64,000 nucleotides of DNA from Bacteroidales bacterium (GTDB lineage Bacteria; Bacteroidota; Bacteroidia; Bacteroidales; P3). This document shows positions 1-64,000 of this stretch, in pieces; positions within the stretch are counted from its first letter, which is position 1; each line of letters starts with the position of its first letter. The translations under genes and the position numbers were made by a program. The DNA is taken from assembly GCA_017480225.1 (NCBI GenBank), contig JAFVBB010000010.1:1-64000 (forward strand), given 5' to 3'. The notes under the pieces were generated by a model. The model was not told where the DNA came from. It saw nothing but the letters and a program-made list of their open reading frames with translations, and made no database searches.

Positions 1-398
1 AACTGTAGTCGTACTATTTTGTTAAAAATCAAAAACAAGGCCGTGTCGCAGCGCGTCACAACCGACGTGCAAATGTACGCAAAAAAATCCATATCTCGAC
101 AACCCCGGCTGAAATATTGCCGGGCACCCCTACCCCACCCCAAAAGGTCGCATTTGGCAACATTGGCATATCCTGCATAACACACTGATTGTCAAGATAC
201 TAAATAATTGACAAATAAACACCACTTAAGTCACTCATTTTCAGCATAAAGAATAGACCAACTCCTACTCATCTCCTACTCAACTACTACCCATCGCCTA
301 ATCATGCACTACATGAGTAGGCGATGACATGCTGTTGATAAGTATCAGACATAGCCATAACACTGCCACAGGGTGCGGCAGGCCTTGCCGAAGGGCAC
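1..398. other. gene-free stretch
   Basis: No open frame here has coding character. The stretch is AT-richer than its surroundings and contains repeat copy A at 241-326. A short GC hairpin (CCCGGC...GCCGGG near 105-125) lacks a T-run and is not called a terminator. Confidence 0.6.
241..326 (-). repeat. GAGTAGGAGTT-family dispersed repeat, copy A
   Basis: Read on the minus strand this element has an imperfect palindrome (arms CATCGCCTA / TAGGCGATG around a CATG-rich centre), then three tandem 11-bp units resembling GAGTAGGAGTT, then a conserved tail GGTCTATTC followed by ATGCTGAAA. The same arrangement occurs at 13803-13889 and 41055-41142. It lies downstream of the pseudouridine synthase gene in an otherwise gene-free stretch. 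A TGTTGATAA sequence lies just outside it at 333-341. Function unknown. Confidence 0.85.
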
Positions 399-436
399 AA
401 AAAAAAGCATCCGTATGCTGTTGGCACATGGATGCT
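399..436 (-). terminator. Rho-independent terminator of the pseudouridine synthase gene
   Basis: On the minus strand a 7-bp stem (AGCATCC/GGATGCT, 430-436 with 406-412) is followed by an eight-T run. It begins about 25 bp after the stop codon of the rluB-like gene. Confidence 0.75.
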
Positions 437-461
437 TGCCCCGGCTGCCGGCAGCGGCAGC

Positions 462-1337
462 CTAAATCATTTTCAGGAAACTCACCTCCTTTTCGGTCAG
501 CTCGCGCCAGCGTCCGCGCGGCAGGTCCTTCTTGGTCAGCCCGGCGAAGACGGTGCGGTCCAGCTTGTGCACCTCGTAGCCGAGGGCCTCGAACAGACGG
601 CGCACGATGCGGTTGCGTCCGGAGTGCAGCTCCACGCCCACCACACGTTTGTCTATCGTCTTGCCGACAGCGGCGTACTGTATGTCGTCGACCTTCATCG
701 GGCCGTCCTCAAGCTCCACGCCCTCGAGGAGTTTCTTCATGTCCTCCCTGGTCACGGGTTTGTTGAGCTCGACCTGGTAGATTTTGTACACTTGCGTGGA
801 AGGGTGCGTCAGCTTCTTGGCCAGTTCGCCGTCGTTGGTGAAGAGCAGCAGGCCGGTGGTGGCACGGTCGAGGCGTCCCACAGGGTAGATGCGCTCTGAG
901 CAGCAGCCGTCCATGAGCATCATCACGGTGTGGCGATCCTGCGGATCGTCGGTGGTGGTGATGAAGCCTTTGGGCTTGTTGAGCAGGAAGTAGCGCGGAC
1001 GCTCGCTGCGGAGGGTCTCGCCGCCGTAGCTCACCTGGTCGCCTGGCATCACCTGGTAGCCCATCTCGGTGACCACTCGGCCGTTCACCTTCACGCTGCC
1101 GGCCGCAATGAGCTCGTCGGCCTCGCGGCGCGAGCATATGCCGGCGTGGGCTATGTACTTGTTGAGCCGCATGGCTCCCTCCGGGTGCTTGGTCTTCGGA
1201 GCCTGCCTGGCCGGGCGGCGGCGGGGTTCGTCGTCGCGGCGCGCGGCAGCGGCAGGGCGGCGCTCGCTCCTGCCATTGGCCTGTTGCCCGCGAGGGCGGA
1301 AATCCTTCCTGTCTTTCCTATCGTCGTTTCTTTTCAT
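462..1337 (-). CDS. rluB: 23S rRNA pseudouridine synthase, RluB/RsuA family
   Basis: This 291-residue protein isomerises a uridine in large-subunit rRNA to pseudouridine. The first 55 residues are a basic, low-complexity tail rich in Arg and Asp. An S4 RNA-binding domain follows (about 56-115, beginning MRLNKYIAHAGICSRREA). The catalytic RsuA/RluB domain carries the signature GRLDRATTGLLL, with the catalytic Asp at about 157. The open frame extends upstream through the glycosidase gene in another frame, so the ATG at 1337 was chosen; it gives the usual basic N-terminus. It lies 26 bp after the GH3 gene on the same strand and is probably co-transcribed with it. RsuA/RluB/RluE/RluF assignment within the family rests on overall similarity, so the exact target base is an inference. 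Confidence 0.9.
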   Translation of the reverse strand: MKRNDDRKDRKDFRPRGQQANGRSERRPAAAARRDDEPRRRPARQAPKTKHPEGAMRLNKYIAHAGICSRREADELIAAGSVKVNGRVVTEMGYQVMPGDQVSYGGETLRSERPRYFLLNKPKGFITTTDDPQDRHTVMMLMDGCCSERIYPVGRLDRATTGLLLFTNDGELAKKLTHPSTQVYKIYQVELNKPVTREDMKKLLEGVELEDGPMKVDDIQYAAVGKTIDKRVVGVELHSGRNRIVRRLFEALGYEVHKLDRTVFAGLTKKDLPRGRWRELTEKEVSFLKMI

Positions 1338-1363
1338 AGCTTGCTTGATGAGTGTTTGTTGTT

Positions 1364-3445
1364 CTATTGCTGTTGGTTGCCGCAATAGAGGAACGTGGCC
1401 GTGGGCAGCAGCTTGGCCGGGTCTGACGAGAGCCCCACCTCGTAGGACAGCGTCACCGGGGTGGCCGGGGCGGCGAGCTGCTGCCTGCCCTCGTCGAAAG
1501 TGCGCAGCCAGAAGGGGTTGACGTCGACAGCAAACTTGGCCGTGCGCTGACCCTCGGCCATGTTCACCACCGAGGTGCCGACAAGCTGGCGCAGCGGGGC
1601 GCGGCTGTCGTCGAGGTTCACAAGGTAGACCTGCACCACAGCGCGGTGGCTGCCTGCCTGCGGAGCCCACGTGCTGTCCATCTTCACTATGCCCTCCACG
1701 TGCAGCGGCGACTGGTTGGGGCGGAAGCGCAGCTCGCTGACGCGCATATCGTTGTAGCGCAGCCCATGGCCGAAAGGATAGCCGCTCGGCAGGTCAAGGT
1801 AGCGGTAGGTGCGTCCGGCCATGTCGTAGTCGTCGAAGGGCGGCAACTGGGCGGTGGAACCGTAGAAAGTCACGGGCAGGTGGCCGAAGCAGTCGGTGCG
1901 GCCGAAGAGGGCGTCGGCCACGGCGGTGCCCATGTCCTGGCCGCCATACCACACCACCATGATGGCGTCGCAGTAAGGCTGCACCTCGTCGAGAGCTATG
2001 GCCGAGCCGGTGCAGAGCAGCAGCACCACACGCTTGCCCTCGGCCTTGAGGCGCTTGAGGTCGTCCACCTGCTCGCGCGGCAGCTCTATTCGGGTGCGGT
2101 CGCCGCGAAGGAAGCCCTCCTTCTCCACCTGCAGCTCCTCGCCCTCGAGCTCGGGCGAGAGGCCTCCGGCGTAGACCACCACGCCGCCCTCGCCGATGTT
2201 GGCGCGCAAGGCCTCGCCGATGGTGACCGTGTGCTCCGGAAATCCGTTGTAGTTGCCCAGCGGCATCACCGAGTCGTAGGCATTCGGCCCTTCGAGGCGC
2301 AGCCGGGTCGAGGCGTGGAGCGGCAGCAGGCCATCGTTCTTGAGGAGCACTATGCTTTGCTGCGCCACAGCAAGCGGGCTGGGGCTGCCGTCGGGCACAG
2401 CCGCCGCGCCACGGCTGCGGCGGGCGGCGTCGGTGGCGGCAAGACGCACACGCAGCACACGGCGCAGGTGCTCGTCGATTTTGTCGCTGTCGATGTAGCC
2501 GTAGCTCGCGGCGGCGCGCAGACCCGGCAGGCCGCTGCCGCATTCGAGGTCGACCTCCGTGCCGAAAGCGTCGCCGTAGGCCAAGGCCGCGCTGGCATGG
2601 GTGCGGTGGCGCGGAATGACGGTGTCGAGCTCGTAGGCGTCGTTCAATGCCCAGCAGTCGGTCACCACGATGCCACGATAGCCCCACTCGCCGCGCAGTA
2701 TGTCGCGCAGCAGACGCAGGTTCGTACAGCACGGCTCGCCGTTGAGGCGGTTGTAGCCGCACATCACCTGGCTCACGTCGCTGTTCTTGACGATGTACTC
2801 GAAAGCCGGCAGATACGTGGTGCGCAGGTCGCGCTCGCCCACACGGCTGTCGAACTCATGGCGCACCCCCTCCGGCCCGCTGTGCACGGCCAGGTGCTTT
2901 ATGCAGGCCGCCGTGTGCCCGCCTTGAAGTCCGCGCACGCAGGCCAGCCCCATGTTGGCCGTGAGCCAGGGGTCCTCGCCGTAGGTCTCCATGCCACGCC
3001 CCCAGCGGGGGTCGCGGAAGATGTTGATGTTGGGGGTGAAATAGGTGACGCCTGAGTTGTCGCCGGTGTAGCCCGTATCCTGTGCCTCAAGGTATTTGCG
3101 CTGCCCCTCGGCGGCCACCGAGCGGAACACCCTCTGCACCAGCGCAGGGTCGAATGTGGCCGCCATGGCCACCGGCATGGGGAAGACCTGCGCCGTGCCA
3201 GCGCGAGCCACGCCATGCAGCGCCTCGTTCCACCAGCTGTAGGCTGGCAGTCCGAGACGCTCCACAGCCGGGTTCTGGTGGACCAGCAAGCTCAGTTTCT
3301 CATCGGTGGTGAGGTTCTGCACCAGCCACTCCACCCTGTCGTCGAGGCTCCTGGTGGTGTCCATCCACGGCAGCACTTGCGCGTTGACACGCACAAAACC
3401 GCTTATGGACAAAATACTTACGAAGATTGCCGCGTATTTTTTCAT
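1364..3445 (-). CDS. secreted glycoside hydrolase family 3 protein (beta-glucosidase/xylosidase type)
   Basis: This 693-residue enzyme has an N-terminal signal peptide (about residues 1-22), so it acts in the periplasm or outside. The GH3 N-terminal barrel carries the KH-containing segment IKHLAVHSG (about 182-190) and the nucleophile region GIVVTDCWALND, with Asp263 as the expected nucleophile. The GH3 C-terminal sandwich domain follows, and the last 120 residues look like the fibronectin-III-like domain common in this family. Sequence style is closest to the beta-xylosidase/beta-glucosidase branch; the substrate cannot be read off. No SusC/SusD pair or other polysaccharide-utilisation genes are adjacent. 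A TAATTTTG -7-like box at 3457-3450 is only a few bases ahead of the ATG. Confidence 0.9.
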   Translation of the reverse strand: MKKYAAIFVSILSISGFVRVNAQVLPWMDTTRSLDDRVEWLVQNLTTDEKLSLLVHQNPAVERLGLPAYSWWNEALHGVARAGTAQVFPMPVAMAATFDPALVQRVFRSVAAEGQRKYLEAQDTGYTGDNSGVTYFTPNINIFRDPRWGRGMETYGEDPWLTANMGLACVRGLQGGHTAACIKHLAVHSGPEGVRHEFDSRVGERDLRTTYLPAFEYIVKNSDVSQVMCGYNRLNGEPCCTNLRLLRDILRGEWGYRGIVVTDCWALNDAYELDTVIPRHRTHASAALAYGDAFGTEVDLECGSGLPGLRAAASYGYIDSDKIDEHLRRVLRVRLAATDAARRSRGAAAVPDGSPSPLAVAQQSIVLLKNDGLLPLHASTRLRLEGPNAYDSVMPLGNYNGFPEHTVTIGEALRANIGEGGVVVYAGGLSPELEGEELQVEKEGFLRGDRTRIELPREQVDDLKRLKAEGKRVVLLLCTGSAIALDEVQPYCDAIMVVWYGGQDMGTAVADALFGRTDCFGHLPVTFYGSTAQLPPFDDYDMAGRTYRYLDLPSGYPFGHGLRYNDMRVSELRFRPNQSPLHVEGIVKMDSTWAPQAGSHRAVVQVYLVNLDDSRAPLRQLVGTSVVNMAEGQRTAKFAVDVNPFWLRTFDEGRQQLAAPATPVTLSYEVGLSSDPAKLLPTATFLYCGNQQQ

Positions 3446-3532
3446 GCCGCAAAATTACTAATTTAATTTCACATTGCGGCTTGCGGTATGCCCATGCGAC
3501 AACATTTTTTCACCTGTATGGAAGAAAAATCG

Positions 3533-3540
3533 TAACTTTG
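3533..3540 (+). promoter_or_regulatory. Bacteroidota-type -7 box ahead of the GT4-like gene
   Basis: TAACTTTG matches TAnnTTTG. No good -33 TTTG is present at 19-20 bp, only a T-run further upstream. It would give a leader of about 90 nt before the ATG at 3636. Confidence 0.45.
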
Positions 3541-3635
3541 CAACCCGGAAATTTAGGGGTACACATTACGGCACGCTCTGTATTTCAACCCACAACGACA
3601 CTACCGACACAACAACCAAAACACCACAACGACCC

Positions 3636-4223
3636 ATGCTGATTGGATACGACGCCTGCAATGCCCTCCGCCTTGACGGCCCCTTGGGCGACTACTCGCG
3701 CAACTTGATTGCCTCGCTGGCCGACAGCCACGTGAAAGACTTCCGCGCCATTCTTTTCTGCACCCATATCAACGACAACTACTCGCGCCACTTCTCGGGC
3801 TACTCGAACATTAGCACCTACCTGCCAGCGGGCGGTGCCAAGATGATGCCCGAGGTGTGGCTGCGCTACCATCTAAACACGGTGCTGCGGCAGGAGAAAG
3901 TGCAGCTGATGCACGGGCTCAACGAGGAACTGCCCTACCACATTGGCCGCGAGGTGAAGACCGTGGTGACCTGCTATGGCACCGGCCAGCACCACAACAC
4001 GTCGCTGCCCGACTCGATGCTTTGGCGCACACGCATGAAGTACGCCTTCTCGGCCGCCGACGTGGTGGTGGCTGTGAGCGAGGCCGTGCGCGAAAGCCTG
4101 CTTGCCAACGGTGTGAGCGAGGGCAAGGTGGTGGTCATCGGCGACCAGGCCGACCCCATGAGGGTGACGCCCGCCGTGGCGGAGCAATACCGCAGCCTGT
4201 ACAGCCGCCTGCTTGGCAAATAG
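3636..4223 (+). CDS. half-size GT4-like glycosyltransferase (N-terminal domain only)
   Basis: The 195-residue product looks like the N-terminal, acceptor-side Rossmann domain of a GT-B/GT4 glycosyltransferase. It opens with MLIGYDACNAL and a GDYSRNLIASL segment analogous to the glycine loop. The middle has a HGLNEELPY-like stretch, and the end has AADVVVAVSEAVRESLLANGVSEGKVVVIGD, the usual linker just before the donor-binding domain. That second domain is missing: the protein stops 30 residues later at a clean stop followed by a terminator. ATG 3636 was chosen because the upstream extension has no similarity to the family. It may be an acceptor-binding remnant or need a partner; enzymatic activity is doubtful. 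Confidence 0.7.
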   Translation: MLIGYDACNALRLDGPLGDYSRNLIASLADSHVKDFRAILFCTHINDNYSRHFSGYSNISTYLPAGGAKMMPEVWLRYHLNTVLRQEKVQLMHGLNEELPYHIGREVKTVVTCYGTGQHHNTSLPDSMLWRTRMKYAFSAADVVVAVSEAVRESLLANGVSEGKVVVIGDQADPMRVTPAVAEQYRSLYSRLLGK

Positions 4224-4235
4224 CAGGGAATGGAT

Positions 4236-4276
4236 ACAAAAAGAGAGGGTGCCCGTTGAGCACCCTCTCTCTTTTT
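4236..4276. terminator. bidirectional terminator between convergent genes
   Basis: A perfect 11-bp stem (AGAGAGGGTGC, 4242-4252, with its complement 4260-4270) is flanked by an A-run on the left and a T-run on the right. It can therefore serve both the plus-strand GT4-like gene and the minus-strand deiminase gene. Confidence 0.9.
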
Positions 4277-4294
4277 GCACTGCAATCAAGCCAT

Positions 4295-6436
4295 TTACTT
4301 GACCACAAGCTTGCGCGCCACGCGCTCATTGCGGCTCTGGAACACCACGTGGTAGATGCCAGAGGCCAGACGCTGGGTATTGATGGTGTAGACTATGCGC
4401 CCGGCGGCCTGTAGGCTGCTGGTATGCACCGTGCGGCCGCTCTGGTCGACGATGAAGACGCTGTAGTTCTGGCCGTCGGCCAGGTCGATCACCATGTCGG
4501 CCTTGTCGGTGGCAGGATTGGGGTAGAACTGGCCGAAGCGACCCTCGGCCTCAACCTCGCTGATGCCCACTGCAGGCGCATCGTCGGGGCTGGTCCACTG
4601 GGTGCTGAAGGTGAAGGTGATGTCGTTCTTGTCGACAGGCTCGGTGTTGAAGTCGAACTGCGCGCTGTCAATCTCGCCCACAGCGGTGGTGGAGAAGCTG
4701 TAGTAGCCGCCCTGCGAGGCGGTCATCGGCTTGGTGATGGTCTTGCCGTTGTTCGACGTGGCAGAGATGTAGTACTCATAGCTGTGCTCCGGCACATCGG
4801 TCGTCGAGAGCGCGAGCTTGCCGTTGAAGCGGTTGCCGTTGGCCTCGAGGTTGACGGTAATCCACTCGCCGCCATTTTCACGGTACACGAGCTCGGCGTG
4901 GGCAATGCCGCTCTTGTTGGTGATGACGGCGCTCACAGGCACCTCTGCCATCTCGCCCACAGCCACAAGGCCGTGCAGGTTCTTGTGAAGAATGCGCACC
5001 GGGTTGTCGGCCGGTATCTGCTTGGTGATGCAGTGGATGGCGCCGCCGCTGCCGTCGAACTCACGCACATCGACCGGATAGATGGTGTAGCCGGGATAGG
5101 CCGCCTTCAAGGCCTCCACGTTGGCACGGTCCCACTCGGCGGTGGGCTGGCCGTTCTGCACTGCCGAGAAGCAGGGCTGGATAATCAGCTTGTTGACAAA
5201 TGTGTGGTTCGAGTAGGTGCGGGTGTACTGCTGGTTGTACTGCGTCTGGCTGGTGAAGTTGCCGCCGTTGTCGGTGCTGGGGAAGGGTATGTCGCCCATC
5301 TGGTAGTACTCGCGGCCGAAGAAGCTCTTGTAGGAGCACAGGTCGTCGATGTTCTTGGCACCGGTCTGGTAGTCGGTCCAGGAGCTGTACTGGTCGGGCA
5401 TGATGGAGAAGACAAAGCCGTTCTCATCCCACATGTCTACGTAGAGGTCGAGGTGGCCTGTGCCGCCATCGTAGCGGTAGGCCGGCAGGATGTAGGTGGC
5501 GCGCTGGCCGAGGAGGGCAGACAGGGCCGACTTCACCTGCGTCTGCGAGAGGGGCTCCTTCTGCGAATAGTTGATGGTGTTCACGTTCTTGCCGTCCCAG
5601 GTAATCTGGCCGTAGCGGTCGGCATTGTTGCTGTAGAGGGCGTCGCTGCTCATGACCATGCCCGCGCCGTCTACCACACAGTTGCCGCCCTCCCACTCGA
5701 TGGGGGTCTGGTAGTTGGGCAGGCCCATCTGCTGGCTGATGATGGTGGGCAGCGAGTCGTCGAGCGCACGGCCGGGATAATAGCCGAAGTCGAGCATGGC
5801 CACGCTGTCCTCATCGCCGTAGTAGAAGCAGATGGGGCCGCAGTCGCGGTACCAGAACGAGTTGCCCGGGCCAACGAGGAACTTCACGTTGTCGGTGCTC
5901 AGGTTCATGCGCTTCAGCTTGCGGTACACCTTGTTGGTGTCGGCCGAGCTCTCCACGCGCACCCAAGCCTCAGCGCCGCCTTTCTGAATGGCGTCCATGA
6001 GGTAGAAGCTCACGTTGCCGAAGGCGCTGGCGGTATCCATCACGGCACGGTAGGGGCCATAGCCCACGCTCTGGCGGCTGGGGTAGCTGATAATCTCGGC
6101 CACGCCGCTCACCACCGGGTCGGCATAGTAGTAGCCTGAACCATAGTTGTTGACGGGCGTGTAACTGTAGTAGGGAGTGACCACAATGGCCTTCACCTCC
6201 TCCCACTCGCCGGGGAACCACACGCGGTCGCCCGGCAGGCTCTTCTGCGCCTGCTTGGTTGTAACTGCCTGCCCGCTGCCGAGCGGTATGGCGCTCTGCA
6301 GGTGCTTCTTCGAGATGTCGCGCTTGTGCTGCTCAAGCCTGATCTGGCGCATCATCTCCTCGTCGGGCTGCTGGCTCTGCGCCATTGCCCCAAGGGCCAG
6401 GGCGCACATGGCCAGCACGGTTGCTGTCTTTTTCAT
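4295..6436 (-). CDS. secreted peptidylarginine/agmatine deiminase-like protein with type IX sorting domain
   Basis: The 713-residue protein has a signal peptide (residues 1-19), a PAD_porph/agmatine-deiminase catalytic domain (about 70-480), an Ig-like region (about 490-610) and a C-terminal type IX secretion sorting domain (last 85 residues, FYPNPATDKADM... ending in RKLVVK). All catalytic motifs expected for the family are visible: WYRDCGP with Asp198, GHLD with His328 and Asp330, and GAIHC with Cys469. The family hydrolyses guanidino groups, giving citrulline or N-carbamoylputrescine; the closest described architecture is the Porphyromonas gingivalis peptidylarginine deiminase. Whether this one acts on peptidyl-arginine or on a free guanidine cannot be decided here. 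Single gene, ending at a shared terminator. Confidence 0.88.
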   Translation of the reverse strand: MKKTATVLAMCALALGAMAQSQQPDEEMMRQIRLEQHKRDISKKHLQSAIPLGSGQAVTTKQAQKSLPGDRVWFPGEWEEVKAIVVTPYYSYTPVNNYGSGYYYADPVVSGVAEIISYPSRQSVGYGPYRAVMDTASAFGNVSFYLMDAIQKGGAEAWVRVESSADTNKVYRKLKRMNLSTDNVKFLVGPGNSFWYRDCGPICFYYGDEDSVAMLDFGYYPGRALDDSLPTIISQQMGLPNYQTPIEWEGGNCVVDGAGMVMSSDALYSNNADRYGQITWDGKNVNTINYSQKEPLSQTQVKSALSALLGQRATYILPAYRYDGGTGHLDLYVDMWDENGFVFSIMPDQYSSWTDYQTGAKNIDDLCSYKSFFGREYYQMGDIPFPSTDNGGNFTSQTQYNQQYTRTYSNHTFVNKLIIQPCFSAVQNGQPTAEWDRANVEALKAAYPGYTIYPVDVREFDGSGGAIHCITKQIPADNPVRILHKNLHGLVAVGEMAEVPVSAVITNKSGIAHAELVYRENGGEWITVNLEANGNRFNGKLALSTTDVPEHSYEYYISATSNNGKTITKPMTASQGGYYSFSTTAVGEIDSAQFDFNTEPVDKNDITFTFSTQWTSPDDAPAVGISEVEAEGRFGQFYPNPATDKADMVIDLADGQNYSVFIVDQSGRTVHTSSLQAAGRIVYTINTQRLASGIYHVVFQSRNERVARKLVVK

Positions 6437-6468
6437 CTTTGCTTGTTATGATTGGTGTTTCTTGCTTT

Positions 6469-7341
6469 CTATCGTTTGCGGAGGCTCAGTATCTCGCGCG
6501 CCTCGTCGCTGGTGGCCACCTCGCGGCCCAGCAGCCTGGCCATGCGCACCACCTTGTCTACCAGCTCACCGTTGCTCTTGGCCAGCACGCCGCGCTCCAG
6601 GTAGAGGTTGTCCTCGAAGCCCACGCGCACATTGCCGCCCATCACTATGGCCGGAGCCGCCAGCGTGAAGGCATTGCGGCCTATGCCGGTGGCCGTCCAC
6701 GTGCTGCCGGCGGGTATGTTCCTCACCATCCACACCAGGTTGTCGACCGTGGCCGAGGCGCAGCCCAGCACGCCGAGCACGAAGTTGAACTGCATGGGCA
6801 CCAGCGGCAGCGGGCTGCCATCGGGGCCGGCCACGCCGAAGGCGCTGGGCACCTGACCCTTGCGGGCCATGTGCACTATAGTCTCCAGGTGACCCATCTC
6901 GAAGCACTCGTATTCGGGCTTGATGCCCTTCTCAATCATGCGGCGGCCGAAGGCACGCATGGTGGGCATGGTGTTGTCGAAGATGTCGTCGCCGAAGTTG
7001 CATGTGCCGCAGTCGAGCGTGGCCATCTCTGGCACCGGCGTGGTGTTGGTGCTGTCCAGGCGCTCGTCGGGCGTCATGCCCACGGCGCCGCCAGTCGAGG
7101 GGATGAGGATGACGTCGGGGCACTCCTTGAGGATGGCCTCGGTGCACTCCTGGAAGCGCACGTGGCTCTGCGTCGGCGTGCCGTCGTCCTCGCGCACGTG
7201 CAGGTGCACAATGGCCGCGCCGGCATCGACCGCGCTCTTGGCCTCGCGCACTATCTCTTCCACGGTGTAGGGCACGTTGGGGTTCTGCTCCTTAGTTACC
7301 TCGGCGCCGCATATTGCGGCGGTGATTATCAGCTTTTCCAT
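6469..7341 (-). CDS. beta-keto acid cleavage enzyme (BKACE, DUF849 family)
   Basis: The 290-residue protein belongs to the family of 3-keto-5-aminohexanoate cleavage enzyme, which condenses acetyl-CoA with a beta-keto acid to yield acetoacetate and a new CoA ester. Visible family residues are Glu14, the zinc-binding pair in HLHVR (His46, His48) and the PSTGG loop (Ser82). ATG 7341 gives MEKLIITAAICGAE, matching the usual start; the upstream extension is spurious. No lysine-fermentation genes accompany it, so the beta-keto acid substrate is unknown. It lies 30 bp upstream of the deiminase gene on the same strand and could be co-transcribed with it. Confidence 0.88.
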   Translation of the reverse strand: MEKLIITAAICGAEVTKEQNPNVPYTVEEIVREAKSAVDAGAAIVHLHVREDDGTPTQSHVRFQECTEAILKECPDVILIPSTGGAVGMTPDERLDSTNTTPVPEMATLDCGTCNFGDDIFDNTMPTMRAFGRRMIEKGIKPEYECFEMGHLETIVHMARKGQVPSAFGVAGPDGSPLPLVPMQFNFVLGVLGCASATVDNLVWMVRNIPAGSTWTATGIGRNAFTLAAPAIVMGGNVRVGFEDNLYLERGVLAKSNGELVDKVVRMARLLGREVATSDEAREILSLRKR

Positions 7342-7378
7342 GTCGTTGTTTACTGAGTTTTGTACTGTTTTGAAACGG

Positions 7379-7409
7379 CAAAAATAGCAAAAAAAATACA
7401 ACTGGCCAA
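7379..7409 (-). promoter_or_regulatory. promoter of the BKACE gene
   Basis: On the minus strand TTG (7409-7407) and TATTTTTG (7386-7379) are separated by 20 bp, fitting the Bacteroidota -33/-7 arrangement. The -7 box is 38 bp from the ATG. Confidence 0.55.
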
Positions 7410-7430
7410 TTTTTTTTTGCCTCCACACGC

Positions 7431-7456
7431 AAAAAAGGGCAGCCGCCGTCGGCTGC
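7431..7456 (-). terminator. Rho-independent terminator of the hflX transcript
   Basis: GCAGCCG/CGGCTGC stem (7456-7450 with 7445-7439, loop of 4) followed on the minus strand by CC and six Ts. It lies beyond palindrome copy 1, so that copy would be inside the hflX 3' untranslated region. Confidence 0.8.
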
Positions 7457-7494
7457 GCAAGTGGCCTGAAGGGTGCACTGACTACGTGTCAACA

Positions 7495-7597
7495 CCGTCT
7501 GTTCTTCGATTGTTCTCCGATTGTTCTTCGATTGTTCTTCGATATTAAATCGAAGAACAATCGAAGAACAATCGGAGAACAATCGAAGAACAGACGG
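7495..7597. repeat. 103-bp palindromic element, copy 1
   Basis: Two perfectly complementary 49-bp arms (7495-7543 and 7549-7597) enclose the 5-nt loop ATTAA. Each arm is CCGTCTG plus four 11-bp units of the type TTCTTCGATTG, one of them TTCTCCGATTG. It begins 23 bp after the hflX stop codon and precedes that gene's terminator. Confidence 0.97.
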
Positions 7598-7619
7598 CCT
7601 TTATACGGTGCTGGAGCGG

Positions 7620-8906
7620 TTAGAAAAGGAAGTTGTTGTAGGGGTAGCGCACCGCGTGTATGCGCGCCACCTCGTCGTAGAGCATCTGGCGCAGGGCCTC
7701 GATGTTGGTGCGGTGCGCCGCGCTGACGAAGACGCACTTGCCGCCTCGCGCCCGCCACGAGCGCTCAAGCATGGCCAACTGGTCAACCTCGCCCTCGGCG
7801 TCCCACTCGGCCTCCTCGGTCTCGTCGAGCTCCACAAGCTCGGCAGGGCGGTAGGCGTCGACCTTGTTGAAGACCATGATCACGGGCTTGTCGGCGGCGC
7901 CTATCTCGTCGAGCGTGCGCCCCACGGCGGCAATCTGGTCCTCGTAGGCGTCGTGCGACACGTCGACCACGTGCAGCAGCAGGTCGGCCTCGGTCACCTC
8001 GTCGAGGGTGCTCTTGAAGCTCTCCACCAGGTGTGTGGGCAGCTTGCGGATGAAGCCCACGGTGTCGGTGAGCAGGAACGGCAGGTTGCCCACCACCACC
8101 TTGCGCACCGTGGTGTCGAGGGTGGCGAAGAGCTTGTTCTCGGCCAGTACGTCGCTCTTCGACAGCAGGTTCATCAACGTCGACTTGCCCACGTTGGTGT
8201 AGCCCACCAGCGCCACACGCACCAGGCTCTCGCGGTTTTTGCGCTGCAGCGACTTCTGCTTGTCGATAGAGGCCAGCTGCTGCTTCAGCAGGCTGATTTT
8301 CTCCTTGATCAGTCGACGGTCGGTCTCGATCTGCGTCTCGCCCGGGCCGCGCATACCGATGCCGCCGCGCTGCCGCTCCAGGTGGGTCCACATGCGGGTG
8401 AGCCTCGGCAGCATGTACTGCAGCTGAGCCAGCTCGACCTGCGTCTTGGCGGTCGAGGTGCGGGCGCGCTTGGCGAAGATGTCGAGTATGAGGGTCGTGC
8501 GGTCGAGAATGCGGCAGCCGAGCTCGCGCTCGAGGTTGCGCAGCTGCGCTGGCGAGAGCTCGTCGTCCACCACCACGAAGTCGGCCTCCGTGGCCTGGCG
8601 GTACTCCTTTATCTCCTCCAGCTTGCCGCTGCCCACGTATGTGCGCGGGTCGGGCCTTTCAAGCCGCTGCACCACGCGCCTGGCCTCGACGCCGCCCGCC
8701 GTGGCCAGCAGGAAGGCCAGCTCGGCCAGGTACTCGCCGGTGCGCTCCATGCTCTGCCCCGCAGGGCACACGGCCACCAGTATGGCCTTCTCCGGCACAG
8801 CCTCGGTGCTGAAGGTGTTGCGTTCCTGGGGCGAAGGGCGGGCGGGGCTCTCCTCGCCCCGGCTGTTGCGGAACTTGCCCTGCTTGTTGGGGTTCCAGTT
8901 GCTCAT
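7620..8906 (-). CDS. hflX: GTPase HflX
   Basis: This 428-residue GTPase binds the 50S subunit and in other bacteria splits stalled or heat-damaged ribosomes. The HflX N-terminal domain (about 40-150) and the conserved helical linker with GGIGMRGPGETQIETDRR precede the G domain. That domain has G1 GYTNVGKS (235-242), G3 DTVGF and G4 NKVD. ATG 8906 overlaps the stop codon of the upstream exporter gene in an ATGA junction, implying translational coupling; the longer upstream frame is a shadow of that gene. It is last in the U32-membrane protein-ThrE-HflX run. Confidence 0.95.
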   Translation of the reverse strand: MSNWNPNKQGKFRNSRGEESPARPSPQERNTFSTEAVPEKAILVAVCPAGQSMERTGEYLAELAFLLATAGGVEARRVVQRLERPDPRTYVGSGKLEEIKEYRQATEADFVVVDDELSPAQLRNLERELGCRILDRTTLILDIFAKRARTSTAKTQVELAQLQYMLPRLTRMWTHLERQRGGIGMRGPGETQIETDRRLIKEKISLLKQQLASIDKQKSLQRKNRESLVRVALVGYTNVGKSTLMNLLSKSDVLAENKLFATLDTTVRKVVVGNLPFLLTDTVGFIRKLPTHLVESFKSTLDEVTEADLLLHVVDVSHDAYEDQIAAVGRTLDEIGAADKPVIMVFNKVDAYRPAELVELDETEEAEWDAEGEVDQLAMLERSWRARGGKCVFVSAAHRTNIEALRQMLYDEVARIHAVRYPYNNFLF

Positions 8907-10150
8907 AGTGATGCTTGTGATTGTTTGTGTTTGGCGCGGCTGCGCTTGAGCCTGGCCGCCACGGCGCCGACCACGATGATGCCGCCCGCAATGGCTATGG
9001 TGGCCTTCAGGGCCGCGAAGCCCATGGTGGCCGCCAGGCGCAGCTGGTCGCTCACCAGGTAGTAGGCCGTCCAGAATATGCCCCCTCCGGGCACAAGGGG
9101 TATGATGCCGCAGATGAGGAACACCGTCACCGGGCAGCGGCGCCACTTGGCCAGCAGCTGGCTGGCGGCGGCCACGGCCAGCGCCGCCAGGAAGGCAGCC
9201 CCGGCAGCCGTGCCGGCGTGGCCTGCGGCAAGGTACACCGCCCAGCCCAGCGCGCCGGTCAGCCCGCACTCGGCATAGTAGCGCCTCGGTGCCCCGAAGA
9301 GGGCGGAGAAGCCCACCGTGCCCACGAAGGCGGCGGCTATCTGCACCAGCCAGCCCGACATGAAGGCGTCGACCACCGGCTTGCCCAGCCGCATGATGCC
9401 GCCCGAGAGCGCCCCCTCAACGATGAAACTCAGGGCCACGCCCATGGCTATGCACAGGAAGACCATGGTGGCGTCGACCAGACGCGTGGCACCGGCAATG
9501 TAGTCCTCGTTGGCCAGGTCGCGCATACCATTGGTGAAAGGCACCCCCGGCACCAGCGCGATGATGGTGCCTATTATCATGTTCGGCAGGTGCTCGCCGA
9601 AACCGGCCGCCACCGCCGCTATGCACAGCAAGCCTCCAAGCAGGCCTCCAAGCAGGTTGCCCATGATGCGGCTCAGGCGTGGCGCGGCGAAGGCAATGAA
9701 CGCTCCCAGCGGCAGACCGCACACGAAGGTGGCCGCCGCGTCGACCGCGCTGCCGCCGAACAGCACGCTGAACGACGATACGCCGAAGGCCACGCCCACG
9801 GTGTTCTCCCACCAGGGCTTGCCCTTCGAGGCCCGTATCGCAGCCACCCGCCCGCGCAGCTCGTCAACCGTCATCCCGTCAGGCGCGGACACGTCGCGGC
9901 TCAGCTGGTTCACCTCCACCACCTTGCTCAACTGCGTGCCCTTGATGGGTATGAACTCGGCGCGGGCATAGTGCTGGCCAGTGGTGATGATGCCGTTGCT
10001 GAGCACAAAGAAGCTCTCGTCCTCCACGCCGTAGGCCGAGGCAATGCGCTCCATGGTCTCCTCCACACGGCTGATTTCCGCGCCGTTCTCGAGCAGTATG
10101 TGGCCGGCCTCGGTGGCCAGCCGCAGGGCCTGTTCCTGTTCTTCGGTCAT
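8903..10150 (-). CDS. threonine/serine exporter family protein (ThrE type)
   Basis: The 415-residue inner-membrane protein combines both halves of the ThrE family (separate in E. coli as YjjP and YjjB). The N-terminal cytoplasmic part (about 1-120) includes EISRVEETMERIASAYG and the FIPIKGTQLSKV segment. About ten hydrophobic segments follow, including the repeated GxxPLVPGGG-like motif near the C-terminus. Family members export L-threonine/L-serine or, for YjjPB, succinate; substrate here is unassigned. Both ends show ATGA overlaps: its ATG overlaps the apparent original stop of the preceding membrane protein and its stop overlaps hflX. Confidence 0.88.
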   Translation of the reverse strand: MTEEQEQALRLATEAGHILLENGAEISRVEETMERIASAYGVEDESFFVLSNGIITTGQHYARAEFIPIKGTQLSKVVEVNQLSRDVSAPDGMTVDELRGRVAAIRASKGKPWWENTVGVAFGVSSFSVLFGGSAVDAAATFVCGLPLGAFIAFAAPRLSRIMGNLLGGLLGGLLCIAAVAAGFGEHLPNMIIGTIIALVPGVPFTNGMRDLANEDYIAGATRLVDATMVFLCIAMGVALSFIVEGALSGGIMRLGKPVVDAFMSGWLVQIAAAFVGTVGFSALFGAPRRYYAECGLTGALGWAVYLAAGHAGTAAGAAFLAALAVAAASQLLAKWRRCPVTVFLICGIIPLVPGGGIFWTAYYLVSDQLRLAATMGFAALKATIAIAGGIIVVGAVAARLKRSRAKHKQSQASL

Positions 10151-10169
10151 ATAGACTGTATTAGCATTC

Positions 10170-11387
10170 TTATCTTAATCGCCTCCGCCACACCGCTGGG
10201 GCCGCCCCCATGCAGCGTTGCCATCCACACAAAAAGCAGCAGCACGAGGTACCAATATACCCCCCCCAGCCACGCAGGCGCTCCAGATTGCGCGCCACGG
10301 CGGGGTCGTCGCGGCGCGCACACAGCGCAGCCACAAGGCAGAAAAAGTAGCACGTCCACCAGCGGCCATAGTCGGTCGCCATGACGAATATGGGCAGGGT
10401 GAGCACAGTGACGGTCACCGCCGGCGAGAGCAGCGCCTCCACGGGACGCCTGCCGTGCACCCACGGCTGCCAAAGCACCGCCACAAGCGGCAGCATCATC
10501 AGCAGCATCAAGGCAAAGTCTATAGCCTTGGTGAAACCGCCCGTGCCGAAGGCCCACCGGCGATTGTCCTCGTTGCTGACGTAGTACATCACACGCAGCA
10601 TCTCCTTGCCGGGCGACACCTTGCCCTCGATGCGGCCATATAGCTCGTCGATGCCCACATTCATTGTGCTGAAGCGCCACAAGGCCACGAACAACGCACC
10701 CGCAAGCAGGGCAGCCACGCCGTAGAGCAGCCGCTTGGCGGGCGAGGAGCCGTCGCGCAGGTCGGCCACAGCCAGCGCCACATACAGCGGCATGAAGGTG
10801 CACATGAAGGTGTGGTGCACCAGCAGCCCCAGCAAGGGGGTAGCCAGGGTCGCCGCCCAATAGGCCACCGAGCCACGGTGGCGCAGGTAGAGCAGCAGCC
10901 ATACAAGCACCAGTATGAACTGGTAGGTCTCCATGCAGCCGATAGACATGGCCGGATGCCCCTGCACATAGCGCAGCACCGACATGGGACTCACCATATA
11001 TAGCGCCACCACTGCCGCCAGCGGCAGCGAGCGACGGTCGATGACGGGCAGCGCCCGCCACAGGAACAGACCCAGCAGCAGCATCATCAAAGCGCTGGCA
11101 GCCGTGGCCATGGCCATTATTTGCCCCAGGCCCACCGCGTCGCCCCAAAGCCAGCGGCACACCGTGCCCACCAGTTTCCTGCCACCGAAGCCGGTGTCAT
11201 AGCCAATGAAATAATTGAGTGTAGTCCACCCACGCGCCACATTGTCAAGCACATCGGGCTTGTCAATCAGCCAAAGCATCGAGGCCAGGGGCGGCAACAG
11301 CAGCAGCGCAAGCAGCACAGGCACAAGGTGGTGCCTTAGCCAAAGCAGTGCGCGGAAGGGGAAAGAAGGTCTTCCTGCCGGCGTCAT
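10170..11387 (-). CDS. polytopic membrane protein of unknown function with a G8 tract near its 3' end
   Basis: I do not recognise the family. The 405-residue product has roughly nine hydrophobic segments, a periplasmic-looking GYDTGFGGRKLVG loop near residue 60, and the segment GHPAMSIGCMETYQFILVLVW, suggesting a glycosyltransferase-C-like or polymerase-like membrane enzyme, but this is only a resemblance. ATG 11387 overlaps the U32 gene stop (ATGA). As sequenced, the frame passes a run of eight Gs (plus-strand 10260-10267) and ends in a Cys/Arg-rich tail at 10170. With nine Gs it would continue into a last membrane helix beginning VYWYLVLLLF and stop at 10147, forming an ATGA overlap with the next gene like the other junctions. 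Confidence 0.75.
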   Translation of the reverse strand: MTPAGRPSFPFRALLWLRHHLVPVLLALLLLPPLASMLWLIDKPDVLDNVARGWTTLNYFIGYDTGFGGRKLVGTVCRWLWGDAVGLGQIMAMATAASALMMLLLGLFLWRALPVIDRRSLPLAAVVALYMVSPMSVLRYVQGHPAMSIGCMETYQFILVLVWLLLYLRHRGSVAYWAATLATPLLGLLVHHTFMCTFMPLYVALAVADLRDGSSPAKRLLYGVAALLAGALFVALWRFSTMNVGIDELYGRIEGKVSPGKEMLRVMYYVSNEDNRRWAFGTGGFTKAIDFALMLLMMLPLVAVLWQPWVHGRRPVEALLSPAVTVTVLTLPIFVMATDYGRWWTCYFFCLVAALCARRDDPAVARNLERLRGWGGYIGTSCCCFLCGWQRCMGAAPAVWRRRLR

Positions 11388-12643
11388 GGCTGCACTTTGT
11401 CTACCCTGTACACTTTGTCGCCACGGTGCAGCGGCTCGGAGGTGGCGAAGCTGAAGCATGAGCCCTGCCCCACCTCGGCCACGGCGTCGCGCTCAAGGCG
11501 CAGCTCGCCGGCCACGGCGCGGTAGACGCCGGTGGTGGGTCCGATGACCACCACGGTGTCGCCCGCGCGGAGCCGCTCGGCGGTCTGCAGGTGCACCTCG
11601 GCCACACCGATGCGCTTGAAGTAGTTCTTCACCGGGCCAAGGTAGACCCTGCGCTCGGTGGCCTGCGAGCCGTAGCGGTCGCTCCACTCGCCCAGGCGGC
11701 GACCCAGGTAGTAGCCGTCCCAGAAGCCACGGTTGAAGACGGTGGCCAGGCGCGCCGTCCAGCCCTCGACTTTGCCGGGCGAATAGCTGCCGTCGGCTAT
11801 GGCCTCGGCGGCCTCGCGGTAGCACTCGACGGTGGTGCGCACATAGTCTGCGCTGCGCCCCCTGCCCTCAATCTTCAGCACACGCACCCCGGCGGCAATC
11901 ATCCGGTCGAGGAAACCAATGGTGCAGAGGTCTTTGGGCGACATGATGTACTGGTTGTCGACCTCCAGCTCGAGGTCGCTTTCCTTGTCTTTCACTATGT
12001 AGCCGCGGCGGCAGAGCTGCATACAGGCGCCGCGGTTGGCGCTGTGGGCGGCGTTGTCGAGCGAGAGGTAGCACTTGCCGCTGACGCTCATGCAGAGTGC
12101 GCCGTGGGCGAACATCTCGAGGCGCACCAGCCCACCCTTGGGGCCGCGTATGTCGTTCTCGGCCACAAAACGGTGAATGGCAGCCACCTGGTCGAGCGAC
12201 AGTTCGCGCGCCAGCACCATCACGTCGGCCCACTGCGAGTAGAAGCGCACCGCCTCGCTGTTGCTGACGTTGCACTGCGTGCTGATGTGCACCTCAATGC
12301 CCAGCCTCCTGGCCGCCATGATGACTGCCATGTCGCTGGCTATCACGGCATCCACACCCGCCTTGCGGGCGGCCGCCAGGAGCTCTTCCAGCTCGGCCAT
12401 CTCGCTGTCGTAGACCACGATGTTCACCGTGAGGTAGGTCTTCACCCCGGCTTCCGAGCAGGTGCGGCAGATCTCGCCGAGGTCGTCGACGGTGAAGTTT
12501 GCCGCCGAGCGCGAGCGCATGTTCAGCCTGCCCACGCCGAAATACACCGATCCTGCCCCCGCCTGCAAGGCGGCGCGCAGGCTCTCCCACGAGCCGCAGG
12601 GGGCCATAATCTCTATCTTCCTGTTGTCGTTGCTGTCCATCAA
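11384..12643 (-). CDS. U32 peptidase-family protein (YegQ/TrhP-like)
   Basis: This 419-residue protein has the U32 TIM-barrel core starting at KIEIMAPCGSWESL and the family signature EMFAHGALCMSVSGKCYLS. The downstream Cys residues in GACMQLCRRGY complete the four-Cys set that holds an Fe-S cluster in characterised members. Family members include TrhP (tRNA U34 hydroxylation), RlhA (23S hydroxylation) and UbiU/V; none is a proven protease in this branch. Length fits the TrhP/YegQ type, so an RNA-hydroxylation role is the best inference. It is the first gene of a coupled run ending in hflX, a ribosome-related context that fits. Confidence 0.85.
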   Translation of the reverse strand: MMDSNDNRKIEIMAPCGSWESLRAALQAGAGSVYFGVGRLNMRSRSAANFTVDDLGEICRTCSEAGVKTYLTVNIVVYDSEMAELEELLAAARKAGVDAVIASDMAVIMAARRLGIEVHISTQCNVSNSEAVRFYSQWADVMVLARELSLDQVAAIHRFVAENDIRGPKGGLVRLEMFAHGALCMSVSGKCYLSLDNAAHSANRGACMQLCRRGYIVKDKESDLELEVDNQYIMSPKDLCTIGFLDRMIAAGVRVLKIEGRGRSADYVRTTVECYREAAEAIADGSYSPGKVEGWTARLATVFNRGFWDGYYLGRRLGEWSDRYGSQATERRVYLGPVKNYFKRIGVAEVHLQTAERLRAGDTVVVIGPTTGVYRAVAGELRLERDAVAEVGQGSCFSFATSEPLHRGDKVYRVDKVQP

Positions 12644-12746
12644 TGGTTTCTGTTATATGTCGCAACCTGCGCCAGTTCGAGCCGCAGGGCCTCATGCAAT
12701 GGTTGAGGAATGCGCATCCATGCTGCTGCCGTCCAGCATTCTGCGT

Positions 12747-13664
12747 TCACTTATAAAGGTCGAAGACATTCATGTTTGTCCACTCCGTGGGGCGCAGGCG
12801 CGAGTCGCTCATCGTGGCGTCGAGCGTGGTCACCCTGCCGCTGAACACCTGCTCCACAAACCCGCAAAATAGGTCGACCGAGCCGGGCAGGAACGAGGCC
12901 ACCTCGTGGCCGATGCCCTTGTAGCGCACCATCCACACCGGGTGGCCGGCCTTCTTCATCGTCTTGAACAGCGTTGAGGCGCCGTAGAGCGCATGGCTCA
13001 GCACAGGAGGGAAACGCTTGTAGGCCACAATCTTGTCCTTCGTGCCGTGGAGGAACATGGTCGGTGCGGGCGGCGTGGCGTAGCGCGGCTTGCCCTTGCT
13101 CATGACGGCTCCGGCATAGGGCACCACGGCGGCAGGCATCCACCCTTCGGGCAACGACGAGGCCTGCTGCAGGCCGTTGGCCCGGCACCAGTCGAGCTGC
13201 GCCACAGTGATGGCTCCGGCGCTCGAACCCGTCAGCACCACACGCCGCGGGTTGACGCCCAGCTCGTCGGCATGTGCCAGCACATAGGCCACCGCCGCGG
13301 CGCAGTCTTCGGTGGCGATGTCGATTGTCCACTGGAACATGCGCTGCAGGCCACCCAGCCCTTTGCCGAACGAGGCCACCTTGGCGCTGTCCTTCAGCCC
13401 CAGGCGGTAGTCGGGGCTCACCACCACGAAGCCCTTGGCCGTGAGCAGGCGGGCGATGGAGGTCTGAAGCTCGTTGTCGCGCTCGCCGGCCACGAAGCCG
13501 CCGCCGAACAGGGCGACCACACAGGCCGAATCGGCACGGCGCACCTCGGGCTGCCACACATCGAGCAGCAGCGACGAGTCGCGCTCGGCAAAGCAATGGG
13601 TGCTCTTGCCCTGACCAAAGGCCAGCATCGGCAACAGGCACACCAGCAATAGATTGCGTTTCAT
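12747..13664 (-). CDS. secreted alpha/beta-hydrolase, carboxylesterase type
   Basis: The 305-residue protein starts with a signal peptide (about 1-18). The alpha/beta-hydrolase core carries an oxyanion segment ALFGGGFVAGER, the nucleophile elbow GSSAG (Ser about 143), an acid-bearing HGTKDKIV and the histidine in GIGHEVAS. The HGGG of hormone-sensitive-lipase relatives is FGGG here. It probably hydrolyses an ester in the periplasm; substrate unknown. It is a single gene with repeat copy B upstream, and the next gene on that side is divergent. Confidence 0.8.
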   Translation of the reverse strand: MKRNLLLVCLLPMLAFGQGKSTHCFAERDSSLLLDVWQPEVRRADSACVVALFGGGFVAGERDNELQTSIARLLTAKGFVVVSPDYRLGLKDSAKVASFGKGLGGLQRMFQWTIDIATEDCAAAVAYVLAHADELGVNPRRVVLTGSSAGAITVAQLDWCRANGLQQASSLPEGWMPAAVVPYAGAVMSKGKPRYATPPAPTMFLHGTKDKIVAYKRFPPVLSHALYGASTLFKTMKKAGHPVWMVRYKGIGHEVASFLPGSVDLFCGFVEQVFSGRVTTLDATMSDSRLRPTEWTNMNVFDLYK

Positions 13665-14092
13665 GTCAAATCACTGTTTTGCGCAAACAACGCGCAACGG
13701 CAGCCTTTATTGTGCGCCGGGTGCCGATTTTCCGTCGTCGGCAGCAAGCCCGGCAGGTGCCGTGGCCGTATCAACAACCTCTCATAAACCTGTCATCGGC
13801 ATACCAACTACTACACAAGTAGTGGTTCATTAGGAGTTGGGTAGTAGATGAGTAGGAGTTGAGTAGGAGTTGGTCTATCCACAATGCTGTTTTTCAACCA
13901 ATTGACAACATACATTCTACCCCCGCCGCGCAAACACAACCAACAATCTGTATATCAGACACTTTACGCACATTTCCGGAAAAATCGGCGCGGAGGCTCG
14001 CCCTGCACGTGATGGCGGCGGCACCAGGCCTGGAAGGGCGGCCCGTGGCGGGTGGCTGTTGATAACTTGTTGGCATATCGAGGCGAAAAAAG
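13665..14092. other. divergent intergenic region
   Basis: No gene is visible. It contains repeat copy B (13803-13889) and a TGTTGATAA sequence at 14057-14065 that resembles a DnaA box with one mismatch. The arginine deiminase promoter follows. Confidence 0.6.
13803..13889 (+). repeat. GAGTAGGAGTT-family dispersed repeat, copy B
   Basis: Small palindromic region (ACTAC/GTAGT inside CCAACT...AGTTGG), then four 11-bp units (ATTAGGAGTT-like, GGGTAGTAGAT, GAGTAGGAGTT, GAGTAGGAGTT), then GGTCTATCC and ATGCTG. It has one tandem unit more than copies A and C. It lies between two divergent genes. Confidence 0.85.
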
Positions 14093-14123
14093 ATTGCCGG
14101 TTGAGGAATAATTCGTATATTTG
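14093..14123 (+). promoter_or_regulatory. promoter of the arginine deiminase operon
   Basis: ATTG (14093-14096) and TATATTTG (14116-14123) are separated by 19 bp, a good match to the Bacteroidota TTTG/TAnnTTTG promoter. The predicted leader is about 55 nt. Confidence 0.75.
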
Positions 14124-14186
14124 CACTTTCACAACCGGTTGCCTCCGGCAGGCAACACGTTGTGCATTAATGCATAAGGACAGTAT

Positions 14187-15440
14187 ATGACAAAAGAAAA
14201 TATCGCACCGTGCACCGTCGACGTGAGTTCCGAGACCGGACGCTTGCGCGCCGTGCTGCTCCACCGTCCCGGGGTCGAGATTGAGCGCATGACCCCGATC
14301 AACGCCGCCCACGCCCTGTACAGCGACATTCTGAACCGCCCGATAGTCGACACCGAATACCACTACTTCAGCGGCGTGCTGGAGCGGTGGACCGACGTGT
14401 ACTACGTGGAGGACATACTGGAGCGCCTGCTCGACGACGAGGGCACACGCCGCCACCTGGTGGAGGAGAGTTGCGACATGGACAACTGCGACGACGACCT
14501 GGCCGAGAGCCTCATGGCGCTGCCCTCGGCCGAGCTGGCACGCATACTGGTGGAAGGCTACGAGGACCCGGAGTGGGACGGCACCGACGACGACCGCTAC
14601 CTGCTCAAGCCGCTCTACAACCTCTTCTTCACCCGCGACGCGTCGAGCACCGTGTACAACCGCGTGCTGATCAACTCGATGAGTTTCGACGTGCGCGAGC
14701 GCGAGACGCTCATCTACGAGGCCATCTTCCGCCACTTCTTCCACGTGGACACGCTGAACGCCATGGCCTCAGACCGCGACGCCCGCACCGAGGGCGGCGA
14801 CGTGCAGACGGCCTCGCCCGACCTGCTCTGCATCGGTCAGGGCATACGCACCAACACCAAGGGCATCAAGTACCTGGCGCAGACATTCGCCCGCGAGCGC
14901 GAGCGCTTCAACATCTTGGTGCAGGAGCTGCCGCAGAAGCCCGAGAGCTTCATACACCTCGACATGGTGTTCACCTTCCTGGGGCGCCACCAGTGCATGG
15001 CTTTCGAGCCCATGCTCAAGAAAACCGGCCTCTTCGCTGGCAAGGACACGACGCTGATCAGCATCGAGGGCGGCAGGGTGAGCTACACCAAGTTCCCCAA
15101 CATCATCAAGGGTCTGGAGCACCTGGGCTGGGAGATGGAGCCCATAGTGGGCGGCGGGAGCGACCCCTGGGTGCAGCTGCGCGAGCAGTGGCACAGCGGG
15201 GCAAACTTCTTCGCCCTCGGCGACGGCAAGGTGATGGGCTACCGCCGCAACACCCACACCATCGACGCACTCGACCGCGCGGGCTTCGCCGTGCTCAACG
15301 CCGAGGACATCGTGGAGGGGCGTGTGGACATGAACGACTACGACAAGTTCGTGGCGGCCTTCCCGGGATGCGAGCTTCCACGCGCCGGTGGCGGCGCCCG
15401 CTGCATGACAATGCCCATCCTGCGCGACAGCGCGCAATAG
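14187..15440 (+). CDS. arcA: arginine deiminase
   Basis: The 417-residue cytosolic enzyme hydrolyses L-arginine to citrulline and ammonia. It has the expected motifs in order: FTRDAS (Asp of the guanidinium pocket), EGGDV, HLDMVFTFL (His/Asp), a GGGSDPWVQLREQWHSGANFF-like segment, and the C-terminal GGGARCMTMP with catalytic Cys406. ArcB and ArcC, which would complete the ATP-yielding pathway, are not in the window. The gene leads a run continuing into the GT117 gene 43 bp downstream. A second, secreted deiminase lies at 4.3-6.4 kb. Confidence 0.95.
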   Translation: MTKENIAPCTVDVSSETGRLRAVLLHRPGVEIERMTPINAAHALYSDILNRPIVDTEYHYFSGVLERWTDVYYVEDILERLLDDEGTRRHLVEESCDMDNCDDDLAESLMALPSAELARILVEGYEDPEWDGTDDDRYLLKPLYNLFFTRDASSTVYNRVLINSMSFDVRERETLIYEAIFRHFFHVDTLNAMASDRDARTEGGDVQTASPDLLCIGQGIRTNTKGIKYLAQTFARERERFNILVQELPQKPESFIHLDMVFTFLGRHQCMAFEPMLKKTGLFAGKDTTLISIEGGRVSYTKFPNIIKGLEHLGWEMEPIVGGGSDPWVQLREQWHSGANFFALGDGKVMGYRRNTHTIDALDRAGFAVLNAEDIVEGRVDMNDYDKFVAAFPGCELPRAGGGARCMTMPILRDSAQ

Positions 15441-15483
15441 CGGCCTCTTCAACAAAAGCGAACACACAACTATGCATAACGAC

Positions 15484-18400
15484 ATGAAACGCTACCATTT
15501 GGTAAACAACATCATCGGGTGGGTCATCTGCATCATCGCATGCACTGTCTACATCCTCACCGCCGAAGCCACGGCCTCGTGGTGGGACTGCGGCGAGTAC
15601 ATAGCCACGGCTGTAAAGCTCGAGGTGGGGCATCCGCCGGGAGGGCCGACCTTCCAGATCCTGGGGCGCATCTTCTCCATGTTCGCCTCGCCCGAGGACG
15701 CCGCCCACGCCATCAACGTGATGAGCGCCGTGTGCAGCGGATTTACCATACTGTTCCTCTACTGGGGCATCACCTTGATGGGCAAGCACCTGCTGCCCGA
15801 CCAAAAGAACCCCTCGCTCAAGGACTGGCGCACGTGGGCTGTGTTCGCCTCGGGTGTGGTCGGTGCGCTGGCCTACACTTTCACCGACACGTTCTGGTTC
15901 TCGGCCGTGGAGGGCGAGGTCTACGCCATGAGCAGCTTCTTCACCGCGCTGGTGTTCTGGGCCATTCTGAAATGGGAGGAGCAGAGCGACGACCCGCGCT
16001 CGCTGCGCTGGCTGATACTGATATCGCTGCTGGTCGGCGTGGCCATCGGCGTGCATCTGCTCAACCTGCTCACCGTGCCGGCAATCTTCTACGTGGTCTA
16101 CTTCAAACGCTGGCCGAAGACCACCTTCAAGGGGTTCCTGATTACCGGTGTGCTTAGCGTGGTCACGCTGGCCGTGATCCTGTGGGGCATCATACCCGGC
16201 ATAGTCAATGTAGACTCGGCGGTCGACGTCTTCTTCGTCAACACGCTCGGCCTGCCCTTCAACAGCGGCACGATAGTCTACTTCGTGCTGCTGGCAGCGC
16301 TTGTGGTGTGGGGAATATGGTATTCGCACAAGAAATCCAAGCCCATCCTCAACGCCGCCTTGCTCAGCTTCGCCATGCTGGTGATAGGCTACAGCACGTT
16401 CTTCATGCTTGTGATTCGCGCCAACACCAACACTCCGCTCAACGAGAACGCGCCCAAGGACGCCGTGGCCATGCGTGCCTACCTGGGCCGCGAGCAGTAT
16501 GGCGACACTCCTCTGCTGACCGGCCAGTTCTACACCGCCGGCGCACCAATCAAGGTGAAGCAGGGCTATACCAAATATGTGCGCGGCAAGAATGCCGAGG
16601 GCAAGGATCGCTACATAGCCGCCGCCCACGCGCAGAAATACGTATACCGCGAGCAGCACACCGGAGTCTTCCCCCGCATGTGGAGCAACGACACCGACCG
16701 CCAGCACCCGAAGTTCTACGAATACTGGGCAGGCAAGACCTACGGCGGGCAGAAACCCACCGCCGGTCAGAACATGACCTACTTCAACCGCTACCAGCTG
16801 GGCTGGATGTACTGGCGCTACTTCATGTGGAACTTCGCCGGCAGGCAGAATGACATACAGGGTCACTACTTCAACGATGACGGCACACGCGACTACATCA
16901 ACGGCAACTGGATAAGCGGCATCAAGTTCATTGACGAGGCACGCCTCGGCCCGCAGGACAACCTGCCCGACCACCTGAAGGACAACAAGGCACGCAACCG
17001 CTACTACATGCTGCCGCTGCTGCTGGGCATCATAGGGCTGGTGTACCACGTGCGCCGCCATCCGAAGGACGCGTTCATTGTCTTCATCATGTTCTTCATG
17101 ACCGGCCTGGCCATCGCCATCTACCTCAACATGCCTCCACGCCAGCCGCGCGAGCGCGACTACGCCTTCGTGGGCTCGTTCAGCTTCTTCGCGATGTGGA
17201 TAGGCCTGGCCGTCATGGCAATTACAGAATGGGTTGCAAGGCTGTTCAAAAAGAACAGCGACAAGGCCGCCAAGGTGGCACTGCCCGTGGTGTTCGTGGC
17301 CTGCATGGCCGCCGCGCCCTGCCTGCTTGCCTCCGAGAACTGGGACGACCACGACCGCTCGCAGAAGACTGCTGCTCGCGACTTCGCCCAAAACTACCTC
17401 AAGAGCCTCAACAAGAACAGCGTGCTCATCACCTTCGGCGACAATGACACCTTCCCGCTGTGGTATACGCAGGAGGTGGAAGGCACCCGCACCGACGTGC
17501 GCATCCTCAACTTCACGCTGGCAGGTATGCACTGGTACGTGGAGCAGCTCTACAACACACTGTACGAGAGCGAGGCCCTGCCGTTCACTCTTCCCAAGGA
17601 GTTCTACGGCCTCGGCAACGACGCGTTCTATATCCTCGACCGCTCCGCGGAGTACCTTGAGCTGACCGACGTGCTTGCCATGCTGCGCGACCACCCCGAC
17701 CGCTTCACCCTAGGCAGCGGCGACACCAAGGCCTACTACCTGCCCACCAAGCGCTTCAAGATAACACTCGACGTTCCCGCGCTGGTAGAGGCCGGTGTGA
17801 TACCCGCCGAACTGGCCGACCGTGTAGACCCGGTGATTAGGTGGGAGGTGAGCCGCGATGTGATCTACCGCCATCAGATGATGTTCCTCGACATCATCGG
17901 CACCAACCGCTTCATGCGCGACATCAACATCATGAACCCAACGACGCAGGGGCTGCCGCAGATATTCCCGCCAATACGTTCCTTCCACGTGCAGGACGGC
18001 TTGAGCTACAAGCTTCTCCCCTACCCGCGCTTCCAACGCTTCACCGATCGCACTGCCGACTACTTCCTCAACGGCACCGACGGGCAGCCGCTCAAGTGGG
18101 GCAACCTCGACCGCGACATTTACATCGACCCAATAAGCGAGAACATGGCAGCCACCACACGGCAGACCATGACATTGGCCGCCCACCAGGAGGCAGTGGA
18201 CGGCAACCTCGACAAGGCTCGCGCCCTGCTCGACACGATGACGGCCCACTTCCCGGTGAAGAACTTCCCGCTCGACATCTACGCCGTCTACATCTACACC
18301 GGCAACAACAACTACATCGACGTGTTCGAGCTCTACCGCAACGTCTACGGCAAGGAGCGCGCCGCCGAGCTGTGGGAGAATGTGTTCGAATACTACAAGC

Positions 18401-18588
18401 AAGAGGGCGACTACCTTGTCCAGTTCAGAGGCAACAAGGCCGCCGGTGTGCGCTCGCGCATGAACGGCCAGGTTATCCAAGTAATCGGCCTGCTGCACGA
18501 CATTGCCCTGACCACACTTGAGGACGAGCAACTGGCCGACAAAGCCCTGCAGCAAGTGGCACGCTACAACCCCAACTTCATGATGTAG
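15484..18588 (+). CDS. DUF2723 (GT117) membrane protein, putative protein O-mannosyltransferase
   Basis: This roughly 1034-residue protein starts with MKRYHLVNNIIGWV and the family hallmark ASWWDCGEYIATAVKLEVGHPPGGP: the acidic DxGE pair and HPPG. About ten membrane helices follow to residue 600, then a long periplasmic/soluble C-terminal part with helical repeats. The family (TMEM260/GT117) is related to lipid-linked-sugar O-mannosyltransferases, and Bacteroidota modify many periplasmic proteins with O-glycans. ATG 15484 was preferred over an ATG four codons upstream because homologues start MKRY. Assignment to GT117 is firm; the sugar and acceptors are inferred. Confidence 0.88.
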   Translation: MKRYHLVNNIIGWVICIIACTVYILTAEATASWWDCGEYIATAVKLEVGHPPGGPTFQILGRIFSMFASPEDAAHAINVMSAVCSGFTILFLYWGITLMGKHLLPDQKNPSLKDWRTWAVFASGVVGALAYTFTDTFWFSAVEGEVYAMSSFFTALVFWAILKWEEQSDDPRSLRWLILISLLVGVAIGVHLLNLLTVPAIFYVVYFKRWPKTTFKGFLITGVLSVVTLAVILWGIIPGIVNVDSAVDVFFVNTLGLPFNSGTIVYFVLLAALVVWGIWYSHKKSKPILNAALLSFAMLVIGYSTFFMLVIRANTNTPLNENAPKDAVAMRAYLGREQYGDTPLLTGQFYTAGAPIKVKQGYTKYVRGKNAEGKDRYIAAAHAQKYVYREQHTGVFPRMWSNDTDRQHPKFYEYWAGKTYGGQKPTAGQNMTYFNRYQLGWMYWRYFMWNFAGRQNDIQGHYFNDDGTRDYINGNWISGIKFIDEARLGPQDNLPDHLKDNKARNRYYMLPLLLGIIGLVYHVRRHPKDAFIVFIMFFMTGLAIAIYLNMPPRQPRERDYAFVGSFSFFAMWIGLAVMAITEWVARLFKKNSDKAAKVALPVVFVACMAAAPCLLASENWDDHDRSQKTAARDFAQNYLKSLNKNSVLITFGDNDTFPLWYTQEVEGTRTDVRILNFTLAGMHWYVEQLYNTLYESEALPFTLPKEFYGLGNDAFYILDRSAEYLELTDVLAMLRDHPDRFTLGSGDTKAYYLPTKRFKITLDVPALVEAGVIPAELADRVDPVIRWEVSRDVIYRHQMMFLDIIGTNRFMRDINIMNPTTQGLPQIFPPIRSFHVQDGLSYKLLPYPRFQRFTDRTADYFLNGTDGQPLKWGNLDRDIYIDPISENMAATTRQTMTLAAHQEAVDGNLDKARALLDTMTAHFPVKNFPLDIYAVYIYTGNNNYIDVFELYRNVYGKERAAELWENVFEYYKQEGDYLVQFRGNKAAGVRSRMNGQVIQVIGLLHDIALTTLEDEQLADKALQQVARYNPNFMM

Positions 18589-18595
18589 CCCCACG

Positions 18596-18838
18596 ATGAA
18601 AAGGCAGAAGACGAAGAAGTACACGCTGACGCTCAGCGAGCCCGAACTACAACGCCTGACGCGATACGCCGCCCTCGACGGTGTATCGCGTCCCACGGCG
18701 TTGCGGCGCATTGTGAGCGACGCCCTACGCCAACGCGGCGACTCGGCAAGCCACGACGAGCGGCAGCTTGGCCTCTTCGACACGCTGCAAATCGACATCT
18801 TCAACAACACCAGCAAAACCATTAACGAAACCGACTGA
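18596..18838 (+). CDS. small ribbon-helix-helix-like protein
   Basis: The 80-residue protein is not one I recognise by name. Residues 8-48 (KYTLTLSEPELQRLTRYAALDG..., then a TALRRIVSDALRQR helix) resemble a ribbon-helix-helix (CopG/MetJ-like) DNA-binding fold. The C-terminal tail has a QLGLFDTLQIDIFN motif. It sits 7 bp after the GT117 gene and 3 bp before atpB, so it is certainly in the same transcript. It could be an autoregulator of the run or an accessory protein of unknown role. Confidence 0.65.
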   Translation: MKRQKTKKYTLTLSEPELQRLTRYAALDGVSRPTALRRIVSDALRQRGDSASHDERQLGLFDTLQIDIFNNTSKTINETD

Positions 18839-18841
18839 CCG

Positions 18842-19924
18842 ATGAGACGACTGCTTCTCCCGCTTCTCCTGATGGCCTCCATGCTGGCACTGCCGATGGC
18901 GGCAAATGCCAACACGACCGAGGAGTTCACACCTGGCTCGATGATTATCGGCCACGTGACCGACGCCCACGCGTGGCACCTCTTCGACTACGCCGACAAG
19001 GACGGCACCGAACACTCTGTTGCTGTGCCGCTGCCGATCATCCTCGTCAACGACGGGCACATCGATGTATTCAGCTCGGCCAAATTCCACCACGGACATG
19101 CCGACTACAAGGGCTACCGGTTGGTGGGCGGCGGAGCCGAGAAGGAGGAGATAGTGTGCGTGGACAGCAACGGCGAGCCCACCGGCAAAAAGCCTGTCGA
19201 CCTCAGCATCACCAAGACCTCGGCGGCAGTGATGATAGCCGTCATTCTGCTCATCGTCATCATCTTCATTGCCCGCGCAGGCTACAAAAAGCGCCCCGAC
19301 CAAGCGCCCAAGGGTCTGCAGAGCCTGGTGGAGATGCTGGTGGTGTTTGTGCGCGACAACATTGTGCGCCCCATGATCGGCGAGAAACATTACCAAAAGT
19401 ACCTGCCCTACCTGCTCACCCTCTTCTTCTTCATCTTCTTCTGCAACATACTGGGCCTTATACCGATATTCCCGGCAGGCGCCAACATCACCGGCAACAT
19501 AGCCATCACGGCCATCCTCGCGCTGATTACCTTCATCATCACCAACGTTAGCGGCAACCGCCACTATTGGACCGACATCTTCAACACCCCCGGCGTGCCC
19601 GCATGGCTCAAGGTGTTCCCGCTGATGCCTCTGGTCGAGGTAGTGGGCGTGCTCACCAAACCCATAGTGCTGATGATACGACTCTTCGCCAACATGACCG
19701 CCGGTCACATCGTGATACTCGGCTTTGTCACCATCATCTTCATCATGAGCCAGCTATTCGGCGCCGGGGTCGGTGCCGGGGTCAGCGTGGTGAGCGTGTT
19801 CTTCAGCGTATTCATCTCGCTGCTCGAGTGCCTTGTGGCCTACATCCAGGCATTCGTGTTCACCATGCTCTCCGCTCTCTACATCGGAATGGCCGTGGCC
19901 GAGCCCCACCACAAGGAGGCATGA
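18842..19924 (+). CDS. atpB: F0F1 ATP synthase subunit a
   Basis: The 360-residue membrane subunit forms the proton or sodium half-channels against the c-ring. It has an N-terminal signal-peptide-like segment and an extended ectodomain (about 20-125) typical of Bacteroidota subunit a. Five to six helices follow, including the invariant Arg in VLMIRLFANMTAGHI and the final helix IQAFVFTMLSALYIGMAV. Unusually, no other atp gene is adjacent: upstream is the RHH-like gene and downstream is pgk. The sequence looks intact and functional. Confidence 0.95.
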   Translation: MRRLLLPLLLMASMLALPMAANANTTEEFTPGSMIIGHVTDAHAWHLFDYADKDGTEHSVAVPLPIILVNDGHIDVFSSAKFHHGHADYKGYRLVGGGAEKEEIVCVDSNGEPTGKKPVDLSITKTSAAVMIAVILLIVIIFIARAGYKKRPDQAPKGLQSLVEMLVVFVRDNIVRPMIGEKHYQKYLPYLLTLFFFIFFCNILGLIPIFPAGANITGNIAITAILALITFIITNVSGNRHYWTDIFNTPGVPAWLKVFPLMPLVEVVGVLTKPIVLMIRLFANMTAGHIVILGFVTIIFIMSQLFGAGVGAGVSVVSVFFSVFISLLECLVAYIQAFVFTMLSALYIGMAVAEPHHKEA

Positions 19925-19956
19925 GGCCGCAACCCTGCGCAACACACCACACCGTC

Positions 19957-21153
19957 ATGAAAAGCATACAAGACACCAATTTTGCCGGGCACAAGGTTCT
20001 GCTTCGCGTGGATTTCAACGTGCCGGTCGACGAGAACAAACACATCACCGACGACACCCGGATGCGCGAGTCGTTGCCCACAATCAACAAACTGCTGGCC
20101 GACGGCGCGTCACTGATTATCATGGCGCACTTTGGCCGTCCGAAGAAAGGCGGCTTCGAGCCCGAACTTACGCTCGAGCCCGTGGCCAGGCACCTGGAGC
20201 AACTGATAGGCCGCCCCGTGGCCTTCACGCAGCAGCTGCTGGGCAGCGGCGAGCCCGAGGCCATGGCCGCAAGCCTGAAACCAGGCGAGGCAATGCTGCT
20301 CGAAAACATCCGCTTCTACCCCGAGGAGACAAAAGGCGGCGAGGAGCTGGCACGCCAACTGGCCGCACTGGGCGACTGCTACGTAAACGACGCCTTCGGC
20401 GCCGCCCACCGAGAGCATTCGTCAACGGCGGTCATTGCTCGCTTCTTCCCCAACGACAAGTACTTCGGCTTCTTAATGGAGAACGAGGTACGCAACCTCG
20501 AGCACCTCATGCAGGCGCCGCAGCGCCCGTTCACGGCCATAATCGGCGGCAGCAAAGTGAGCAGCAAGATAGGCATACTGGAGAACCTCATCGACAAGGT
20601 GGACAACATCGTCATCATCGGCGGTATGCGCTACACATTCACCAAAGCCCTGGGCGGACACATCGGCAACAGCATCTGCGAGGACGACAAGATGGAGCTG
20701 GCCCTCGAATTGATGCGCCGCATGGACGAGCGCGGGGTGAGGTACTACCTGCCTGCCGACAGCGTCGTGGCCGACCGCTTCGACAACGACGCCGCCACCA
20801 TGGTCGTCCCCTCAGGCGAGGTGCCCGACGGCTGGGAAAGCATGGACTGCGGCCCGGAGAGCTGCCAAATGCTGCGCGAGGTGATTATGCAAAGCAAGAC
20901 CATACTGTGGAACGGCCCCGCCGGAGTGTTCGAGATGCCAGCCTTCGCCCAAGGCACACGCCAGATAGCCACCTACGTGGCCGAAGCCTGCGCCGCCGGA
21001 TGCTTCGCTGCCGTGGGCGGCGGCGACTCGGTGGCCGCAGTGAAGCAGATGGGGCTGGCCGACAAGATGAGCTACGTCTCGACAGGCGGCGGAGCCATGC
21101 TTGAATACCTTGAGGGCAAAGAGCTGCCCGGCATACGGGCCATCAAAGACTGA
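19957..21153 (+). CDS. pgk: phosphoglycerate kinase
   Basis: The 398-residue glycolytic enzyme transfers phosphate between 1,3-bisphosphoglycerate and ADP. The start MKSIQDTNFAGHKVLLRVDFNVPVD, the substrate-binding HFGRPK, the EENIRF-like LLENIRFYPEE, the hinge GGSKVSSKI and the nucleotide-binding GGGDSVAAV are all present. ATG 19957 gives the normal N-terminus; the longer frame runs through atpB. It is last in the run and is followed by a strong terminator. Confidence 0.97.
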   Translation: MKSIQDTNFAGHKVLLRVDFNVPVDENKHITDDTRMRESLPTINKLLADGASLIIMAHFGRPKKGGFEPELTLEPVARHLEQLIGRPVAFTQQLLGSGEPEAMAASLKPGEAMLLENIRFYPEETKGGEELARQLAALGDCYVNDAFGAAHREHSSTAVIARFFPNDKYFGFLMENEVRNLEHLMQAPQRPFTAIIGGSKVSSKIGILENLIDKVDNIVIIGGMRYTFTKALGGHIGNSICEDDKMELALELMRRMDERGVRYYLPADSVVADRFDNDAATMVVPSGEVPDGWESMDCGPESCQMLREVIMQSKTILWNGPAGVFEMPAFAQGTRQIATYVAEACAAGCFAAVGGGDSVAAVKQMGLADKMSYVSTGGGAMLEYLEGKELPGIRAIKD

Positions 21154-21240
21154 CGGCGGCCAACCGCGGCGGCGCAACGGCAACGAATGGCCAGCACGGC
21201 TCAGCGAGCCAGGCCGACCTGCCAGCAGCCGATCAGGAAG

Positions 21241-21279
21241 AAGAGGGCGCGTCCTTGAAAAAGCGACGCGCCCTCTTTT
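21241..21279 (+). terminator. terminator after pgk
   Basis: A perfect 13-bp stem (AAGAGGGCGCGTC, 21241-21253, with 21265-21277) and a run of Ts. It lies about 90 bp after the pgk stop. Confidence 0.88.
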
Positions 21280-21585
21280 CATATCTCGTGCCCACCCTCA
21301 TTCCGGTGTATGTGCGTAATCGGCATTGACATTGATTTACAATCACTTGCAGACACCAATAGCCACATCGCATTGAAAATCAAGCAGAAGAGGCATCAAG
21401 TCCGTATCAACACCGCCTGTTCTTCGATTGTTCTCCGATTGTTCTTCGATTGTTCTTCGATTTAATATCGAAGAACAATCGAAGAACAATCGGAGAACAA
21501 TCGAAGAACAGACGGCCTTGACATGGTGCTGAAATGCCCCGCCTACAATGCTACGGCGAGCCGTAGCAGGCTGAATGGCAAAAAG
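21280..21585. other. convergent intergenic region
   Basis: Between the terminators of pgk and the decarboxylase operon. It contains palindrome copy 2 (21413-21515) and an extra 8-bp hairpin (TGCTACGG/CCGTAGCA, 21549-21568). No gene is visible. Confidence 0.6.
21413..21515. repeat. 103-bp palindromic element, copy 2
   Basis: 49-bp arms 21413-21461 and 21467-21515, loop TTAAT. There is a single mismatch in the arms (CCGCCTG opposite CAGACGG). The loop is the reverse complement of the copy 1 loop. It lies between two terminators, so it should not be strongly transcribed from either side. Confidence 0.97.
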
Positions 21586-21623
21586 AAAAGAGGGTGTCCG
21601 CATTGTCCGCAACACCCTCTTTT
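21586..21623 (-). terminator. terminator of the decarboxylase operon
   Basis: 12-bp stem AAAAGAGGGTGT/ACACCCTCTTTT (21586-21597 with 21612-21623) beginning about 20 bp after the beta-subunit stop codon on the minus strand, with further T-rich sequence after it. Confidence 0.85.
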
Positions 21624-21642
21624 GCCGTTTGCCTTCGCACCG

Positions 21643-22812
21643 TCAGTGCAGGAAAGCAAGCAGAATGCCGGCCGCCACCGCGCTGCCCACCACTCCGGCC
21701 ACGTTGGGACCCATGGCGTGCTGCAGCAGGTAGTTGGTCTTGTCGTACTCAAGCCCCACATTGTTCGACACTCGCGCCGCGTCGGGCACCGCGCTCACGC
21801 CGCTGTTGCCGATGAGGGGGTTGATCTTGTTGCCCTCCTTGAGGAAGAGGTTCATTATCTTGACGAAGAGCACACCGCAGAATGTGGCCACGATGAACGA
21901 GCCCGCACCGAGGGCGAATATCATCAGCGACTTGCCGGTGAGGAACACCGAGGCCTGCGTCGACGCGCCCACTGTGATGCCGATGAGCAGCGTGCAGATG
22001 TTGACCACGGCGTTGGAGGCCACGTCGCTCAGGCGCTTGGTGACTCCACACTCTTTAAGCAGGTTGCCGAAGAAGAGCATACCCAGCAACGGCAGGCCGC
22101 TCGGCACAATGAAAGCGCAGAAAAGCAGGCCGATGATCGGGAAGCTGATCTTCTCCAGGCGCGACACCTGGCGCGGCGGTTTCATGCGAATGGTGCGCTC
22201 CTTCTTCGTGGTGAGCAGTCGCATGATCGGTGGCTGGATGACCGGCACAAGGGCCATGTAGCTGTACGCGCTCACCGCGATGGCACCCATCAGGTCGGGT
22301 GCAAGCTGGCTGCTGATGAAGATGGCCGTCGGGCCGTCGGCTCCGCCGATGATGCCAATGGCACCAGCCTCATTGGGCATGAAGCCCAGCGCCAGGGCGC
22401 CCATGTAGGCGGCGAAGATGCCTACCTGCGCGGCCGCGCCGATGAGCATGAGTTTGGGGTTGGAAAGCAGGGCGGAGAAATCGGTCATGGCGCCTATGCC
22501 GAGGAATATCAACGGCGGATACCAGCCGTTCTGAACGCCGTGGTAGAGGATGTTGAGCACCGAGCCCTGCTCGTAGATGCCTATTTTCAGCCCGGGATAG
22601 AATGGGATGTTGCCGATGAGCATTCCGAAGCCGATCGGAACAAGCAGCAGGGGCTCGAACTCGTACTTGATGCCGAGGAAGATGAACACCAACCCGACAA
22701 GCAGCATCGCTATGTGAGGCCACGTGACGTTGGCAAAGCCGGTGTACTCCACAAACTGCACCAGCTGCGTCGACATGAACTCCATGAAGCCCCCAGTGGC
22801 TAGACTAATCAT
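21643..22812 (-). CDS. mmdB: sodium-translocating decarboxylase beta subunit (methylmalonyl-CoA decarboxylase type)
   Basis: The 389-residue, roughly 11-helix membrane subunit couples decarboxylation of carboxybiotin to Na+ export. Family hallmarks are visible: YHGVQNGWYPPLIFLGIGAMTDF near residue 90-115 and the ion-site segment GAIGIIGGADGPTAIF, plus GNSGVSAVPDAARVS and the QHAMGPNVAGVVGSA end. It is the last gene of the operon mmdA, Cys-rich protein, OadG-like, biotin carrier, beta. The neighbouring mmdA points to methylmalonyl-CoA rather than oxaloacetate as substrate. Confidence 0.95.
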   Translation of the reverse strand: MISLATGGFMEFMSTQLVQFVEYTGFANVTWPHIAMLLVGLVFIFLGIKYEFEPLLLVPIGFGMLIGNIPFYPGLKIGIYEQGSVLNILYHGVQNGWYPPLIFLGIGAMTDFSALLSNPKLMLIGAAAQVGIFAAYMGALALGFMPNEAGAIGIIGGADGPTAIFISSQLAPDLMGAIAVSAYSYMALVPVIQPPIMRLLTTKKERTIRMKPPRQVSRLEKISFPIIGLLFCAFIVPSGLPLLGMLFFGNLLKECGVTKRLSDVASNAVVNICTLLIGITVGASTQASVFLTGKSLMIFALGAGSFIVATFCGVLFVKIMNLFLKEGNKINPLIGNSGVSAVPDAARVSNNVGLEYDKTNYLLQHAMGPNVAGVVGSAVAAGILLAFLH

Positions 22813-22881
22813 TGTCCTAATGTTTTGGTTAAATAGTTTGAGTGTTAAGCCTTCAGGCCAAAGCGTAGCCCAGGTCCGCGC

Positions 22882-23313
22882 CTACCCGATGACGACCAGC
22901 ACATCGCCCTCGAGCACGCTGTCGCCCTTGCGCACCTTCACCTCCTTCACCGTTCCGGCAGCGTCGGCCTCGATGTTGTTCTCCATCTTCATGGCCTCGA
23001 GCAGCACCACCGTCTGGCCTTCCTTAACGGTGTCGCCAACGTTGACGAACACGTCGAGGATGGTGCCCGGCAGCGGTGTGGTCACCTTGCTGCCAGCGGC
23101 CGGGGCGTTGCTTTTCTGCACTGCGCCACCCGGGGCAGCCGTCACTTGCGGGCGCGGCGAGCTTACCACGGTCTTGCGCACAGGCTTCATCTCCTGGTCC
23201 ACGGTCACGGTGTAGGCCTGACCGTTCACCTCGAGCCTCACCTCCTGCCCTTCCACCTCGTTGATGTCCACACTGTAGTCGTGGCCGTTTATCTTGAGCT
23301 TGTAGTTTTTCAT
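22882..23313 (-). CDS. mmdC: biotin carboxyl carrier subunit
   Basis: The 143-residue protein carries biotin between the carboxyltransferase and the membrane pump. The C-terminal biotinyl domain (about 72-143) contains EAMKMENN with the biotinylated Lys. The N-terminal 40 residues form a small beta-rich segment, joined by an Ala/Pro-rich flexible linker (about 45-70). ATG 23313 was chosen as the only start that begins at the conserved MKNYKLKINGHDYSV; the longer frame overlaps the OadG-like gene. Downstream of it, 69 bp separate it from the beta subunit. Confidence 0.95.
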   Translation of the reverse strand: MKNYKLKINGHDYSVDINEVEGQEVRLEVNGQAYTVTVDQEMKPVRKTVVSSPRPQVTAAPGGAVQKSNAPAAGSKVTTPLPGTILDVFVNVGDTVKEGQTVVLLEAMKMENNIEADAAGTVKEVKVRKGDSVLEGDVLVVIG

Positions 23314-23318
23314 CGTTC

Positions 23319-24254
23319 TTATCTCCTGTTGCTGAAATAATGGTTCATGTTGTAGTATTTGGCGTTCCACGGGGTCCAGTCGCGCTCCACCTTCTGAATG
23401 GTGATGACGGCATCCTCCTCGTCGTGCAGCTCGTCGTTGTAGAGGTGTATTGCCGCGGCTATGGCGGCGGCCACCTCGGCCTCGTCGCCAGCGGCAGTAG
23501 GAGCAGCCTCTGTCTTGCCCTCCTTCGGCTTGCGGCTTCCCAGCCCGGCAATGAGCTTGCCCGAACCTTGCAGAATAAGCGCGATGCACACCAGGGCAAG
23601 GAACACCACGGCCACGGCCACAGCCGTCAGCCCGATGCCGACGGGGTCGGTCTCCTTTATCTTCTCCGCCTGCTTGGCCACCCTGTAGTGGCTTGCCAGC
23701 GAGGGCGCGTGCTCGAAGGCATCGAGGCCGTCGCGCAGCGGGAGCACCTCGATGTCGTAGCCATACTGGTTGCGGCCCACCACCATCACTTGCCCATGCT
23801 CAAAGTGCATGGCATACATCGGGCAGCTGAAGCCACGGCGCGCCACAACATTGAGGTCGGCGTCGAGCAGTGCCAGATATGCAGAGTCGGTCTTTGACGA
23901 GGCCAGCACCGCCACATACGGCCCGACGCTGCCCACGCTCACAGGGCGCAGTATTTTCGCCAGGTCGTGCCTCTTGTGGATGTCGTCGGTCTGGAACGTG
24001 GCCGCAGTACGCATCCTGCCGTCTACGGCGTCGACCACATGCACCGAGCACTCAATGCTGTCTATGGCCACAAATGCCCGCAGCATCGGCGCAAAGCACA
24101 TCTTTGTGCTTTGGAACTCGACGGCAGGCACCGAGTTGTGCATCGGGCAGCCTGCGTGCGGTGCGGCCTCGCCGGCAGGCGGCTGCGCCGACACTGCCAC
24201 GGCCGCCAGAGCCAACACTCCCGGCAATAGTATCTTCTTTAACTTGTTCATCAA
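23319..24254 (-). CDS. mmdD: OadG-like small membrane subunit with a large extracytoplasmic domain
   Basis: The 311-residue protein has a signal peptide (1-23), an extracytoplasmic domain (about 24-204), one membrane helix (about 205-228) and an OadG-type cytoplasmic tail with an Ala/Glu-rich region and the terminal WTPWNAKYYNMNHYF motif. OadG/MmdD anchors and stabilises the pump and can bind zinc. The extra domain contains HAGCPMH (His33, Cys36, His39) and a second CPM...H segment (SCPMYAMHFEHG), reminiscent of small metal-binding motifs. The combination is notable beside the Cys-rich gene upstream. Gene symbol by operon position. Confidence 0.85.
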   Translation of the reverse strand: MMNKLKKILLPGVLALAAVAVSAQPPAGEAAPHAGCPMHNSVPAVEFQSTKMCFAPMLRAFVAIDSIECSVHVVDAVDGRMRTAATFQTDDIHKRHDLAKILRPVSVGSVGPYVAVLASSKTDSAYLALLDADLNVVARRGFSCPMYAMHFEHGQVMVVGRNQYGYDIEVLPLRDGLDAFEHAPSLASHYRVAKQAEKIKETDPVGIGLTAVAVAVVFLALVCIALILQGSGKLIAGLGSRKPKEGKTEAAPTAAGDEAEVAAAIAAAIHLYNDELHDEEDAVITIQKVERDWTPWNAKYYNMNHYFSNRR

Positions 24255-24338
24255 TTATCGAATGCTGTTAACTCCAACATCATTACACAGCGGGTGCCGC
24301 CGGACGCGGGCTTTGCCGCGCCCGGCACACTCACAGGC

Positions 24339-24599
24339 TCACTTGCCTGCCTCTTTGGGGCACTCTTTGCCCTCGGCCTTGCAGCACTTGGCCTCGTCGG
24401 CCTTGCAGCACTTGGTGGTGTCGCCTTCAGCCTTGCAGCACATGGCGGTGTCGCCCTCGGCCTTGCAGCACTTCTTCTCGCACTGCTCGGTGGCGTCGCA
24501 GGCCTTCTGCTCGTCAGCCTCAGCGGGTTTGTTGTTCTTGCAGCACACCATGGCCAGCATGGCCACGGCCGCAATCGAGGTAAGGATTACTTTTTTCAT
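24339..24599 (-). CDS. small Cys-rich exported protein with CCKAEGD repeats
   Basis: The 86-residue product has a hydrophobic signal segment (about 1-18) ending MVCCKNN, so it is exported and perhaps lipidated, although the lipobox is imperfect. The mature part is a near-tandem array of KCCKAEGDT/KCCKADE units with 13 cysteines in total. Such paired Cys repeats suggest thiol or metal binding; no known family was recognised. It lies between mmdA and the OadG-like gene, with no gap suggestive of a separate promoter, so it belongs to the decarboxylase operon. Confidence 0.75.
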   Translation of the reverse strand: MKKVILTSIAAVAMLAMVCCKNNKPAEADEQKACDATEQCEKKCCKAEGDTAMCCKAEGDTTKCCKADEAKCCKAEGKECPKEAGK

Positions 24600-24641
24600 T
24601 GCTTGTTGTGTGTATTGATGTTGGTATTGTTCACTTCTTGT

Positions 24642-26201
24642 TTACATCGGAATGTTGCAGTGCTTCTTCATCGGCAGCGAGTCCTTCTTGGTCTGCAGAG
24701 CCTGCAGGGCCCGGATTACGCGGAAGCGCGTGTTGCGGGGCTCGATCACATCGTCCACGTAGCCGTACTTGGCCGCATTGTAGGGGTTGGCGAAGAGGTC
24801 GTTGTACTCCTTCTCCTTCTCGGCGATGAAGCGTGCCTTCTCCTCGGGGTCAGTGATTTCCTTCAACGCACGGCCGTGCAGCACCTCGGTGGCGCCACTG
24901 GCACCCATGACTGCAATCTGCGCCGTGGGCCAGGCATAGTTGATGTCGGAGCGCAGCTGCTTGCAGCTCATCACGATGTGCGCGCCGCCATACGACTTGC
25001 GGAGCGTCACCGTCACCTTCGGCACAGTGGCCTCGCCATAGGCGAAGAGCATCTTGGCGCCATGCACAATCACACCATTGTACTCCTGGCCGGTGCCCGG
25101 CAGGAAGCCCGGCACGTCGACCAGCGTGACCAGCGGAATATTGAACGCGTCGCAGAAGCGCACAAAGCGGGCGCCTTTGCGCGAGGCGTTGCTGTCGAGC
25201 ACACCGGCCATCGACTTGGGCTGGTTGGCCACGATGCCCACGCTCATGCCGCCCATGCGGGCGAAGCCTACCACAAGGTTCTGCGCCCAGCGCTCGTGCA
25301 CCTCCAGGAAGCGCCCGTCGTCGACTATGGCGTGTATGATGTCCTTCACGTCGTAGGCCTGATTGGGGTTTTCCGGAATAATGTGGTTCAGCGAATCCTC
25401 CAGGCGGTCCACCGGGTCGCTTGTGGCCACAAACGGAGGCTCCTCGAAGTTGTTGCTGGGAATGTAGCCCACCAGCTCGCGTATGAGCTGCAGCGTGGCC
25501 TCCTCGGTCTCGCCGACGAAGTGCGCCACGCCGCTTTTTGTGGCGTGCACCATGGCGCCGCCAAGCTTGTCGGTGGTGACATCCTCACCCGTGACGGTCT
25601 TCACCACCTTCGGGCCAGTGAGGAACATATAGCTGTTCTCCTTCGACATGAGGATGAAATCGGTCAAGGCCGGGCTGTAGACCGAGCCGCCCGCGCAGGG
25701 GCCGAAGATGGCGCTGATCTGCGGCACCACGCCGCTGGCCAGGATGTTGCGCTCGAATATCTCGCCGAAGCCCGCCAGGGCGTTGATGCCCTCCTGTATG
25801 CGCGCGCCGCCGCTGTCATTGATGCCTATCACCGGCGCACCCACCTTCATGGCCTGGTCCATCACCTTGCATATCTTCAATGCCATGGTCTCACTCAGCG
25901 AACCGCCGAAGACGGTGAAGTCCTGCGCGAAAACGTACACCATGCGGCCGTTGATAGTACCGTAGCCGGTCACCACGCCGTCGCCCAGAAACGACTTCTT
26001 CTGCATGTCGAAGTTCATGCAGCGGTGGGTGACAAACATGTCGAACTCCTCGAACGAGCCCTCGTCGAGCAACAGCGCGATGCGCTCGCGTGCGGTCAGC
26101 TTGCCGGCATCGTGCTGTTTGTCGATACCCTTCTGTCCGCCGCCCATCCGCGCCTCGCCGCGCTTGTCGAGCAGCTCCTTTATTTTTTGTTCAAAAGCCA
26201 T
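24642..26201 (-). CDS. mmdA: methylmalonyl-CoA decarboxylase alpha subunit / acyl-CoA carboxyltransferase
   Basis: The 519-residue carboxyltransferase takes the carboxyl group of methylmalonyl-CoA onto biotin. It has the two crotonase-fold halves of the family, with GGARIQEG, the CoA/biotin oxyanion segments [16 protein letters not shown] and [15 protein letters not shown], and the [17 protein letters not shown]-terminal region. ATG 26201 ([17 protein letters not shown]) is the usual start; ten extra codons upstream are not conserved in style. First gene of the pump operon. It makes propionyl-CoA and feeds Na+ export in the succinate-propionate route. Confidence 0.93.
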
Positions 26202-26608
26202 AGCGTATGTGTGTGTTGTTTTTTCATACAATCAGAAGGTGGCAGGCACACATCAAACCCGCGCCCAATGCTGCCAGCATCCGCGCAAAAAAGTCCGCTG
26301 TATGTGTCACCGCCTCTGTTCTGCACTTTGTTAAATTAGCATAAAACTGCTGTAATCAAGTTTTTGCGCCACGTATGCAGCGCTTTTCAAATTGCAAATA
26401 TACAAATTTTTCCCGACAACAGCACGCCGCAGCCTGTTTTTAACACAAAAAAGACCGCCCGCAGGCCACACTCCACCAGCCTCAATACAAACCCTGGGGC
26501 AAAACAAAGTTACCCCACCCAAGAATATTGGCATACAAGCAGTTGCAGCAAAACCAACCCATAATATACTGAAAACCAGCAAGACAAAGCGCTAAAACCA
26601 TATCAAGG
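26202..26608. other. intergenic region upstream of mmdA
   Basis: No gene is visible. It holds the mmdA leader (about 190 nt), a -7 box at 26395-26402 and AT-rich sequence up to palindrome copy 3. Confidence 0.6.
26395..26402 (-). promoter_or_regulatory. -7 box of the decarboxylase operon
   Basis: TATATTTG on the minus strand fits TAnnTTTG exactly. No -33 TTG lies at the usual 19-20 bp; the nearest is at 14 bp. Confidence 0.55.
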
Positions 26609-26711
26609 CCGTCTGTTCTTCGATTGTTCTCCGATTGTTCTTCGATTGTTCTTCGATTTGCAATCGGAGAACAATCGAAGAACAATCGGAGAACAATCGA
26701 AGAACAGACGG
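26609..26711. repeat. 103-bp palindromic element, copy 3
   Basis: 49-bp arms 26609-26657 and 26663-26711, loop TTGCA. One arm unit reads ATCGGAGAACA instead of ATCGAAGAACA, a G.U-compatible change in RNA. It lies beyond the tRNA-Val terminator and upstream of the mmdA promoter. Confidence 0.97.
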
Positions 26712-26772
26712 TCCTGGCATAGACTTGGCGGTGCTACACGGCAGGCAAGAGGCAGGCTGTGCGGGCGTAAAC

Positions 26773-26804
26773 AAAAAGGGTGCCCGCAATTGTTGCGGGC
26801 ACCC
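26773..26804 (-). terminator. terminator downstream of tRNA-Val
   Basis: 12-bp stem GGGTGCCCGCAA/TTGCGGGCACCC followed by five Ts on the minus strand. Confidence 0.88.
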
Positions 26805-26819
26805 TCGTCGTGTTAATGG

Positions 26820-26894
26820 TGGGAGTAACAGGGTTCGAACCAGTGACCTCCTGCTTGTAAGGCAGGCGCTCTGAACCAGCTGAGCTATACTCCC
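26820..26894 (-). tRNA. tRNA-Val (anticodon TAC)
   Basis: Seven-bp acceptor stem GGGAGTA/TACTCCC with discriminator A, D-arm GCTC/GAGC, anticodon stem CCTGC/GCAGG with loop CTTACAA, and T-arm with TTCGAAC. The T-stem has one mismatch. The CCA end is encoded (26819-26817), unlike the tRNA-Pro in this window. Confidence 0.95.
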
Positions 26895-26916
26895 ATTGAA
26901 CCTTATCTTTTGGGCG

Positions 26917-26947
26917 CAAAATTAGCACTTTTTCACGACACAGCAAA
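26917..26947 (-). promoter_or_regulatory. promoter of tRNA-Val
   Basis: TTTG (26947-26944) and TAATTTTG (26924-26917) on the minus strand are 19 bp apart, an excellent match to the Bacteroidota promoter. The -33 box abuts the stop codon of the ABC exporter gene. Confidence 0.8.
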
Positions 26948-26949
26948 AT

Positions 26950-28770
26950 TTATTTTCCAAAGCCCTGCATGTCAACCAGTTTCCTGTACATACCCGGTTG
27001 CGCCACCAGCTCGTCGTGTGTGCCTTGCTGCACGATGCGGCCCCCGTCGAGCACCACAATAAGGTCGGCGTTGCGCACAGTGCTCAGCCTGTGGGCAATA
27101 ACCACTGCCGTGCGGCCACGGAGCAGCTCGGCGAGCCCCTCCATGACGTCGCGCTCCGAGGCCGAGTCGAGTGCCGACGTGGCCTCGTCGAGGATCATCA
27201 CCGGGGTGTCGCGCAGCATGGCTCTGGCTATGGCTATGCGCTGCCGCTGGCCGCCGCTGAGGTTGAAGCCACGGTCGCCCACCACGGTGTCGTAGCCCTG
27301 CGGCAGCTGGCTGATGAAGCCGTCGGCCCCTGCCCTGACGGCGGCGGCGCGTATCTGCCGGTCGGTGTAGCCAGCGGCGCCGAAGGCTATGTTGGCGGCC
27401 ACGGTGTCGTTGAAAAGGAAGCAGTCCTGGCTGACGATGCCGAACTGAGAGCGCAGCGAGTCGATGGCGGCCTCGCGTATGGGCACGCCGTCGAAAACCA
27501 CCTGTCCGCCAGTGACCTCGCGCAGCCTCGGCAGAAGGTCGACCAGCGTGCTCTTGCCCGCACCCGAAGGCCCTACCAGGGCAACCGTCTGCCCACGCCT
27601 GATGGTGAGGTTGATGCCGTCAAGCACCGTAACACCGTCCTCAAAGGCGAAGCTCACGTCCTTCAACTCTATGGCGTCGGCGAGTGGCGCCAGCGCAACG
27701 GCAGAGGGCTGTTCCTCTATCTGCTCGTCGGCGTCGAGCAGGTCGAAGAAACGCCTGGCTGCTGCGGCGCCCTTGAGCAAGCTGTTGTAGGCCTTGACAA
27801 CCGCCTGTATGGGCGGTATGAGCCTTGCGAAGACGATGACGAAGAAGATGAACACCGAGGGCATGATGTAGCCGCCGGTCACCTGCCATCCGCCCACAAT
27901 CAGTATCACCACCAACGCCAGCGTGCCGAGCACCTCGCTCAAGGGGCTGGAGAGCTCCTTGCGGCGTGCCACGCGAACCATGGTGCGCGCGTAGTCGCCG
28001 TTGGCCGAGGCGAACCTGTCCGACATGCCATCCTCGCGCCCGGCGGCCTTGATGGCCTTCACCCCGCCGAGAGCCTCCTCGATGGCGGCGAACAGGCCGC
28101 CCAGCTGGTCCTGCCCCTGCCCGGAGTCGCGCTTGAGCCGCTTGCCTATACGCGCAATGAGCAGCACACCCAGCGGCAGCACAAGCAGGAAGATGACGAA
28201 CAGCCGCCACGACACGAAGATGAGTGTGGCAGCGAAGAAGACAATGTTGACCGGATCCTTGACAAGATACTGAAGAGTGCTGACGACGCTCCACTCGACG
28301 TCGAAGAGGTCGTTTGACATGCGGCTGATGAGGTCGCCGCGCCGCTGCCGCGTGAAGTAGCCTATGGGCAGCACCGTCACGCGGTGGTAGACGTCGTTGC
28401 GCAGGCGCTCGATCATGCCGTTGCGTATGGAGCTCAAGAAAGCCATGGCGATGTAGCGGAAGAGGTTGCTCAACAGCGAGCAGGCGAGGTAGCCCGCCCC
28501 CACGGCAAGCAGACATCGCCACAGTCCGAATGATTGGCGCAGGCTGCGCAGGTGCCAGAACGCCCAGTCGGCCACAGCCTGCTGGCTGAAGGCCAGCGCG
28601 GGCTCCGCGCCGCCAGCGTCGCCACTTCCGAACAGCAGCTCGACGAAGGGCACAATCATCACATACGACCCCAGGTTGAAGACGATGTGCAGAACGTTGA
28701 AGAGCACGTTCATGGCAATCTGCAGCGGGAAGTGTCGCAGGTAGGCGAATATTCGTCCAATGGGTTTCAT
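26950..28770 (-). CDS. MsbA-like ABC exporter (fused permease-ATPase)
   Basis: This 606-residue half-transporter has about six membrane helices (to residue 330) and an ABC ATPase domain. The latter has Walker A GPSGAGKS (400-407), signature NLSGGQRQR and Walker B VMILDEATSALD followed by AHRLSTV. The family includes lipid A flippase MsbA and drug exporters; substrate is not deducible. ATG 28770 overlaps the stop of the PorE-like gene (ATGA), which sets the start. It is the last gene of the long run beginning with dpp4. In many Bacteroidota this position after suf genes would hold sufS. Confidence 0.92.
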   Translation of the reverse strand: MKPIGRIFAYLRHFPLQIAMNVLFNVLHIVFNLGSYVMIVPFVELLFGSGDAGGAEPALAFSQQAVADWAFWHLRSLRQSFGLWRCLLAVGAGYLACSLLSNLFRYIAMAFLSSIRNGMIERLRNDVYHRVTVLPIGYFTRQRRGDLISRMSNDLFDVEWSVVSTLQYLVKDPVNIVFFAATLIFVSWRLFVIFLLVLPLGVLLIARIGKRLKRDSGQGQDQLGGLFAAIEEALGGVKAIKAAGREDGMSDRFASANGDYARTMVRVARRKELSSPLSEVLGTLALVVILIVGGWQVTGGYIMPSVFIFFVIVFARLIPPIQAVVKAYNSLLKGAAAARRFFDLLDADEQIEEQPSAVALAPLADAIELKDVSFAFEDGVTVLDGINLTIRRGQTVALVGPSGAGKSTLVDLLPRLREVTGGQVVFDGVPIREAAIDSLRSQFGIVSQDCFLFNDTVAANIAFGAAGYTDRQIRAAAVRAGADGFISQLPQGYDTVVGDRGFNLSGGQRQRIAIARAMLRDTPVMILDEATSALDSASERDVMEGLAELLRGRTAVVIAHRLSTVRNADLIVVLDGGRIVQQGTHDELVAQPGMYRKLVDMQGFGK

Positions 28771-30578
28771 TCTGTCACAATTCGTGGAACCGTCACCGCG
28801 CTGCCGCTGCGGCTTGCCAGGCGGTCGGGTCGCAGCCCGCAACGCTTGAGGCACTCCAAAGCCCGCCCGGCGTCGGCAGCACGCGGGCACTCAACGCGTA
28901 TTCTCACCAGCGGGTGCTCCAGCAGCCAGCTCGCCAGTGCCTCGAGCCGCTCCTCCATGCGGTCGTCGACCTCGAGCGGATGGGCAGCCCCAGCGCGCAG
29001 GCCTCCAAGGGTGAAGGTCTGCCCCACCCTGCCGCGGGCCACCGCCTGATGGCGCAGCGACACGACCACGGGGAAGAAGCCCTCGCTCTCGATAAGCATC
29101 ACGTCGTCGCGCGAAGTGTGCATCATCACCGGCAGGCTGCCGCGTCCGGTGAATCTGGCGCCGCTTGCCAGCGTAGCCGTGGCAGCCAAAGGAGTGCCGG
29201 CGCTGTCTGTCACCTCCAGGCAAACATAGCGCATGGCCTCTGGCCTGGCGGCCGGGTAGAGGTCGAACATCAGCACGTCGGCACTCTGCCCGCCGGGCAG
29301 ACGACCTGCGTAGTAGGCCGTGGCACCGTCGGCGGTCACCCCAAGCGAAGGCTCGTCGGTGTCGCTGTTGATGGGCAGGCCGAGGTTGACAGGAGGCGAG
29401 GCATAGCGGTCGGCCAAGTCGGTGAAGAAAAGGTCGTAGCCGCCAAAGCCCTGATGGCCGTCGCTGAGGAAATAGAGAGTGTGGCCGTCGGCGGCAAGAA
29501 AGGGTGCCTTCTCGTTGCCTGCGGTGTTCACCGATGCCCCCAGGTTCTCGGCACGGCTCCAATCGCCCCCCGGCAGCCTGTGGCACCGCCAAAGGTCGAT
29601 GCCTCCATGCCCGCCCTGACGGTTAGACGCAAAGACCAGCGTACCGCCATCGGGGCTGACCGTGGGCTGCGACTCCCAGCTGCGAGGGCCGTTGACCTGC
29701 GATCCCAGCCGCTCCGGCTGCTGCCACTTGCCATCCACGCGCCTCACGCAGTAGATGTCGCTGTTGGCATAGCCCAGTGTGTCGGTGATAATGGAAAAGT
29801 AGAGTTCATCATCACCAGCCGTGAGGCTCACACCACCTTCTGGCAGCCCGCTGTTGAAAGGGCTGTCAAGAGGATAGCCAGCACTGAAGGCGGTGTCGGC
29901 CACGGCGCTGCAGTAGAGCATCCAATGCTTTTGCTCGAGCTCACGGTTGTAGAACGTGGGGCCTCGCTTCAGGGGCACCCGGCGCAGGTAGTACATCGTG
30001 CGTCCGCTCCACGTGAGCAGAGGCATCATCTCGTCCTCTCGCGAACTGACCCCAGCCACACGCCTGGGGTCGAATGGCGCACGGTTGAGCCGAGCCTCAC
30101 CGAGAAAGCGCGACCAGCGCAGGTAGTCCGAAGCCTCCTCATAGACAGCCATCACCTCCTTGTCGTCCGTGCCGCCGGCAAGGTCGAAATAGAGTTGCAG
30201 CTCGCCGATGGCCTCGTCGTAGCGCTCGTCGGTGTAGTGTACCAGCGCCATGTAGTAGTGCGCCAAAGGATGCGGATAGGCCGGGTCGAGCTCGATGCAA
30301 CGGGAGAAATATCGGCGTATGGCTGTGGCGTTGAAACCGTCCTTAACGGCTGTCATGCCGAGCCAGAACTGCACCTCGGCCGAGCCCTGGTTGCGCGCGG
30401 CCACCTTGCGCAACTGCTGCGCCGCCTGACGGTAGAGATGGCGATTGTAGTTCGCCATGGCCTCGGCGTAGAGCTTCGCGTCGCGACCGCCAAGCTGCTG
30501 CGCCGACACATGGCCGCCCAGCAAGGCCGCCAACAGGAGGGCGGCAGCGGTCGTGCTATGCCTCAACGCGGGCGACAT
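28767..30578 (-). CDS. PorE-like TPR / PD40 / degenerate OmpA-domain protein
   Basis: The 603-residue exported protein has a signal peptide (to about residue 26) and TPR-like repeats (about 35-150, AEAMANYNRHLYRQAAQQLRK...). A PD40/WD40-like propeller follows (about 165-420, with TVSPDGGTLVFASNRQGGHGG and KAPFLAADGHTLYFLSDG), then a small beta domain and a degenerate OmpA-C-like end. The order resembles PorE of the type IX secretion system, an outer-membrane-associated peptidoglycan-binding component. The OmpA part lacks the clear NxxLSxxRA motif, so peptidoglycan binding is uncertain. The ATG at 30578 overlaps the sufD stop as TGATG; a GTG lies one codon upstream. Confidence 0.78.
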   Translation of the reverse strand: MSPALRHSTTAAALLLAALLGGHVSAQQLGGRDAKLYAEAMANYNRHLYRQAAQQLRKVAARNQGSAEVQFWLGMTAVKDGFNATAIRRYFSRCIELDPAYPHPLAHYYMALVHYTDERYDEAIGELQLYFDLAGGTDDKEVMAVYEEASDYLRWSRFLGEARLNRAPFDPRRVAGVSSREDEMMPLLTWSGRTMYYLRRVPLKRGPTFYNRELEQKHWMLYCSAVADTAFSAGYPLDSPFNSGLPEGGVSLTAGDDELYFSIITDTLGYANSDIYCVRRVDGKWQQPERLGSQVNGPRSWESQPTVSPDGGTLVFASNRQGGHGGIDLWRCHRLPGGDWSRAENLGASVNTAGNEKAPFLAADGHTLYFLSDGHQGFGGYDLFFTDLADRYASPPVNLGLPINSDTDEPSLGVTADGATAYYAGRLPGGQSADVLMFDLYPAARPEAMRYVCLEVTDSAGTPLAATATLASGARFTGRGSLPVMMHTSRDDVMLIESEGFFPVVVSLRHQAVARGRVGQTFTLGGLRAGAAHPLEVDDRMEERLEALASWLLEHPLVRIRVECPRAADAGRALECLKRCGLRPDRLASRSGSAVTVPRIVTE

Positions 30579-31507
30579 CACAGCCTTGAGGGATCAATCT
30601 CGAAGTTGGCGTCGGGGCCGTTGCAGGGATGGGAGCAGGCAATGGCGCACTCGGCGCACGACGTCAGCTCGCCATGCAGGCGCTTCTTCACGGTGTCGCC
30701 CACAGCCTCGCGCACGCTGTCGATGGCGATGGTGCGTATCACCTCGTCGCAGAAGGCATAGCTAAGCATGGTCATTGCCGTGCGCTCTGAAATGCCGCGT
30801 GTGCGAAGATAGAACATGGCCTGGCTGTCGAGCTGGCCGATGGTGCTGCCATGCGAGCACTTCACGTCGTCGTTGTAGATTTCCAGGAATGGCCGGGTGT
30901 CCACATGCGCTTTGTCGGTGAGCAGTATGTTGCGATTGGTCTGGTGAGCCTCGGTTTTCACAGCGCCGTCCTGCACCAGCACGTGGCCGTTGAAGCGAGC
31001 CCTCGCGGCATCATCTACAATGCCCTTGTAAAGCTCGTGGCTTGTGCAATGCGGGAATGCATGCTCGACAAAAATGTAGTTGTCGCACTCCTGCTCACGG
31101 TCGACAAGGTAGAGCCCGTTGGCCTCGACCTCGCATCCCTCTCCGTTCATGCGGACAGCAACATTGTTGCGCACATGCGAGCCCCCAAGCGTGACGGTGC
31201 ACATGCGCAGCGAAGCCCCTTGCCGCATGTCGACGTCGAGCGCGGTGATGTGACGTTGCGGAGTGCCCATACCCTGCAGCCTGTAAAGTTCCACCACAGA
31301 GCCTGGCATCATCTCCAGCCGCAGGGCGGGCAAGTCGGGCATGACGTCGTAGCCACATCCAAGCCTCAACATGAAGAGAGGCGCGTCGGCCTCGGCGCAA
31401 AGCACCATGCGAGCCACGGTTCCCTCGGCCACAGTGAGCACACGCCGCTCGGACGGAGCTTGCCAGCCGTCGGTCCACACATCGGGCAGAATGTCTTTCC
31501 TAATCAT
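30578..31507 (-). CDS. sufD: Fe-S cluster assembly protein SufD
   Basis: The 309-residue protein is the SufD partner of SufB and SufC in scaffold assembly of Fe-S clusters. It has the beta-helix core and the conserved NDDVKCSHGSTIGQLD segment followed by [16 protein letters not shown]. It is shorter than the usual 380-430 residues because the N-terminal helical region is reduced. After the core the C-terminus carries a CxxCxxxCxxxC cluster (SCAECAIACSHPC), which is not part of the classical SufD. It overlaps sufC by ATGA. SufB and SufS are not adjacent. Confidence 0.92.
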   Translation of the reverse strand: MIRKDILPDVWTDGWQAPSERRVLTVAEGTVARMVLCAEADAPLFMLRLGCGYDVMPDLPALRLEMMPGSVVELYRLQGMGTPQRHITALDVDMRQGASLRMCTVTLGGSHVRNNVAVRMNGEGCEVEANGLYLVDREQECDNYIFVEHAFPHCTSHELYKGIVDDAARARFNGHVLVQDGAVKTEAHQTNRNILLTDKAHVDTRPFLEIYNDDVKCSHGSTIGQLDSQAMFYLRTRGISERTAMTMLSYAFCDEVIRTIAIDSVREAVGDTVKKRLHGELTSCAECAIACSHPCNGPDANFEIDPSRL

Positions 31508-32262
31508 TCTCCCATCTCCTCCTTAATCCATTCGTAGCCTTTCTCTTCCAGTTCCAAGGCCAGTTCTTTGGGCCCAGTCTTCACAATGCGGCCTTCGTAG
31601 AGGACATGCACAAAGTCGGGCACAATGAAGTCGAGAAGGCGCTGGTAGTGGGTGATGACGATGGTGGCGTTGTCGGCAGAGCGCAACTGGTTCACGCCCC
31701 CGGCGACAATGCGGAGCGCGTCGATGTCGAGGCCGCTGTCGGTTTCGTCAAGAATGGAAAGCGTCGGGTTGAGCATGGCCATCTGGAAGATTTCGTTCTT
31801 TTTCTTCTCGCCTCCGCTGAAGCCTTCGTTAACAGACCTTCCAGCCAGCGAGGCGGTCATCTCCACCACCTTCTTCTTCTCCTCCATCAAGCGAAGGAAC
31901 TCCGCACCGCCGAGGGGGTCGAGCCCATGGTAGCGACGCTGCTCATTGACAGCCGTGCGCATAAAGTTGGTAATGCTCACTCCGGGTATTTCCACCGGAT
32001 ACTGGAAACCGAGGAAAAGCCCCTCGCAGGCACGCTGGTCTACCGGCATGTCGAGCAGGCTCTTGCCCTTAAACTCCACCTCACCTGAGGTGACGGTGTA
32101 CTTGGGGTTTCCGGCCACCACTCCGGCCAGGGTACTCTTGCCGTTGCCGTTTGGCCCCATAATAGCGTGAACCTCACCACGGTTCACCTCAAGATCGATA
32201 CCTTTCAGTATCTCGCGCTCGCCTATGGAGGCGTGCAGATTGCGTATTGACAATAGCGACAT
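31504..32262 (-). CDS. sufC: Fe-S cluster assembly ATPase SufC
   Basis: The 252-residue cytosolic ABC-type ATPase drives the SufBCD scaffold. Walker A GPNGNGKST, the SufC Q-loop region LFLGFQYPVEIPGVS, signature NEGFSGGEKKKNE and Walker B LSILDETDSGLD are all present, with the final H-loop VITHYQRLL. It starts 32 bp after the STAND NTPase gene with no visible promoter between, so it appears to depend on transcription through that gene. Confidence 0.97.
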   Translation of the reverse strand: MSLLSIRNLHASIGEREILKGIDLEVNRGEVHAIMGPNGNGKSTLAGVVAGNPKYTVTSGEVEFKGKSLLDMPVDQRACEGLFLGFQYPVEIPGVSITNFMRTAVNEQRRYHGLDPLGGAEFLRLMEEKKKVVEMTASLAGRSVNEGFSGGEKKKNEIFQMAMLNPTLSILDETDSGLDIDALRIVAGGVNQLRSADNATIVITHYQRLLDFIVPDFVHVLYEGRIVKTGPKELALELEEKGYEWIKEEMGE

Positions 32263-32294
32263 TTGGTCTGCTTAATATTTAGTGTTCAACAATA

Positions 32295-35200
32295 TCATTT
32301 CTTCGGAGTCCATCTCTCACCATTACGGCTTTCATACTCCTTCATGGCTTCAGAATAGTAACTACCGTCGTAGAGACCACCACCCTTTTTTACCTCCACA
32401 CTCTCCCGAATGAGGAACTGATTGAGGTCGCTGTCCCCAATCTGACTGAGACTGCCATGCTCGCGGAAATAGTCCCACACCTTGTGTCTGTCTTCGAAAT
32501 TACTCGAAGCAAGCGGTAGATTGATATTCAGCCTCCTGATACCCCATTTCTTTTTGATTTCTTTCTGCAATTCACGAATCTTCCCAGCTTCCGACTGATA
32601 GCTTGTAGTGTAATTATCATCAATCAGTTGCTGAACTTCGTCAAAAATATGTTTGACCTCACTTGACGTAAGCCTTTCGTTACTGGTTTTGGAGAGTTTT
32701 TTCAAGAAAGTACGCAACAGTTTCACTGTCCACAGTTTCTCATGCGAGGCGGCAGCCTTTAACAAGTCTAAAGCCACATAGATGCCGGTGTTTTCGCATA
32801 TTACAGCCGAGTCATACATTTTGTACAGCTCGTTCAAAGTGTCATTTGAGACATTCACGGTAAGCAAACGACCAATTAAATCGTCAATATTGCCCTTAAC
32901 GGCATCAGTATCTGCACCATCAAGGCTCTTTTGCACATCAATCTGAAATCTCAACTTCTGCCTGCAATAATCCAATGATAAGACAGAGTAGGAATCTTTA
33001 AGTTCACCAAGAAGTTTGCCCATGGCCTCGACCACTGCTTCGTTACCAGAAAAGCGGCTACAGACCACATTGAGCATAGTGGCCAAATGATCGGCATTGC
33101 GTAGCCTTGGGTAGTCAGCGTCATACTTGCTATTTACCCTATTTATCTCCTCAAGCATCTCGACCGGGTCGCTAATACTGTTCAGCGAGGCAGCGCGACA
33201 TTTGAGATTGCCTTCCGTACTCATCATGTCGTCCCCAAAAAGATCCCTTATCACCTCTATCTCCTCCGGGCTTTTACCCATGTCGATCAACTTGCCAAGT
33301 ATTGCATATATGGTGGAGACAGCATGAGGCTGCATAGACGAGTATCCCAACTCCTTGTGCTTGTTCTTTACCCATTTCAGGTTCGAGACAAACGTATCAT
33401 AGTCAAAGCTGGACTTGTACAGCCCAAACTCTATGGCATTCATAGCAGTCGACAGCGTGTCCGAGCCAACAATGTTCCTCTCAAAGTCATTGTTTTCATA
33501 CAGGCGCCCACCCACAAGATCCTCATAGTCAGCCTGCCACTGTTTGAAATCGGGCACACAGTTCAGATACTTGTTAAGAACCTTCCGTCTACCGGCAAAC
33601 CAGGCTCCATCTGGTGTGCCACACAGCAGTCTGGCCCGCACCAAATCCTTGGCAGGACCCAAATATCTGCCATGACTCCGGAATTTGTCAGCAGCAAGAT
33701 CGAGCACAGGAATAAGCATCTTGCCAAACAGGTTGTCGTTACCACTCAAGTACTCTTGCAAACAATCCTCATCCTCGTAGAATCTCTTTCTCATTTCAAA
33801 TGTGGGCAGATTTGTAATTACAGCCCACGAGAGGGTGTCACGCAAATCTTCACCATCGTCAAGTCTGACCAATTCCGGGTTACTGCGCAACTGGTTGAAA
33901 AACCTGTTTACCAGCAAATCCTCGGTCAATCTGTTACGCGTCTTTTTCCAGACAATGGCGCAATACTTTGCAATAATCTTACTGTTCAGCCTGAAGTCTT
34001 CTTTATTTTCCTCCACCAACTTCCAAAAGTCGGCGGCGGCATTCCCTGTCACGGCTCTATTCAGCAGTGTGGCGTAATACATCTCTAATTCGACATTATT
34101 GGCTTGCTTTGCCAATTTCTTCACCTCTCGTATACGCTCTGCACTGCCGGAATAGTCATCGCATAGTTCTTCGACACACCGATAATAGTACACCGACGGC
34201 TTTATCTCCTTTTCAGACCTCCACTTTTCCGCCAAGTTTACCAATTCGTCTCTAATGTCAACGTTGTTCTTGGCCATTCTCAGCAGTGCACACACAAGTT
34301 GAATGTCAGGCGTAGCTCTTCCTTCGTCAACTGCTGTCTTAACCCATTTGTAGTCATCTTTACTGCCTCGTTCCAGCAATGACGCAATTGATCCCTCCAC
34401 AAACTCCTGAGGTATTTCGCTGTCATCTGGGAAACGAGCACGCAATTTCTCACGAATGTATGCGACCGACGAGTTCACATATCTGGAGTGAACCACTGCA
34501 CGTTGCCACAAAACTGCCTCGTCATTGGCATCGGCAGAGATTAGCCAGTCTATCTGCCTTTTTTCGTTTTCCGGATCATCCGGCAATATTCCTTCAAGAT
34601 TTTCATATTTTCCGTTTCTACAGTCTTTGTTGAAACTAAAAAAGAGCTGGGTGCTTGAAAACTCGAATGACTCATTGTCGACATTACGGATAAATCCCAG
34701 GTTGGCCAAAGTGCGGAACAATCTGTCATAATCCTCACTGACACCCGCCCTCGCCTCGAACATCTTTTGGGCAAATGTTCTTGTAAGGCCACGATTATGC
34801 CGGAACTTGGCTCCAACAATTATACTCGCCAGCATCCACTGAAGTCCCTCGTCACGCATTAGTTCTTCTGTGGCCATTTCAATCGCGCGCTCAAGGTCTG
34901 GCACATAGCCTCCAATTACAGACGAGAACCCATTATTACGGTATACTTCCGTTGCCCACCTATGACATTTGCTGTTGCGAGTAATCTTCTCTATCTGGAT
35001 ACGCGCCATTTTACGGTTTGTACTATCCAGTCCGACTTTAGATGGACTATCCTTGCAGAATTTGATAAAATCCGCAGCTCCATTTTCGGCATCGGTCAGC
35101 GTCAAAACGCACCTGTAGCCTTTTTCCTGCAACGACCTCAAGAAATCAAATAGGCCTTTACTATGGAACTGGCCGTTACCGTCATAATCGAACAGGTTGT

Positions 35201-35681
35201 TAACGTCATCCAGCACCACCAGCGTGTCTTCTGGCGACATCAACTTCTTTCCAGTATTGTCTCTGACCAATTCACTCAGACTATCGGCCTTGAGATCGTG
35301 AAGCTTTGGAGCAAAGACCCTCTTATAACCCTTCGACGCTGCATTACGACGCACGAACTCGTACACCATGCGCGACTTGCCCGATGCAAAACCTCCACTA
35401 ATAACAACCACTGTATTGCCTTTCCTACCCGGAGTGGCAACAACACCTGCAATCTGTCTGGTGAATGGCTTGTCCTCGAAGTTGTATAATTCCCCCCTGA
35501 ACCCATAATCACTACTGCCCCGAGGCCCCATCACAAGCGTGGGATCATCCTCGATCTCCTTGAGGGTAAACACACACGAATTCCTTTTTTCCTTTTTATT
35601 ATCGACAATCTTCGGTACTAAAAAAGGTGCAGCAGCAGATGCAGCAGTAACAAATAACTGTATTAACTCCAAGGGGCCCAT
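32295..35681 (-). CDS. large STAND-like P-loop NTPase of unknown function
   Basis: The 1128-residue protein begins with a short hydrophobic segment (about 6-25, LIQLFVTAASAAAPFLV) and then a P-loop NTPase domain. That domain has Walker A GGFASGKS (96-103), Walker B TLVVLDD (153-159) and a sensor-like CVLTLTD near 191. The remaining 800 residues are predicted mostly helical, with TPR-like repeats (e.g. EIKPSVYYYRCVEELCDDYSGSAERI). This layout fits STAND-type regulatory ATPases; several such families sense phage or stress, but no effector domain is recognisable beyond the hydrophobic N-terminus. Base composition is clearly AT-richer than its neighbours, suggesting transfer. It is packed 3 bp after the OmpH-like gene and 32 bp before sufC. 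Confidence 0.75.
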   Translation of the reverse strand: MGPLELIQLFVTAASAAAPFLVPKIVDNKKEKRNSCVFTLKEIEDDPTLVMGPRGSSDYGFRGELYNFEDKPFTRQIAGVVATPGRKGNTVVVISGGFASGKSRMVYEFVRRNAASKGYKRVFAPKLHDLKADSLSELVRDNTGKKLMSPEDTLVVLDDVNNLFDYDGNGQFHSKGLFDFLRSLQEKGYRCVLTLTDAENGAADFIKFCKDSPSKVGLDSTNRKMARIQIEKITRNSKCHRWATEVYRNNGFSSVIGGYVPDLERAIEMATEELMRDEGLQWMLASIIVGAKFRHNRGLTRTFAQKMFEARAGVSEDYDRLFRTLANLGFIRNVDNESFEFSSTQLFFSFNKDCRNGKYENLEGILPDDPENEKRQIDWLISADANDEAVLWQRAVVHSRYVNSSVAYIREKLRARFPDDSEIPQEFVEGSIASLLERGSKDDYKWVKTAVDEGRATPDIQLVCALLRMAKNNVDIRDELVNLAEKWRSEKEIKPSVYYYRCVEELCDDYSGSAERIREVKKLAKQANNVELEMYYATLLNRAVTGNAAADFWKLVEENKEDFRLNSKIIAKYCAIVWKKTRNRLTEDLLVNRFFNQLRSNPELVRLDDGEDLRDTLSWAVITNLPTFEMRKRFYEDEDCLQEYLSGNDNLFGKMLIPVLDLAADKFRSHGRYLGPAKDLVRARLLCGTPDGAWFAGRRKVLNKYLNCVPDFKQWQADYEDLVGGRLYENNDFERNIVGSDTLSTAMNAIEFGLYKSSFDYDTFVSNLKWVKNKHKELGYSSMQPHAVSTIYAILGKLIDMGKSPEEIEVIRDLFGDDMMSTEGNLKCRAASLNSISDPVEMLEEINRVNSKYDADYPRLRNADHLATMLNVVCSRFSGNEAVVEAMGKLLGELKDSYSVLSLDYCRQKLRFQIDVQKSLDGADTDAVKGNIDDLIGRLLTVNVSNDTLNELYKMYDSAVICENTGIYVALDLLKAAASHEKLWTVKLLRTFLKKLSKTSNERLTSSEVKHIFDEVQQLIDDNYTTSYQSEAGKIRELQKEIKKKWGIRRLNINLPLASSNFEDRHKVWDYFREHGSLSQIGDSDLNQFLIRESVEVKKGGGLYDGSYYSEAMKEYESRNGERWTPKK

Positions 35682-35684
35682 AAA

Positions 35685-36266
35685 CTATTTCTTCCTTATC
35701 CTGCCGTACTCTTCGTTAAGGCCATTGACTATTTCTTCGGTGATGTCCATTGCCGGGTTGATGTAGAGGGTGGCGCCCTTGGTTAGCACAATGTCGAACT
35801 TCTGGTTGGCGGCATTGTACTCGCGCACAAAGGCAGTAATGGCATTCATCACCTTGACTGTCTCCGCGCTCTGTTTCTCGGCCATCTTGGTCAACAGTTC
35901 CTGCTCAAGTGTCTGCATTTTCTCCGCCATCTGCTGCAGTTCGGCCTCTTTGGCCTGCTGCTGCGAGAGGGTCATCGTCGAGCCCGTCTGCAGGTAGTTC
36001 TCGTAATCGCGCCGGAAAGCATCGACTTGCTGCTGGCCGTAGCGGCGTTGCTGCTCGCCATACTCACGCACCTCTTTTTCCACATCGATGGCATACTGGT
36101 ACTTTGACAGCAACGTGTCGGTGTCGATATAAGCCACTTTGAGGCCACCCTCGGTAGCCACAGGCACTGTGGCCTCGGGGTTTTGATTTGTGGCGGTGTT
36201 GTTGCAGCCAGCCACTCCTGCCATTATCAACAATGCGGCCGCATAGGTTAACGAGTTCTTCTTCAT
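35685..36266 (-). CDS. OmpH/Skp-like lipoprotein
   Basis: The 193-residue protein has a lipoprotein signal (lipobox VAGC, Cys about 21). A Thr/Asn/Pro-rich linker is followed by an OmpH (Skp) domain: the KVAYIDTDTLLSKYQ strand, a long coiled coil (about 65-135) and the closing FDIVLTKGATLYINPAMDITEEIVNGLN segment. Skp-like proteins chaperone outer-membrane proteins in the periplasm; a lipid-anchored form is unusual relative to the soluble E. coli protein but not rare in Bacteroidota. It lies 20 bp after gltX. Confidence 0.88.
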   Translation of the reverse strand: MKKNSLTYAAALLIMAGVAGCNNTATNQNPEATVPVATEGGLKVAYIDTDTLLSKYQYAIDVEKEVREYGEQQRRYGQQQVDAFRRDYENYLQTGSTMTLSQQQAKEAELQQMAEKMQTLEQELLTKMAEKQSAETVKVMNAITAFVREYNAANQKFDIVLTKGATLYINPAMDITEEIVNGLNEEYGRIRKK

Positions 36267-36286
36267 GTCTGTTAATTGGTTGTTCT

Positions 36287-37804
36287 TTATACTGTTATTG
36301 TGTCTATTGCACGCTTTACGCGCTTTATTGTTTCGTCTTTGCCCAGCATCATCACCAGCGTTAGCATGTCAGGCCCCACCGTGCGACCCACAACCGCTAT
36401 CCGCAGCGAGTTCATGACCGACCCCATCTTCAAGCCATTGCCCTTGATGTAATCCTCCAGCAACGCCTGATGTATGGCGTCGTATTCGAATGGCACAGTG
36501 TCGAGGATGTCGATGACCTTCTGCATATGTATATGCATGTCGGGCGACCAGCGCTTCGCAACATCCTTCGCATCGTATTCGGTCGGGGCGACAAAGAAGT
36601 AGCGGCACGTGTCCCACAGCTCTCTGGGGAATGTAATCCTCTCTTTCATCAGTTTTGCCACCTCGAGCACATAGTCGTGGCCTGCCTCCACTACGTGCGC
36701 CCTCACCTGGTCATCAAGCATTGCGGCCACAGTCTCGTCGTCTAACTGTTGGAAATATTCATGCTGGAACCAGCGGGCCTTGTCCACATTGAACTTGGCT
36801 CCGTTTTTGCTCACATGCTCTATGTCAAACAGCTCCACAAGCTCGTCCATCGTCATCAGTTCCTGCTCCGTGCCGGGGTTCCAGCCAAGCAGGGCAAGCA
36901 TGTTTACCACAGCCTGCGGCAAGTATCCCTGCTCACGGTAGCCGCTGCTCACCTCGCCGCTCTTCGGGTCGTGCCATTCCAGCGGGAACACAGGAAACCC
37001 CAGGCGGTCACCGTCGCGCTTGCTCAACTTTCCGTTGCCTTCGGGCTTGAGCAGCAGCGGCAGGTGCGCAAAGCGGGGCATGGTGTCCTCCCAGCCGAAG
37101 GCACGGTAGAGCATCACGTGGAGCGGCGCCGACGGCAGCCACTCCTCACCACGTATCACGTGCGTTATCTCCATCAAGTGGTCGTCGACAATGTTCGCCA
37201 GATGATAGGTCGGCATACCGTCGCTTTTGAACAGCACCTTGTCATCGAGCAGGCGGCTGTTCATCGTGACCTCGCCGCGAATCATATCGTGCACCGTTAT
37301 GTCCACGCCTTCCGGGAATTTGAAACGCACCACGTATGGCTGGCCTTCGTCAAGCCTGCGGCGCACCTCGTCGGCTGGCAGCGTAAGACTGTTTTCCATC
37401 GACATTCGCGTGGTGCAGTCATATTGGAAGGTGCCTTTTTGAGCCTCGGCAGCCTTGCGGCGCTCTTCGAGCGACTGCGGCGTGTCGAAGGCATAGTAGG
37501 CCCAACCGTCGGCCACCAGCTGCTCGGCGTAGCGGCGGTAGAGGGGCTTGCGGTCGCTCTGACGGTAGGGGCCGAAAGGGCCGCCAACATGCACGCCCTC
37601 ATCAAATTCTATTCCAAGCCATCCCAGGGCCTCGACTATGTACTGCTCCGCGCCGGGAACAAAGCGGGTCTGGTCGGTATCCTCGATGCGCAACAGCATC
37701 TTGCCGCCGTTCTTGCGGGCGAAAAGATAGTTGTAGAGGGCGGTGCGCACGCCGCCGATGTGAAGTGGCCCCGTAGGCGATGGGGCGAAACGTACTCTTA
37801 CCAT
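36287..37804 (-). CDS. gltX: glutamyl-tRNA synthetase
   Basis: The 505-residue class I synthetase attaches glutamate to tRNA-Glu. The N-terminal [18 protein letters not shown] contains the HIGH-type motif, and GKLSKRDG is the KMSKS equivalent. The anticodon-binding domain fills the last 180 residues. ATG 37804 gives the canonical N-terminus; the 31 extra codons upstream are non-conserved. It lies 16 bp after the outer-membrane barrel gene. Confidence 0.97.
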
Positions 37805-37820
37805 AAGTCTTGTTGCTATG

Positions 37821-38591
37821 TTACTTCTTGAATGAGCCCAGCCTGTAGGCGACGCCAAGCAGCACGGTGTGGTTGTTGCCGTTGGGTATCTCCACACTCA
37901 CCTCTTCCGTGCTTCCGGAGTAGAGGCGGTCAATCATGCGCAGCACGTCGAGCCCCTCGCTCAGCGCGAGGAAGCCGTGGTCGAGCATCAGGCTCAACGT
38001 CAGCGGGCCGTACTCGTAGCTCACCCCGACAATGGCACTGACATCGAGCCGGTTCAGGTGGTTGAACAGCTTGCGCTCGTCGTCGGTGCCATAGAGGTCG
38101 ACGTCATAATTGTCGCCCACCGAAGCCACACCGGGGCTCACCTTGCGGTCTGAGAAACTGCCGAAAAGGCCATAGCTCACAGCCGGCCCCACGAAGACAC
38201 CCACCACATGGCCGGGCTGACGCACAGGCAGCTCGAAATGCAGCCCGGCAAGCACCGGCACCTGCGCATACCACGCGTAGTAGTGCCCGTTGCGTATGCT
38301 CATCGAGTTCTCGTTCTCGAAAACATCCTCAAAGTTGCCTCCGCGCCGCAGCAGGTTCACGCCCGTCTGCAGGTAGAATATCTCGGCCAGCACCGTCTGG
38401 CTGTGGCTGAACTCGAAGTTGATGTATCCGCCCACGTTGAGGCCGAGCGTGGGGCTCTTTATGCCCAGGTCGTCCTGTATCGTCGCCGGGCCCAGGCCGA
38501 GGCGCACTCCGTAGTCGCTGAACTGAGCCCTCGCCATGCTTCCGGAAAGGAGCATCAGCGACATGGCGCACACTGCAATTATTCTCTTCAT
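37821..38591 (-). CDS. outer-membrane beta-barrel protein
   Basis: The 256-residue protein has a signal peptide (1-22, ending ARA) and then alternating amphipathic strands typical of a small outer-membrane barrel of the PorT/OMP_b-brl class: [61 protein letters not shown] and a terminal [16 protein letters not shown] strand. Role unknown. It is 4 bp downstream of dpp4. Confidence 0.82.
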
Positions 38592-38595
38592 ATTA

Positions 38596-40887
38596 TTAAA
38601 GTTTGCGTGTAATGAAATCGGTCATCAACTGGTAGAGGTTGAGGCGGGTGTTGCCTGTGGCGTCGAAGATGGAGTGGTTCTTGTTGGGGTAGAGGCGGAA
38701 TTCGAAATGCTTGCCAGCCATCTCGAGCCGTTCCACCATCTCCATGCTGTTCTGCAGGTGCACGTTGTCGTCGCCAGTGCCGTGTATGAGCAGGTAGTTG
38801 CCCTCCAGGCGCTCTGCGAAGTTGAGGGGCGAGTTGTCGTCGTAGCCGCGCGCGTTGTCATTCGGCAGGCCGAGGAAGCGCTCGGTGTAGATGTTGTCGT
38901 AATAGCGCCAGTTCATCACGGGCGCCACGGCCACAGCCGTCTTGAACACGTCGTTGCCCTTGAGCAGCGCCAGGGTGCTCAGGTAACCTCCGAAGCTCCA
39001 GCCCCAGATGCCTATGCGGCCGGGGTCGACCCAGCTCTGCCTACCAAGCCAGCGCGCGGCCTCGATGGCGTCCTCGCACTCCATGCGGCCCAGGTCGCCG
39101 TAGGTCTGCTTTTTGAACTTTGCCCCGCGGCCGCCTGTGCCGCGGCCGTCGAAGCAGAAGACGACATAGCCCTTGTCGGCCAGCATGTGGTACCAGTAGT
39201 AGTCGCCATACCCATAGCTTTCGGTCACCTGCTGGTTGCCGGGGCCGCCATACACATAGACGAGCACCGGGTAGCGCTTCGTTGTGTCGAAGTCTGCCGG
39301 CGTTATTGTGTAGCAGTTCAGCGTGGTGCCGTCATGGGTGGTGAACGTGCCCATGCGCTTGCGGCCTGTGCCGTACTGCCGCATGACCGACTGCAGCTCG
39401 CTGTTGTTCTGCAGCACTTTAAGCATCTTGCCGCTTGCGTCGTGCAGGGTGTAGGCAGGCGGCATGTTGGCGTTGGAATAGCTGCAGATGTAGTATTTGC
39501 AGCCGGTGCTGAACTGCGCGTCGTAGCTGCCCAGCACATAGGGGTGGGCGTAGATGATGTTCCTGCCTTTGACGTCGTACACCTTGTCGACATCACTCAT
39601 ACTGTAGTTCAGGCACTTCCGCTTGGCGGCCTTGCCACCGTAGGTGACCACATAGAGGCTCTTGTTGACTGCGCCGTGCTCGCGGCTGGTGTAGTAGACG
39701 CGGCTGTTCTTCTCGTCGATGCCGCACACGCCGCACACCTCCCAGTCGCCGCTGGTGACCTGCTGCAGCTGGCGCCCCATGAGGTCGTAGAGGTAGAGGT
39801 GGCGGTAGCCGTCGCGCTCACTGCTGATGATGAACTGCATGTCCTGCACGGAAGCCTTCTTGCCTTTCTTCGCTTTGGGCTCGAGGAAGTGCCACGTGTC
39901 GGGCACCTCGACGTAGCTGTCGCTCTTCTCCTCGTAGAGGGGCATCACGTCGAGCGTGGCCGCGTCGACGAGCAGCAGCTCCATGTGGTTCTGCAACCTG
40001 TTCATGCGCATCACGGCCAGCAGACCGTCGGCCTTCGTCCACTGGAAGCGGGGCAGGTACTGGTCGCGCTCCGAGCCAAGGCGCGGGCGCGTCAGCTTGC
40101 GGCTTGCCACATCGTAGAACCATATCTCCACCTTCGAGTTGTCCTCACCGGCCTTGGGGTACTTGTAGCGGTAGTCGGCCGGGTAGAGGCCGCCCCACAT
40201 CTGCATGTTGTACTCCTTCACGGCTCCTTCGTCGAACCTGTAGAAGGCCAACCGCTTGCTGTCGGGGCTCCACTGGAAGCCCTGCGTGATGGCGAACTCC
40301 TCCTCGTAAACCCAGTCGGTGGTGCCGTAAATCACCTCGTTCATGCGCCCGTCGTGGGTGATCTGATGCTCCTCAAGGGTCTGAAGGTCCATCCAGTAGA
40401 GGTTGTTGTCGCGCACAAAGGCCACCATCGTGCCGTCGGGGCTCAAGGTTGTCAAGCGCTGTTTGCCACTGTTGGTGAGCTTGGTGAAAGTCTGCGAGGC
40501 CACGTCGTAGAGGTGGTAATCGCTCACGCCGCTGTGGCGATAGATAGGCTCGAAAGCGCTGCTGAGCAGTATCTTCTGCTCGTCGCTGCTCATGGCATAG
40601 CTCTCGAACACAGGCAGCGGCCTGGCCTTGCGGGCGTCGCCCGGCGTGCTGAAAAGGCACACGTCGGCAACCTTCTCGCCCGTGAGATAGCTGTACTTCG
40701 CGATGCCGCCACGCGTCATGCTCAAATAGTGCTCGCCGTCGGCCATCGAGCGCACACTGCCTATGCCCCTCGGGGCGAAAGTGCGCTTGGTCCAAATGTC
40801 CTCCAGCGTGATGTCATGGTTCTGCGCCTCGGCGCCACCAACGGCGAGAGTCATCGCAAAAGCCACATACATAAAGAGTTTTTTCAT
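38596..40887 (-). CDS. dipeptidyl peptidase IV (S9B family)
   Basis: The 763-residue exported serine peptidase removes X-Pro or X-Ala dipeptides from peptide N-termini. A signal peptide (1-21) precedes the eight-bladed propeller (about 40-500, DPPIV_N), and the C-terminal alpha/beta-hydrolase has the triad Ser631 (GWSFGG), Asp706 (HGTGDDNVH) and His738 (NKNHS), with the same spacing as the P. gingivalis enzyme. ATG 40887 was chosen for the signal peptide; the longer frame starts in the intergenic region. It heads a minus-strand run of nine genes and, with the PAD-like protein, suggests a peptide-feeding lifestyle. Confidence 0.95.
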   Translation of the reverse strand: MKKLFMYVAFAMTLAVGGAEAQNHDITLEDIWTKRTFAPRGIGSVRSMADGEHYLSMTRGGIAKYSYLTGEKVADVCLFSTPGDARKARPLPVFESYAMSSDEQKILLSSAFEPIYRHSGVSDYHLYDVASQTFTKLTNSGKQRLTTLSPDGTMVAFVRDNNLYWMDLQTLEEHQITHDGRMNEVIYGTTDWVYEEEFAITQGFQWSPDSKRLAFYRFDEGAVKEYNMQMWGGLYPADYRYKYPKAGEDNSKVEIWFYDVASRKLTRPRLGSERDQYLPRFQWTKADGLLAVMRMNRLQNHMELLLVDAATLDVMPLYEEKSDSYVEVPDTWHFLEPKAKKGKKASVQDMQFIISSERDGYRHLYLYDLMGRQLQQVTSGDWEVCGVCGIDEKNSRVYYTSREHGAVNKSLYVVTYGGKAAKRKCLNYSMSDVDKVYDVKGRNIIYAHPYVLGSYDAQFSTGCKYYICSYSNANMPPAYTLHDASGKMLKVLQNNSELQSVMRQYGTGRKRMGTFTTHDGTTLNCYTITPADFDTTKRYPVLVYVYGGPGNQQVTESYGYGDYYWYHMLADKGYVVFCFDGRGTGGRGAKFKKQTYGDLGRMECEDAIEAARWLGRQSWVDPGRIGIWGWSFGGYLSTLALLKGNDVFKTAVAVAPVMNWRYYDNIYTERFLGLPNDNARGYDDNSPLNFAERLEGNYLLIHGTGDDNVHLQNSMEMVERLEMAGKHFEFRLYPNKNHSIFDATGNTRLNLYQLMTDFITRKL

Positions 40888-40922
40888 TTTTACGACAAAG
40901 TTGTTGCAACCATAATAAATTG

Positions 40923-40930
40923 CAAATTTA
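40923..40930 (-). promoter_or_regulatory. -7 box of the dpp4 run
   Basis: TAAATTTG on the minus strand fits TAnnTTTG; about 35 bp ahead of the ATG. No clear -33 TTTG. Confidence 0.5.
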
Positions 40931-41290
40931 CACATTTTTTTTGATTTTGCGCCTATGAAATAAAAAAAGCGCCCATCCTTCAGCCCGCACAGCCGGTGGT
41001 TGGCAGCCGTCCAGGCTGCATAAAATACATGCCAAAACAATGCCATCTACTTGTCATCTCCTACATGTGTAGTACATGAGTAGGCGATGGGTAGGAGTTG
41101 AGTAGGAGATGAGTAGGAGTTGGTCTATCCTTTATGCTGAAACACAGTACTTTACATGCTTCCCACTACCCATATATCCAGACGGTTGATTTACAACAAG
41201 TTATCACAAAACACAAAATCCTGCCACCACGACGTCGGCGGCGGCTCCAGGAAGGCGGCGGCATGGGTCGGTGAAGGCTTCAAGATTTTT
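40931..41290. other. divergent intergenic region between dpp4 and thrS
   Basis: No gene is visible. It contains repeat copy C (41055-41142) and a TTATCACAA sequence (41201-41209) near it. The thrS promoter lies at the right end. Confidence 0.6.
41055..41142 (+). repeat. GAGTAGGAGTT-family dispersed repeat, copy C
   Basis: Palindromic region (CATCTCCTAC...GTAGGCGATG around ACATGTGTAGTACATG), then three 11-bp units GGGTAGGAGTT, GAGTAGGAGAT and GAGTAGGAGTT, then GGTCTATCC and TTTATGCTGAAA. It is the closest match to copy A in reverse orientation. Confidence 0.85.
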
Positions 41291-41321
41291 TTTGCCCATT
41301 CAGGAAAAATGTGTAATTTTG
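41291..41321 (+). promoter_or_regulatory. promoter of the thrS-infC operon
   Basis: TTTG (41291-41294) and TAATTTTG (41314-41321) with a 19-bp spacer, a textbook Bacteroidota promoter. The predicted leader is about 30 nt. Confidence 0.8.
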
Positions 41322-41358
41322 CGGCTCGAACTAAAGCGCACAATTGACTGCAAAAACA

Positions 41359-43293
41359 ATGATAAATATAACATTACCAGATGGTTCAGTGCACCAGTAT
41401 GAAGCTGGCGTGACTCCGCTCGACATTGCGAAAAGCATCTCGGAAGGGCTTGCGCGCAATGTTTTGTCGGCAAAAGTGAACGACAAAGTGACGGAGCTCA
41501 ACCGCCCCATCGGCGACGACGCCACCGTGCAGCTGCTGACCTGGAACGACGAGGACGGCAAGCACACCTTCTGGCACACCAGCGCCCACCTGCTGGCCAC
41601 CGCGCTGCAGGAACTCTACCCCGGCATCAAGTTCGGCATAGGCCCCGCCATCGAGAACGGCTTCTACTACGACATCGACTTCGGCGAGCACCAGATAAGC
41701 AGCGACGACTTCCCGAAGATTGAGAAAAAGATGCAGGAGCTCGTCAGCGCCAAGACGCCGATATGCCGCCGCGAGGTGAGCAAGGCCGAGGCGATGGCCG
41801 AGTTCGGCGGCCGGGGCGAGGTGTACAAGACCGAGCTTATCGAGGCGCTTGAGGACGGCACAATATCGTTCTACGAGAGCGGCTCGTTCACCGACCTCTG
41901 CCGCGGCCCGCACCTGGTGGACTTCAGCCCCATCAAGGCGGTCAAGCTCATCAGCCTGGCCGGTGCCTACTGGCGCGGCGACGAGCACCGCCCGCAGCTC
42001 ACGCGCATCTATGCCATCAGCTTCCCAAAGAAGAAAGAACTCGACGAATACCTGGCCATGCTGGAAGAGGCCAAGAAGCGCGACCACCGCAAGATAGGCC
42101 GCGAGATGGGTCTCTTCATGTTCAACGACATGGTGGGCAAGGGCCTGCCAATATGGCTGCCTAAGGGCACCGACCTGCGCCTGCGCCTGCAGGACTTCCT
42201 GAGCAAGATACAGAAGCGCTACGGCTACAAACAGGTCATCACACCCCACATCGGAGGCAAGCAGCTCTACGTCACCAGCGGCCATTGGGACCACTACGGC
42301 GCCGACTCGTTCCGTCCGATCACCACCCCTGAGGAGGGCGAGGAGTACCTGCTAAAGCCCATGAACTGCCCGCACCACTGCATGATATACAAGAACGAGC
42401 CGGTAAGCTACAAAGAGCTACCGCTCCGCATTGCCGAGTTCGGCACGGTGTACCGCTACGAGCAGAGCGGCGAGCTGCACGGCCTGACGCGCGTGCGCTC
42501 ATTCACGCAGGACGACGCGCACATATTCTGCCGTCCGGACCAGGTGAAGGAGGAGTTCATCAAGGTAATGGAGATTATTGAGATAATCTTCAAAGCCCTC
42601 AGCTTCGAGAACTTCGAGGCACAGATCTCACTGCGCGACCCCAACAACACAACCAAGTATGTGGGCACCGACGAGAACTGGGCAAAGGCCGAGCAGGCCA
42701 TCGTCGAGGCCTGCCAGGAAAAGGGGCTCAAGGCCCGGGTGGAGTACGGCGAGGCCGCTTTCTACGGCCCCAAGCTCGACTTCATGGTGAAAGACGCCAT
42801 CGGCCGCCGCTGGCAGCTGGGCACGATACAGGTTGACTACAACCTGCCCGAGCGCTTCGGGCTGGAATACATAGGCTCCGACGGACAGAAGCACCGCCCG
42901 GTGATGATACACCGCGCCCCCTTCGGCTCGATGGAGCGTTTCTGCGCAGTGCTGATAGAGCACACCGGCGGCAAGTTCCCGCTGTGGCTCACCCCGGAGC
43001 AGTTCATCGTGCTGCCCGTGAGCGAGAAATACCTCGACCAGGCCCAGTCCATGCTCCGCAGGCTCGAAGAGCTCGGCCTGCGCGGCACCATCGACCAGCG
43101 CAGCGAGAAGATTGGCCGCAAGATACGCGACGCCGAGCTGGCAAAGATACCCTTCATGCTCATCCTCGGCGAGAAGGAGATTGAGGCCGGCACAGTGAGT
43201 GTGCGCCGTCAGGGAGCCGGCGACCTCGGCTCGATGACGCCCGAGGCTTTCGCCCAGACCATCGAGGGCGAGATAGCGGAAGTGATGAAATAA
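41359..43293 (+). CDS. thrS: threonyl-tRNA synthetase
   Basis: The 644-residue class II synthetase charges tRNA-Thr. It has the TGS domain (1-62, [17 protein letters not shown]), the editing domain with [12 protein letters not shown] and later GPCRG-like [10 protein letters not shown], the catalytic core with [11 protein letters not shown], and the C-terminal anticodon-binding domain. ATG 41359 was chosen over an in-frame TTG five codons earlier because it matches the family start. First gene of a run with infC, rpmI and rplT. Confidence 0.97.
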
Positions 43294-43302
43294 ACTTAAC
43301 AT

Positions 43303-43319
43303 AGGAGAACCAAGCCATA
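43303..43319 (+). promoter_or_regulatory. Shine-Dalgarno and AUA initiation site of infC
   Basis: AGGAG (43303-43307) lies 9 nt before an in-frame ATA (43317-43319). An in-frame TAG at 43302 closes the frame upstream. Strong Shine-Dalgarno sequences are otherwise uncommon in this window, which supports initiation here. Confidence 0.65.
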
Positions 43320-43889
43320 GCAACACCATTCAGACCCGGCGGCCACAGCCGCGGACCGCAGCAAGGACGCGGCCCTGTCCGCAAAGAGCCCGAACACCTG
43401 ATCAACGAGCGAATCGACGTGCCGATGGTGCGCGTTGTGGGTGACGGCATGGAGCCAGTAATCCTCAACACCAAAGAGGCTCTGCGCCGAGCCTACGACC
43501 AGGGGCTCGACTTGGTGATGATCTCACCCACCGCCAACCCGCCTGTGTGCAAAATCATAGAGTACCAAAAGTACATCTATGAGCAGAAGAAGCGCGAGAA
43601 GGAGCGCAAGGCGAACTCGTCGAAGGTGGTGATAAAGGAGATACGCCTTTCGCCGCAGACCGACGAGCACGACTTCGAGTTCAAGCTCAACCATGCCATC
43701 CGCTTCCTCAAGGACGGCTGCAAGGTGAAGGTCGACGTCTTCTTCCGCGGGCGGAGCATAGTGTACAAGGAGCAGGGCGAGGCGCAACTGCTGAAGTTCG
43801 CCGAGGCGCTGCTGGAGTACGGCAAGCCGGAGCAGCTGCCCAAGCTCGAGGGCAAGCGGATGCTGATGGTGATAGCCCCCAAAAAGTAG
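43317..43889 (+). CDS. infC: translation initiation factor IF-3
   Basis: IF-3 keeps 30S subunits apart from 50S and checks start-codon pairing. The 190-residue reading from the ATA at 43317 includes a Gly/Arg/Gln-rich N-terminal tail, then the N domain (HLINERIDVPMVRVVGDGMEP), the Lys/Arg-rich linker helix and the C domain (EIRLSPQTDEHDFEFKLNHAIRFL ... MLMVIAPKK). The first ATG in frame, at 43419, would cut off the conserved INERI segment, and no ATG, TTG or good GTG exists upstream of it after the in-frame stop. An unusual AUA start is therefore inferred, matching the known autoregulation of infC via near-cognate starts such as AUU. Confidence 0.85.
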   Translation: MATPFRPGGHSRGPQQGRGPVRKEPEHLINERIDVPMVRVVGDGMEPVILNTKEALRRAYDQGLDLVMISPTANPPVCKIIEYQKYIYEQKKREKERKANSSKVVIKEIRLSPQTDEHDFEFKLNHAIRFLKDGCKVKVDVFFRGRSIVYKEQGEAQLLKFAEALLEYGKPEQLPKLEGKRMLMVIAPKK

Positions 43890-43940
43890 CAATTCCGACA
43901 CCATATCAACATAAAGTCGAACACTAAACACAGTAAAGTA

Positions 43941-44135
43941 ATGCCTAGAATGAAAACCAAAGCCGCCGCCAAGAAGCGTTTCGCTTTCACCGGCACCGGC
44001 AAGATCAAGCGCAAGCACGCGTACCACAGCCACATCCTCACCAAGAAGGAGACGACCCAGAAGCGCAACCTCGACCACACGACCCTCGTGAGCCGTGACG
44101 ACGAGGCACGCGTGAAACGTATGCTGCTCGCGTAG
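43941..44135 (+). CDS. rpmI: 50S ribosomal protein L35
   Basis: The 64-residue basic protein begins [24 protein letters not shown] and has the L35 core [11 protein letters not shown]. It sits between infC and rplT in the canonical infC-rpmI-rplT order, 51 bp after infC. Confidence 0.98.
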
Positions 44136-44157
44136 TACACAGGAGTAACAAACCATT

Positions 44158-44216
44158 GTTCAGAGCCGACAAGCGCCCCTGGTAGAAAGCGAAACGCACC
44201 AGGTTGCCGCCTGAAC
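44158..44216 (+). promoter_or_regulatory. putative structured leader of rplT
   Basis: Two nested stems lie in the 100-nt gap between rpmI and rplT: an outer GTTCAG/CTGAAC (44158-44163 with 44211-44216) and an inner CCTGGT/ACCAGG (44178-44183 with 44198-44203) closing an A/G-rich loop. No T-run follows, so it is not a terminator. L20 autoregulates this operon through mRNA structure in other bacteria; a similar role here is inferred. Confidence 0.55.
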
Positions 44217-44235
44217 GAAAAAAAAGAACAAAGAA

Positions 44236-44583
44236 ATGCCAAGATCAGTAAACGCTGTTGCCTCAAGGGCACGCAGAAAGAAAATCCTCAATCGCACCAA
44301 AGGTTACTGGGGCAGAGGTAAAAACGTGTGGACCGTAGCCAAGAACAAGTGGGAGAAGGGTCAGACCTACGCCTACCGCGACCGCAAGAACAAAAAGCGC
44401 GAGTTCCGCTCGCTCTGGATCAACCGCATCAACGCCGGTTGCCGCCAGAACGGCATCTCGTACTCGGTGTTCATGGGCGAGTTGCACAAGAACAGCATCG
44501 AGCTCAACCGCAAGGTGCTGGCCGACCTGGCGATGAACCACCCCGAGGCCTTCACCGCTGTCGTCAAGATGGTCAAGAAATAA
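44236..44583 (+). CDS. rplT: 50S ribosomal protein L20
   Basis: The 115-residue protein has the long basic N-terminal extension ([30 protein letters not shown]) and the globular [24 protein letters not shown] end of L20. It binds 23S rRNA early in 50S assembly and represses its own operon in other bacteria. It is preceded by the structured gap described separately. Confidence 0.98.
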
Positions 44584-44613
44584 GAGAGTCAAACCGCAAA
44601 AGATAGTTTAGAC

Positions 44614-44967
44614 ATGGGTAAGAACGAAATAATGCAGTACGTGGAGAACCTTGTCGAGCGCAAGGAGTTCCCCGAGTTCAAAGCTGGCGACACCATCACC
44701 GTTCACTATAAAATCAAGGAAGGTAACAAAGAACGTATCCAGAACTTCCAGGGCGTTGTGCTGCAGCGCAGCGGAAGCGGAGCAACCGAGACCTTTACTG
44801 TGCGCAAGATTGCCAACGGCGTCGGAGTGGAGCGCATCTTCCCCTTCGCCAGCCCGTTCATCGAGCAGATAGACGTCAACAAACGTGGCGCAGTGCGCCG
44901 CGCACGCATCTTCTACCTGCGCAAACTCACCGGCAAGAAGGCTCGTATCAAGGAGAAGAGGCACTAG
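44614..44967 (+). CDS. rplS: 50S ribosomal protein L19
   Basis: The 117-residue protein contains the L19 core: [33 protein letters not shown], then the [13 protein letters not shown] motif and [15 protein letters not shown]. It lies 30 bp after rplT and is followed by a strong terminator. In many bacteria rplS sits with rimM-trmD instead; joining the L20 operon is common in this phylum. Confidence 0.97.
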
Positions 44968-45009
44968 CCGACCTCCCCTTGGCGGATATGGATGAAAGGA
45001 ATTGTAGTA

Positions 45010-45040
45010 GGGGGTGTCGAACCAGGCACCCCCTCTTTTT
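45010..45040 (+). terminator. terminator after rplS
   Basis: GGGGGTG/CACCCCC stem (45010-45016 with 45027-45033), 10-nt loop, then TCTTTTT. It starts about 40 bp after the rplS stop and only 11 bp before the next gene, whose promoter must overlap it or lie in the readthrough. Confidence 0.85.
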
Positions 45041-45050
45041 AGGATAGGAA

Positions 45051-45551
45051 ATGAGGAAAATGAAGCGAATACTGTTTGTCTGCCACGGTAACATCTGCCG
45101 AAGCCCGATGGCAGAGTTTATCTTTAAGAAGATGGCTCGCGCAGAGGGAGTGAGCGAATGGTACGACATTGCCTCGGCCGGCATCAGCGACGAAGAGGAG
45201 GGCAACCCGGTCTACCCGCTGGCACGGCAGGAGCTGGCTCAGCATGGAATAGGGTGTGTGGGGAAAACTGCACGCAAGATTACTCCGGCCGACTACAGGA
45301 AATACGACATGATTGTATGCATGGACCGGGAGAACCTGCGCGTCCTCGGCGAGATGTTCCCGCACGACTATGGAGTGAAAATTTCTCTCCTGATGCAGCA
45401 CGCCGGAGAAGAGCGCGATGTGGCAGACCCATGGTACACACGTGACTTCCGTGCCGCATGGAACGATATCCACACCGGATGCAAGGCTATATTCGACAAG
45501 TTCCTGCCCAAAGCAAAAGCCTGGGTGGCCAGGCATGGCAGCAATGAGTGA
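45051..45551 (+). CDS. low-molecular-weight protein-tyrosine phosphatase
   Basis: The 166-residue cytosolic phosphatase has the P-loop CHGNICRS (Cys11 to Arg17) and the general-acid loop DPWYT (Asp126). Substrates may be tyrosine kinases of polysaccharide export or phosphoarginine; none is encoded nearby. A second Met (residue 4) is an alternative start. Its 3' end overlaps the next gene by 8 bp, so the two are translationally linked. Confidence 0.93.
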   Translation: MRKMKRILFVCHGNICRSPMAEFIFKKMARAEGVSEWYDIASAGISDEEEGNPVYPLARQELAQHGIGCVGKTARKITPADYRKYDMIVCMDRENLRVLGEMFPHDYGVKISLLMQHAGEERDVADPWYTRDFRAAWNDIHTGCKAIFDKFLPKAKAWVARHGSNE

Positions 45552-46332
45552 ACAGACAGTAGACTACGAGCAAGCCGAGGCACTCGGCATTTCGCATGAG
45601 GCCTACGACGAAGTGCTTGACATCGTGGGACGTATTCCGACAGTGGACGAACTGTCAACACTGATGGCCATGTGGGAGAGCAACGGCCGTCAACAGAGCC
45701 TATACGCGTGGCTGCGCGGCCAACACCACGAGGTGCATCGCGACGACTACCTCTATACAGGAGAGGCAGACCACCGGGCTATAAAAGAGCCCAAAGTCAG
45801 GGAATGTGCCGAGATCGGCGCAAAACTGTGCAAAGGATTGGCCTTGCCACGACAAAAGTCGACGCTACAGACAGGCCGACTGCTCTACATGGTGGGCAAT
45901 GTGAGCACCGAGTTTGCCGACTCGGAGTATGCCCGGAGGTGCCTGCATCTTGTCGGCGAAGCCATGGCAACAAGCGGCAAAGAGGAGGAACGGAAATACA
46001 TCGAGCTCATACTGGACGCAATGGAGAATAGCGGCCTGCTGGAACACACAGCCGCAGTGGCTGAAGGCGGCCTCTTCTGCTCGCTGCTTGCGATGACAGC
46101 GCCTTGCGGCTTCGACATTCTCACCCCTCGGGAAGTGAGGCTCGACGCATTCTTGTTCGGCGAAGAACAGGGACGCTACCTGACAGTAGTGGACGAGAAA
46201 CACGACGACAGTTTCCTTATGAAACTGGGCGAGGCCAGGCTAAACTGCTGTTTCCTGGGGCGCACAACAAAAAACAGGCTTCTGGTCGATGGCTTCGACA
46301 TGGGAGCCACCTCGAGCTACGTGTCACCCTGA
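45544..46332 (+). CDS. degenerate PurL-like (FGAM synthase-related) protein
   Basis: The 262-residue protein resembles the two ends of the FGAM synthetase PurL with the middle removed. Residues 10-45 (AEALGISHEAYDEVLDIVGRIPTVDELSTLMAMW) match the PurL linker that normally continues into SEHCS. Residues 172-255 (VAEGGLFCSLLAM ... RLDAFLFGEEQGRYLTVV ... RLLVDG) match the C-terminal AIRS domain. The ATP-binding half and the SEHC segment are absent, so catalysis is improbable. It overlaps the phosphatase gene by 8 bp. It may be a regulator or scaffold derived from PurL. Confidence 0.65.
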   Translation: MSEQTVDYEQAEALGISHEAYDEVLDIVGRIPTVDELSTLMAMWESNGRQQSLYAWLRGQHHEVHRDDYLYTGEADHRAIKEPKVRECAEIGAKLCKGLALPRQKSTLQTGRLLYMVGNVSTEFADSEYARRCLHLVGEAMATSGKEEERKYIELILDAMENSGLLEHTAAVAEGGLFCSLLAMTAPCGFDILTPREVRLDAFLFGEEQGRYLTVVDEKHDDSFLMKLGEARLNCCFLGRTTKNRLLVDGFDMGATSSYVSP

Positions 46333-46420
46333 CACACACGTCAGGAAACAACGCACACCACCAAAATTATTTCGTGCGCTGCGTAATAAAACACAGCGTC
46401 ACTCGTTTGTTCCAATTGAG

Positions 46421-47089
46421 ATGATTGCACAAAACATAGAGGAGCTGCGCCGCCAGTTGCCCGAAGGGGTGAAGTTGATAGCCGTGAGCAAACTGAAACC
46501 AGCCACCGACATCATGGAGGCCTACGGAGCGGGGCAACGTGCGTTTGGTGAAAACTATGCCACCGAATTGCGCGACAAGGCTGCCGTGTTGCCAAAAGAC
46601 ATCGAGTGGCATTTCATCGGACATCTCCAAAGCAAGCAGGTTAAATACTACATACAATTTGTGCACATGATTCATGGAGTGGACACACCGGAACATCTGC
46701 TCGAGGTGGAACATGCCGCAGAGAAGGCCGGCAGAGAGGTGGACGTGCTGCTGCAGCTTCATGTTGCCCAAGAAGTCACCAAGTTCGGCTTCTCTCCGGA
46801 TGAATTAGACGAACTGGCAACGTGTCGGCCGCTGAACCACGTCAGGATGCGCGGAGTGATGGGAATGGCCAGCCATACTGACGACACCGCACGAATCAGA
46901 GCCGACTTCCGTAATATAAGGCGTACATTCGAGCGGCTGAAATCCGGGCTGTATGCAACAAGCGACTGCTTCGACGTGGTGTCTATGGGAATGAGCCATG
47001 ATTGGCAAATGGCTGTAGAAGAAGGCAGCACGATGGTGAGGCTTGGCACATCCATTTTCGGAGCCCGAGACTATTCGCACAAACAATAA
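46421..47089 (+). CDS. YggS-family pyridoxal-phosphate homeostasis protein
   Basis: The 222-residue protein is the single-domain alanine-racemase-fold PLP binder (YggS/PROSC). Its features are KLIAVSKLKPATDIMEAY with the PLP Lys, the FGENYATELRDKA motif, WHFIGHLQSKQVKY, the MRGVMGMASHTDD loop and the terminal SMGMSHDWQMAVEEGSTMVRLGTSIFGAR. It buffers free PLP and affects amino-acid pools. ATG 46421 removes a non-conserved upstream extension. About 90 bp separate it from the PurL-like gene. Confidence 0.95.
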   Translation: MIAQNIEELRRQLPEGVKLIAVSKLKPATDIMEAYGAGQRAFGENYATELRDKAAVLPKDIEWHFIGHLQSKQVKYYIQFVHMIHGVDTPEHLLEVEHAAEKAGREVDVLLQLHVAQEVTKFGFSPDELDELATCRPLNHVRMRGVMGMASHTDDTARIRADFRNIRRTFERLKSGLYATSDCFDVVSMGMSHDWQMAVEEGSTMVRLGTSIFGARDYSHKQ

Positions 47090-47101
47090 AACGACCAAAT
47101 C

Positions 47102-48034
47102 ATGCAGATATTCAAAAAAGGGAAGAACATAGCAATCTCATATGTGGTGATTACACTGGGATTGCTTCTGTACACATTCGGATGGTCGGCCTTCATGCTA
47201 CCGGCACAGATTGTGGGCGGTGGAGTGAGCGGCATGTCGGCCATACTCTCGCTGCTTGGCCGCGACCTGTTCGGATTCGAGCTGCCGATTGGCGTGCTTA
47301 ACCTGGTGTTCAACGGCATACTTGTGGCCATAGGATTCAAGGTGCTAGGTTCAAAGTTTGGAGCAAACACCATTTATGGGATAATAATGAGCAGTGTATT
47401 CTTCGTTATGTGGCAACAGGGGCTGCATGTGGGCGGAGAATTCGACGCTGAGCAAGGACGATACATCAACACGCTGTTTGACGTGGAACGCTTCGGTGTT
47501 TTCATGTGCGCCGTGATAGGAGGAGCCTGCTGCGGAGCCGGCATTGGGTTGAGCTTCATAATGGGCGGCAACACTGGCGGAACCGACATTATCGCCCTCA
47601 TAGTATCAAAATACCACAACGTGTCGCCCGGACGAGTAATCATGATAATAGACGTGGTAATCGTAGGTTGCTCTTTCTTCGTAAGCCATAGGCTGGATAA
47701 CGTTGTGTGCGGATACGTGGTGATGATGGTGATGACCTACGTGCTGGATATGGTGCTTGACGGCAACAAACAGTCGTACCAGATTATGGTATTCTCCCTG
47801 AAAAACAATGAGATTGCCGAGACCGTCACAAAAGAGGTGGGGCGAGGCGCCACACTGCTTGACGGCGAGGGATGCTACACAGGGCAGCAGCAAAAGGTTC
47901 TTCTCATAATGGTGCACCGCACCGACAAATCGCACGTCATGCAGATTATTCACCGTCTGGACGAGAACGCCTTCATCAGCGTGAGCAAGACGCAAGGCGT
48001 TTACGGTAAAAACTTTGACAAACTGAAACTATAA
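47102..48034 (+). CDS. YitT-family membrane protein
   Basis: The 310-residue protein has five to six hydrophobic segments forming the YitT/DUF161 membrane region (about 10-210, with IVGGGVSGMSAILSL and GAGIGLSFIMGGNTGGTDIIA). A cytoplasmic C-terminal DUF2179 domain follows (about 225-305, GATLLDGEGCYTGQQQKVLLIMV). Function is unassigned in most bacteria. It starts 12 bp after the YggS gene and probably shares its transcript. Confidence 0.9.
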   Translation: MQIFKKGKNIAISYVVITLGLLLYTFGWSAFMLPAQIVGGGVSGMSAILSLLGRDLFGFELPIGVLNLVFNGILVAIGFKVLGSKFGANTIYGIIMSSVFFVMWQQGLHVGGEFDAEQGRYINTLFDVERFGVFMCAVIGGACCGAGIGLSFIMGGNTGGTDIIALIVSKYHNVSPGRVIMIIDVVIVGCSFFVSHRLDNVVCGYVVMMVMTYVLDMVLDGNKQSYQIMVFSLKNNEIAETVTKEVGRGATLLDGEGCYTGQQQKVLLIMVHRTDKSHVMQIIHRLDENAFISVSKTQGVYGKNFDKLKL

Positions 48035-48069
48035 ACCGCGGCGGATTGCGCTGCCACAACATACATACT

Positions 48070-48714
48070 ATGAAACTAGTATCCCCTTCCCTGCTGAGTG
48101 CAAATTTCGGAGAACTGCGTCGTGACATAGAGATGCTCAACGAATCTGAAGCCGATTTCCTGCACGTTGACGTCATGGACGGAATGTTTGTACCAAACAT
48201 ATCATTCGGCCAACCCATTGTAAAACATATTAAACGACATGCCCGCAAGCCACTCGACGTGCATCTGATGGCGGTTGATCCGGGACGATATGTAACCGAC
48301 TTTGCCGATGCTGGTGCCGATATTCTCACCGTGCACACAGAGGCCTGCACCCACCTCGACAGAGTGTTGCACGCCATCAAAGACCGAGGAATGCGCGCCG
48401 GTGTGGCACTTAATCCGGCCACACCTGTGATCCTGCTGGAGGATGTACTGCAACTCTGCGACCTTGTTTTAATCATGAGCGTCAATCCGGGTTTCGGAGG
48501 TCAGAAGTTCATTGACAACACATACAACAAGTTGGAAGCACTGCGACCGATGCGCGACCGCAAGAACCCTGATTGCATGATTGAGGTGGACGGTGGGGTG
48601 AACACACGGAACGCGGCCGTACTATTCGACGCAGGAGCCGATGTGCTTGTGGCTGGGAATGCAGTATTTGCCAGTGAAAATCCAAAGGAAACGATACACA
48701 TGCTGAAACAATGA
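48070..48714 (+). CDS. rpe: ribulose-phosphate 3-epimerase
   Basis: The 214-residue TIM-barrel enzyme interconverts ribulose-5-P and xylulose-5-P in the pentose-phosphate pathway. It has the metal and catalytic residues in SPSLLSANF, FLHVDVMDGMFVPN (His, Asp), DVHLM, MSVNPGFGGQKF and the second Asp in IEVDGGVN. ATG 48070 (MKLVSPSLLS) is the family start. Its stop overlaps the next gene as ATGA. Confidence 0.97.
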   Translation: MKLVSPSLLSANFGELRRDIEMLNESEADFLHVDVMDGMFVPNISFGQPIVKHIKRHARKPLDVHLMAVDPGRYVTDFADAGADILTVHTEACTHLDRVLHAIKDRGMRAGVALNPATPVILLEDVLQLCDLVLIMSVNPGFGGQKFIDNTYNKLEALRPMRDRKNPDCMIEVDGGVNTRNAAVLFDAGADVLVAGNAVFASENPKETIHMLKQ

Positions 48715-49892
48715 CACGCCCCCAGCTCATTTTGGCACCCGGGAAAGAGAAGGCCATAGAGCGCCGACATCCCTGGATATTCAGCGGAGCCGTCGACCAG
48801 ACAGTAGGACACCCTCATGAAGGGGACACCGTAGATGTTGTCTCGTCACGCGGAAACTGGCTGGCTGCTGGGCATTACCAACATCAGAGCATAGCCTGCA
48901 AGGTGCTATCCTTTGAAACACCCGACATTGACAGCGACATTTTCTTGGAAAAAAGGTTGCGCTCAGCGATAGAGTATCGTGAACACATGGGCTTTTTCCA
49001 TATGGACGACACCAATGTATTCCGACTTGTGCACGCAGAAGGCGACAATATGCCCGGCCTGGTGTGCGACTGGTACAACGGGGTACTCGTCATGCAGGCT
49101 CATTCTGTCGGCATGTACCGACTATTCCCCACCCTATCGCGCTTGTTTGCCGCTATGCTCGCACAATACGGGCTGCAAGCCATTTTCAACAAAAGTTCGT
49201 CCACCCTGCCCAATAGCATCGAGGACGGGTACCTGTGGGGAGATGAGGGGACAGAAAAGGAAGTCAAAGAACATGGATGCCGCATACTGGTCAACCTTTT
49301 TGAAGGGCAAAAGACAGGTTTCTTTATCGACCAGCGCGAGAACCGCAGCCTTGTGAAGACACTTGCCAAAGGACATCATGTATTGAACTGCTTTGGATAC
49401 ACGGGAGGATTCTCACTGGCTGCATTGGCCGGAGACGCAACAATGGTTGAGACAGTTGACATCAGCAAAAGGGCTATCGACATGTGCAACCGCAACGTTA
49501 ACATAAATTTTGGCACGGCAGCACCTCATGTAGGTGTGGTGGCCGACGTAGTCAGACATCTCGATGCCACCGACCATCGTTTTGACTTCATTATACTTGA
49601 TCCTCCTGCATTTGCCAAAAACCACCGCTCGCTGCAACAGGGACTGCGTGGCTACCGCTCGATTAACCAACGAGCCATGGAAGCCTTGCCGGCAGGTGGG
49701 CTGCTCATGACATTCAGCTGCTCGCAGGCAGTATCGGCCGACGACTTCCAAACAATGATATTCACAGCAGCAATGAATGCAGGAAAAAGAGTTCGGATTG
49801 TTCGCCGGCTGACACATGCCCCAGACCACCCAGTGAGTATCCATCACCCCGAAGGGGAATATCTGAAAGGACTGCTTCTCCAAATTGAATAA
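48711..49892 (+). CDS. RlmI/YccW-type rRNA large-subunit methyltransferase
   Basis: The 393-residue enzyme has an N-terminal PUA domain (about 1-80, [13 protein letters not shown]), an EEHUD-like insert and a Rossmann methyltransferase domain with [16 protein letters not shown] (SAM loop) and [12 protein letters not shown]. It is expected to methylate cytosine C5 in 23S rRNA, as RlmI does at C1962; the exact site is inferred. Start ATG overlaps the rpe stop. Confidence 0.93.
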
Positions 49893-49911
49893 AAAGCACA
49901 AAGTCACAATA

Positions 49912-50517
49912 ATGGAACCAGGTTATCTGAAAATAGACAAATATGACATGCAGTGCGTCGGTGAGTTGGCCGAACACTACAGAGCAATACTTCACCTTTT
50001 GGGTGAAGACCCACAACGCGAGGGTCTCGTCAAAAGCCCAGAACGTATCGCTAAAGCCATGCTTTACTTCACAAACGGCTATGACCTTGACCCAAAAGAA
50101 ATCCTGCGCTCTGCCACATTCCACGAAGACTACAAACAAATGGTGGTGGTGAAGGACATTGAGTTGTATTCTCTGTGCGAGCACCACATGGTGCCATTTG
50201 TCGGGAAAGCGCATGTAGCATATATCCCAAACGGAACAATTGTTGGATTAAGCAAAATTCCGCGCGTTGTCGATGCATATGCAAGACGGCTGCAGGTACA
50301 GGAACGCCTGACGCGGCAAATCAAAGACTGCCTGCAAGACACGCTTAACCCACTTGGTGTGGCCGTGGTGATTGAGGCGCAGCACATGTGCATGAGCATG
50401 AGGGGTGTGCAGAAACAGAACTCGGTCACAACAACCAGCGACTTCACCGGAGCTTTTTTGAAAGATCCGAAAACCCGAGAGGAATTCATGAATATTATCG
50501 GTGTAAACCTGCATTGA
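49912..50517 (+). CDS. folE: GTP cyclohydrolase I
   Basis: The 201-residue enzyme converts GTP to dihydroneopterin triphosphate, the first step of folate/pterin synthesis. Zinc-binding and catalytic motifs [21 protein letters not shown] and [11 protein letters not shown] are all intact, as is the terminal EFMNII segment. ATG 49912 is the likely start; a TTG nine codons upstream overlaps the previous gene. Confidence 0.97.
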
Positions 50518-50520
50518 CCG

Positions 50521-51975
50521 ATGATGTACATTGCTATTGGTTTGGCTGTGATAGCCATAGGCGCAATGCTGGGATGGCTGCATACAAGAAACCAGCTGAC
50601 CCGGCTCGACGAGAAGATACTTGCCAACAATGCAGAAATAACTCGACGAGCGGAGACGGAGTCTATCCTCACTAAAAAAATGGAAGAACTTCGCTCCGAG
50701 AATAGCCAGTTGCTAACCGATGCAAGCAGCCGCGACAAAGAACTGGACATGTTGCGGACAAGGATTGAGGAAGCCAAGACCAACCAAGAATTGCTACAAC
50801 AGCGGATCGACACCATTAATGAAGAAAAAGCAAACATCCTTGCGTCGGCAGAGTCCATGCGCAACGAATTGCGGTTGCTTCACGAGCAGGCACTTAAAGA
50901 CGACAGGCAGAGAAATGAAGCATTCGAGCGCCAGCTTCAAACCGTAAGGGAACAACTAAAGAATGAGACCAGACAACTTTTGGAGCAGCGTGCTGATGCC
51001 CTAGGCCGCAGCAATAATGAGCAGATGAGCGGTGTTGTAAATCCTCTGAAAGAACAACTTGCCGCCATGCAACAGCAGGTTAATGAAAGTCTCAAGACCA
51101 CAACAGAAAACCGTGCATCGATTGAGAAAGCCATTGAAATGCTGGTGAAACGTACCGAAGCCATGGCGAGTGAGGCCAACAATCTAGCCCGTGCACTTAA
51201 GAATGAAAGCAAGACGCAGGGTAATTGGGGTGAGATGGTACTCGACACAATCCTGCAAAATTCCGGTCTTGAGAAAGGCGTGCACTACGAAACACAACTC
51301 ACAATACGTGACGAACAGGGCCATGCCATCAGTAACGACGACACCGGAAGAAGGATGATTCCTGATGTGATTGTACATTATCCCGACGACAAGGACATCA
51401 TTATTGACTCGAAAACATCACTTACATCCTATCTGGACTATTGCAATGCAAACTCCGACGAGGAACGACTGCAAGCCGCCAAGCAACATCTCATTAGCCT
51501 GCGCAGACATGTGCAGGAGTTGAAGACAAAAAACTATGCCGCCTACATTAAGCCGCCACATCAATCACTGCACTACATGATTATGTTTGTGCCGAATGAG
51601 GGAGCCCTGCAACTGGCTTTGCAAGAAGACTCATCGCTTTGGCACGAGGCATTCGAAAGCGGAATTTGCATCACATCGGAGCAGAACTTGATAGTGTTGC
51701 TCCGCATGATTAAAATCGCATGGACACAAGTTCAACAGTTTCAGAATCAGAAAGAGATAATGGCACAGGCGCAAACCTTGCTCGACAGGGTGCTCCGATT
51801 CACCGAGCGCTTTGAGAAAGTAAGCGCAGGCATTGACCGCATCCGAAAAGACTACGATGATGCCAAACTGGCTTTCGACGGCAGACAAGGGATACTTGGT
51901 GCCGCCAAGGCAATGGAGCGCCTCGGAGCAAAAAGTAGCCAACAACGACTTCTGCCCGACCCGGTTGATGAATAG
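50521..51975 (+). CDS. rmuC: DNA recombination protein RmuC
   Basis: The 484-residue protein has an N-terminal membrane anchor (about 1-20), a long coiled coil (about 25-190) and a nuclease-like RmuC domain with QGNWGEMVLDTILQNSGLEKGVHY and IPDVIVHYPDDKDIIIDSKTSL. RmuC limits DNA inversions and rearrangements in E. coli. The gene starts 3 bp after folE. Two adjacent ATGs are possible starts. Confidence 0.95.
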   Translation: MMYIAIGLAVIAIGAMLGWLHTRNQLTRLDEKILANNAEITRRAETESILTKKMEELRSENSQLLTDASSRDKELDMLRTRIEEAKTNQELLQQRIDTINEEKANILASAESMRNELRLLHEQALKDDRQRNEAFERQLQTVREQLKNETRQLLEQRADALGRSNNEQMSGVVNPLKEQLAAMQQQVNESLKTTTENRASIEKAIEMLVKRTEAMASEANNLARALKNESKTQGNWGEMVLDTILQNSGLEKGVHYETQLTIRDEQGHAISNDDTGRRMIPDVIVHYPDDKDIIIDSKTSLTSYLDYCNANSDEERLQAAKQHLISLRRHVQELKTKNYAAYIKPPHQSLHYMIMFVPNEGALQLALQEDSSLWHEAFESGICITSEQNLIVLLRMIKIAWTQVQQFQNQKEIMAQAQTLLDRVLRFTERFEKVSAGIDRIRKDYDDAKLAFDGRQGILGAAKAMERLGAKSSQQRLLPDPVDE

Positions 51976-51991
51976 ATAATAAAACGCGACG

Positions 51992-52639
51992 ATGAAAAAA
52001 ACTTTGGCCATAATCATTGCAATGATGCCGCTCTTGGCTGCCACTGCCCAGATTTCCCACAGTCCTCAAGGTAATACGGACGAAAAAGCCGAGGTCGTGT
52101 TGAAACACGCAGCTGCGCAGTTTGACAACAATGTTGTTTTCTCCTTGAAAGCCACCATGGTGGACGCAGAAAAAAAAACAGTCGCCGAACATTCCGCCCA
52201 AGTGTTTTACAACAAAGGGCGATACAGACTCACAATGCCTGAACTGGAGGTAATCAGCAATGGCAAGACCGTGTGGCAATGGAATCGACAAGCATCGGAG
52301 GTAATTGTTAGTGACGTCGGCACCGACGACATCGACCCGCTCAACCCAGGACAGTTGCTGGCAGGATATTCTCAGGCTTTCCGTGCAAAGTATATTCGAA
52401 CCGAAAATGACGGTACCGCCATTATCGACCTTCAGCCACGCTCGGCACGCCAGTTCCACAAAATACGGCTAATGATTGATGAGAAAAGTGGACATCTTCG
52501 CCGCATGGAGGTTCACCGATATGACGGCAGCCGCGAGTTGTACACAATAATTGGTTTTAAGAAAACAAATACGCCCGACAGAGTCTTCACTTTCGACCCT
52601 ACACAACATCGCGGCGTAGAAGTTATTGACATGCGATGA
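51992..52639 (+). CDS. LolA-like outer-membrane lipoprotein carrier
   Basis: The 215-residue periplasmic protein has a signal peptide (1-20) and a LolA-type beta-barrel half: FSLKATMVDAEKKTVAEHSAQVFYNKGRYRLTMPELEVISNGKTVWQWNRQASEVIV, then the ARQFHKIRLMIDEKSGHLRRMEV strand pair. It likely shuttles lipoproteins or lipids to the outer membrane. It overlaps tsaB by ATGA. No LolC/D/E is adjacent. Confidence 0.88.
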   Translation: MKKTLAIIIAMMPLLAATAQISHSPQGNTDEKAEVVLKHAAAQFDNNVVFSLKATMVDAEKKTVAEHSAQVFYNKGRYRLTMPELEVISNGKTVWQWNRQASEVIVSDVGTDDIDPLNPGQLLAGYSQAFRAKYIRTENDGTAIIDLQPRSARQFHKIRLMIDEKSGHLRRMEVHRYDGSRELYTIIGFKKTNTPDRVFTFDPTQHRGVEVIDMR

Positions 52640-53331
52640 AGATATTACTGATAGAGACCGCCACTCAAGTCTGCTCGGCTGCAATTGCAGAGGATGGAAC
52701 CATCGTTGCGTCACGACGCAGCGAGCAACCAAATGCCCACTCCACACGCCTGCCCTTGTTTGTCAAAGAACTGATTGCTGGTAGTGTCGACGCAGTATGC
52801 GTCAGCTCCGGTCCGGGCAGTTACACCGGACTGCGCATTGGTGTAAGCACTGCAAAAGGGATATGCTATGCCCTGGGCAAACCACTTGTGGCAGTGCCTA
52901 CCCTGCTCTCCATGGCACGGCTTTTTTATCGACAACACCCCGGATATGACGGGTTGGTATGCCCTATGATTGACGCCAGGCGCATGGAATGCTACACCAT
53001 GATAGCAAATCGGGACAGCATACTGCGCGACACTGCGGCCGACATCATCACAGAGGGGTTCTACGACAGTTGGCTTGACAACTCGGCAGTGACGTTTATT
53101 GGCGACGGTGCCGAAAAGACCCGTCCCCTGCTGTCGTCTCATCCCAATGCACACTACGACAACAGCTTCGTTGTTGACGCAGAAGGAATGCTAGAAACTG
53201 CAATCCAATACTTGCACGACAGTAAGGTTGAAGATGTGGCCTACTTTGAACCATTCTACCTAAAGGACTTCGTGGCAAAAAAAAGCGTGGTGCACGGCCT
53301 GCGTCCAAACACTGAGACCGATGGCGAATAG
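52636..53331 (+). CDS. tsaB: tRNA threonylcarbamoyladenosine biosynthesis protein TsaB
   Basis: The 231-residue ASKHA-fold protein partners TsaD in t6A37 modification of ANN-decoding tRNAs. The start MKILLIETATQVCSAAIAED and the motif SSGPGSYTGLRIGVSTAKGICYAL are diagnostic; the C-terminal domain is present. Its ATG overlaps the LolA-like stop. Confidence 0.95.
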   Translation: MKILLIETATQVCSAAIAEDGTIVASRRSEQPNAHSTRLPLFVKELIAGSVDAVCVSSGPGSYTGLRIGVSTAKGICYALGKPLVAVPTLLSMARLFYRQHPGYDGLVCPMIDARRMECYTMIANRDSILRDTAADIITEGFYDSWLDNSAVTFIGDGAEKTRPLLSSHPNAHYDNSFVVDAEGMLETAIQYLHDSKVEDVAYFEPFYLKDFVAKKSVVHGLRPNTETDGE

Positions 53332-53346
53332 CGAAAAAACAGACAC

Positions 53347-54432
53347 ATGTTGAGATTTGTCGGCAAAAAGATGCTCTACGGCCTGCTTGTATTGCTGGGG
53401 GTTGTCACTCTGGTTTTCTTCCTGTTCAACATCTTGCCAGGCGACCCGGCAAGGATGATGCTTGGCCAGCGGGCAGATGCCGAGAGCATTGCGATGATTA
53501 ACCGCGACCTTGGTCGCGACCGTCCTGTCGGCGAGCAGTTCCTCAACTACATCAACGACCTTCTGCCAATTTCCATTCACAACAACCAAGACTCCGCCAG
53601 CCACTTTTACCTCGACCCGGAAAAATACTCACCCTACACAACACTGCTCCGACTGGGCCATACATCTTTGGTACTGAAGGCGCCATACCTTCGGCGATCA
53701 TACCAAAGCCAACGCAAAGTGAGCGACATAATAGCCTCGGCGTTCCCACAAACAGCCCTGCTGGCTTTGGTGTCCATGATACTGGCCTTGCTTGGTGGCG
53801 TTACGCTGGGTGTAGTGTCTGCATTGCATAAAGACACTTGGGTCGACCGCGTGATCCTCGTGGTCAGCACACTCGGCATGTCGCTTCCCTCGTTTTTTGC
53901 CGCCATCATCATTGCCTGGCTGTTTGCCTATGTGCTTGCCGACGTTACACACCTCAACATGTTCGGAAATCTTTATTCTGTCGACGATTACGGACGCGGG
54001 GAATACCTTGACCTCAAGAATCTCATCCTTCCAGCCATCACACTTGGCATCCGGCCGCTGGCGACGCTCACCCAGTTGACCAAAAACTCCATGCTCGACG
54101 CGCTCTCACAGGATTATATTCGCACCGCACGCGCCAAAGGACTGTCACGCACCCGCGTGGTAGTGCGTCATGCGTTGCGCAACGCCATGAACCCCGTTGT
54201 CACCTCTGCATCCGGATGGCTGGCTTCGCTGCTTGCAGGTGCGGTGTTTGTGGAATACGTTTTCGACTGGAAAGGGATGGGAGTTGTAATTGTCGACGGA
54301 TTGGAAAAGTACGACTTCCCAGTGGTTATGGGTACCATACTTTTCATCTGTGTGCTTTTAGTGGCAATCAATATCCTGACAGACATCGTCTATGGTCTTC
54401 TTGACCCTCGGGTTAAAGACATTCAACAATAA
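53347..54432 (+). CDS. DppB/OppB-type ABC transporter permease
   Basis: The 361-residue membrane protein has six helices and the binding-protein-dependent transport signature DYIRTARAKGLSRTRVVVRHALRNAMNPV near residue 255-285, plus the N-terminal FFLFNILPGDPARMMLG of the DppB group. The partner permease, ATPases and binding protein are not adjacent. It presumably imports oligopeptides, consistent with the M3 peptidase 7 bp downstream; with no partner genes visible this is an inference. Confidence 0.9.
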   Translation: MLRFVGKKMLYGLLVLLGVVTLVFFLFNILPGDPARMMLGQRADAESIAMINRDLGRDRPVGEQFLNYINDLLPISIHNNQDSASHFYLDPEKYSPYTTLLRLGHTSLVLKAPYLRRSYQSQRKVSDIIASAFPQTALLALVSMILALLGGVTLGVVSALHKDTWVDRVILVVSTLGMSLPSFFAAIIIAWLFAYVLADVTHLNMFGNLYSVDDYGRGEYLDLKNLILPAITLGIRPLATLTQLTKNSMLDALSQDYIRTARAKGLSRTRVVVRHALRNAMNPVVTSASGWLASLLAGAVFVEYVFDWKGMGVVIVDGLEKYDFPVVMGTILFICVLLVAINILTDIVYGLLDPRVKDIQQ

Positions 54433-54439
54433 CAACAAC

Positions 54440-56497
54440 ATGAACCCTTTGCTTGAGAACTGGGATTTGCCCCCATTTGACAGAATGCAGATATCCGACT
54501 ACGAGCCTGCACTCTCTGCCGCAATCGACGAGGCAGAGCGCAACGTGGAGGCAATTGCGACCAATACAGACAGCCCCACTTTTGAGAACACTGTGGAGGC
54601 TCTGGAGAATGTGTCCTCGCGGATTGACCGCATCAGTGCCGTAATGTTCAACCTCAATGAGTGCTGCACCAGCGACGAGCTGCAGAATGTTGTTGAAAGA
54701 ATGGATCCAATGCTAACGCGCTTCAGCCTGAAGGTGTCCACCGACCGCCGCCTTTACGAGCGCACCCGCCAGGTCGCCAACCTCCACCCTGTCGGCAGCC
54801 TTGACGTAGAGCAGCAAACATTGCTCGAGCGCACCTTGCGCTCATTCATTCGCCACGGGGTGGCACTGGAGGAAGAGGCTCGCAACGAATATTTGCGCAA
54901 CGAGGAGGAGCTCAGCACGCTGAAACTGCGATTTTCACAGAATGCACTGGCCGACACCAACAACTGGACTCTGCACCTCACCGCTGAGGAAGACCTGGCC
55001 GGGCTTCCCGAATCGGTGCGCGAGGCTGCCCACGACGAGGCTGCGGCACGTGGACTGAGCGGATGGATCTTTACTCTGGCACAGCCTAGCTACGGCCCAT
55101 TTATGACCTACAGTGCCAGACGCGACCTTCGGGAGAAGATGTACAGGGCCTACGGTTCGGTTGGCGGACGCGGCAACGAACACGACAACAACGCCGTCAT
55201 TGCACGCATTGTAGAGTTGCGCTCGCGACAAGCCAGGCTGCTGGGATACGACACCTACTGCGACTACGTACTCGAGGACCGAATGGCAGGCTCGCTTGCC
55301 AACCTGCGACTATTCATGCAGCGGCTGCATAGGCCTGTGCTTCCGGCAGCAAAGCGCGACCTCGATGAGGTGATGGCCGAGGCCGCCCACGATTTGCGGC
55401 ACGAGACCTTTATGCCATGGGACTTCAGTTACTATGCCGAGCGGCAGAAACAGCGGCTTTTCAGTTTCGACAGCGAACTTCTGCGACCCTACTTCCGCTT
55501 GGAGAACGTCCGCGACGGCATATTCAACCTCTACAACCGACTCTACGGCCTGCGCTTTGAGCGCGATGCCTCCGCACCTGTCTATCACCCCGATGTCGAG
55601 GTGTTCCGTGTGACCGACAGCTGCCGTTTCATCGGTATGCTCTACCTCGACATGTTTCCACGCAGTTCAAAACGCAGCGGGGCATGGATGACCGAGTTCC
55701 GCGGACAGCATGGCAACGTGCGGCCGCTGATACAGGTTGTATGCAACTTCAGCAAACCTACAGCCAGCACGCCCTCGTTGCTGCGTTTCAGCGAGGTGGA
55801 AACATTCATGCACGAAATGGGGCACGCCATGCACGGCCTGTTGAGCCAGGTGAGGTACGAGAGCCTGGGCGGAACCAACGTGAAGCGCGACTTTGTAGAA
55901 TTGCCATCCCAACTGATGGAGAACTGGTGCTATGAGCCCGAATTCCTCGACACCTTCGCACGCCATTGGAAGACCGGAGAACAGCTGCCGCACCACTATG
56001 TGGATAACATCCGCCGCGCACAGAACCATCTGGCCGCCTGGCTTTGCCTGCGGCAGCTCAACCTTGGCATGACCGACATAGCCTTCCACACTGCGGAAAG
56101 GGTCGACCGTGCCGAAAAGGTGGAGGCCGACGCCATGACCAACCTTCTTCCCCGCGTCGACGGATGCTGCACGGCCACCAACTTCAACCACATCTTCAGC
56201 GGCGGATACGCCAGCGGCTACTACGGCTACAAGTGGGCGGAAACCCTTGAGGCCGATATCTTCGGCCGGTTCAAGGCCGACGGCATCTTCAACACCGCCA
56301 CCGCAGCCAGTTTCCGTCGCTGCATCCTCGAGCGCGGGGGCACCGAACATCCGGCCGTGCTCTTCCGCAACTTCATGGGGCGCGACCCCGACCCCGACGC
56401 CCTGCTGCGCCGCATGGGGATAGAACCCAATGCCGACGTCGTAAAGGCACAAGAAACGGGCGATACATCCTCAAAGGATGGAATGGCCTTGAACTGA
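54440..56497 (+). CDS. M3-family zinc metallopeptidase (oligopeptidase A / Dcp type)
   Basis: The 685-residue cytosolic peptidase has the zinc motif HEMGH at 458-462 followed by the downstream Glu ligand region ESLGGTNVKRDFVELPSQLMENW, and the C-terminal Tyr/His-rich FNHIFSGGYASGYYGYKWAE that binds substrate. It has no signal peptide and so would degrade imported peptides. ATG 54440 (MNPLLENWDLPPFD) is the usual start; the longer reading overlaps the permease gene. Confidence 0.95.
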   Translation: MNPLLENWDLPPFDRMQISDYEPALSAAIDEAERNVEAIATNTDSPTFENTVEALENVSSRIDRISAVMFNLNECCTSDELQNVVERMDPMLTRFSLKVSTDRRLYERTRQVANLHPVGSLDVEQQTLLERTLRSFIRHGVALEEEARNEYLRNEEELSTLKLRFSQNALADTNNWTLHLTAEEDLAGLPESVREAAHDEAAARGLSGWIFTLAQPSYGPFMTYSARRDLREKMYRAYGSVGGRGNEHDNNAVIARIVELRSRQARLLGYDTYCDYVLEDRMAGSLANLRLFMQRLHRPVLPAAKRDLDEVMAEAAHDLRHETFMPWDFSYYAERQKQRLFSFDSELLRPYFRLENVRDGIFNLYNRLYGLRFERDASAPVYHPDVEVFRVTDSCRFIGMLYLDMFPRSSKRSGAWMTEFRGQHGNVRPLIQVVCNFSKPTASTPSLLRFSEVETFMHEMGHAMHGLLSQVRYESLGGTNVKRDFVELPSQLMENWCYEPEFLDTFARHWKTGEQLPHHYVDNIRRAQNHLAAWLCLRQLNLGMTDIAFHTAERVDRAEKVEADAMTNLLPRVDGCCTATNFNHIFSGGYASGYYGYKWAETLEADIFGRFKADGIFNTATAASFRRCILERGGTEHPAVLFRNFMGRDPDPDALLRRMGIEPNADVVKAQETGDTSSKDGMALN

Positions 56498-56558
56498 TGA
56501 TTGACACCGGCGTCACAGTGCAGGCCATTGACAACAATTAACCGACAACACTCACAAC

Positions 56559-58805
56559 ATGCAACGCAAAGACAACAACGAGACACCGGCCGCCGACGCG
56601 CAGCTGGAGAAACAGATACTGAAGATATTCGCAAACAACCCCTTCGACGCCTTCAACCACAAGCAAATCAGCACGCGCATAGGCGCTGGGAGCAAGGCCG
56701 CGCGCCAAGCCGTGATTCGCGCCATGCAGCACATGGCCGAGGAAGGAACCCTGGTCGAGGACGACCATCGCGGCAAATACCGCGTCGACCCTAAGCGCAT
56801 TGACGACCTGCTGCCCAAGAACTACCTGGAGGGCACCATCGACATGAAACAGGGCGGCAAGGCCTACGTCATACCCAACGAGGAGGGGCGCGAGGACGTG
56901 CAGATAGCGCCCAACAACACCGGCCACGCCCTGCACGGCGACACCGTGCGCGTGCTCATGTTCCCACAGCGCAAGATGCACCGCCCCGAAGGCCGCGTGG
57001 TAGAGATAACACACCGCGCCAAGACCCGCTTCGTGGGCGTCATTCAGCGGCAGGAGCGCTTCGCCTTCATGGTGAGCGACAGCCGCACCATGCAGGTGGA
57101 CATCTTCATACACAACGACGACCTGGGAGGCGCCGAAGACGGCGAGAAGGTGCTGGTCGAGATGACCGACTGGCCCGAGCGCATGAACAACCCCGTGGGG
57201 CGCGTGGTGAAACGGCTGGGACGCCCGGGCGACAACAACGTAGAGATGCAATCCATCCTGGCCGAATACGACTTCCCGCTCGACTTCCCGCCAGAGGCCG
57301 AGGCCGAGGCCGGACGGCTGCGCAGGCCCACAGCCAAGGAGACCGCCTCGCGACGCGACTTCCGCGACGTCATGACCTTCACCATCGACCCTGCCGACGC
57401 CAAGGACTTCGACGACGCCCTCTCGCTGCGCAGGCTCGACAGCGGCAGGCTTGAGGTGGGGGTGCACATAGCCGACGTGAGCCACTACGTCAGGCCAGGC
57501 TCGGCCATCGACCGCGAAGCCTACACCAGGGGCACAAGCGTCTACCTCGTGGACCGCACCATCCCCATGCTGCCCGAGAAACTCTGCAACGAACTCTGCT
57601 CGCTGCGCCAGGACGAGGACAAGCTCTGCTTCAGCGTGGTCATGCAGATGGACGCCAAAGGCAAGGTGCACGACACATGGATCGGCAAGACCGTGATCCG
57701 AAGCAACAGCCGCATGGCCTATGAAGAGGCGCAGGCTGTCATAGAAAGCGGCCAAGCCGACAACGAGGTGCAACAGGCCATCCTCGACCTCCACTCGCTG
57801 GCGCAGCGCCTGCGTGCGGCGCGCTACAAGAACGGAGCCATCAACTTCGAAAGCCAGGAAGTGAAGTTCATACTCGACGACAACGCGCGCCCTACCGGCG
57901 TCTACATCAAGGAAAGCAAGGAGGCCAACTGGCTGATAGAGGAGTTCATGCTGCTGGCCAACAGGCTGGTGGCCGAGCGTGTGGGCAAAGCTGCGCGCGG
58001 AGCCAAAAAAACATTCGTCTACCGCGTGCACGACGAGCCCAACCCCGAGAAGCTCAACACCTTCGTCGAGCTGGTGGGCAAACTGGGCTTCAGTATGCGC
58101 ACCTCGAGCCGCAAAGCGCTGGCCGAAAGCTACAACACCCTTTTCCGCGACGTGGCAGGGCGCGGCGAGGAGCACATGGTCGACGCCATAGCCATACGCA
58201 CCATGAGCAAAGCCTTCTACAGCACTGATAACATTGGCCACTACGGCCTCGGCTTCGCCTACTACACACACTTCACCTCGCCCATACGCCGCTACCCCGA
58301 CCTCATGGTGCACCGTCTGCTCGAAGCCTACATGGATGGTCAGCCCTCGGTCAACGCCGACGAATACGAGGACTACTGCCGCCACTGCTCGGCCATGGAG
58401 AAACGCGCCTCCGACGCCGAGCGCGCCAGCGTGAAGTACAAGCAGGCCGAGTTCCTGGCCGACAAGCTGGGGCAGGTCTTCCCCGCCCTCATCAGCGGCG
58501 TGAGCAAATGGGGCATCTACGCCGAGATAGAAGGCAACAAATGCGAGGGCATGATACCCATCGGCTCGCTCAAGGACGACTACTACATGCTCGACGAGGA
58601 CAACTACCAGGTCATCGGCCGTCGCACCGGGCGCACCTACAAGCTGGGCTACCCAGTGCAAATCCGCGTGAAGCGCGTGGACATGCTGAAGAAACAGATA
58701 GACTTCGAGATGGTCGACCCCGAGACCGAGCAGCCCCAGCCCGACCCGAAAAACGCACGCCGTCAGCAGAAACGCGGCGCCAAAAACCGCCAAAACAAAC
58801 GCTGA
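56559..58805 (+). CDS. rnr: ribonuclease R
   Basis: The 748-residue 3'-5' exoribonuclease degrades structured RNA. It has an N-terminal helix-turn-helix-like region and cold-shock domains (about 20-230), the RNB catalytic domain with DPADAKDFDDALSLRRL and HIADVSHYV, later GLGFAYYTHFTSPIRRYPDLMVHR, and a C-terminal S1 domain (about 640-720) with a basic tail. Palindrome copy 4 begins 14 bp after its stop; no other terminator is seen, so that palindrome would sit at the 3' end of this mRNA. Confidence 0.97.
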   Translation: MQRKDNNETPAADAQLEKQILKIFANNPFDAFNHKQISTRIGAGSKAARQAVIRAMQHMAEEGTLVEDDHRGKYRVDPKRIDDLLPKNYLEGTIDMKQGGKAYVIPNEEGREDVQIAPNNTGHALHGDTVRVLMFPQRKMHRPEGRVVEITHRAKTRFVGVIQRQERFAFMVSDSRTMQVDIFIHNDDLGGAEDGEKVLVEMTDWPERMNNPVGRVVKRLGRPGDNNVEMQSILAEYDFPLDFPPEAEAEAGRLRRPTAKETASRRDFRDVMTFTIDPADAKDFDDALSLRRLDSGRLEVGVHIADVSHYVRPGSAIDREAYTRGTSVYLVDRTIPMLPEKLCNELCSLRQDEDKLCFSVVMQMDAKGKVHDTWIGKTVIRSNSRMAYEEAQAVIESGQADNEVQQAILDLHSLAQRLRAARYKNGAINFESQEVKFILDDNARPTGVYIKESKEANWLIEEFMLLANRLVAERVGKAARGAKKTFVYRVHDEPNPEKLNTFVELVGKLGFSMRTSSRKALAESYNTLFRDVAGRGEEHMVDAIAIRTMSKAFYSTDNIGHYGLGFAYYTHFTSPIRRYPDLMVHRLLEAYMDGQPSVNADEYEDYCRHCSAMEKRASDAERASVKYKQAEFLADKLGQVFPALISGVSKWGIYAEIEGNKCEGMIPIGSLKDDYYMLDEDNYQVIGRRTGRTYKLGYPVQIRVKRVDMLKKQIDFEMVDPETEQPQPDPKNARRQQKRGAKNRQNKR

Positions 58806-58818
58806 CGCCGCCCCAGGG

Positions 58819-58921
58819 CCGTCTGTTCTTCGATTGTTCTCCGATTGTTCTTCGATTGTTCTTCGATTATAAATCGAAGAACAATCGAAGAACAATCGGA
58901 GAACAATCGAAGAACAGACGG
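58819..58921. repeat. 103-bp palindromic element, copy 4
   Basis: Perfect 49-bp arms 58819-58867 and 58873-58921 with loop TATAA. It follows the rnr stop by 14 bp and is convergent with the tRNA-Pro gene downstream. Confidence 0.97.
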
Positions 58922-59165
58922 TCTTGATATGGATCTGACACCTTGTTGATGCTGAGAATGAGTGACTTACAAGCACAACAGACACGAAGGAACCCCATTC
59001 GCAACTGAATATCAATGTTTTGCAACGCCATTTGCGGGGTGCAAATTCTGCAAAATGGACGAGTAATGCCTTTCTGGCAACAATGGCGTTGAATCCAAAA
59101 AATGACACAACGTCGGCAAAGAATGCATTGGAAGAATAAGTAAAGACAACTGATAAAAAAAATTG

Positions 59166-59239
59166 TCGGGGTGAAAAGACTCGAACTTTCGACCCCTTGC
59201 ACCCCATGCAAGTGCGCTAGCCAACTGCGCCACACCCCG
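59166..59239 (-). tRNA. tRNA-Pro (anticodon GGG)
   Basis: Acceptor CGGGGTG/CACCCCG with discriminator A, D-stem GCGC/GCGC, anticodon stem CTTGC/GCAAG around ATGGGGT (anticodon GGG) and a T-arm containing TTCGAGT. CCA is not encoded. Confidence 0.94.
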
Positions 59240-59274
59240 AACAATCTTGGTGATTTCCCTTTCGAAATCGGGTG

Positions 59275-59306
59275 CAAAAGTACTACTTTTCCGCAATCTG
59301 AACAAA
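59275..59306 (-). promoter_or_regulatory. promoter of tRNA-Pro
   Basis: TTTG (59306-59303) and TACTTTTG (59282-59275) on the minus strand, 20 bp apart. Confidence 0.75.
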
Positions 59307-59383
59307 TATTTTTTTCACTTTGACGGCATCAGTGCACTTATAAAGCACACTCTCAAATAATTAGGTACGCCGATTTTTTCAGC

Positions 59384-59422
59384 AAAAAGTCACTGCCACA
59401 GTGCATAAACACATCTGTGGCA
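59384..59422 (-). terminator. terminator of the lon/PorE-like transcript
   Basis: TGCCACAG/CTGTGGCA stem (59422-59415 with 59401-59394) with a 13-nt loop, followed after five bases by a run of Ts on the minus strand. The U-run is not directly against the stem, so efficiency is uncertain. Confidence 0.6.
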
Positions 59423-59444
59423 GGGCTTTCAAAGCTTTTTTTGA

Positions 59445-60881
59445 TTAGTTGAGGACAACCGACAGGCGCGACTCTCCACTGCCGTCGGCACAGCCCTCGC
59501 CACCTGCGCACGCGCTGCGGAACTCGAACCCGACCGACTGCGGCACACGCCCGGCAATGTAATCCTCCACCGCCTCGATGCGCCTGGCGGTGAGCAACGC
59601 GTTGAATTCCGCGTCGGCCAGCAGGTCGCAGCGCAGCGTGAATGTGGCCGAGAGGGTCGGGTTGTCGCAAAGGAAAGTAATCAGCGGCGCAAGCGCCTCC
59701 TGACCATGGCCGCTCAACTCGACCGAGGCACCCGGCCCGAAGATGTCGGCATAGACGAGCGGCCTGCCGACAGGAATGCCGTCGAGCACCACGTCGCGCC
59801 GACGCTCGCCAATGAGTAGCCCGGAGGGGTCGCGCCCGGCGGCCACATCGAAGCGTGCCTGGAAGCGGTTGTCGGTCTGAACGACGACGCGGTATTGGCT
59901 ACCGGCAGGCAGGACGACATGGTAATAGCCGCCTTTGTCGGCCACGGTGGAGCATACCTCGCGCCTGCCGTCGAAGGCCGAGACGTGAGCGCCGGGAATA
60001 GGCTTTCCATTCTCGTCGCCCACAAAGCCCCACAGGTGCTCGGCGTGGAGCGGGCCGGAGGCCGACAGAAGGTCGTGCCCGGCGCACCAGTACCAGCGCG
60101 CAGCCACGGTGTCGGCCACCATGGCGAAGCATTCCTGCCCCTGCCGGTTGAATGGCTCGGGCAGTCGTTGCACACGGCTGCGGCCGATTTGCAGCATACC
60201 CACAGTGTCGCCCACAACGCCGTCGGCAATCAGTCTTGTGGCGTAGATGTTCAGGCGGCCGCGGCTGTCGGGACGGCCATTGGTGGAGAAGAATAGAAAG
60301 TCACCGGCGATGTGGGGGCAAATCTCGTCGGCCTGCGTGTTCACGCGCTCACCCATATTGGCCGGGGCCGACCACTTGCCGTCGTCGTAGACAGAATACC
60401 ACAGGTCGTAGCCACCCAGGCTCTTGCCGCCGTCGCGCGAGGAAAAGACCATAATACGGCCGTCAGTGGAGAATGTGAGCCCCTCCACGGCCATGCCCTG
60501 CGTGTCGACGCGCTTCGTGCGTAGCTTCTTGCCCTCGCGGCGGGCGAGGTAGAGCACAGGCGAGCCCTTCTTGTCGGGAGCCACATAATAGAGCTCGTCG
60601 CAGCCCGGACGCCTCACGGCATAGCACATATCCGCAGCCAGCGGGGCTATCAGCGTGTCGGGGCGTAGCCACACAACGTCGGCGCCCTTGCGCTCAGCCA
60701 GCAACATGACGCGCGACGACGAGGCATAAAGGCAGCTGTCGACAACCGAGAGCGACTGCAACTCTGCCGGAGCCACGGCCAGACGCTGCACCGAGGCGCT
60801 GAATGCCGACGGTTGCGCGGCGGCACGGAACGCAGTTGCCAGACAGCACAGCGCCGCCAAAACCATGACCGAGCGCCTCAT
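59445..60881 (-). CDS. PD40 / OmpA-like exported protein, second PorE-like gene
   Basis: The 478-residue protein has a signal peptide (1-22), a PD40/WD40-like propeller (about 45-270, with LTFSTDGRIMVFSSRDGGKSLGGYDLWYS and DFLFFSTNGRPDSRGRLNIYAT) and a carboxypeptidase-regulatory-like beta domain (about 285-360, LWGFVGDENGKPIPGAHVSAFDG). It ends in a degenerate OmpA-C-like region (ARRIEAVEDYIAGR). Compared with the gene at 28.8 kb it lacks the TPR part. Its role is probably cell-envelope anchoring; PorE assignment is not proven. ATG 60881 overlaps the lon stop. Confidence 0.75.
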   Translation of the reverse strand: MRRSVMVLAALCCLATAFRAAAQPSAFSASVQRLAVAPAELQSLSVVDSCLYASSSRVMLLAERKGADVVWLRPDTLIAPLAADMCYAVRRPGCDELYYVAPDKKGSPVLYLARREGKKLRTKRVDTQGMAVEGLTFSTDGRIMVFSSRDGGKSLGGYDLWYSVYDDGKWSAPANMGERVNTQADEICPHIAGDFLFFSTNGRPDSRGRLNIYATRLIADGVVGDTVGMLQIGRSRVQRLPEPFNRQGQECFAMVADTVAARWYWCAGHDLLSASGPLHAEHLWGFVGDENGKPIPGAHVSAFDGRREVCSTVADKGGYYHVVLPAGSQYRVVVQTDNRFQARFDVAAGRDPSGLLIGERRRDVVLDGIPVGRPLVYADIFGPGASVELSGHGQEALAPLITFLCDNPTLSATFTLRCDLLADAEFNALLTARRIEAVEDYIAGRVPQSVGFEFRSACAGGEGCADGSGESRLSVVLN

Positions 60882-63379
60882 TTCCGGCCTCTCTTTGACA
60901 CGGCCTTCGTCGACGAGGGCACAAACGCCAGCGGCAGGGCCTCGTCGAGGCGCGAGATGTAGTGGAAACTCAACCCATCGACGTATGCGGCCTCAATCTC
61001 CTCAATGTCGCGCTTGTTGTCGCGGCACAGAATAATGTCGGTTATCCCGGCCCGTCGCGCGGCCAGTATTTTCTCCTTTATGCCGCCGACCGGGGTCACC
61101 TCGCCGCGGAGCGTGGCCTCGCCGGTCATGGCCACGTCTGGCCGCACGGCGCGGTTGGTGAAAGCCGACACCATGGCCACGAACATGGTCACTCCGGCCG
61201 AAGGGCCGTCCTTCGGGGTGGCGCCTTCGGGCACATGTATGTGCACATTGCTATCCTCGACAAGTTTGAAATCGATGCCAAGCGAGGCTGCGTTGCTCTT
61301 GATGTACTGGTGGGCAAGGGTGGCGCTCTCCTTCATAACGTCGCCGAGGTTGCCCGTCATGCTGACAGTGCCCTTGCCGGGGTTGAACGACGACTCGATG
61401 AACAATATCTCGCCCCCAACCGGCGTCCAAGCCAGACCTGTGACAACGCCAACCTGTGGCTCGCGGCGCGCCCGCTCGCTGTTGTGTATGGGCAGGCCGA
61501 GCACTTTCTTCGTCTCGGCCTCACTCACGCGCGCAGTCGCCTTCTCACCACTCTCGAGCAACACCACACGGTGGCGAACCAAACGGGCCAGTTGTTTCTC
61601 CAGTTGGCGCACACCACCCTCGCGGGTGTAGTCGTTGATTACCAGCCGTACAACATCGACAGGGAATTTCAGCGTGCGGCGGTCAATCACATTCTCCTTC
61701 ATCAACTTTGGCAGCAGGTGGCGCTGGGCAATCTCGAGTTTCTCCTCCAGCACATAGCCGTTGAACTCGATAACCTCCATGCGGTCGAGCAGAGCCGGGT
61801 GAATGTCGGCCAAGCTGTTGGCCGTGGCAATGAAGAGCACCTGAGAGAGGTCGATGTCGATGTCGACGAAGTTGTCGTGGAAGTGGCAGTTTTGTTCCGG
61901 GTCGAGAACCTCAAGCAGCGCCGACGACGGATCGCCGTGGAACCCACCACCCTGCACCTTGTCAATCTCGTCAAGCACAAACACAGGGTTGTTAACGCCA
62001 GCCTTGATAATCTCCTGCACGATGCGTCCGGGGAGGGCGCCGACATATGTGCGGCGATGGCCACGGATTTCAGCCTCGTCATGAAGTCCACCAAGCGCAA
62101 TGCGCCTGTAAGGACGTCCCAATGCCTCGGCAACAGAGCGGCACACTGAAGTCTTGCCAGTGCCCGGAGGCCCGACAAGGCAAAGCACCTGAGCCTTGGC
62201 GCTCATGCCGCGGTCGAATTGCCTGTGACGCACAGCAAGGTACTCGACAATGCGCTCCTTCACATTGTTGATGCCATAATGGTCGCGATCCATGATACGC
62301 CTGGCTTCACTCAACGAGAACTCCTCCTCCACGCTACGGTTCCACGGCACATCAAGAAGAGTCTCAAGATAGCTGTATTGCAGGGAATAGTCGGGCGACA
62401 TCGGCTGCAGGCGCGACAACTTGGAGAGCTCCTTGTTAAAAACAGTGGCCACATGCTTAGGCAGCATAGCCTTTGCCAAGCGCTTGCGGAACTGCTCGAT
62501 GTCGCCGTGCGACATCGGGTTCTCTCCACCCTCGCCGAGCTCCTCCTGTATGACGTCCATTTGATGGCGCAAGAAGAACTCACGCTGCTGCCTGCCAATC
62601 ACCTCCTGGGTTTTATTGTTAATCTCGCGGCGCAACTCCTCAAGCCCCCGCAATATCTCTATGCTCTCCAACAGCAGCGCGACCCTCTCGGGGTAAGAGG
62701 AGCAGGCCAGCAGGCTGCACTTCCTATCCAGGTCGTGGTCGAGGTTGGTGCACACGAAATTGATGAAGATACGGTCGCTTTTGATTTTAGTGAGCATCTC
62801 ACCAGTGCCGTCTTCGGAGACACGGCTCTTTAGATAAGACGCATAGCTGCGCCGCACCGACTTCATAATGTTTTTGAAGTCGGGAGAGCCGATGTCGATG
62901 TCGCTCTCCTCTGCAATGCGCACGGTGCCTCTCATGTATGGCTCGACACTCGACGGCACAAAATCAGTGCATCTGACAACACCCTGCAGAATGGCAATAG
63001 TCACACCATCCTTGAAATCAAATGACTTCAGAACCTTGGCGACAACTCCATATTCATACAGGTTGTCGGGCATGGGTTCACGGTCTTCGTCGCGCTGTGT
63101 GAACACATATATGTACTTGTTTGAGCCCTTCACATCACGAAGCAGATTGCGGGCCTTGTCTCGCTCGGCCGCTATCGGAACAATTACACCAGGCATCAGA
63201 ACCTGGTCGAGCAGGGGAAGCATCGGCCTCTCTGTCCCCTCCAGGTCGTCGTGCATCAGAAGGTCTTCGTTGCCGTCCTCAAAAATAGGCACAATGTTGG
63301 CTTTAAGGCTGGTCTCCCCTGACAGGAAATCCTTCAGGTCGTCCGGCATGTTGTCAATATCTATTATCTTGTCACTCAT
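60878..63379 (-). CDS. lon: ATP-dependent protease Lon
   Basis: The 833-residue cytosolic protease degrades misfolded and regulatory proteins. It has the LON substrate domain (about 45-260), a coiled-coil linker, the AAA+ module with GPPGTGKT and [10 protein letters not shown], and the Ser/Lys protease domain with Ser727 (KDGPSAG) and Lys770 (GGIKEK). Its stop codon overlaps the start of the exported PorE-like protein, an odd partner. Confidence 0.97.
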
Positions 63380-63462
63380 CTTCTGTGTTTGTTGTCAGTT
63401 TGGATTACAGTAAACGCATTGCGCATTCATTGTTGTTTCAATACAAGGGGCAGCGCAAGTGC

Positions 63463-64000
63463 TCACTCTTCATGATAGTATACTCTTTTTACGCGCGGAG
63501 CCACAGCAGTCAACAGTTCATAGGGAATAGTGCCCGCTGCTGCAGCATTGCGCTGCAGCAAGTCTCCCTCGCCAAATATCACCGCCCTGTCACCCTCCAT
63601 GCAGGGTATATCTGTCACATCGACAAAACACATATCCATGCATATGCTGCCCACAATAGGAGCCTCGTGATGGTTGACAGACACCCTGCCCTTGCCGTTG
63701 CCAAGCCCCCTGTGTAAACCATCGGCATAGCCAATAGTAAGCACCGCAATGCGAGACGGGCGTTGCGCCACCCAACGGCGGTTGTAGCCGACAGAGTCGC
63801 CAGCCGGTATTTCCTTAATTTGCGAAATGCACGTCACCAAACGACTCACCTGCCGCAACTGGCACTGCACCTCGGGCTCGGGAGCCACACCATATAGGCC
63901 AATACCAAGGCGCACCATATCCATCTGAGCATCCGGGAAACGTACAATGCCCGACGAGTTGAGGATGTGCCTAATTCCTGGCAAACCCTCCGACCACTGA
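63463..64000 (-). CDS. alr: alanine racemase, C-terminal part, cut by the window edge
   Basis: The visible 178 residues are the C-terminal half of a PLP-dependent alanine racemase, which makes D-alanine for peptidoglycan. They include VRLGIGLYGVAPE, VGYNRRW, IGYADGLHRG (substrate loop) and GSICMDMCFVDVTD. The frame is open to the right edge, so the start is outside. In Bacteroidota this domain is often fused behind MurF; whether that holds here cannot be seen. Confidence 0.9.
   Translation of the reverse strand, partial: QWSEGLPGIRHILNSSGIVRFPDAQMDMVRLGIGLYGVAPEPEVQCQLRQVSRLVTCISQIKEIPAGDSVGYNRRWVAQRPSRIAVLTIGYADGLHRGLGNGKGRVSVNHHEAPIVGSICMDMCFVDVTDIPCMEGDRAVIFGEGDLLQRNAAAAGTIPYELLTAVAPRVKRVYYHEE

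Follow-up and report, generated by a model that had tools for sequence, protein, structure and literature searches.

According to the available excerpts of its description, the BrickBuilt MITE of Porphyromonas gingivalis is built of 23-bp direct-repeat units and has IS5-type terminal repeats with ends of the GAGACCTTTGCA type; 19 elements are described, no host species other than P. gingivalis and P. gulae has been reported for it, and another P. gingivalis MITE has a different tandem unit (PMC4596501). REP sequences and BIMEs, as outlined in the excerpted text, are 20–40 bp long, lie mostly between unidirectional or convergent genes and carry unpaired GTAG or CGTC tags, the GTAG-tagged REPs being linked to RAYTs (PMC3733652). 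Inverted repeats can also be homogenized by template switching, in which one arm is copied onto the other across a short spacer; in the available part of the source, this is described for yeast genes, locus by locus (PMC8604942).

Four 103-bp palindromes, herein referred to as family F1, were found in the window, i.e., the whole 64-kb stretch of DNA analyzed here. Copy 1 (7495..7597, + strand) has perfect 49-bp arms and the loop ATTAA. It ends 22 bp from the stop codon of an hflX-like gene (7620-8906, - strand), with a BKACE gene (6469-7341, - strand) on the opposite side, and its orientation is uncertain because its leader is weak. Copy 2 (21413..21515, + strand; loop TTAAT) is flanked by the genes for PGK (+) and OAD beta (-); its leader (21373..21412, +) starts at TTGAAAATCAA, and its single arm mismatch sets an outer CCGCC against GACGG. 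Copy 3 (26609..26711, + strand; loop TTGCA) lies near tRNA-Val; its leader (26569..26608, +) starts at CTGAAAACCAG, and its single arm mismatch is a G-T pair on the + strand. Copy 4 (58819..58921, - strand; loop TATAA on the + strand) has perfect arms and is located past an RNB-domain gene, close to tRNA-Pro; its leader is weak, a possible one being the CTCATTCTCAG form at 58922..58961 (-). An earlier note on this DNA had placed all four palindromes at exactly these coordinates, and the 49-bp arms and 5-nt loops that it gave hold in register. The perfect pairing that it claimed applies to copies 1 and 4 and fails by one mismatch each in copies 2 and 3, and each arm consists of CCGTC plus four 11-bp units (5 + 44), not of CCGTCTG plus four units. 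With up to one mismatch, the 11-bp unit was found 33 times in the window, versus a mean of 0.67 and a maximum of 3 in 100 shuffles.

The window belongs to a 2.05-Mb assembly of 22 contigs, 97.6% complete (G000), and element statistics were collected from 1,174 of its 2,053 kb. The 15-mer ATCGAAGAACAATCG occurs 469 times genome-wide in G000, and its reversed control 0 times. In total, 87 F1 clusters were found in the sampled 1,174 kb, which bears out the proposal of a genome-wide family and shows that the copies of the window are not the only ones; extrapolation gives about 150 per genome, fewer than the hundreds that had been expected. Genes were called by a custom hexamer caller, and any overlap of the 87 clusters with a called gene is 20 bp at most. 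Most of the clusters (70) are 93 bp long (4 + 4 units), and all full-copy statistics below refer to these; lengths of 82, 104, 71, and 60 bp were found in 10, 3, 2, and 2 clusters, respectively. Contig stretch L095 was excluded as a 99.99% repeat of L081; here contig C19 duplicates part of C4 (L081:7086-19431 / L095; 99.99%), an assembly redundancy with a contig start inside a palindrome.

The 15-mer ATCGAAGAACAATCG was found in none of 60 other genomes (36 of the same genus) and not in a genome-contig collection, these collections possibly omitting G000 itself. Carriage by phages or plasmids was rejected, as no match was found in the IMG/VR, phage, or plasmid collections. Among the best eight named hflX matches listed, all come from uncultured bacterial assemblies, seven of them labeled Bacteroidales and several naming deer or yak rumen.

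No described family with this 11-bp unit was found in the open-licence PMC texts, in agreement with the earlier note. As far as the excerpts describe it, BrickBuilt resembles F1 in its Bacteroidales host, its intergenic location and its leader followed by a spacerless tandem array. F1 differs in its inverted 11-bp arrays, its approximately 150 copies, the absence of a recognized terminal repeat and the change of word from one species to the next; among the 87 sets of 60-bp flanks, none had the BrickBuilt end GAGACCTT or its complement. BrickBuilt is the nearest described element found, distinct from F1 in unit length, inversion, ends, and turnover. With REPs and BIMEs, to the extent of the excerpts, F1 has in common that they are high-copy extragenic palindromes, some of them species-specific. 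It differs in being 103 bp of repeated 11-mers often located in divergent regions and in the lack of a Y1 transposase: PF01797 had 0 matches in G000, and the control genomes were positive in 5 of 14 cases. F1 copies are near-perfect palindromes, not 20–40-bp ones with an unpaired GTAG or CGTC tag, and the CGTC of F1 sits within the paired outer stem. Thus, with neither a Y1 transposase nor a REP-like tagged palindrome, F1 is not a REP/RAYT system, and no known transposase-encoding REP or MITE family was recognized in it; it is filed as a dispersed intergenic repeat that is neither a REP nor a proven MITE. The template-switched repeats, as excerpted, share with F1 short spacers and an arm that can be copied onto the other arm; the F1 arm, however, is common to many loci, and spacer inversion, a sign of template switching, was seen in none of the 11 oriented F1 copies with zero or one arm mismatch.

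The F1 copies are oriented, a feature absent from the earlier note. Each copy begins with a leader; next come roughly two outer 11-bp units, which are degenerate, and four units that hardly vary, and beyond a 5-nt loop the units are inverted. The leader is loose, roughly CTGAAAACCAGCCTGAAAAGGCATCAAGTCC, contains CTGAAAACCAG and is followed by an outer 11-mer, TGTCAACACCG, and then by the array. The 44 bp of the near (leader-side) arm are identical in 63 of the 70 full copies, with a difference of 0.6% per site, beside 7.3% in the far arm, 33% in the outer units, 43% in the loop and 56% in the leader; copies were oriented here by leader plus near arm. When the leader alone was used for orientation, the near arm matched the consensus in 39 of 43 copies and the far arm in 6 of 43. 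Unit 2 has the TCC variant in 65 of 70 copies, although the other units have both variants. This fixed position, together with near-arm identity next to a diverged far arm, loop and leader, makes the near arm look copied as a block. Across copies, the leader is nearly uncoupled from the right arm (r = 0.11), and the coupling of the right arm with the right flank is r = 0.37. Built on 26 copies, a model that covers the leader and the outer units matched 57 places in the G000 sample at E < 1e-3, and the leader model without outer units matched 26, all beside arrays in both cases; a stand-alone leader motif was rejected, since no intergenic orphan below E = 0.3 was found in G000 or in the relative G072.

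What is kept in F1 is the leader-side arm and not perfect pairing, since only 18 of the 70 full-length copies have perfect arms. The idea of a preserved stem with a free loop therefore stands for stem identity and falls for pairing. The loop is TTAAT or ATTAA in 13 of the 25 copies with zero or one arm mismatch, versus 3 of the 45 others; the low-mismatch copies thus give the impression of a single subfamily that is spreading, not of many separate arm repairs. As a separate observation, the contig ends L084:1-400 and L090:121-519 are 90.5% alike and have one F1 copy each, with identical near arms, far arms differing in one unit and strongly different leaders.

These patterns suggest that a species-specific 11-letter word has been copied around each genome by something. 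The explanation that we favor, at a probability of roughly 0.5, is that F1 is a non-coding intergenic repeat dispersed at the DNA level and homogenized within each species by repeated copying of its leader-side arm. In this view, F1 resembles a non-autonomous element: transfer of the leader-side arm from locus to locus would recur (concerted evolution), and each species would arrive at an 11-bp word of its own. The arm may be transferred by recombination or by template switching where the arrays form hairpins. Several points count against this explanation: the leader, which should travel along in simple transposition, is close to random; copies with zero or one mismatch share a single loop type, which speaks against many arm repairs; and most unit-number changes (lengths 82 and 104) affect one arm only.

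Elements were compared with those in a 914-kb sample of G072, the best of 29 hflX loci of the genus by protein score (79.7% identity), others scoring higher by DNA. The two species have 323 reciprocal best hits with a median protein identity of 70%. Positional conservation was rejected: 158 gene pairs are adjacent in both genomes, an element occurs in seven of them, and in none is the same family found in both, one shared pair having F2 (see below) in G000 and F1 in G072. The six gaps with an element in one species only are 55–307 bp longer on the element side; one gap measures 23 bp in G000, and its G072 counterpart, which holds an element, 178 bp. From this gap comparison, elements come and go, the gains or losses being visible between flanks too diverged to place the element ends. 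In G000, gaps with elements were syntenic in 2 of 19 cases versus 21 of 35 element-free gaps of at least 100 bp (p = 0.0005); for G072, the values were 6 of 16 versus 25 of 45 (p = 0.25). The location of elements at synteny breaks is a lead only, as tandem gaps dominate the comparison set.

Such turnover also fits a plain MITE, a doubtful reading with some appeal, in which copies were moved recently by a transposase, the array served as its end-binding sites and identity reflects youth. The positions not shared with G072, the longer gaps on the element side, and the existence of loop and right-arm subfamilies are all in its favor. Recent movement agrees poorly, however, with per-site differences of 56% in the leader and 33% in the outer units next to a near arm at 0.6%; by eye, no terminal inverted repeat or target duplication was recognized beyond the arms, and the genome-wide profile searches, which covered Y1 and RVT_1, found no Y1 transposase in G000. 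A retroelement driver was rejected: RVT_1 was found once each in G000, G072, and G010 and not in G008 or G023, which also have arrays.

A sister family, F2, was found in G000 and was likewise missed by the earlier note, although three of its elements lie in the window. It is laid out like F1: a leader close to CTGTAAATCAGCATAAAGTATAGACCA precedes 11-bp units of the form CTCAACTCCTA, and the inverted units beyond the loop are degenerate. The window elements are located at 234..350 (+; leader and inverted array of the unit CTCAACTCCTA), 13785..13897 (-), and 41040..41147 (-), the latter two in divergent gene pairs and all with approximate ends. In total, 24 F2 clusters were found in 1,174 kb of G000 (21 in 786 kb), some copies being counted twice in the 43 rows of the listing. 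F2 favors divergent gene pairs, with 16 of 21 placed elements versus 5.7 expected by length; F1 has only a mild preference, with 33 of 84 placed copies versus 22.4 expected. Together the two families occupy 49 of the 87 divergent gaps of at least 100 bp in G000. In several F2 copies, for instance those of L031 and L097 and the one upstream of 41147 in the window, the F2 leader motif is preceded, at a distance of some tens of bp, by a GGGGGTAA stretch and by another motif resembling CTG-N5-CAG.

The placement of F2 is among the points that speak for helically phased sites of a host DNA-binding protein, nucleoid-associated or regulatory, with a specificity changing between species and with the CTG-N5-CAG leader as a second site a few turns away. 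All array families followed have units of 11 bp, and the leader is close to the 11-bp phase. A position-fixed variant and 44 bp of identity, however, exceed what binding would be expected to require, positions are not conserved between species, and F1 lies only mildly more often in divergent regions, so we regard phased binding sites as rather unlikely. F1 has no orientation bias with respect to GC skew (39 to 48, p = 0.39; other families p = 0.10, 1, and 1), by which a replication-oriented site was also rejected.

Families with other words, the third feature not noticed earlier, were found in the relatives, whose sequences were compared with G000 on both strands. In G072, the F1 array starts with the unit TATCAACACCG, as in G000, and continues with other inner units, TACATGCACCG, and F2 has another word, CTCATCTCTTA. 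The per-site difference of the G072 F1 copies grows outward from the leader (0.07, 0.12, 0.14, 0.23, 0.41, and 0.63), the underlying list of 62 rows including at least 3 coding look-alikes. Among 120 genomes of the genus, the F2 leader pattern was found in two (G000 and G072), and the F1 first-unit pattern was found 28 times in G000, 18 times in G072, once in G105, and in none of the other 117. At the G105 locus (L336, about 1440-1540), TATCAACACCG is followed by 11-mers of another word (ACTTGAGTCGG type) beside CTGACATTTTGTCAG, and a CTG...CAG motif is also present beside this other-word array. The word CGGACCATCC, matched 265 times in G010, was absent from the six other genomes searched, and TTCAACGATAC or TTCGACCATCG has 106 matches in G008, 55 in G023, and 0–3 in the other five. 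At the fetched array places, hairpins were found in G008, G023, G009, and G035 (arm scores 16 to 32) and none in G010. Exact self-match runs of at least 14 at lag 11 were found 123 times in intergenic G000 and 67 times in intergenic G072, with peaks at lags 11 and 22 in G000 and at lag 11 in G072; the small samples of 11 other relatives had 0–1 runs each, and 72 outside hflX loci had none. The caller for this analysis was trained on G000 only, and the 336 kb of 'intergenic' sequence from other Bacteroidota is largely coding.

Thus, intergenic arrays of 11-bp units, inverted or tandem, are a design common to several species of one genus; the word changes from species to species, and in each of the two species studied in depth its copies are nearly identical. 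Such a set of species offers a natural comparison for studying the homogenization of a short word at many loci of a bacterial chromosome. In several G023 arrays, one side has two copies of one word, while the interior and the other arm have another. These two-word arrays are cited for a process acting in trans, to which we give little credence: starting at the leader end, it would enter the single 11-bp word current at the time into the intergenic arrays. Leader-proximal units would then be up to date across more than 100 loci, distal units would retain older words, and the word would be replaced as species diverge.

The least probable of the readings considered, selection on RNA hairpins as terminators, 3'-end stabilizers or RNase III sites, draws on the folding energy of the stem as RNA (-83 to -88 kcal/mol, with z of about -19 to -22), on the end of copy 1 at 22 bp from a stop codon and on near-to-far strand arm mismatches of 71 G-U cells versus 19 A-C and 82 others, a lean for which its weight was slightly raised; against it stand the following: this lean is carried by few columns (9 G-U, 5 A-C, and 7 others), the GACATCA unit breaks two pairs in 30 of 70 full copies, the 33 of 84 placed copies in divergent pairs lie where neither gene could end, at least five T in the ten bases past the stem were found in 7 of 70, and the window copies had no Rfam match, only two tRNAs reaching gathering scores. 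RNA roles therefore look unlikely, the G-U lean leaving them some probability. A terminator role is unlikely as well, the terminator scan around copy 1 giving only another stem.

The preferred reading, a dispersed repeat homogenized by arm copying, also touches on the tolerance of long palindromes. The nuclease SbcCD cuts long hairpins, and its loss could make long palindromes tolerable. TIGR00619 (sbcD) had no match in G000, G072, G008, G010, or G023. A reference title in one partly available source is to the effect that SbcCD cuts long hairpins (PMC7999016). In the genus, sbcD was above the cut-off in 27 of 59 genomes, and SbcC was found at E < 1e-27 in the same 27 and in G065, G000 having only short SbcC matches (best 8e-8). 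Intergenic arrays of period 11, 22, or 33 above threshold occurred in 9 of 11 sbcD-negative genomes, including G000, versus 0 of 8 positive ones (Fisher p = 0.0007, ignoring relatedness); these 19 come from the 59 typed genomes, with smaller stretches for the positives. Without G000 and G072, there were 13 arrays in 234 kb of nine negatives versus 0 in 115 kb of positives. Around hflX, arrays were found in 2 of 12 sbcD-negative and 0 of 17 positive loci.

Several observations run against this link. The genome G077, which has both sbcD and SbcC, contains a 93-bp near-perfect palindrome (L350:10998-11090, arm score 36) whose arms hold two 11-bp repeats (GTTCTTATATC/T). Hairpins with an arm score of at least 24 number 89 in the G000 sample but only 1 in 914 kb of the sbcD-negative G072, and 0 in the stretches of G010, G008, and G023, also sbcD-negative. 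Two short 11-bp repeats just under the threshold, of one word in opposite orientation, were found in the sbcD-positive G016 (L113, 3640-3667 and 7283-7303). Finally, the sbcD labels change about twice on a 16-species hflX tree, for which 16 of 30 sequences were kept and G065 was labeled negative although SbcC is present. The link between SbcCD loss and palindromes is a lead only, given its confounding with phylogeny and the long palindrome of an sbcD-positive relative. SbcCD was demoted as a cause, chiefly by the G077 palindrome and further by the few G072 hairpins, the G016 repeats and the two label changes, and the probability of the arm-copying explanation was accordingly lowered from 0.55 to 0.5. 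The patchy distribution of SbcCD makes the genus a place where the limiting of long palindromes by this nuclease is testable, the first data being mixed.

Other arrays were also observed. In contig C1 of G000, a palindromic array of similar length with 9-bp TAGA-rich units (L040:14536-14645) adjoins an F1 copy (14657-14760). Another 11-bp word, GTCAATACTAG, forms a 4.4-copy array near hflX in G070 (L064, 1296-1343). A second period besides 11 is represented by many arrays of 7-bp units (such as AATTGAG and GAGTTGA) at the loci L105, L109, L111, L116, L118, and L120 of relatives from the genus.
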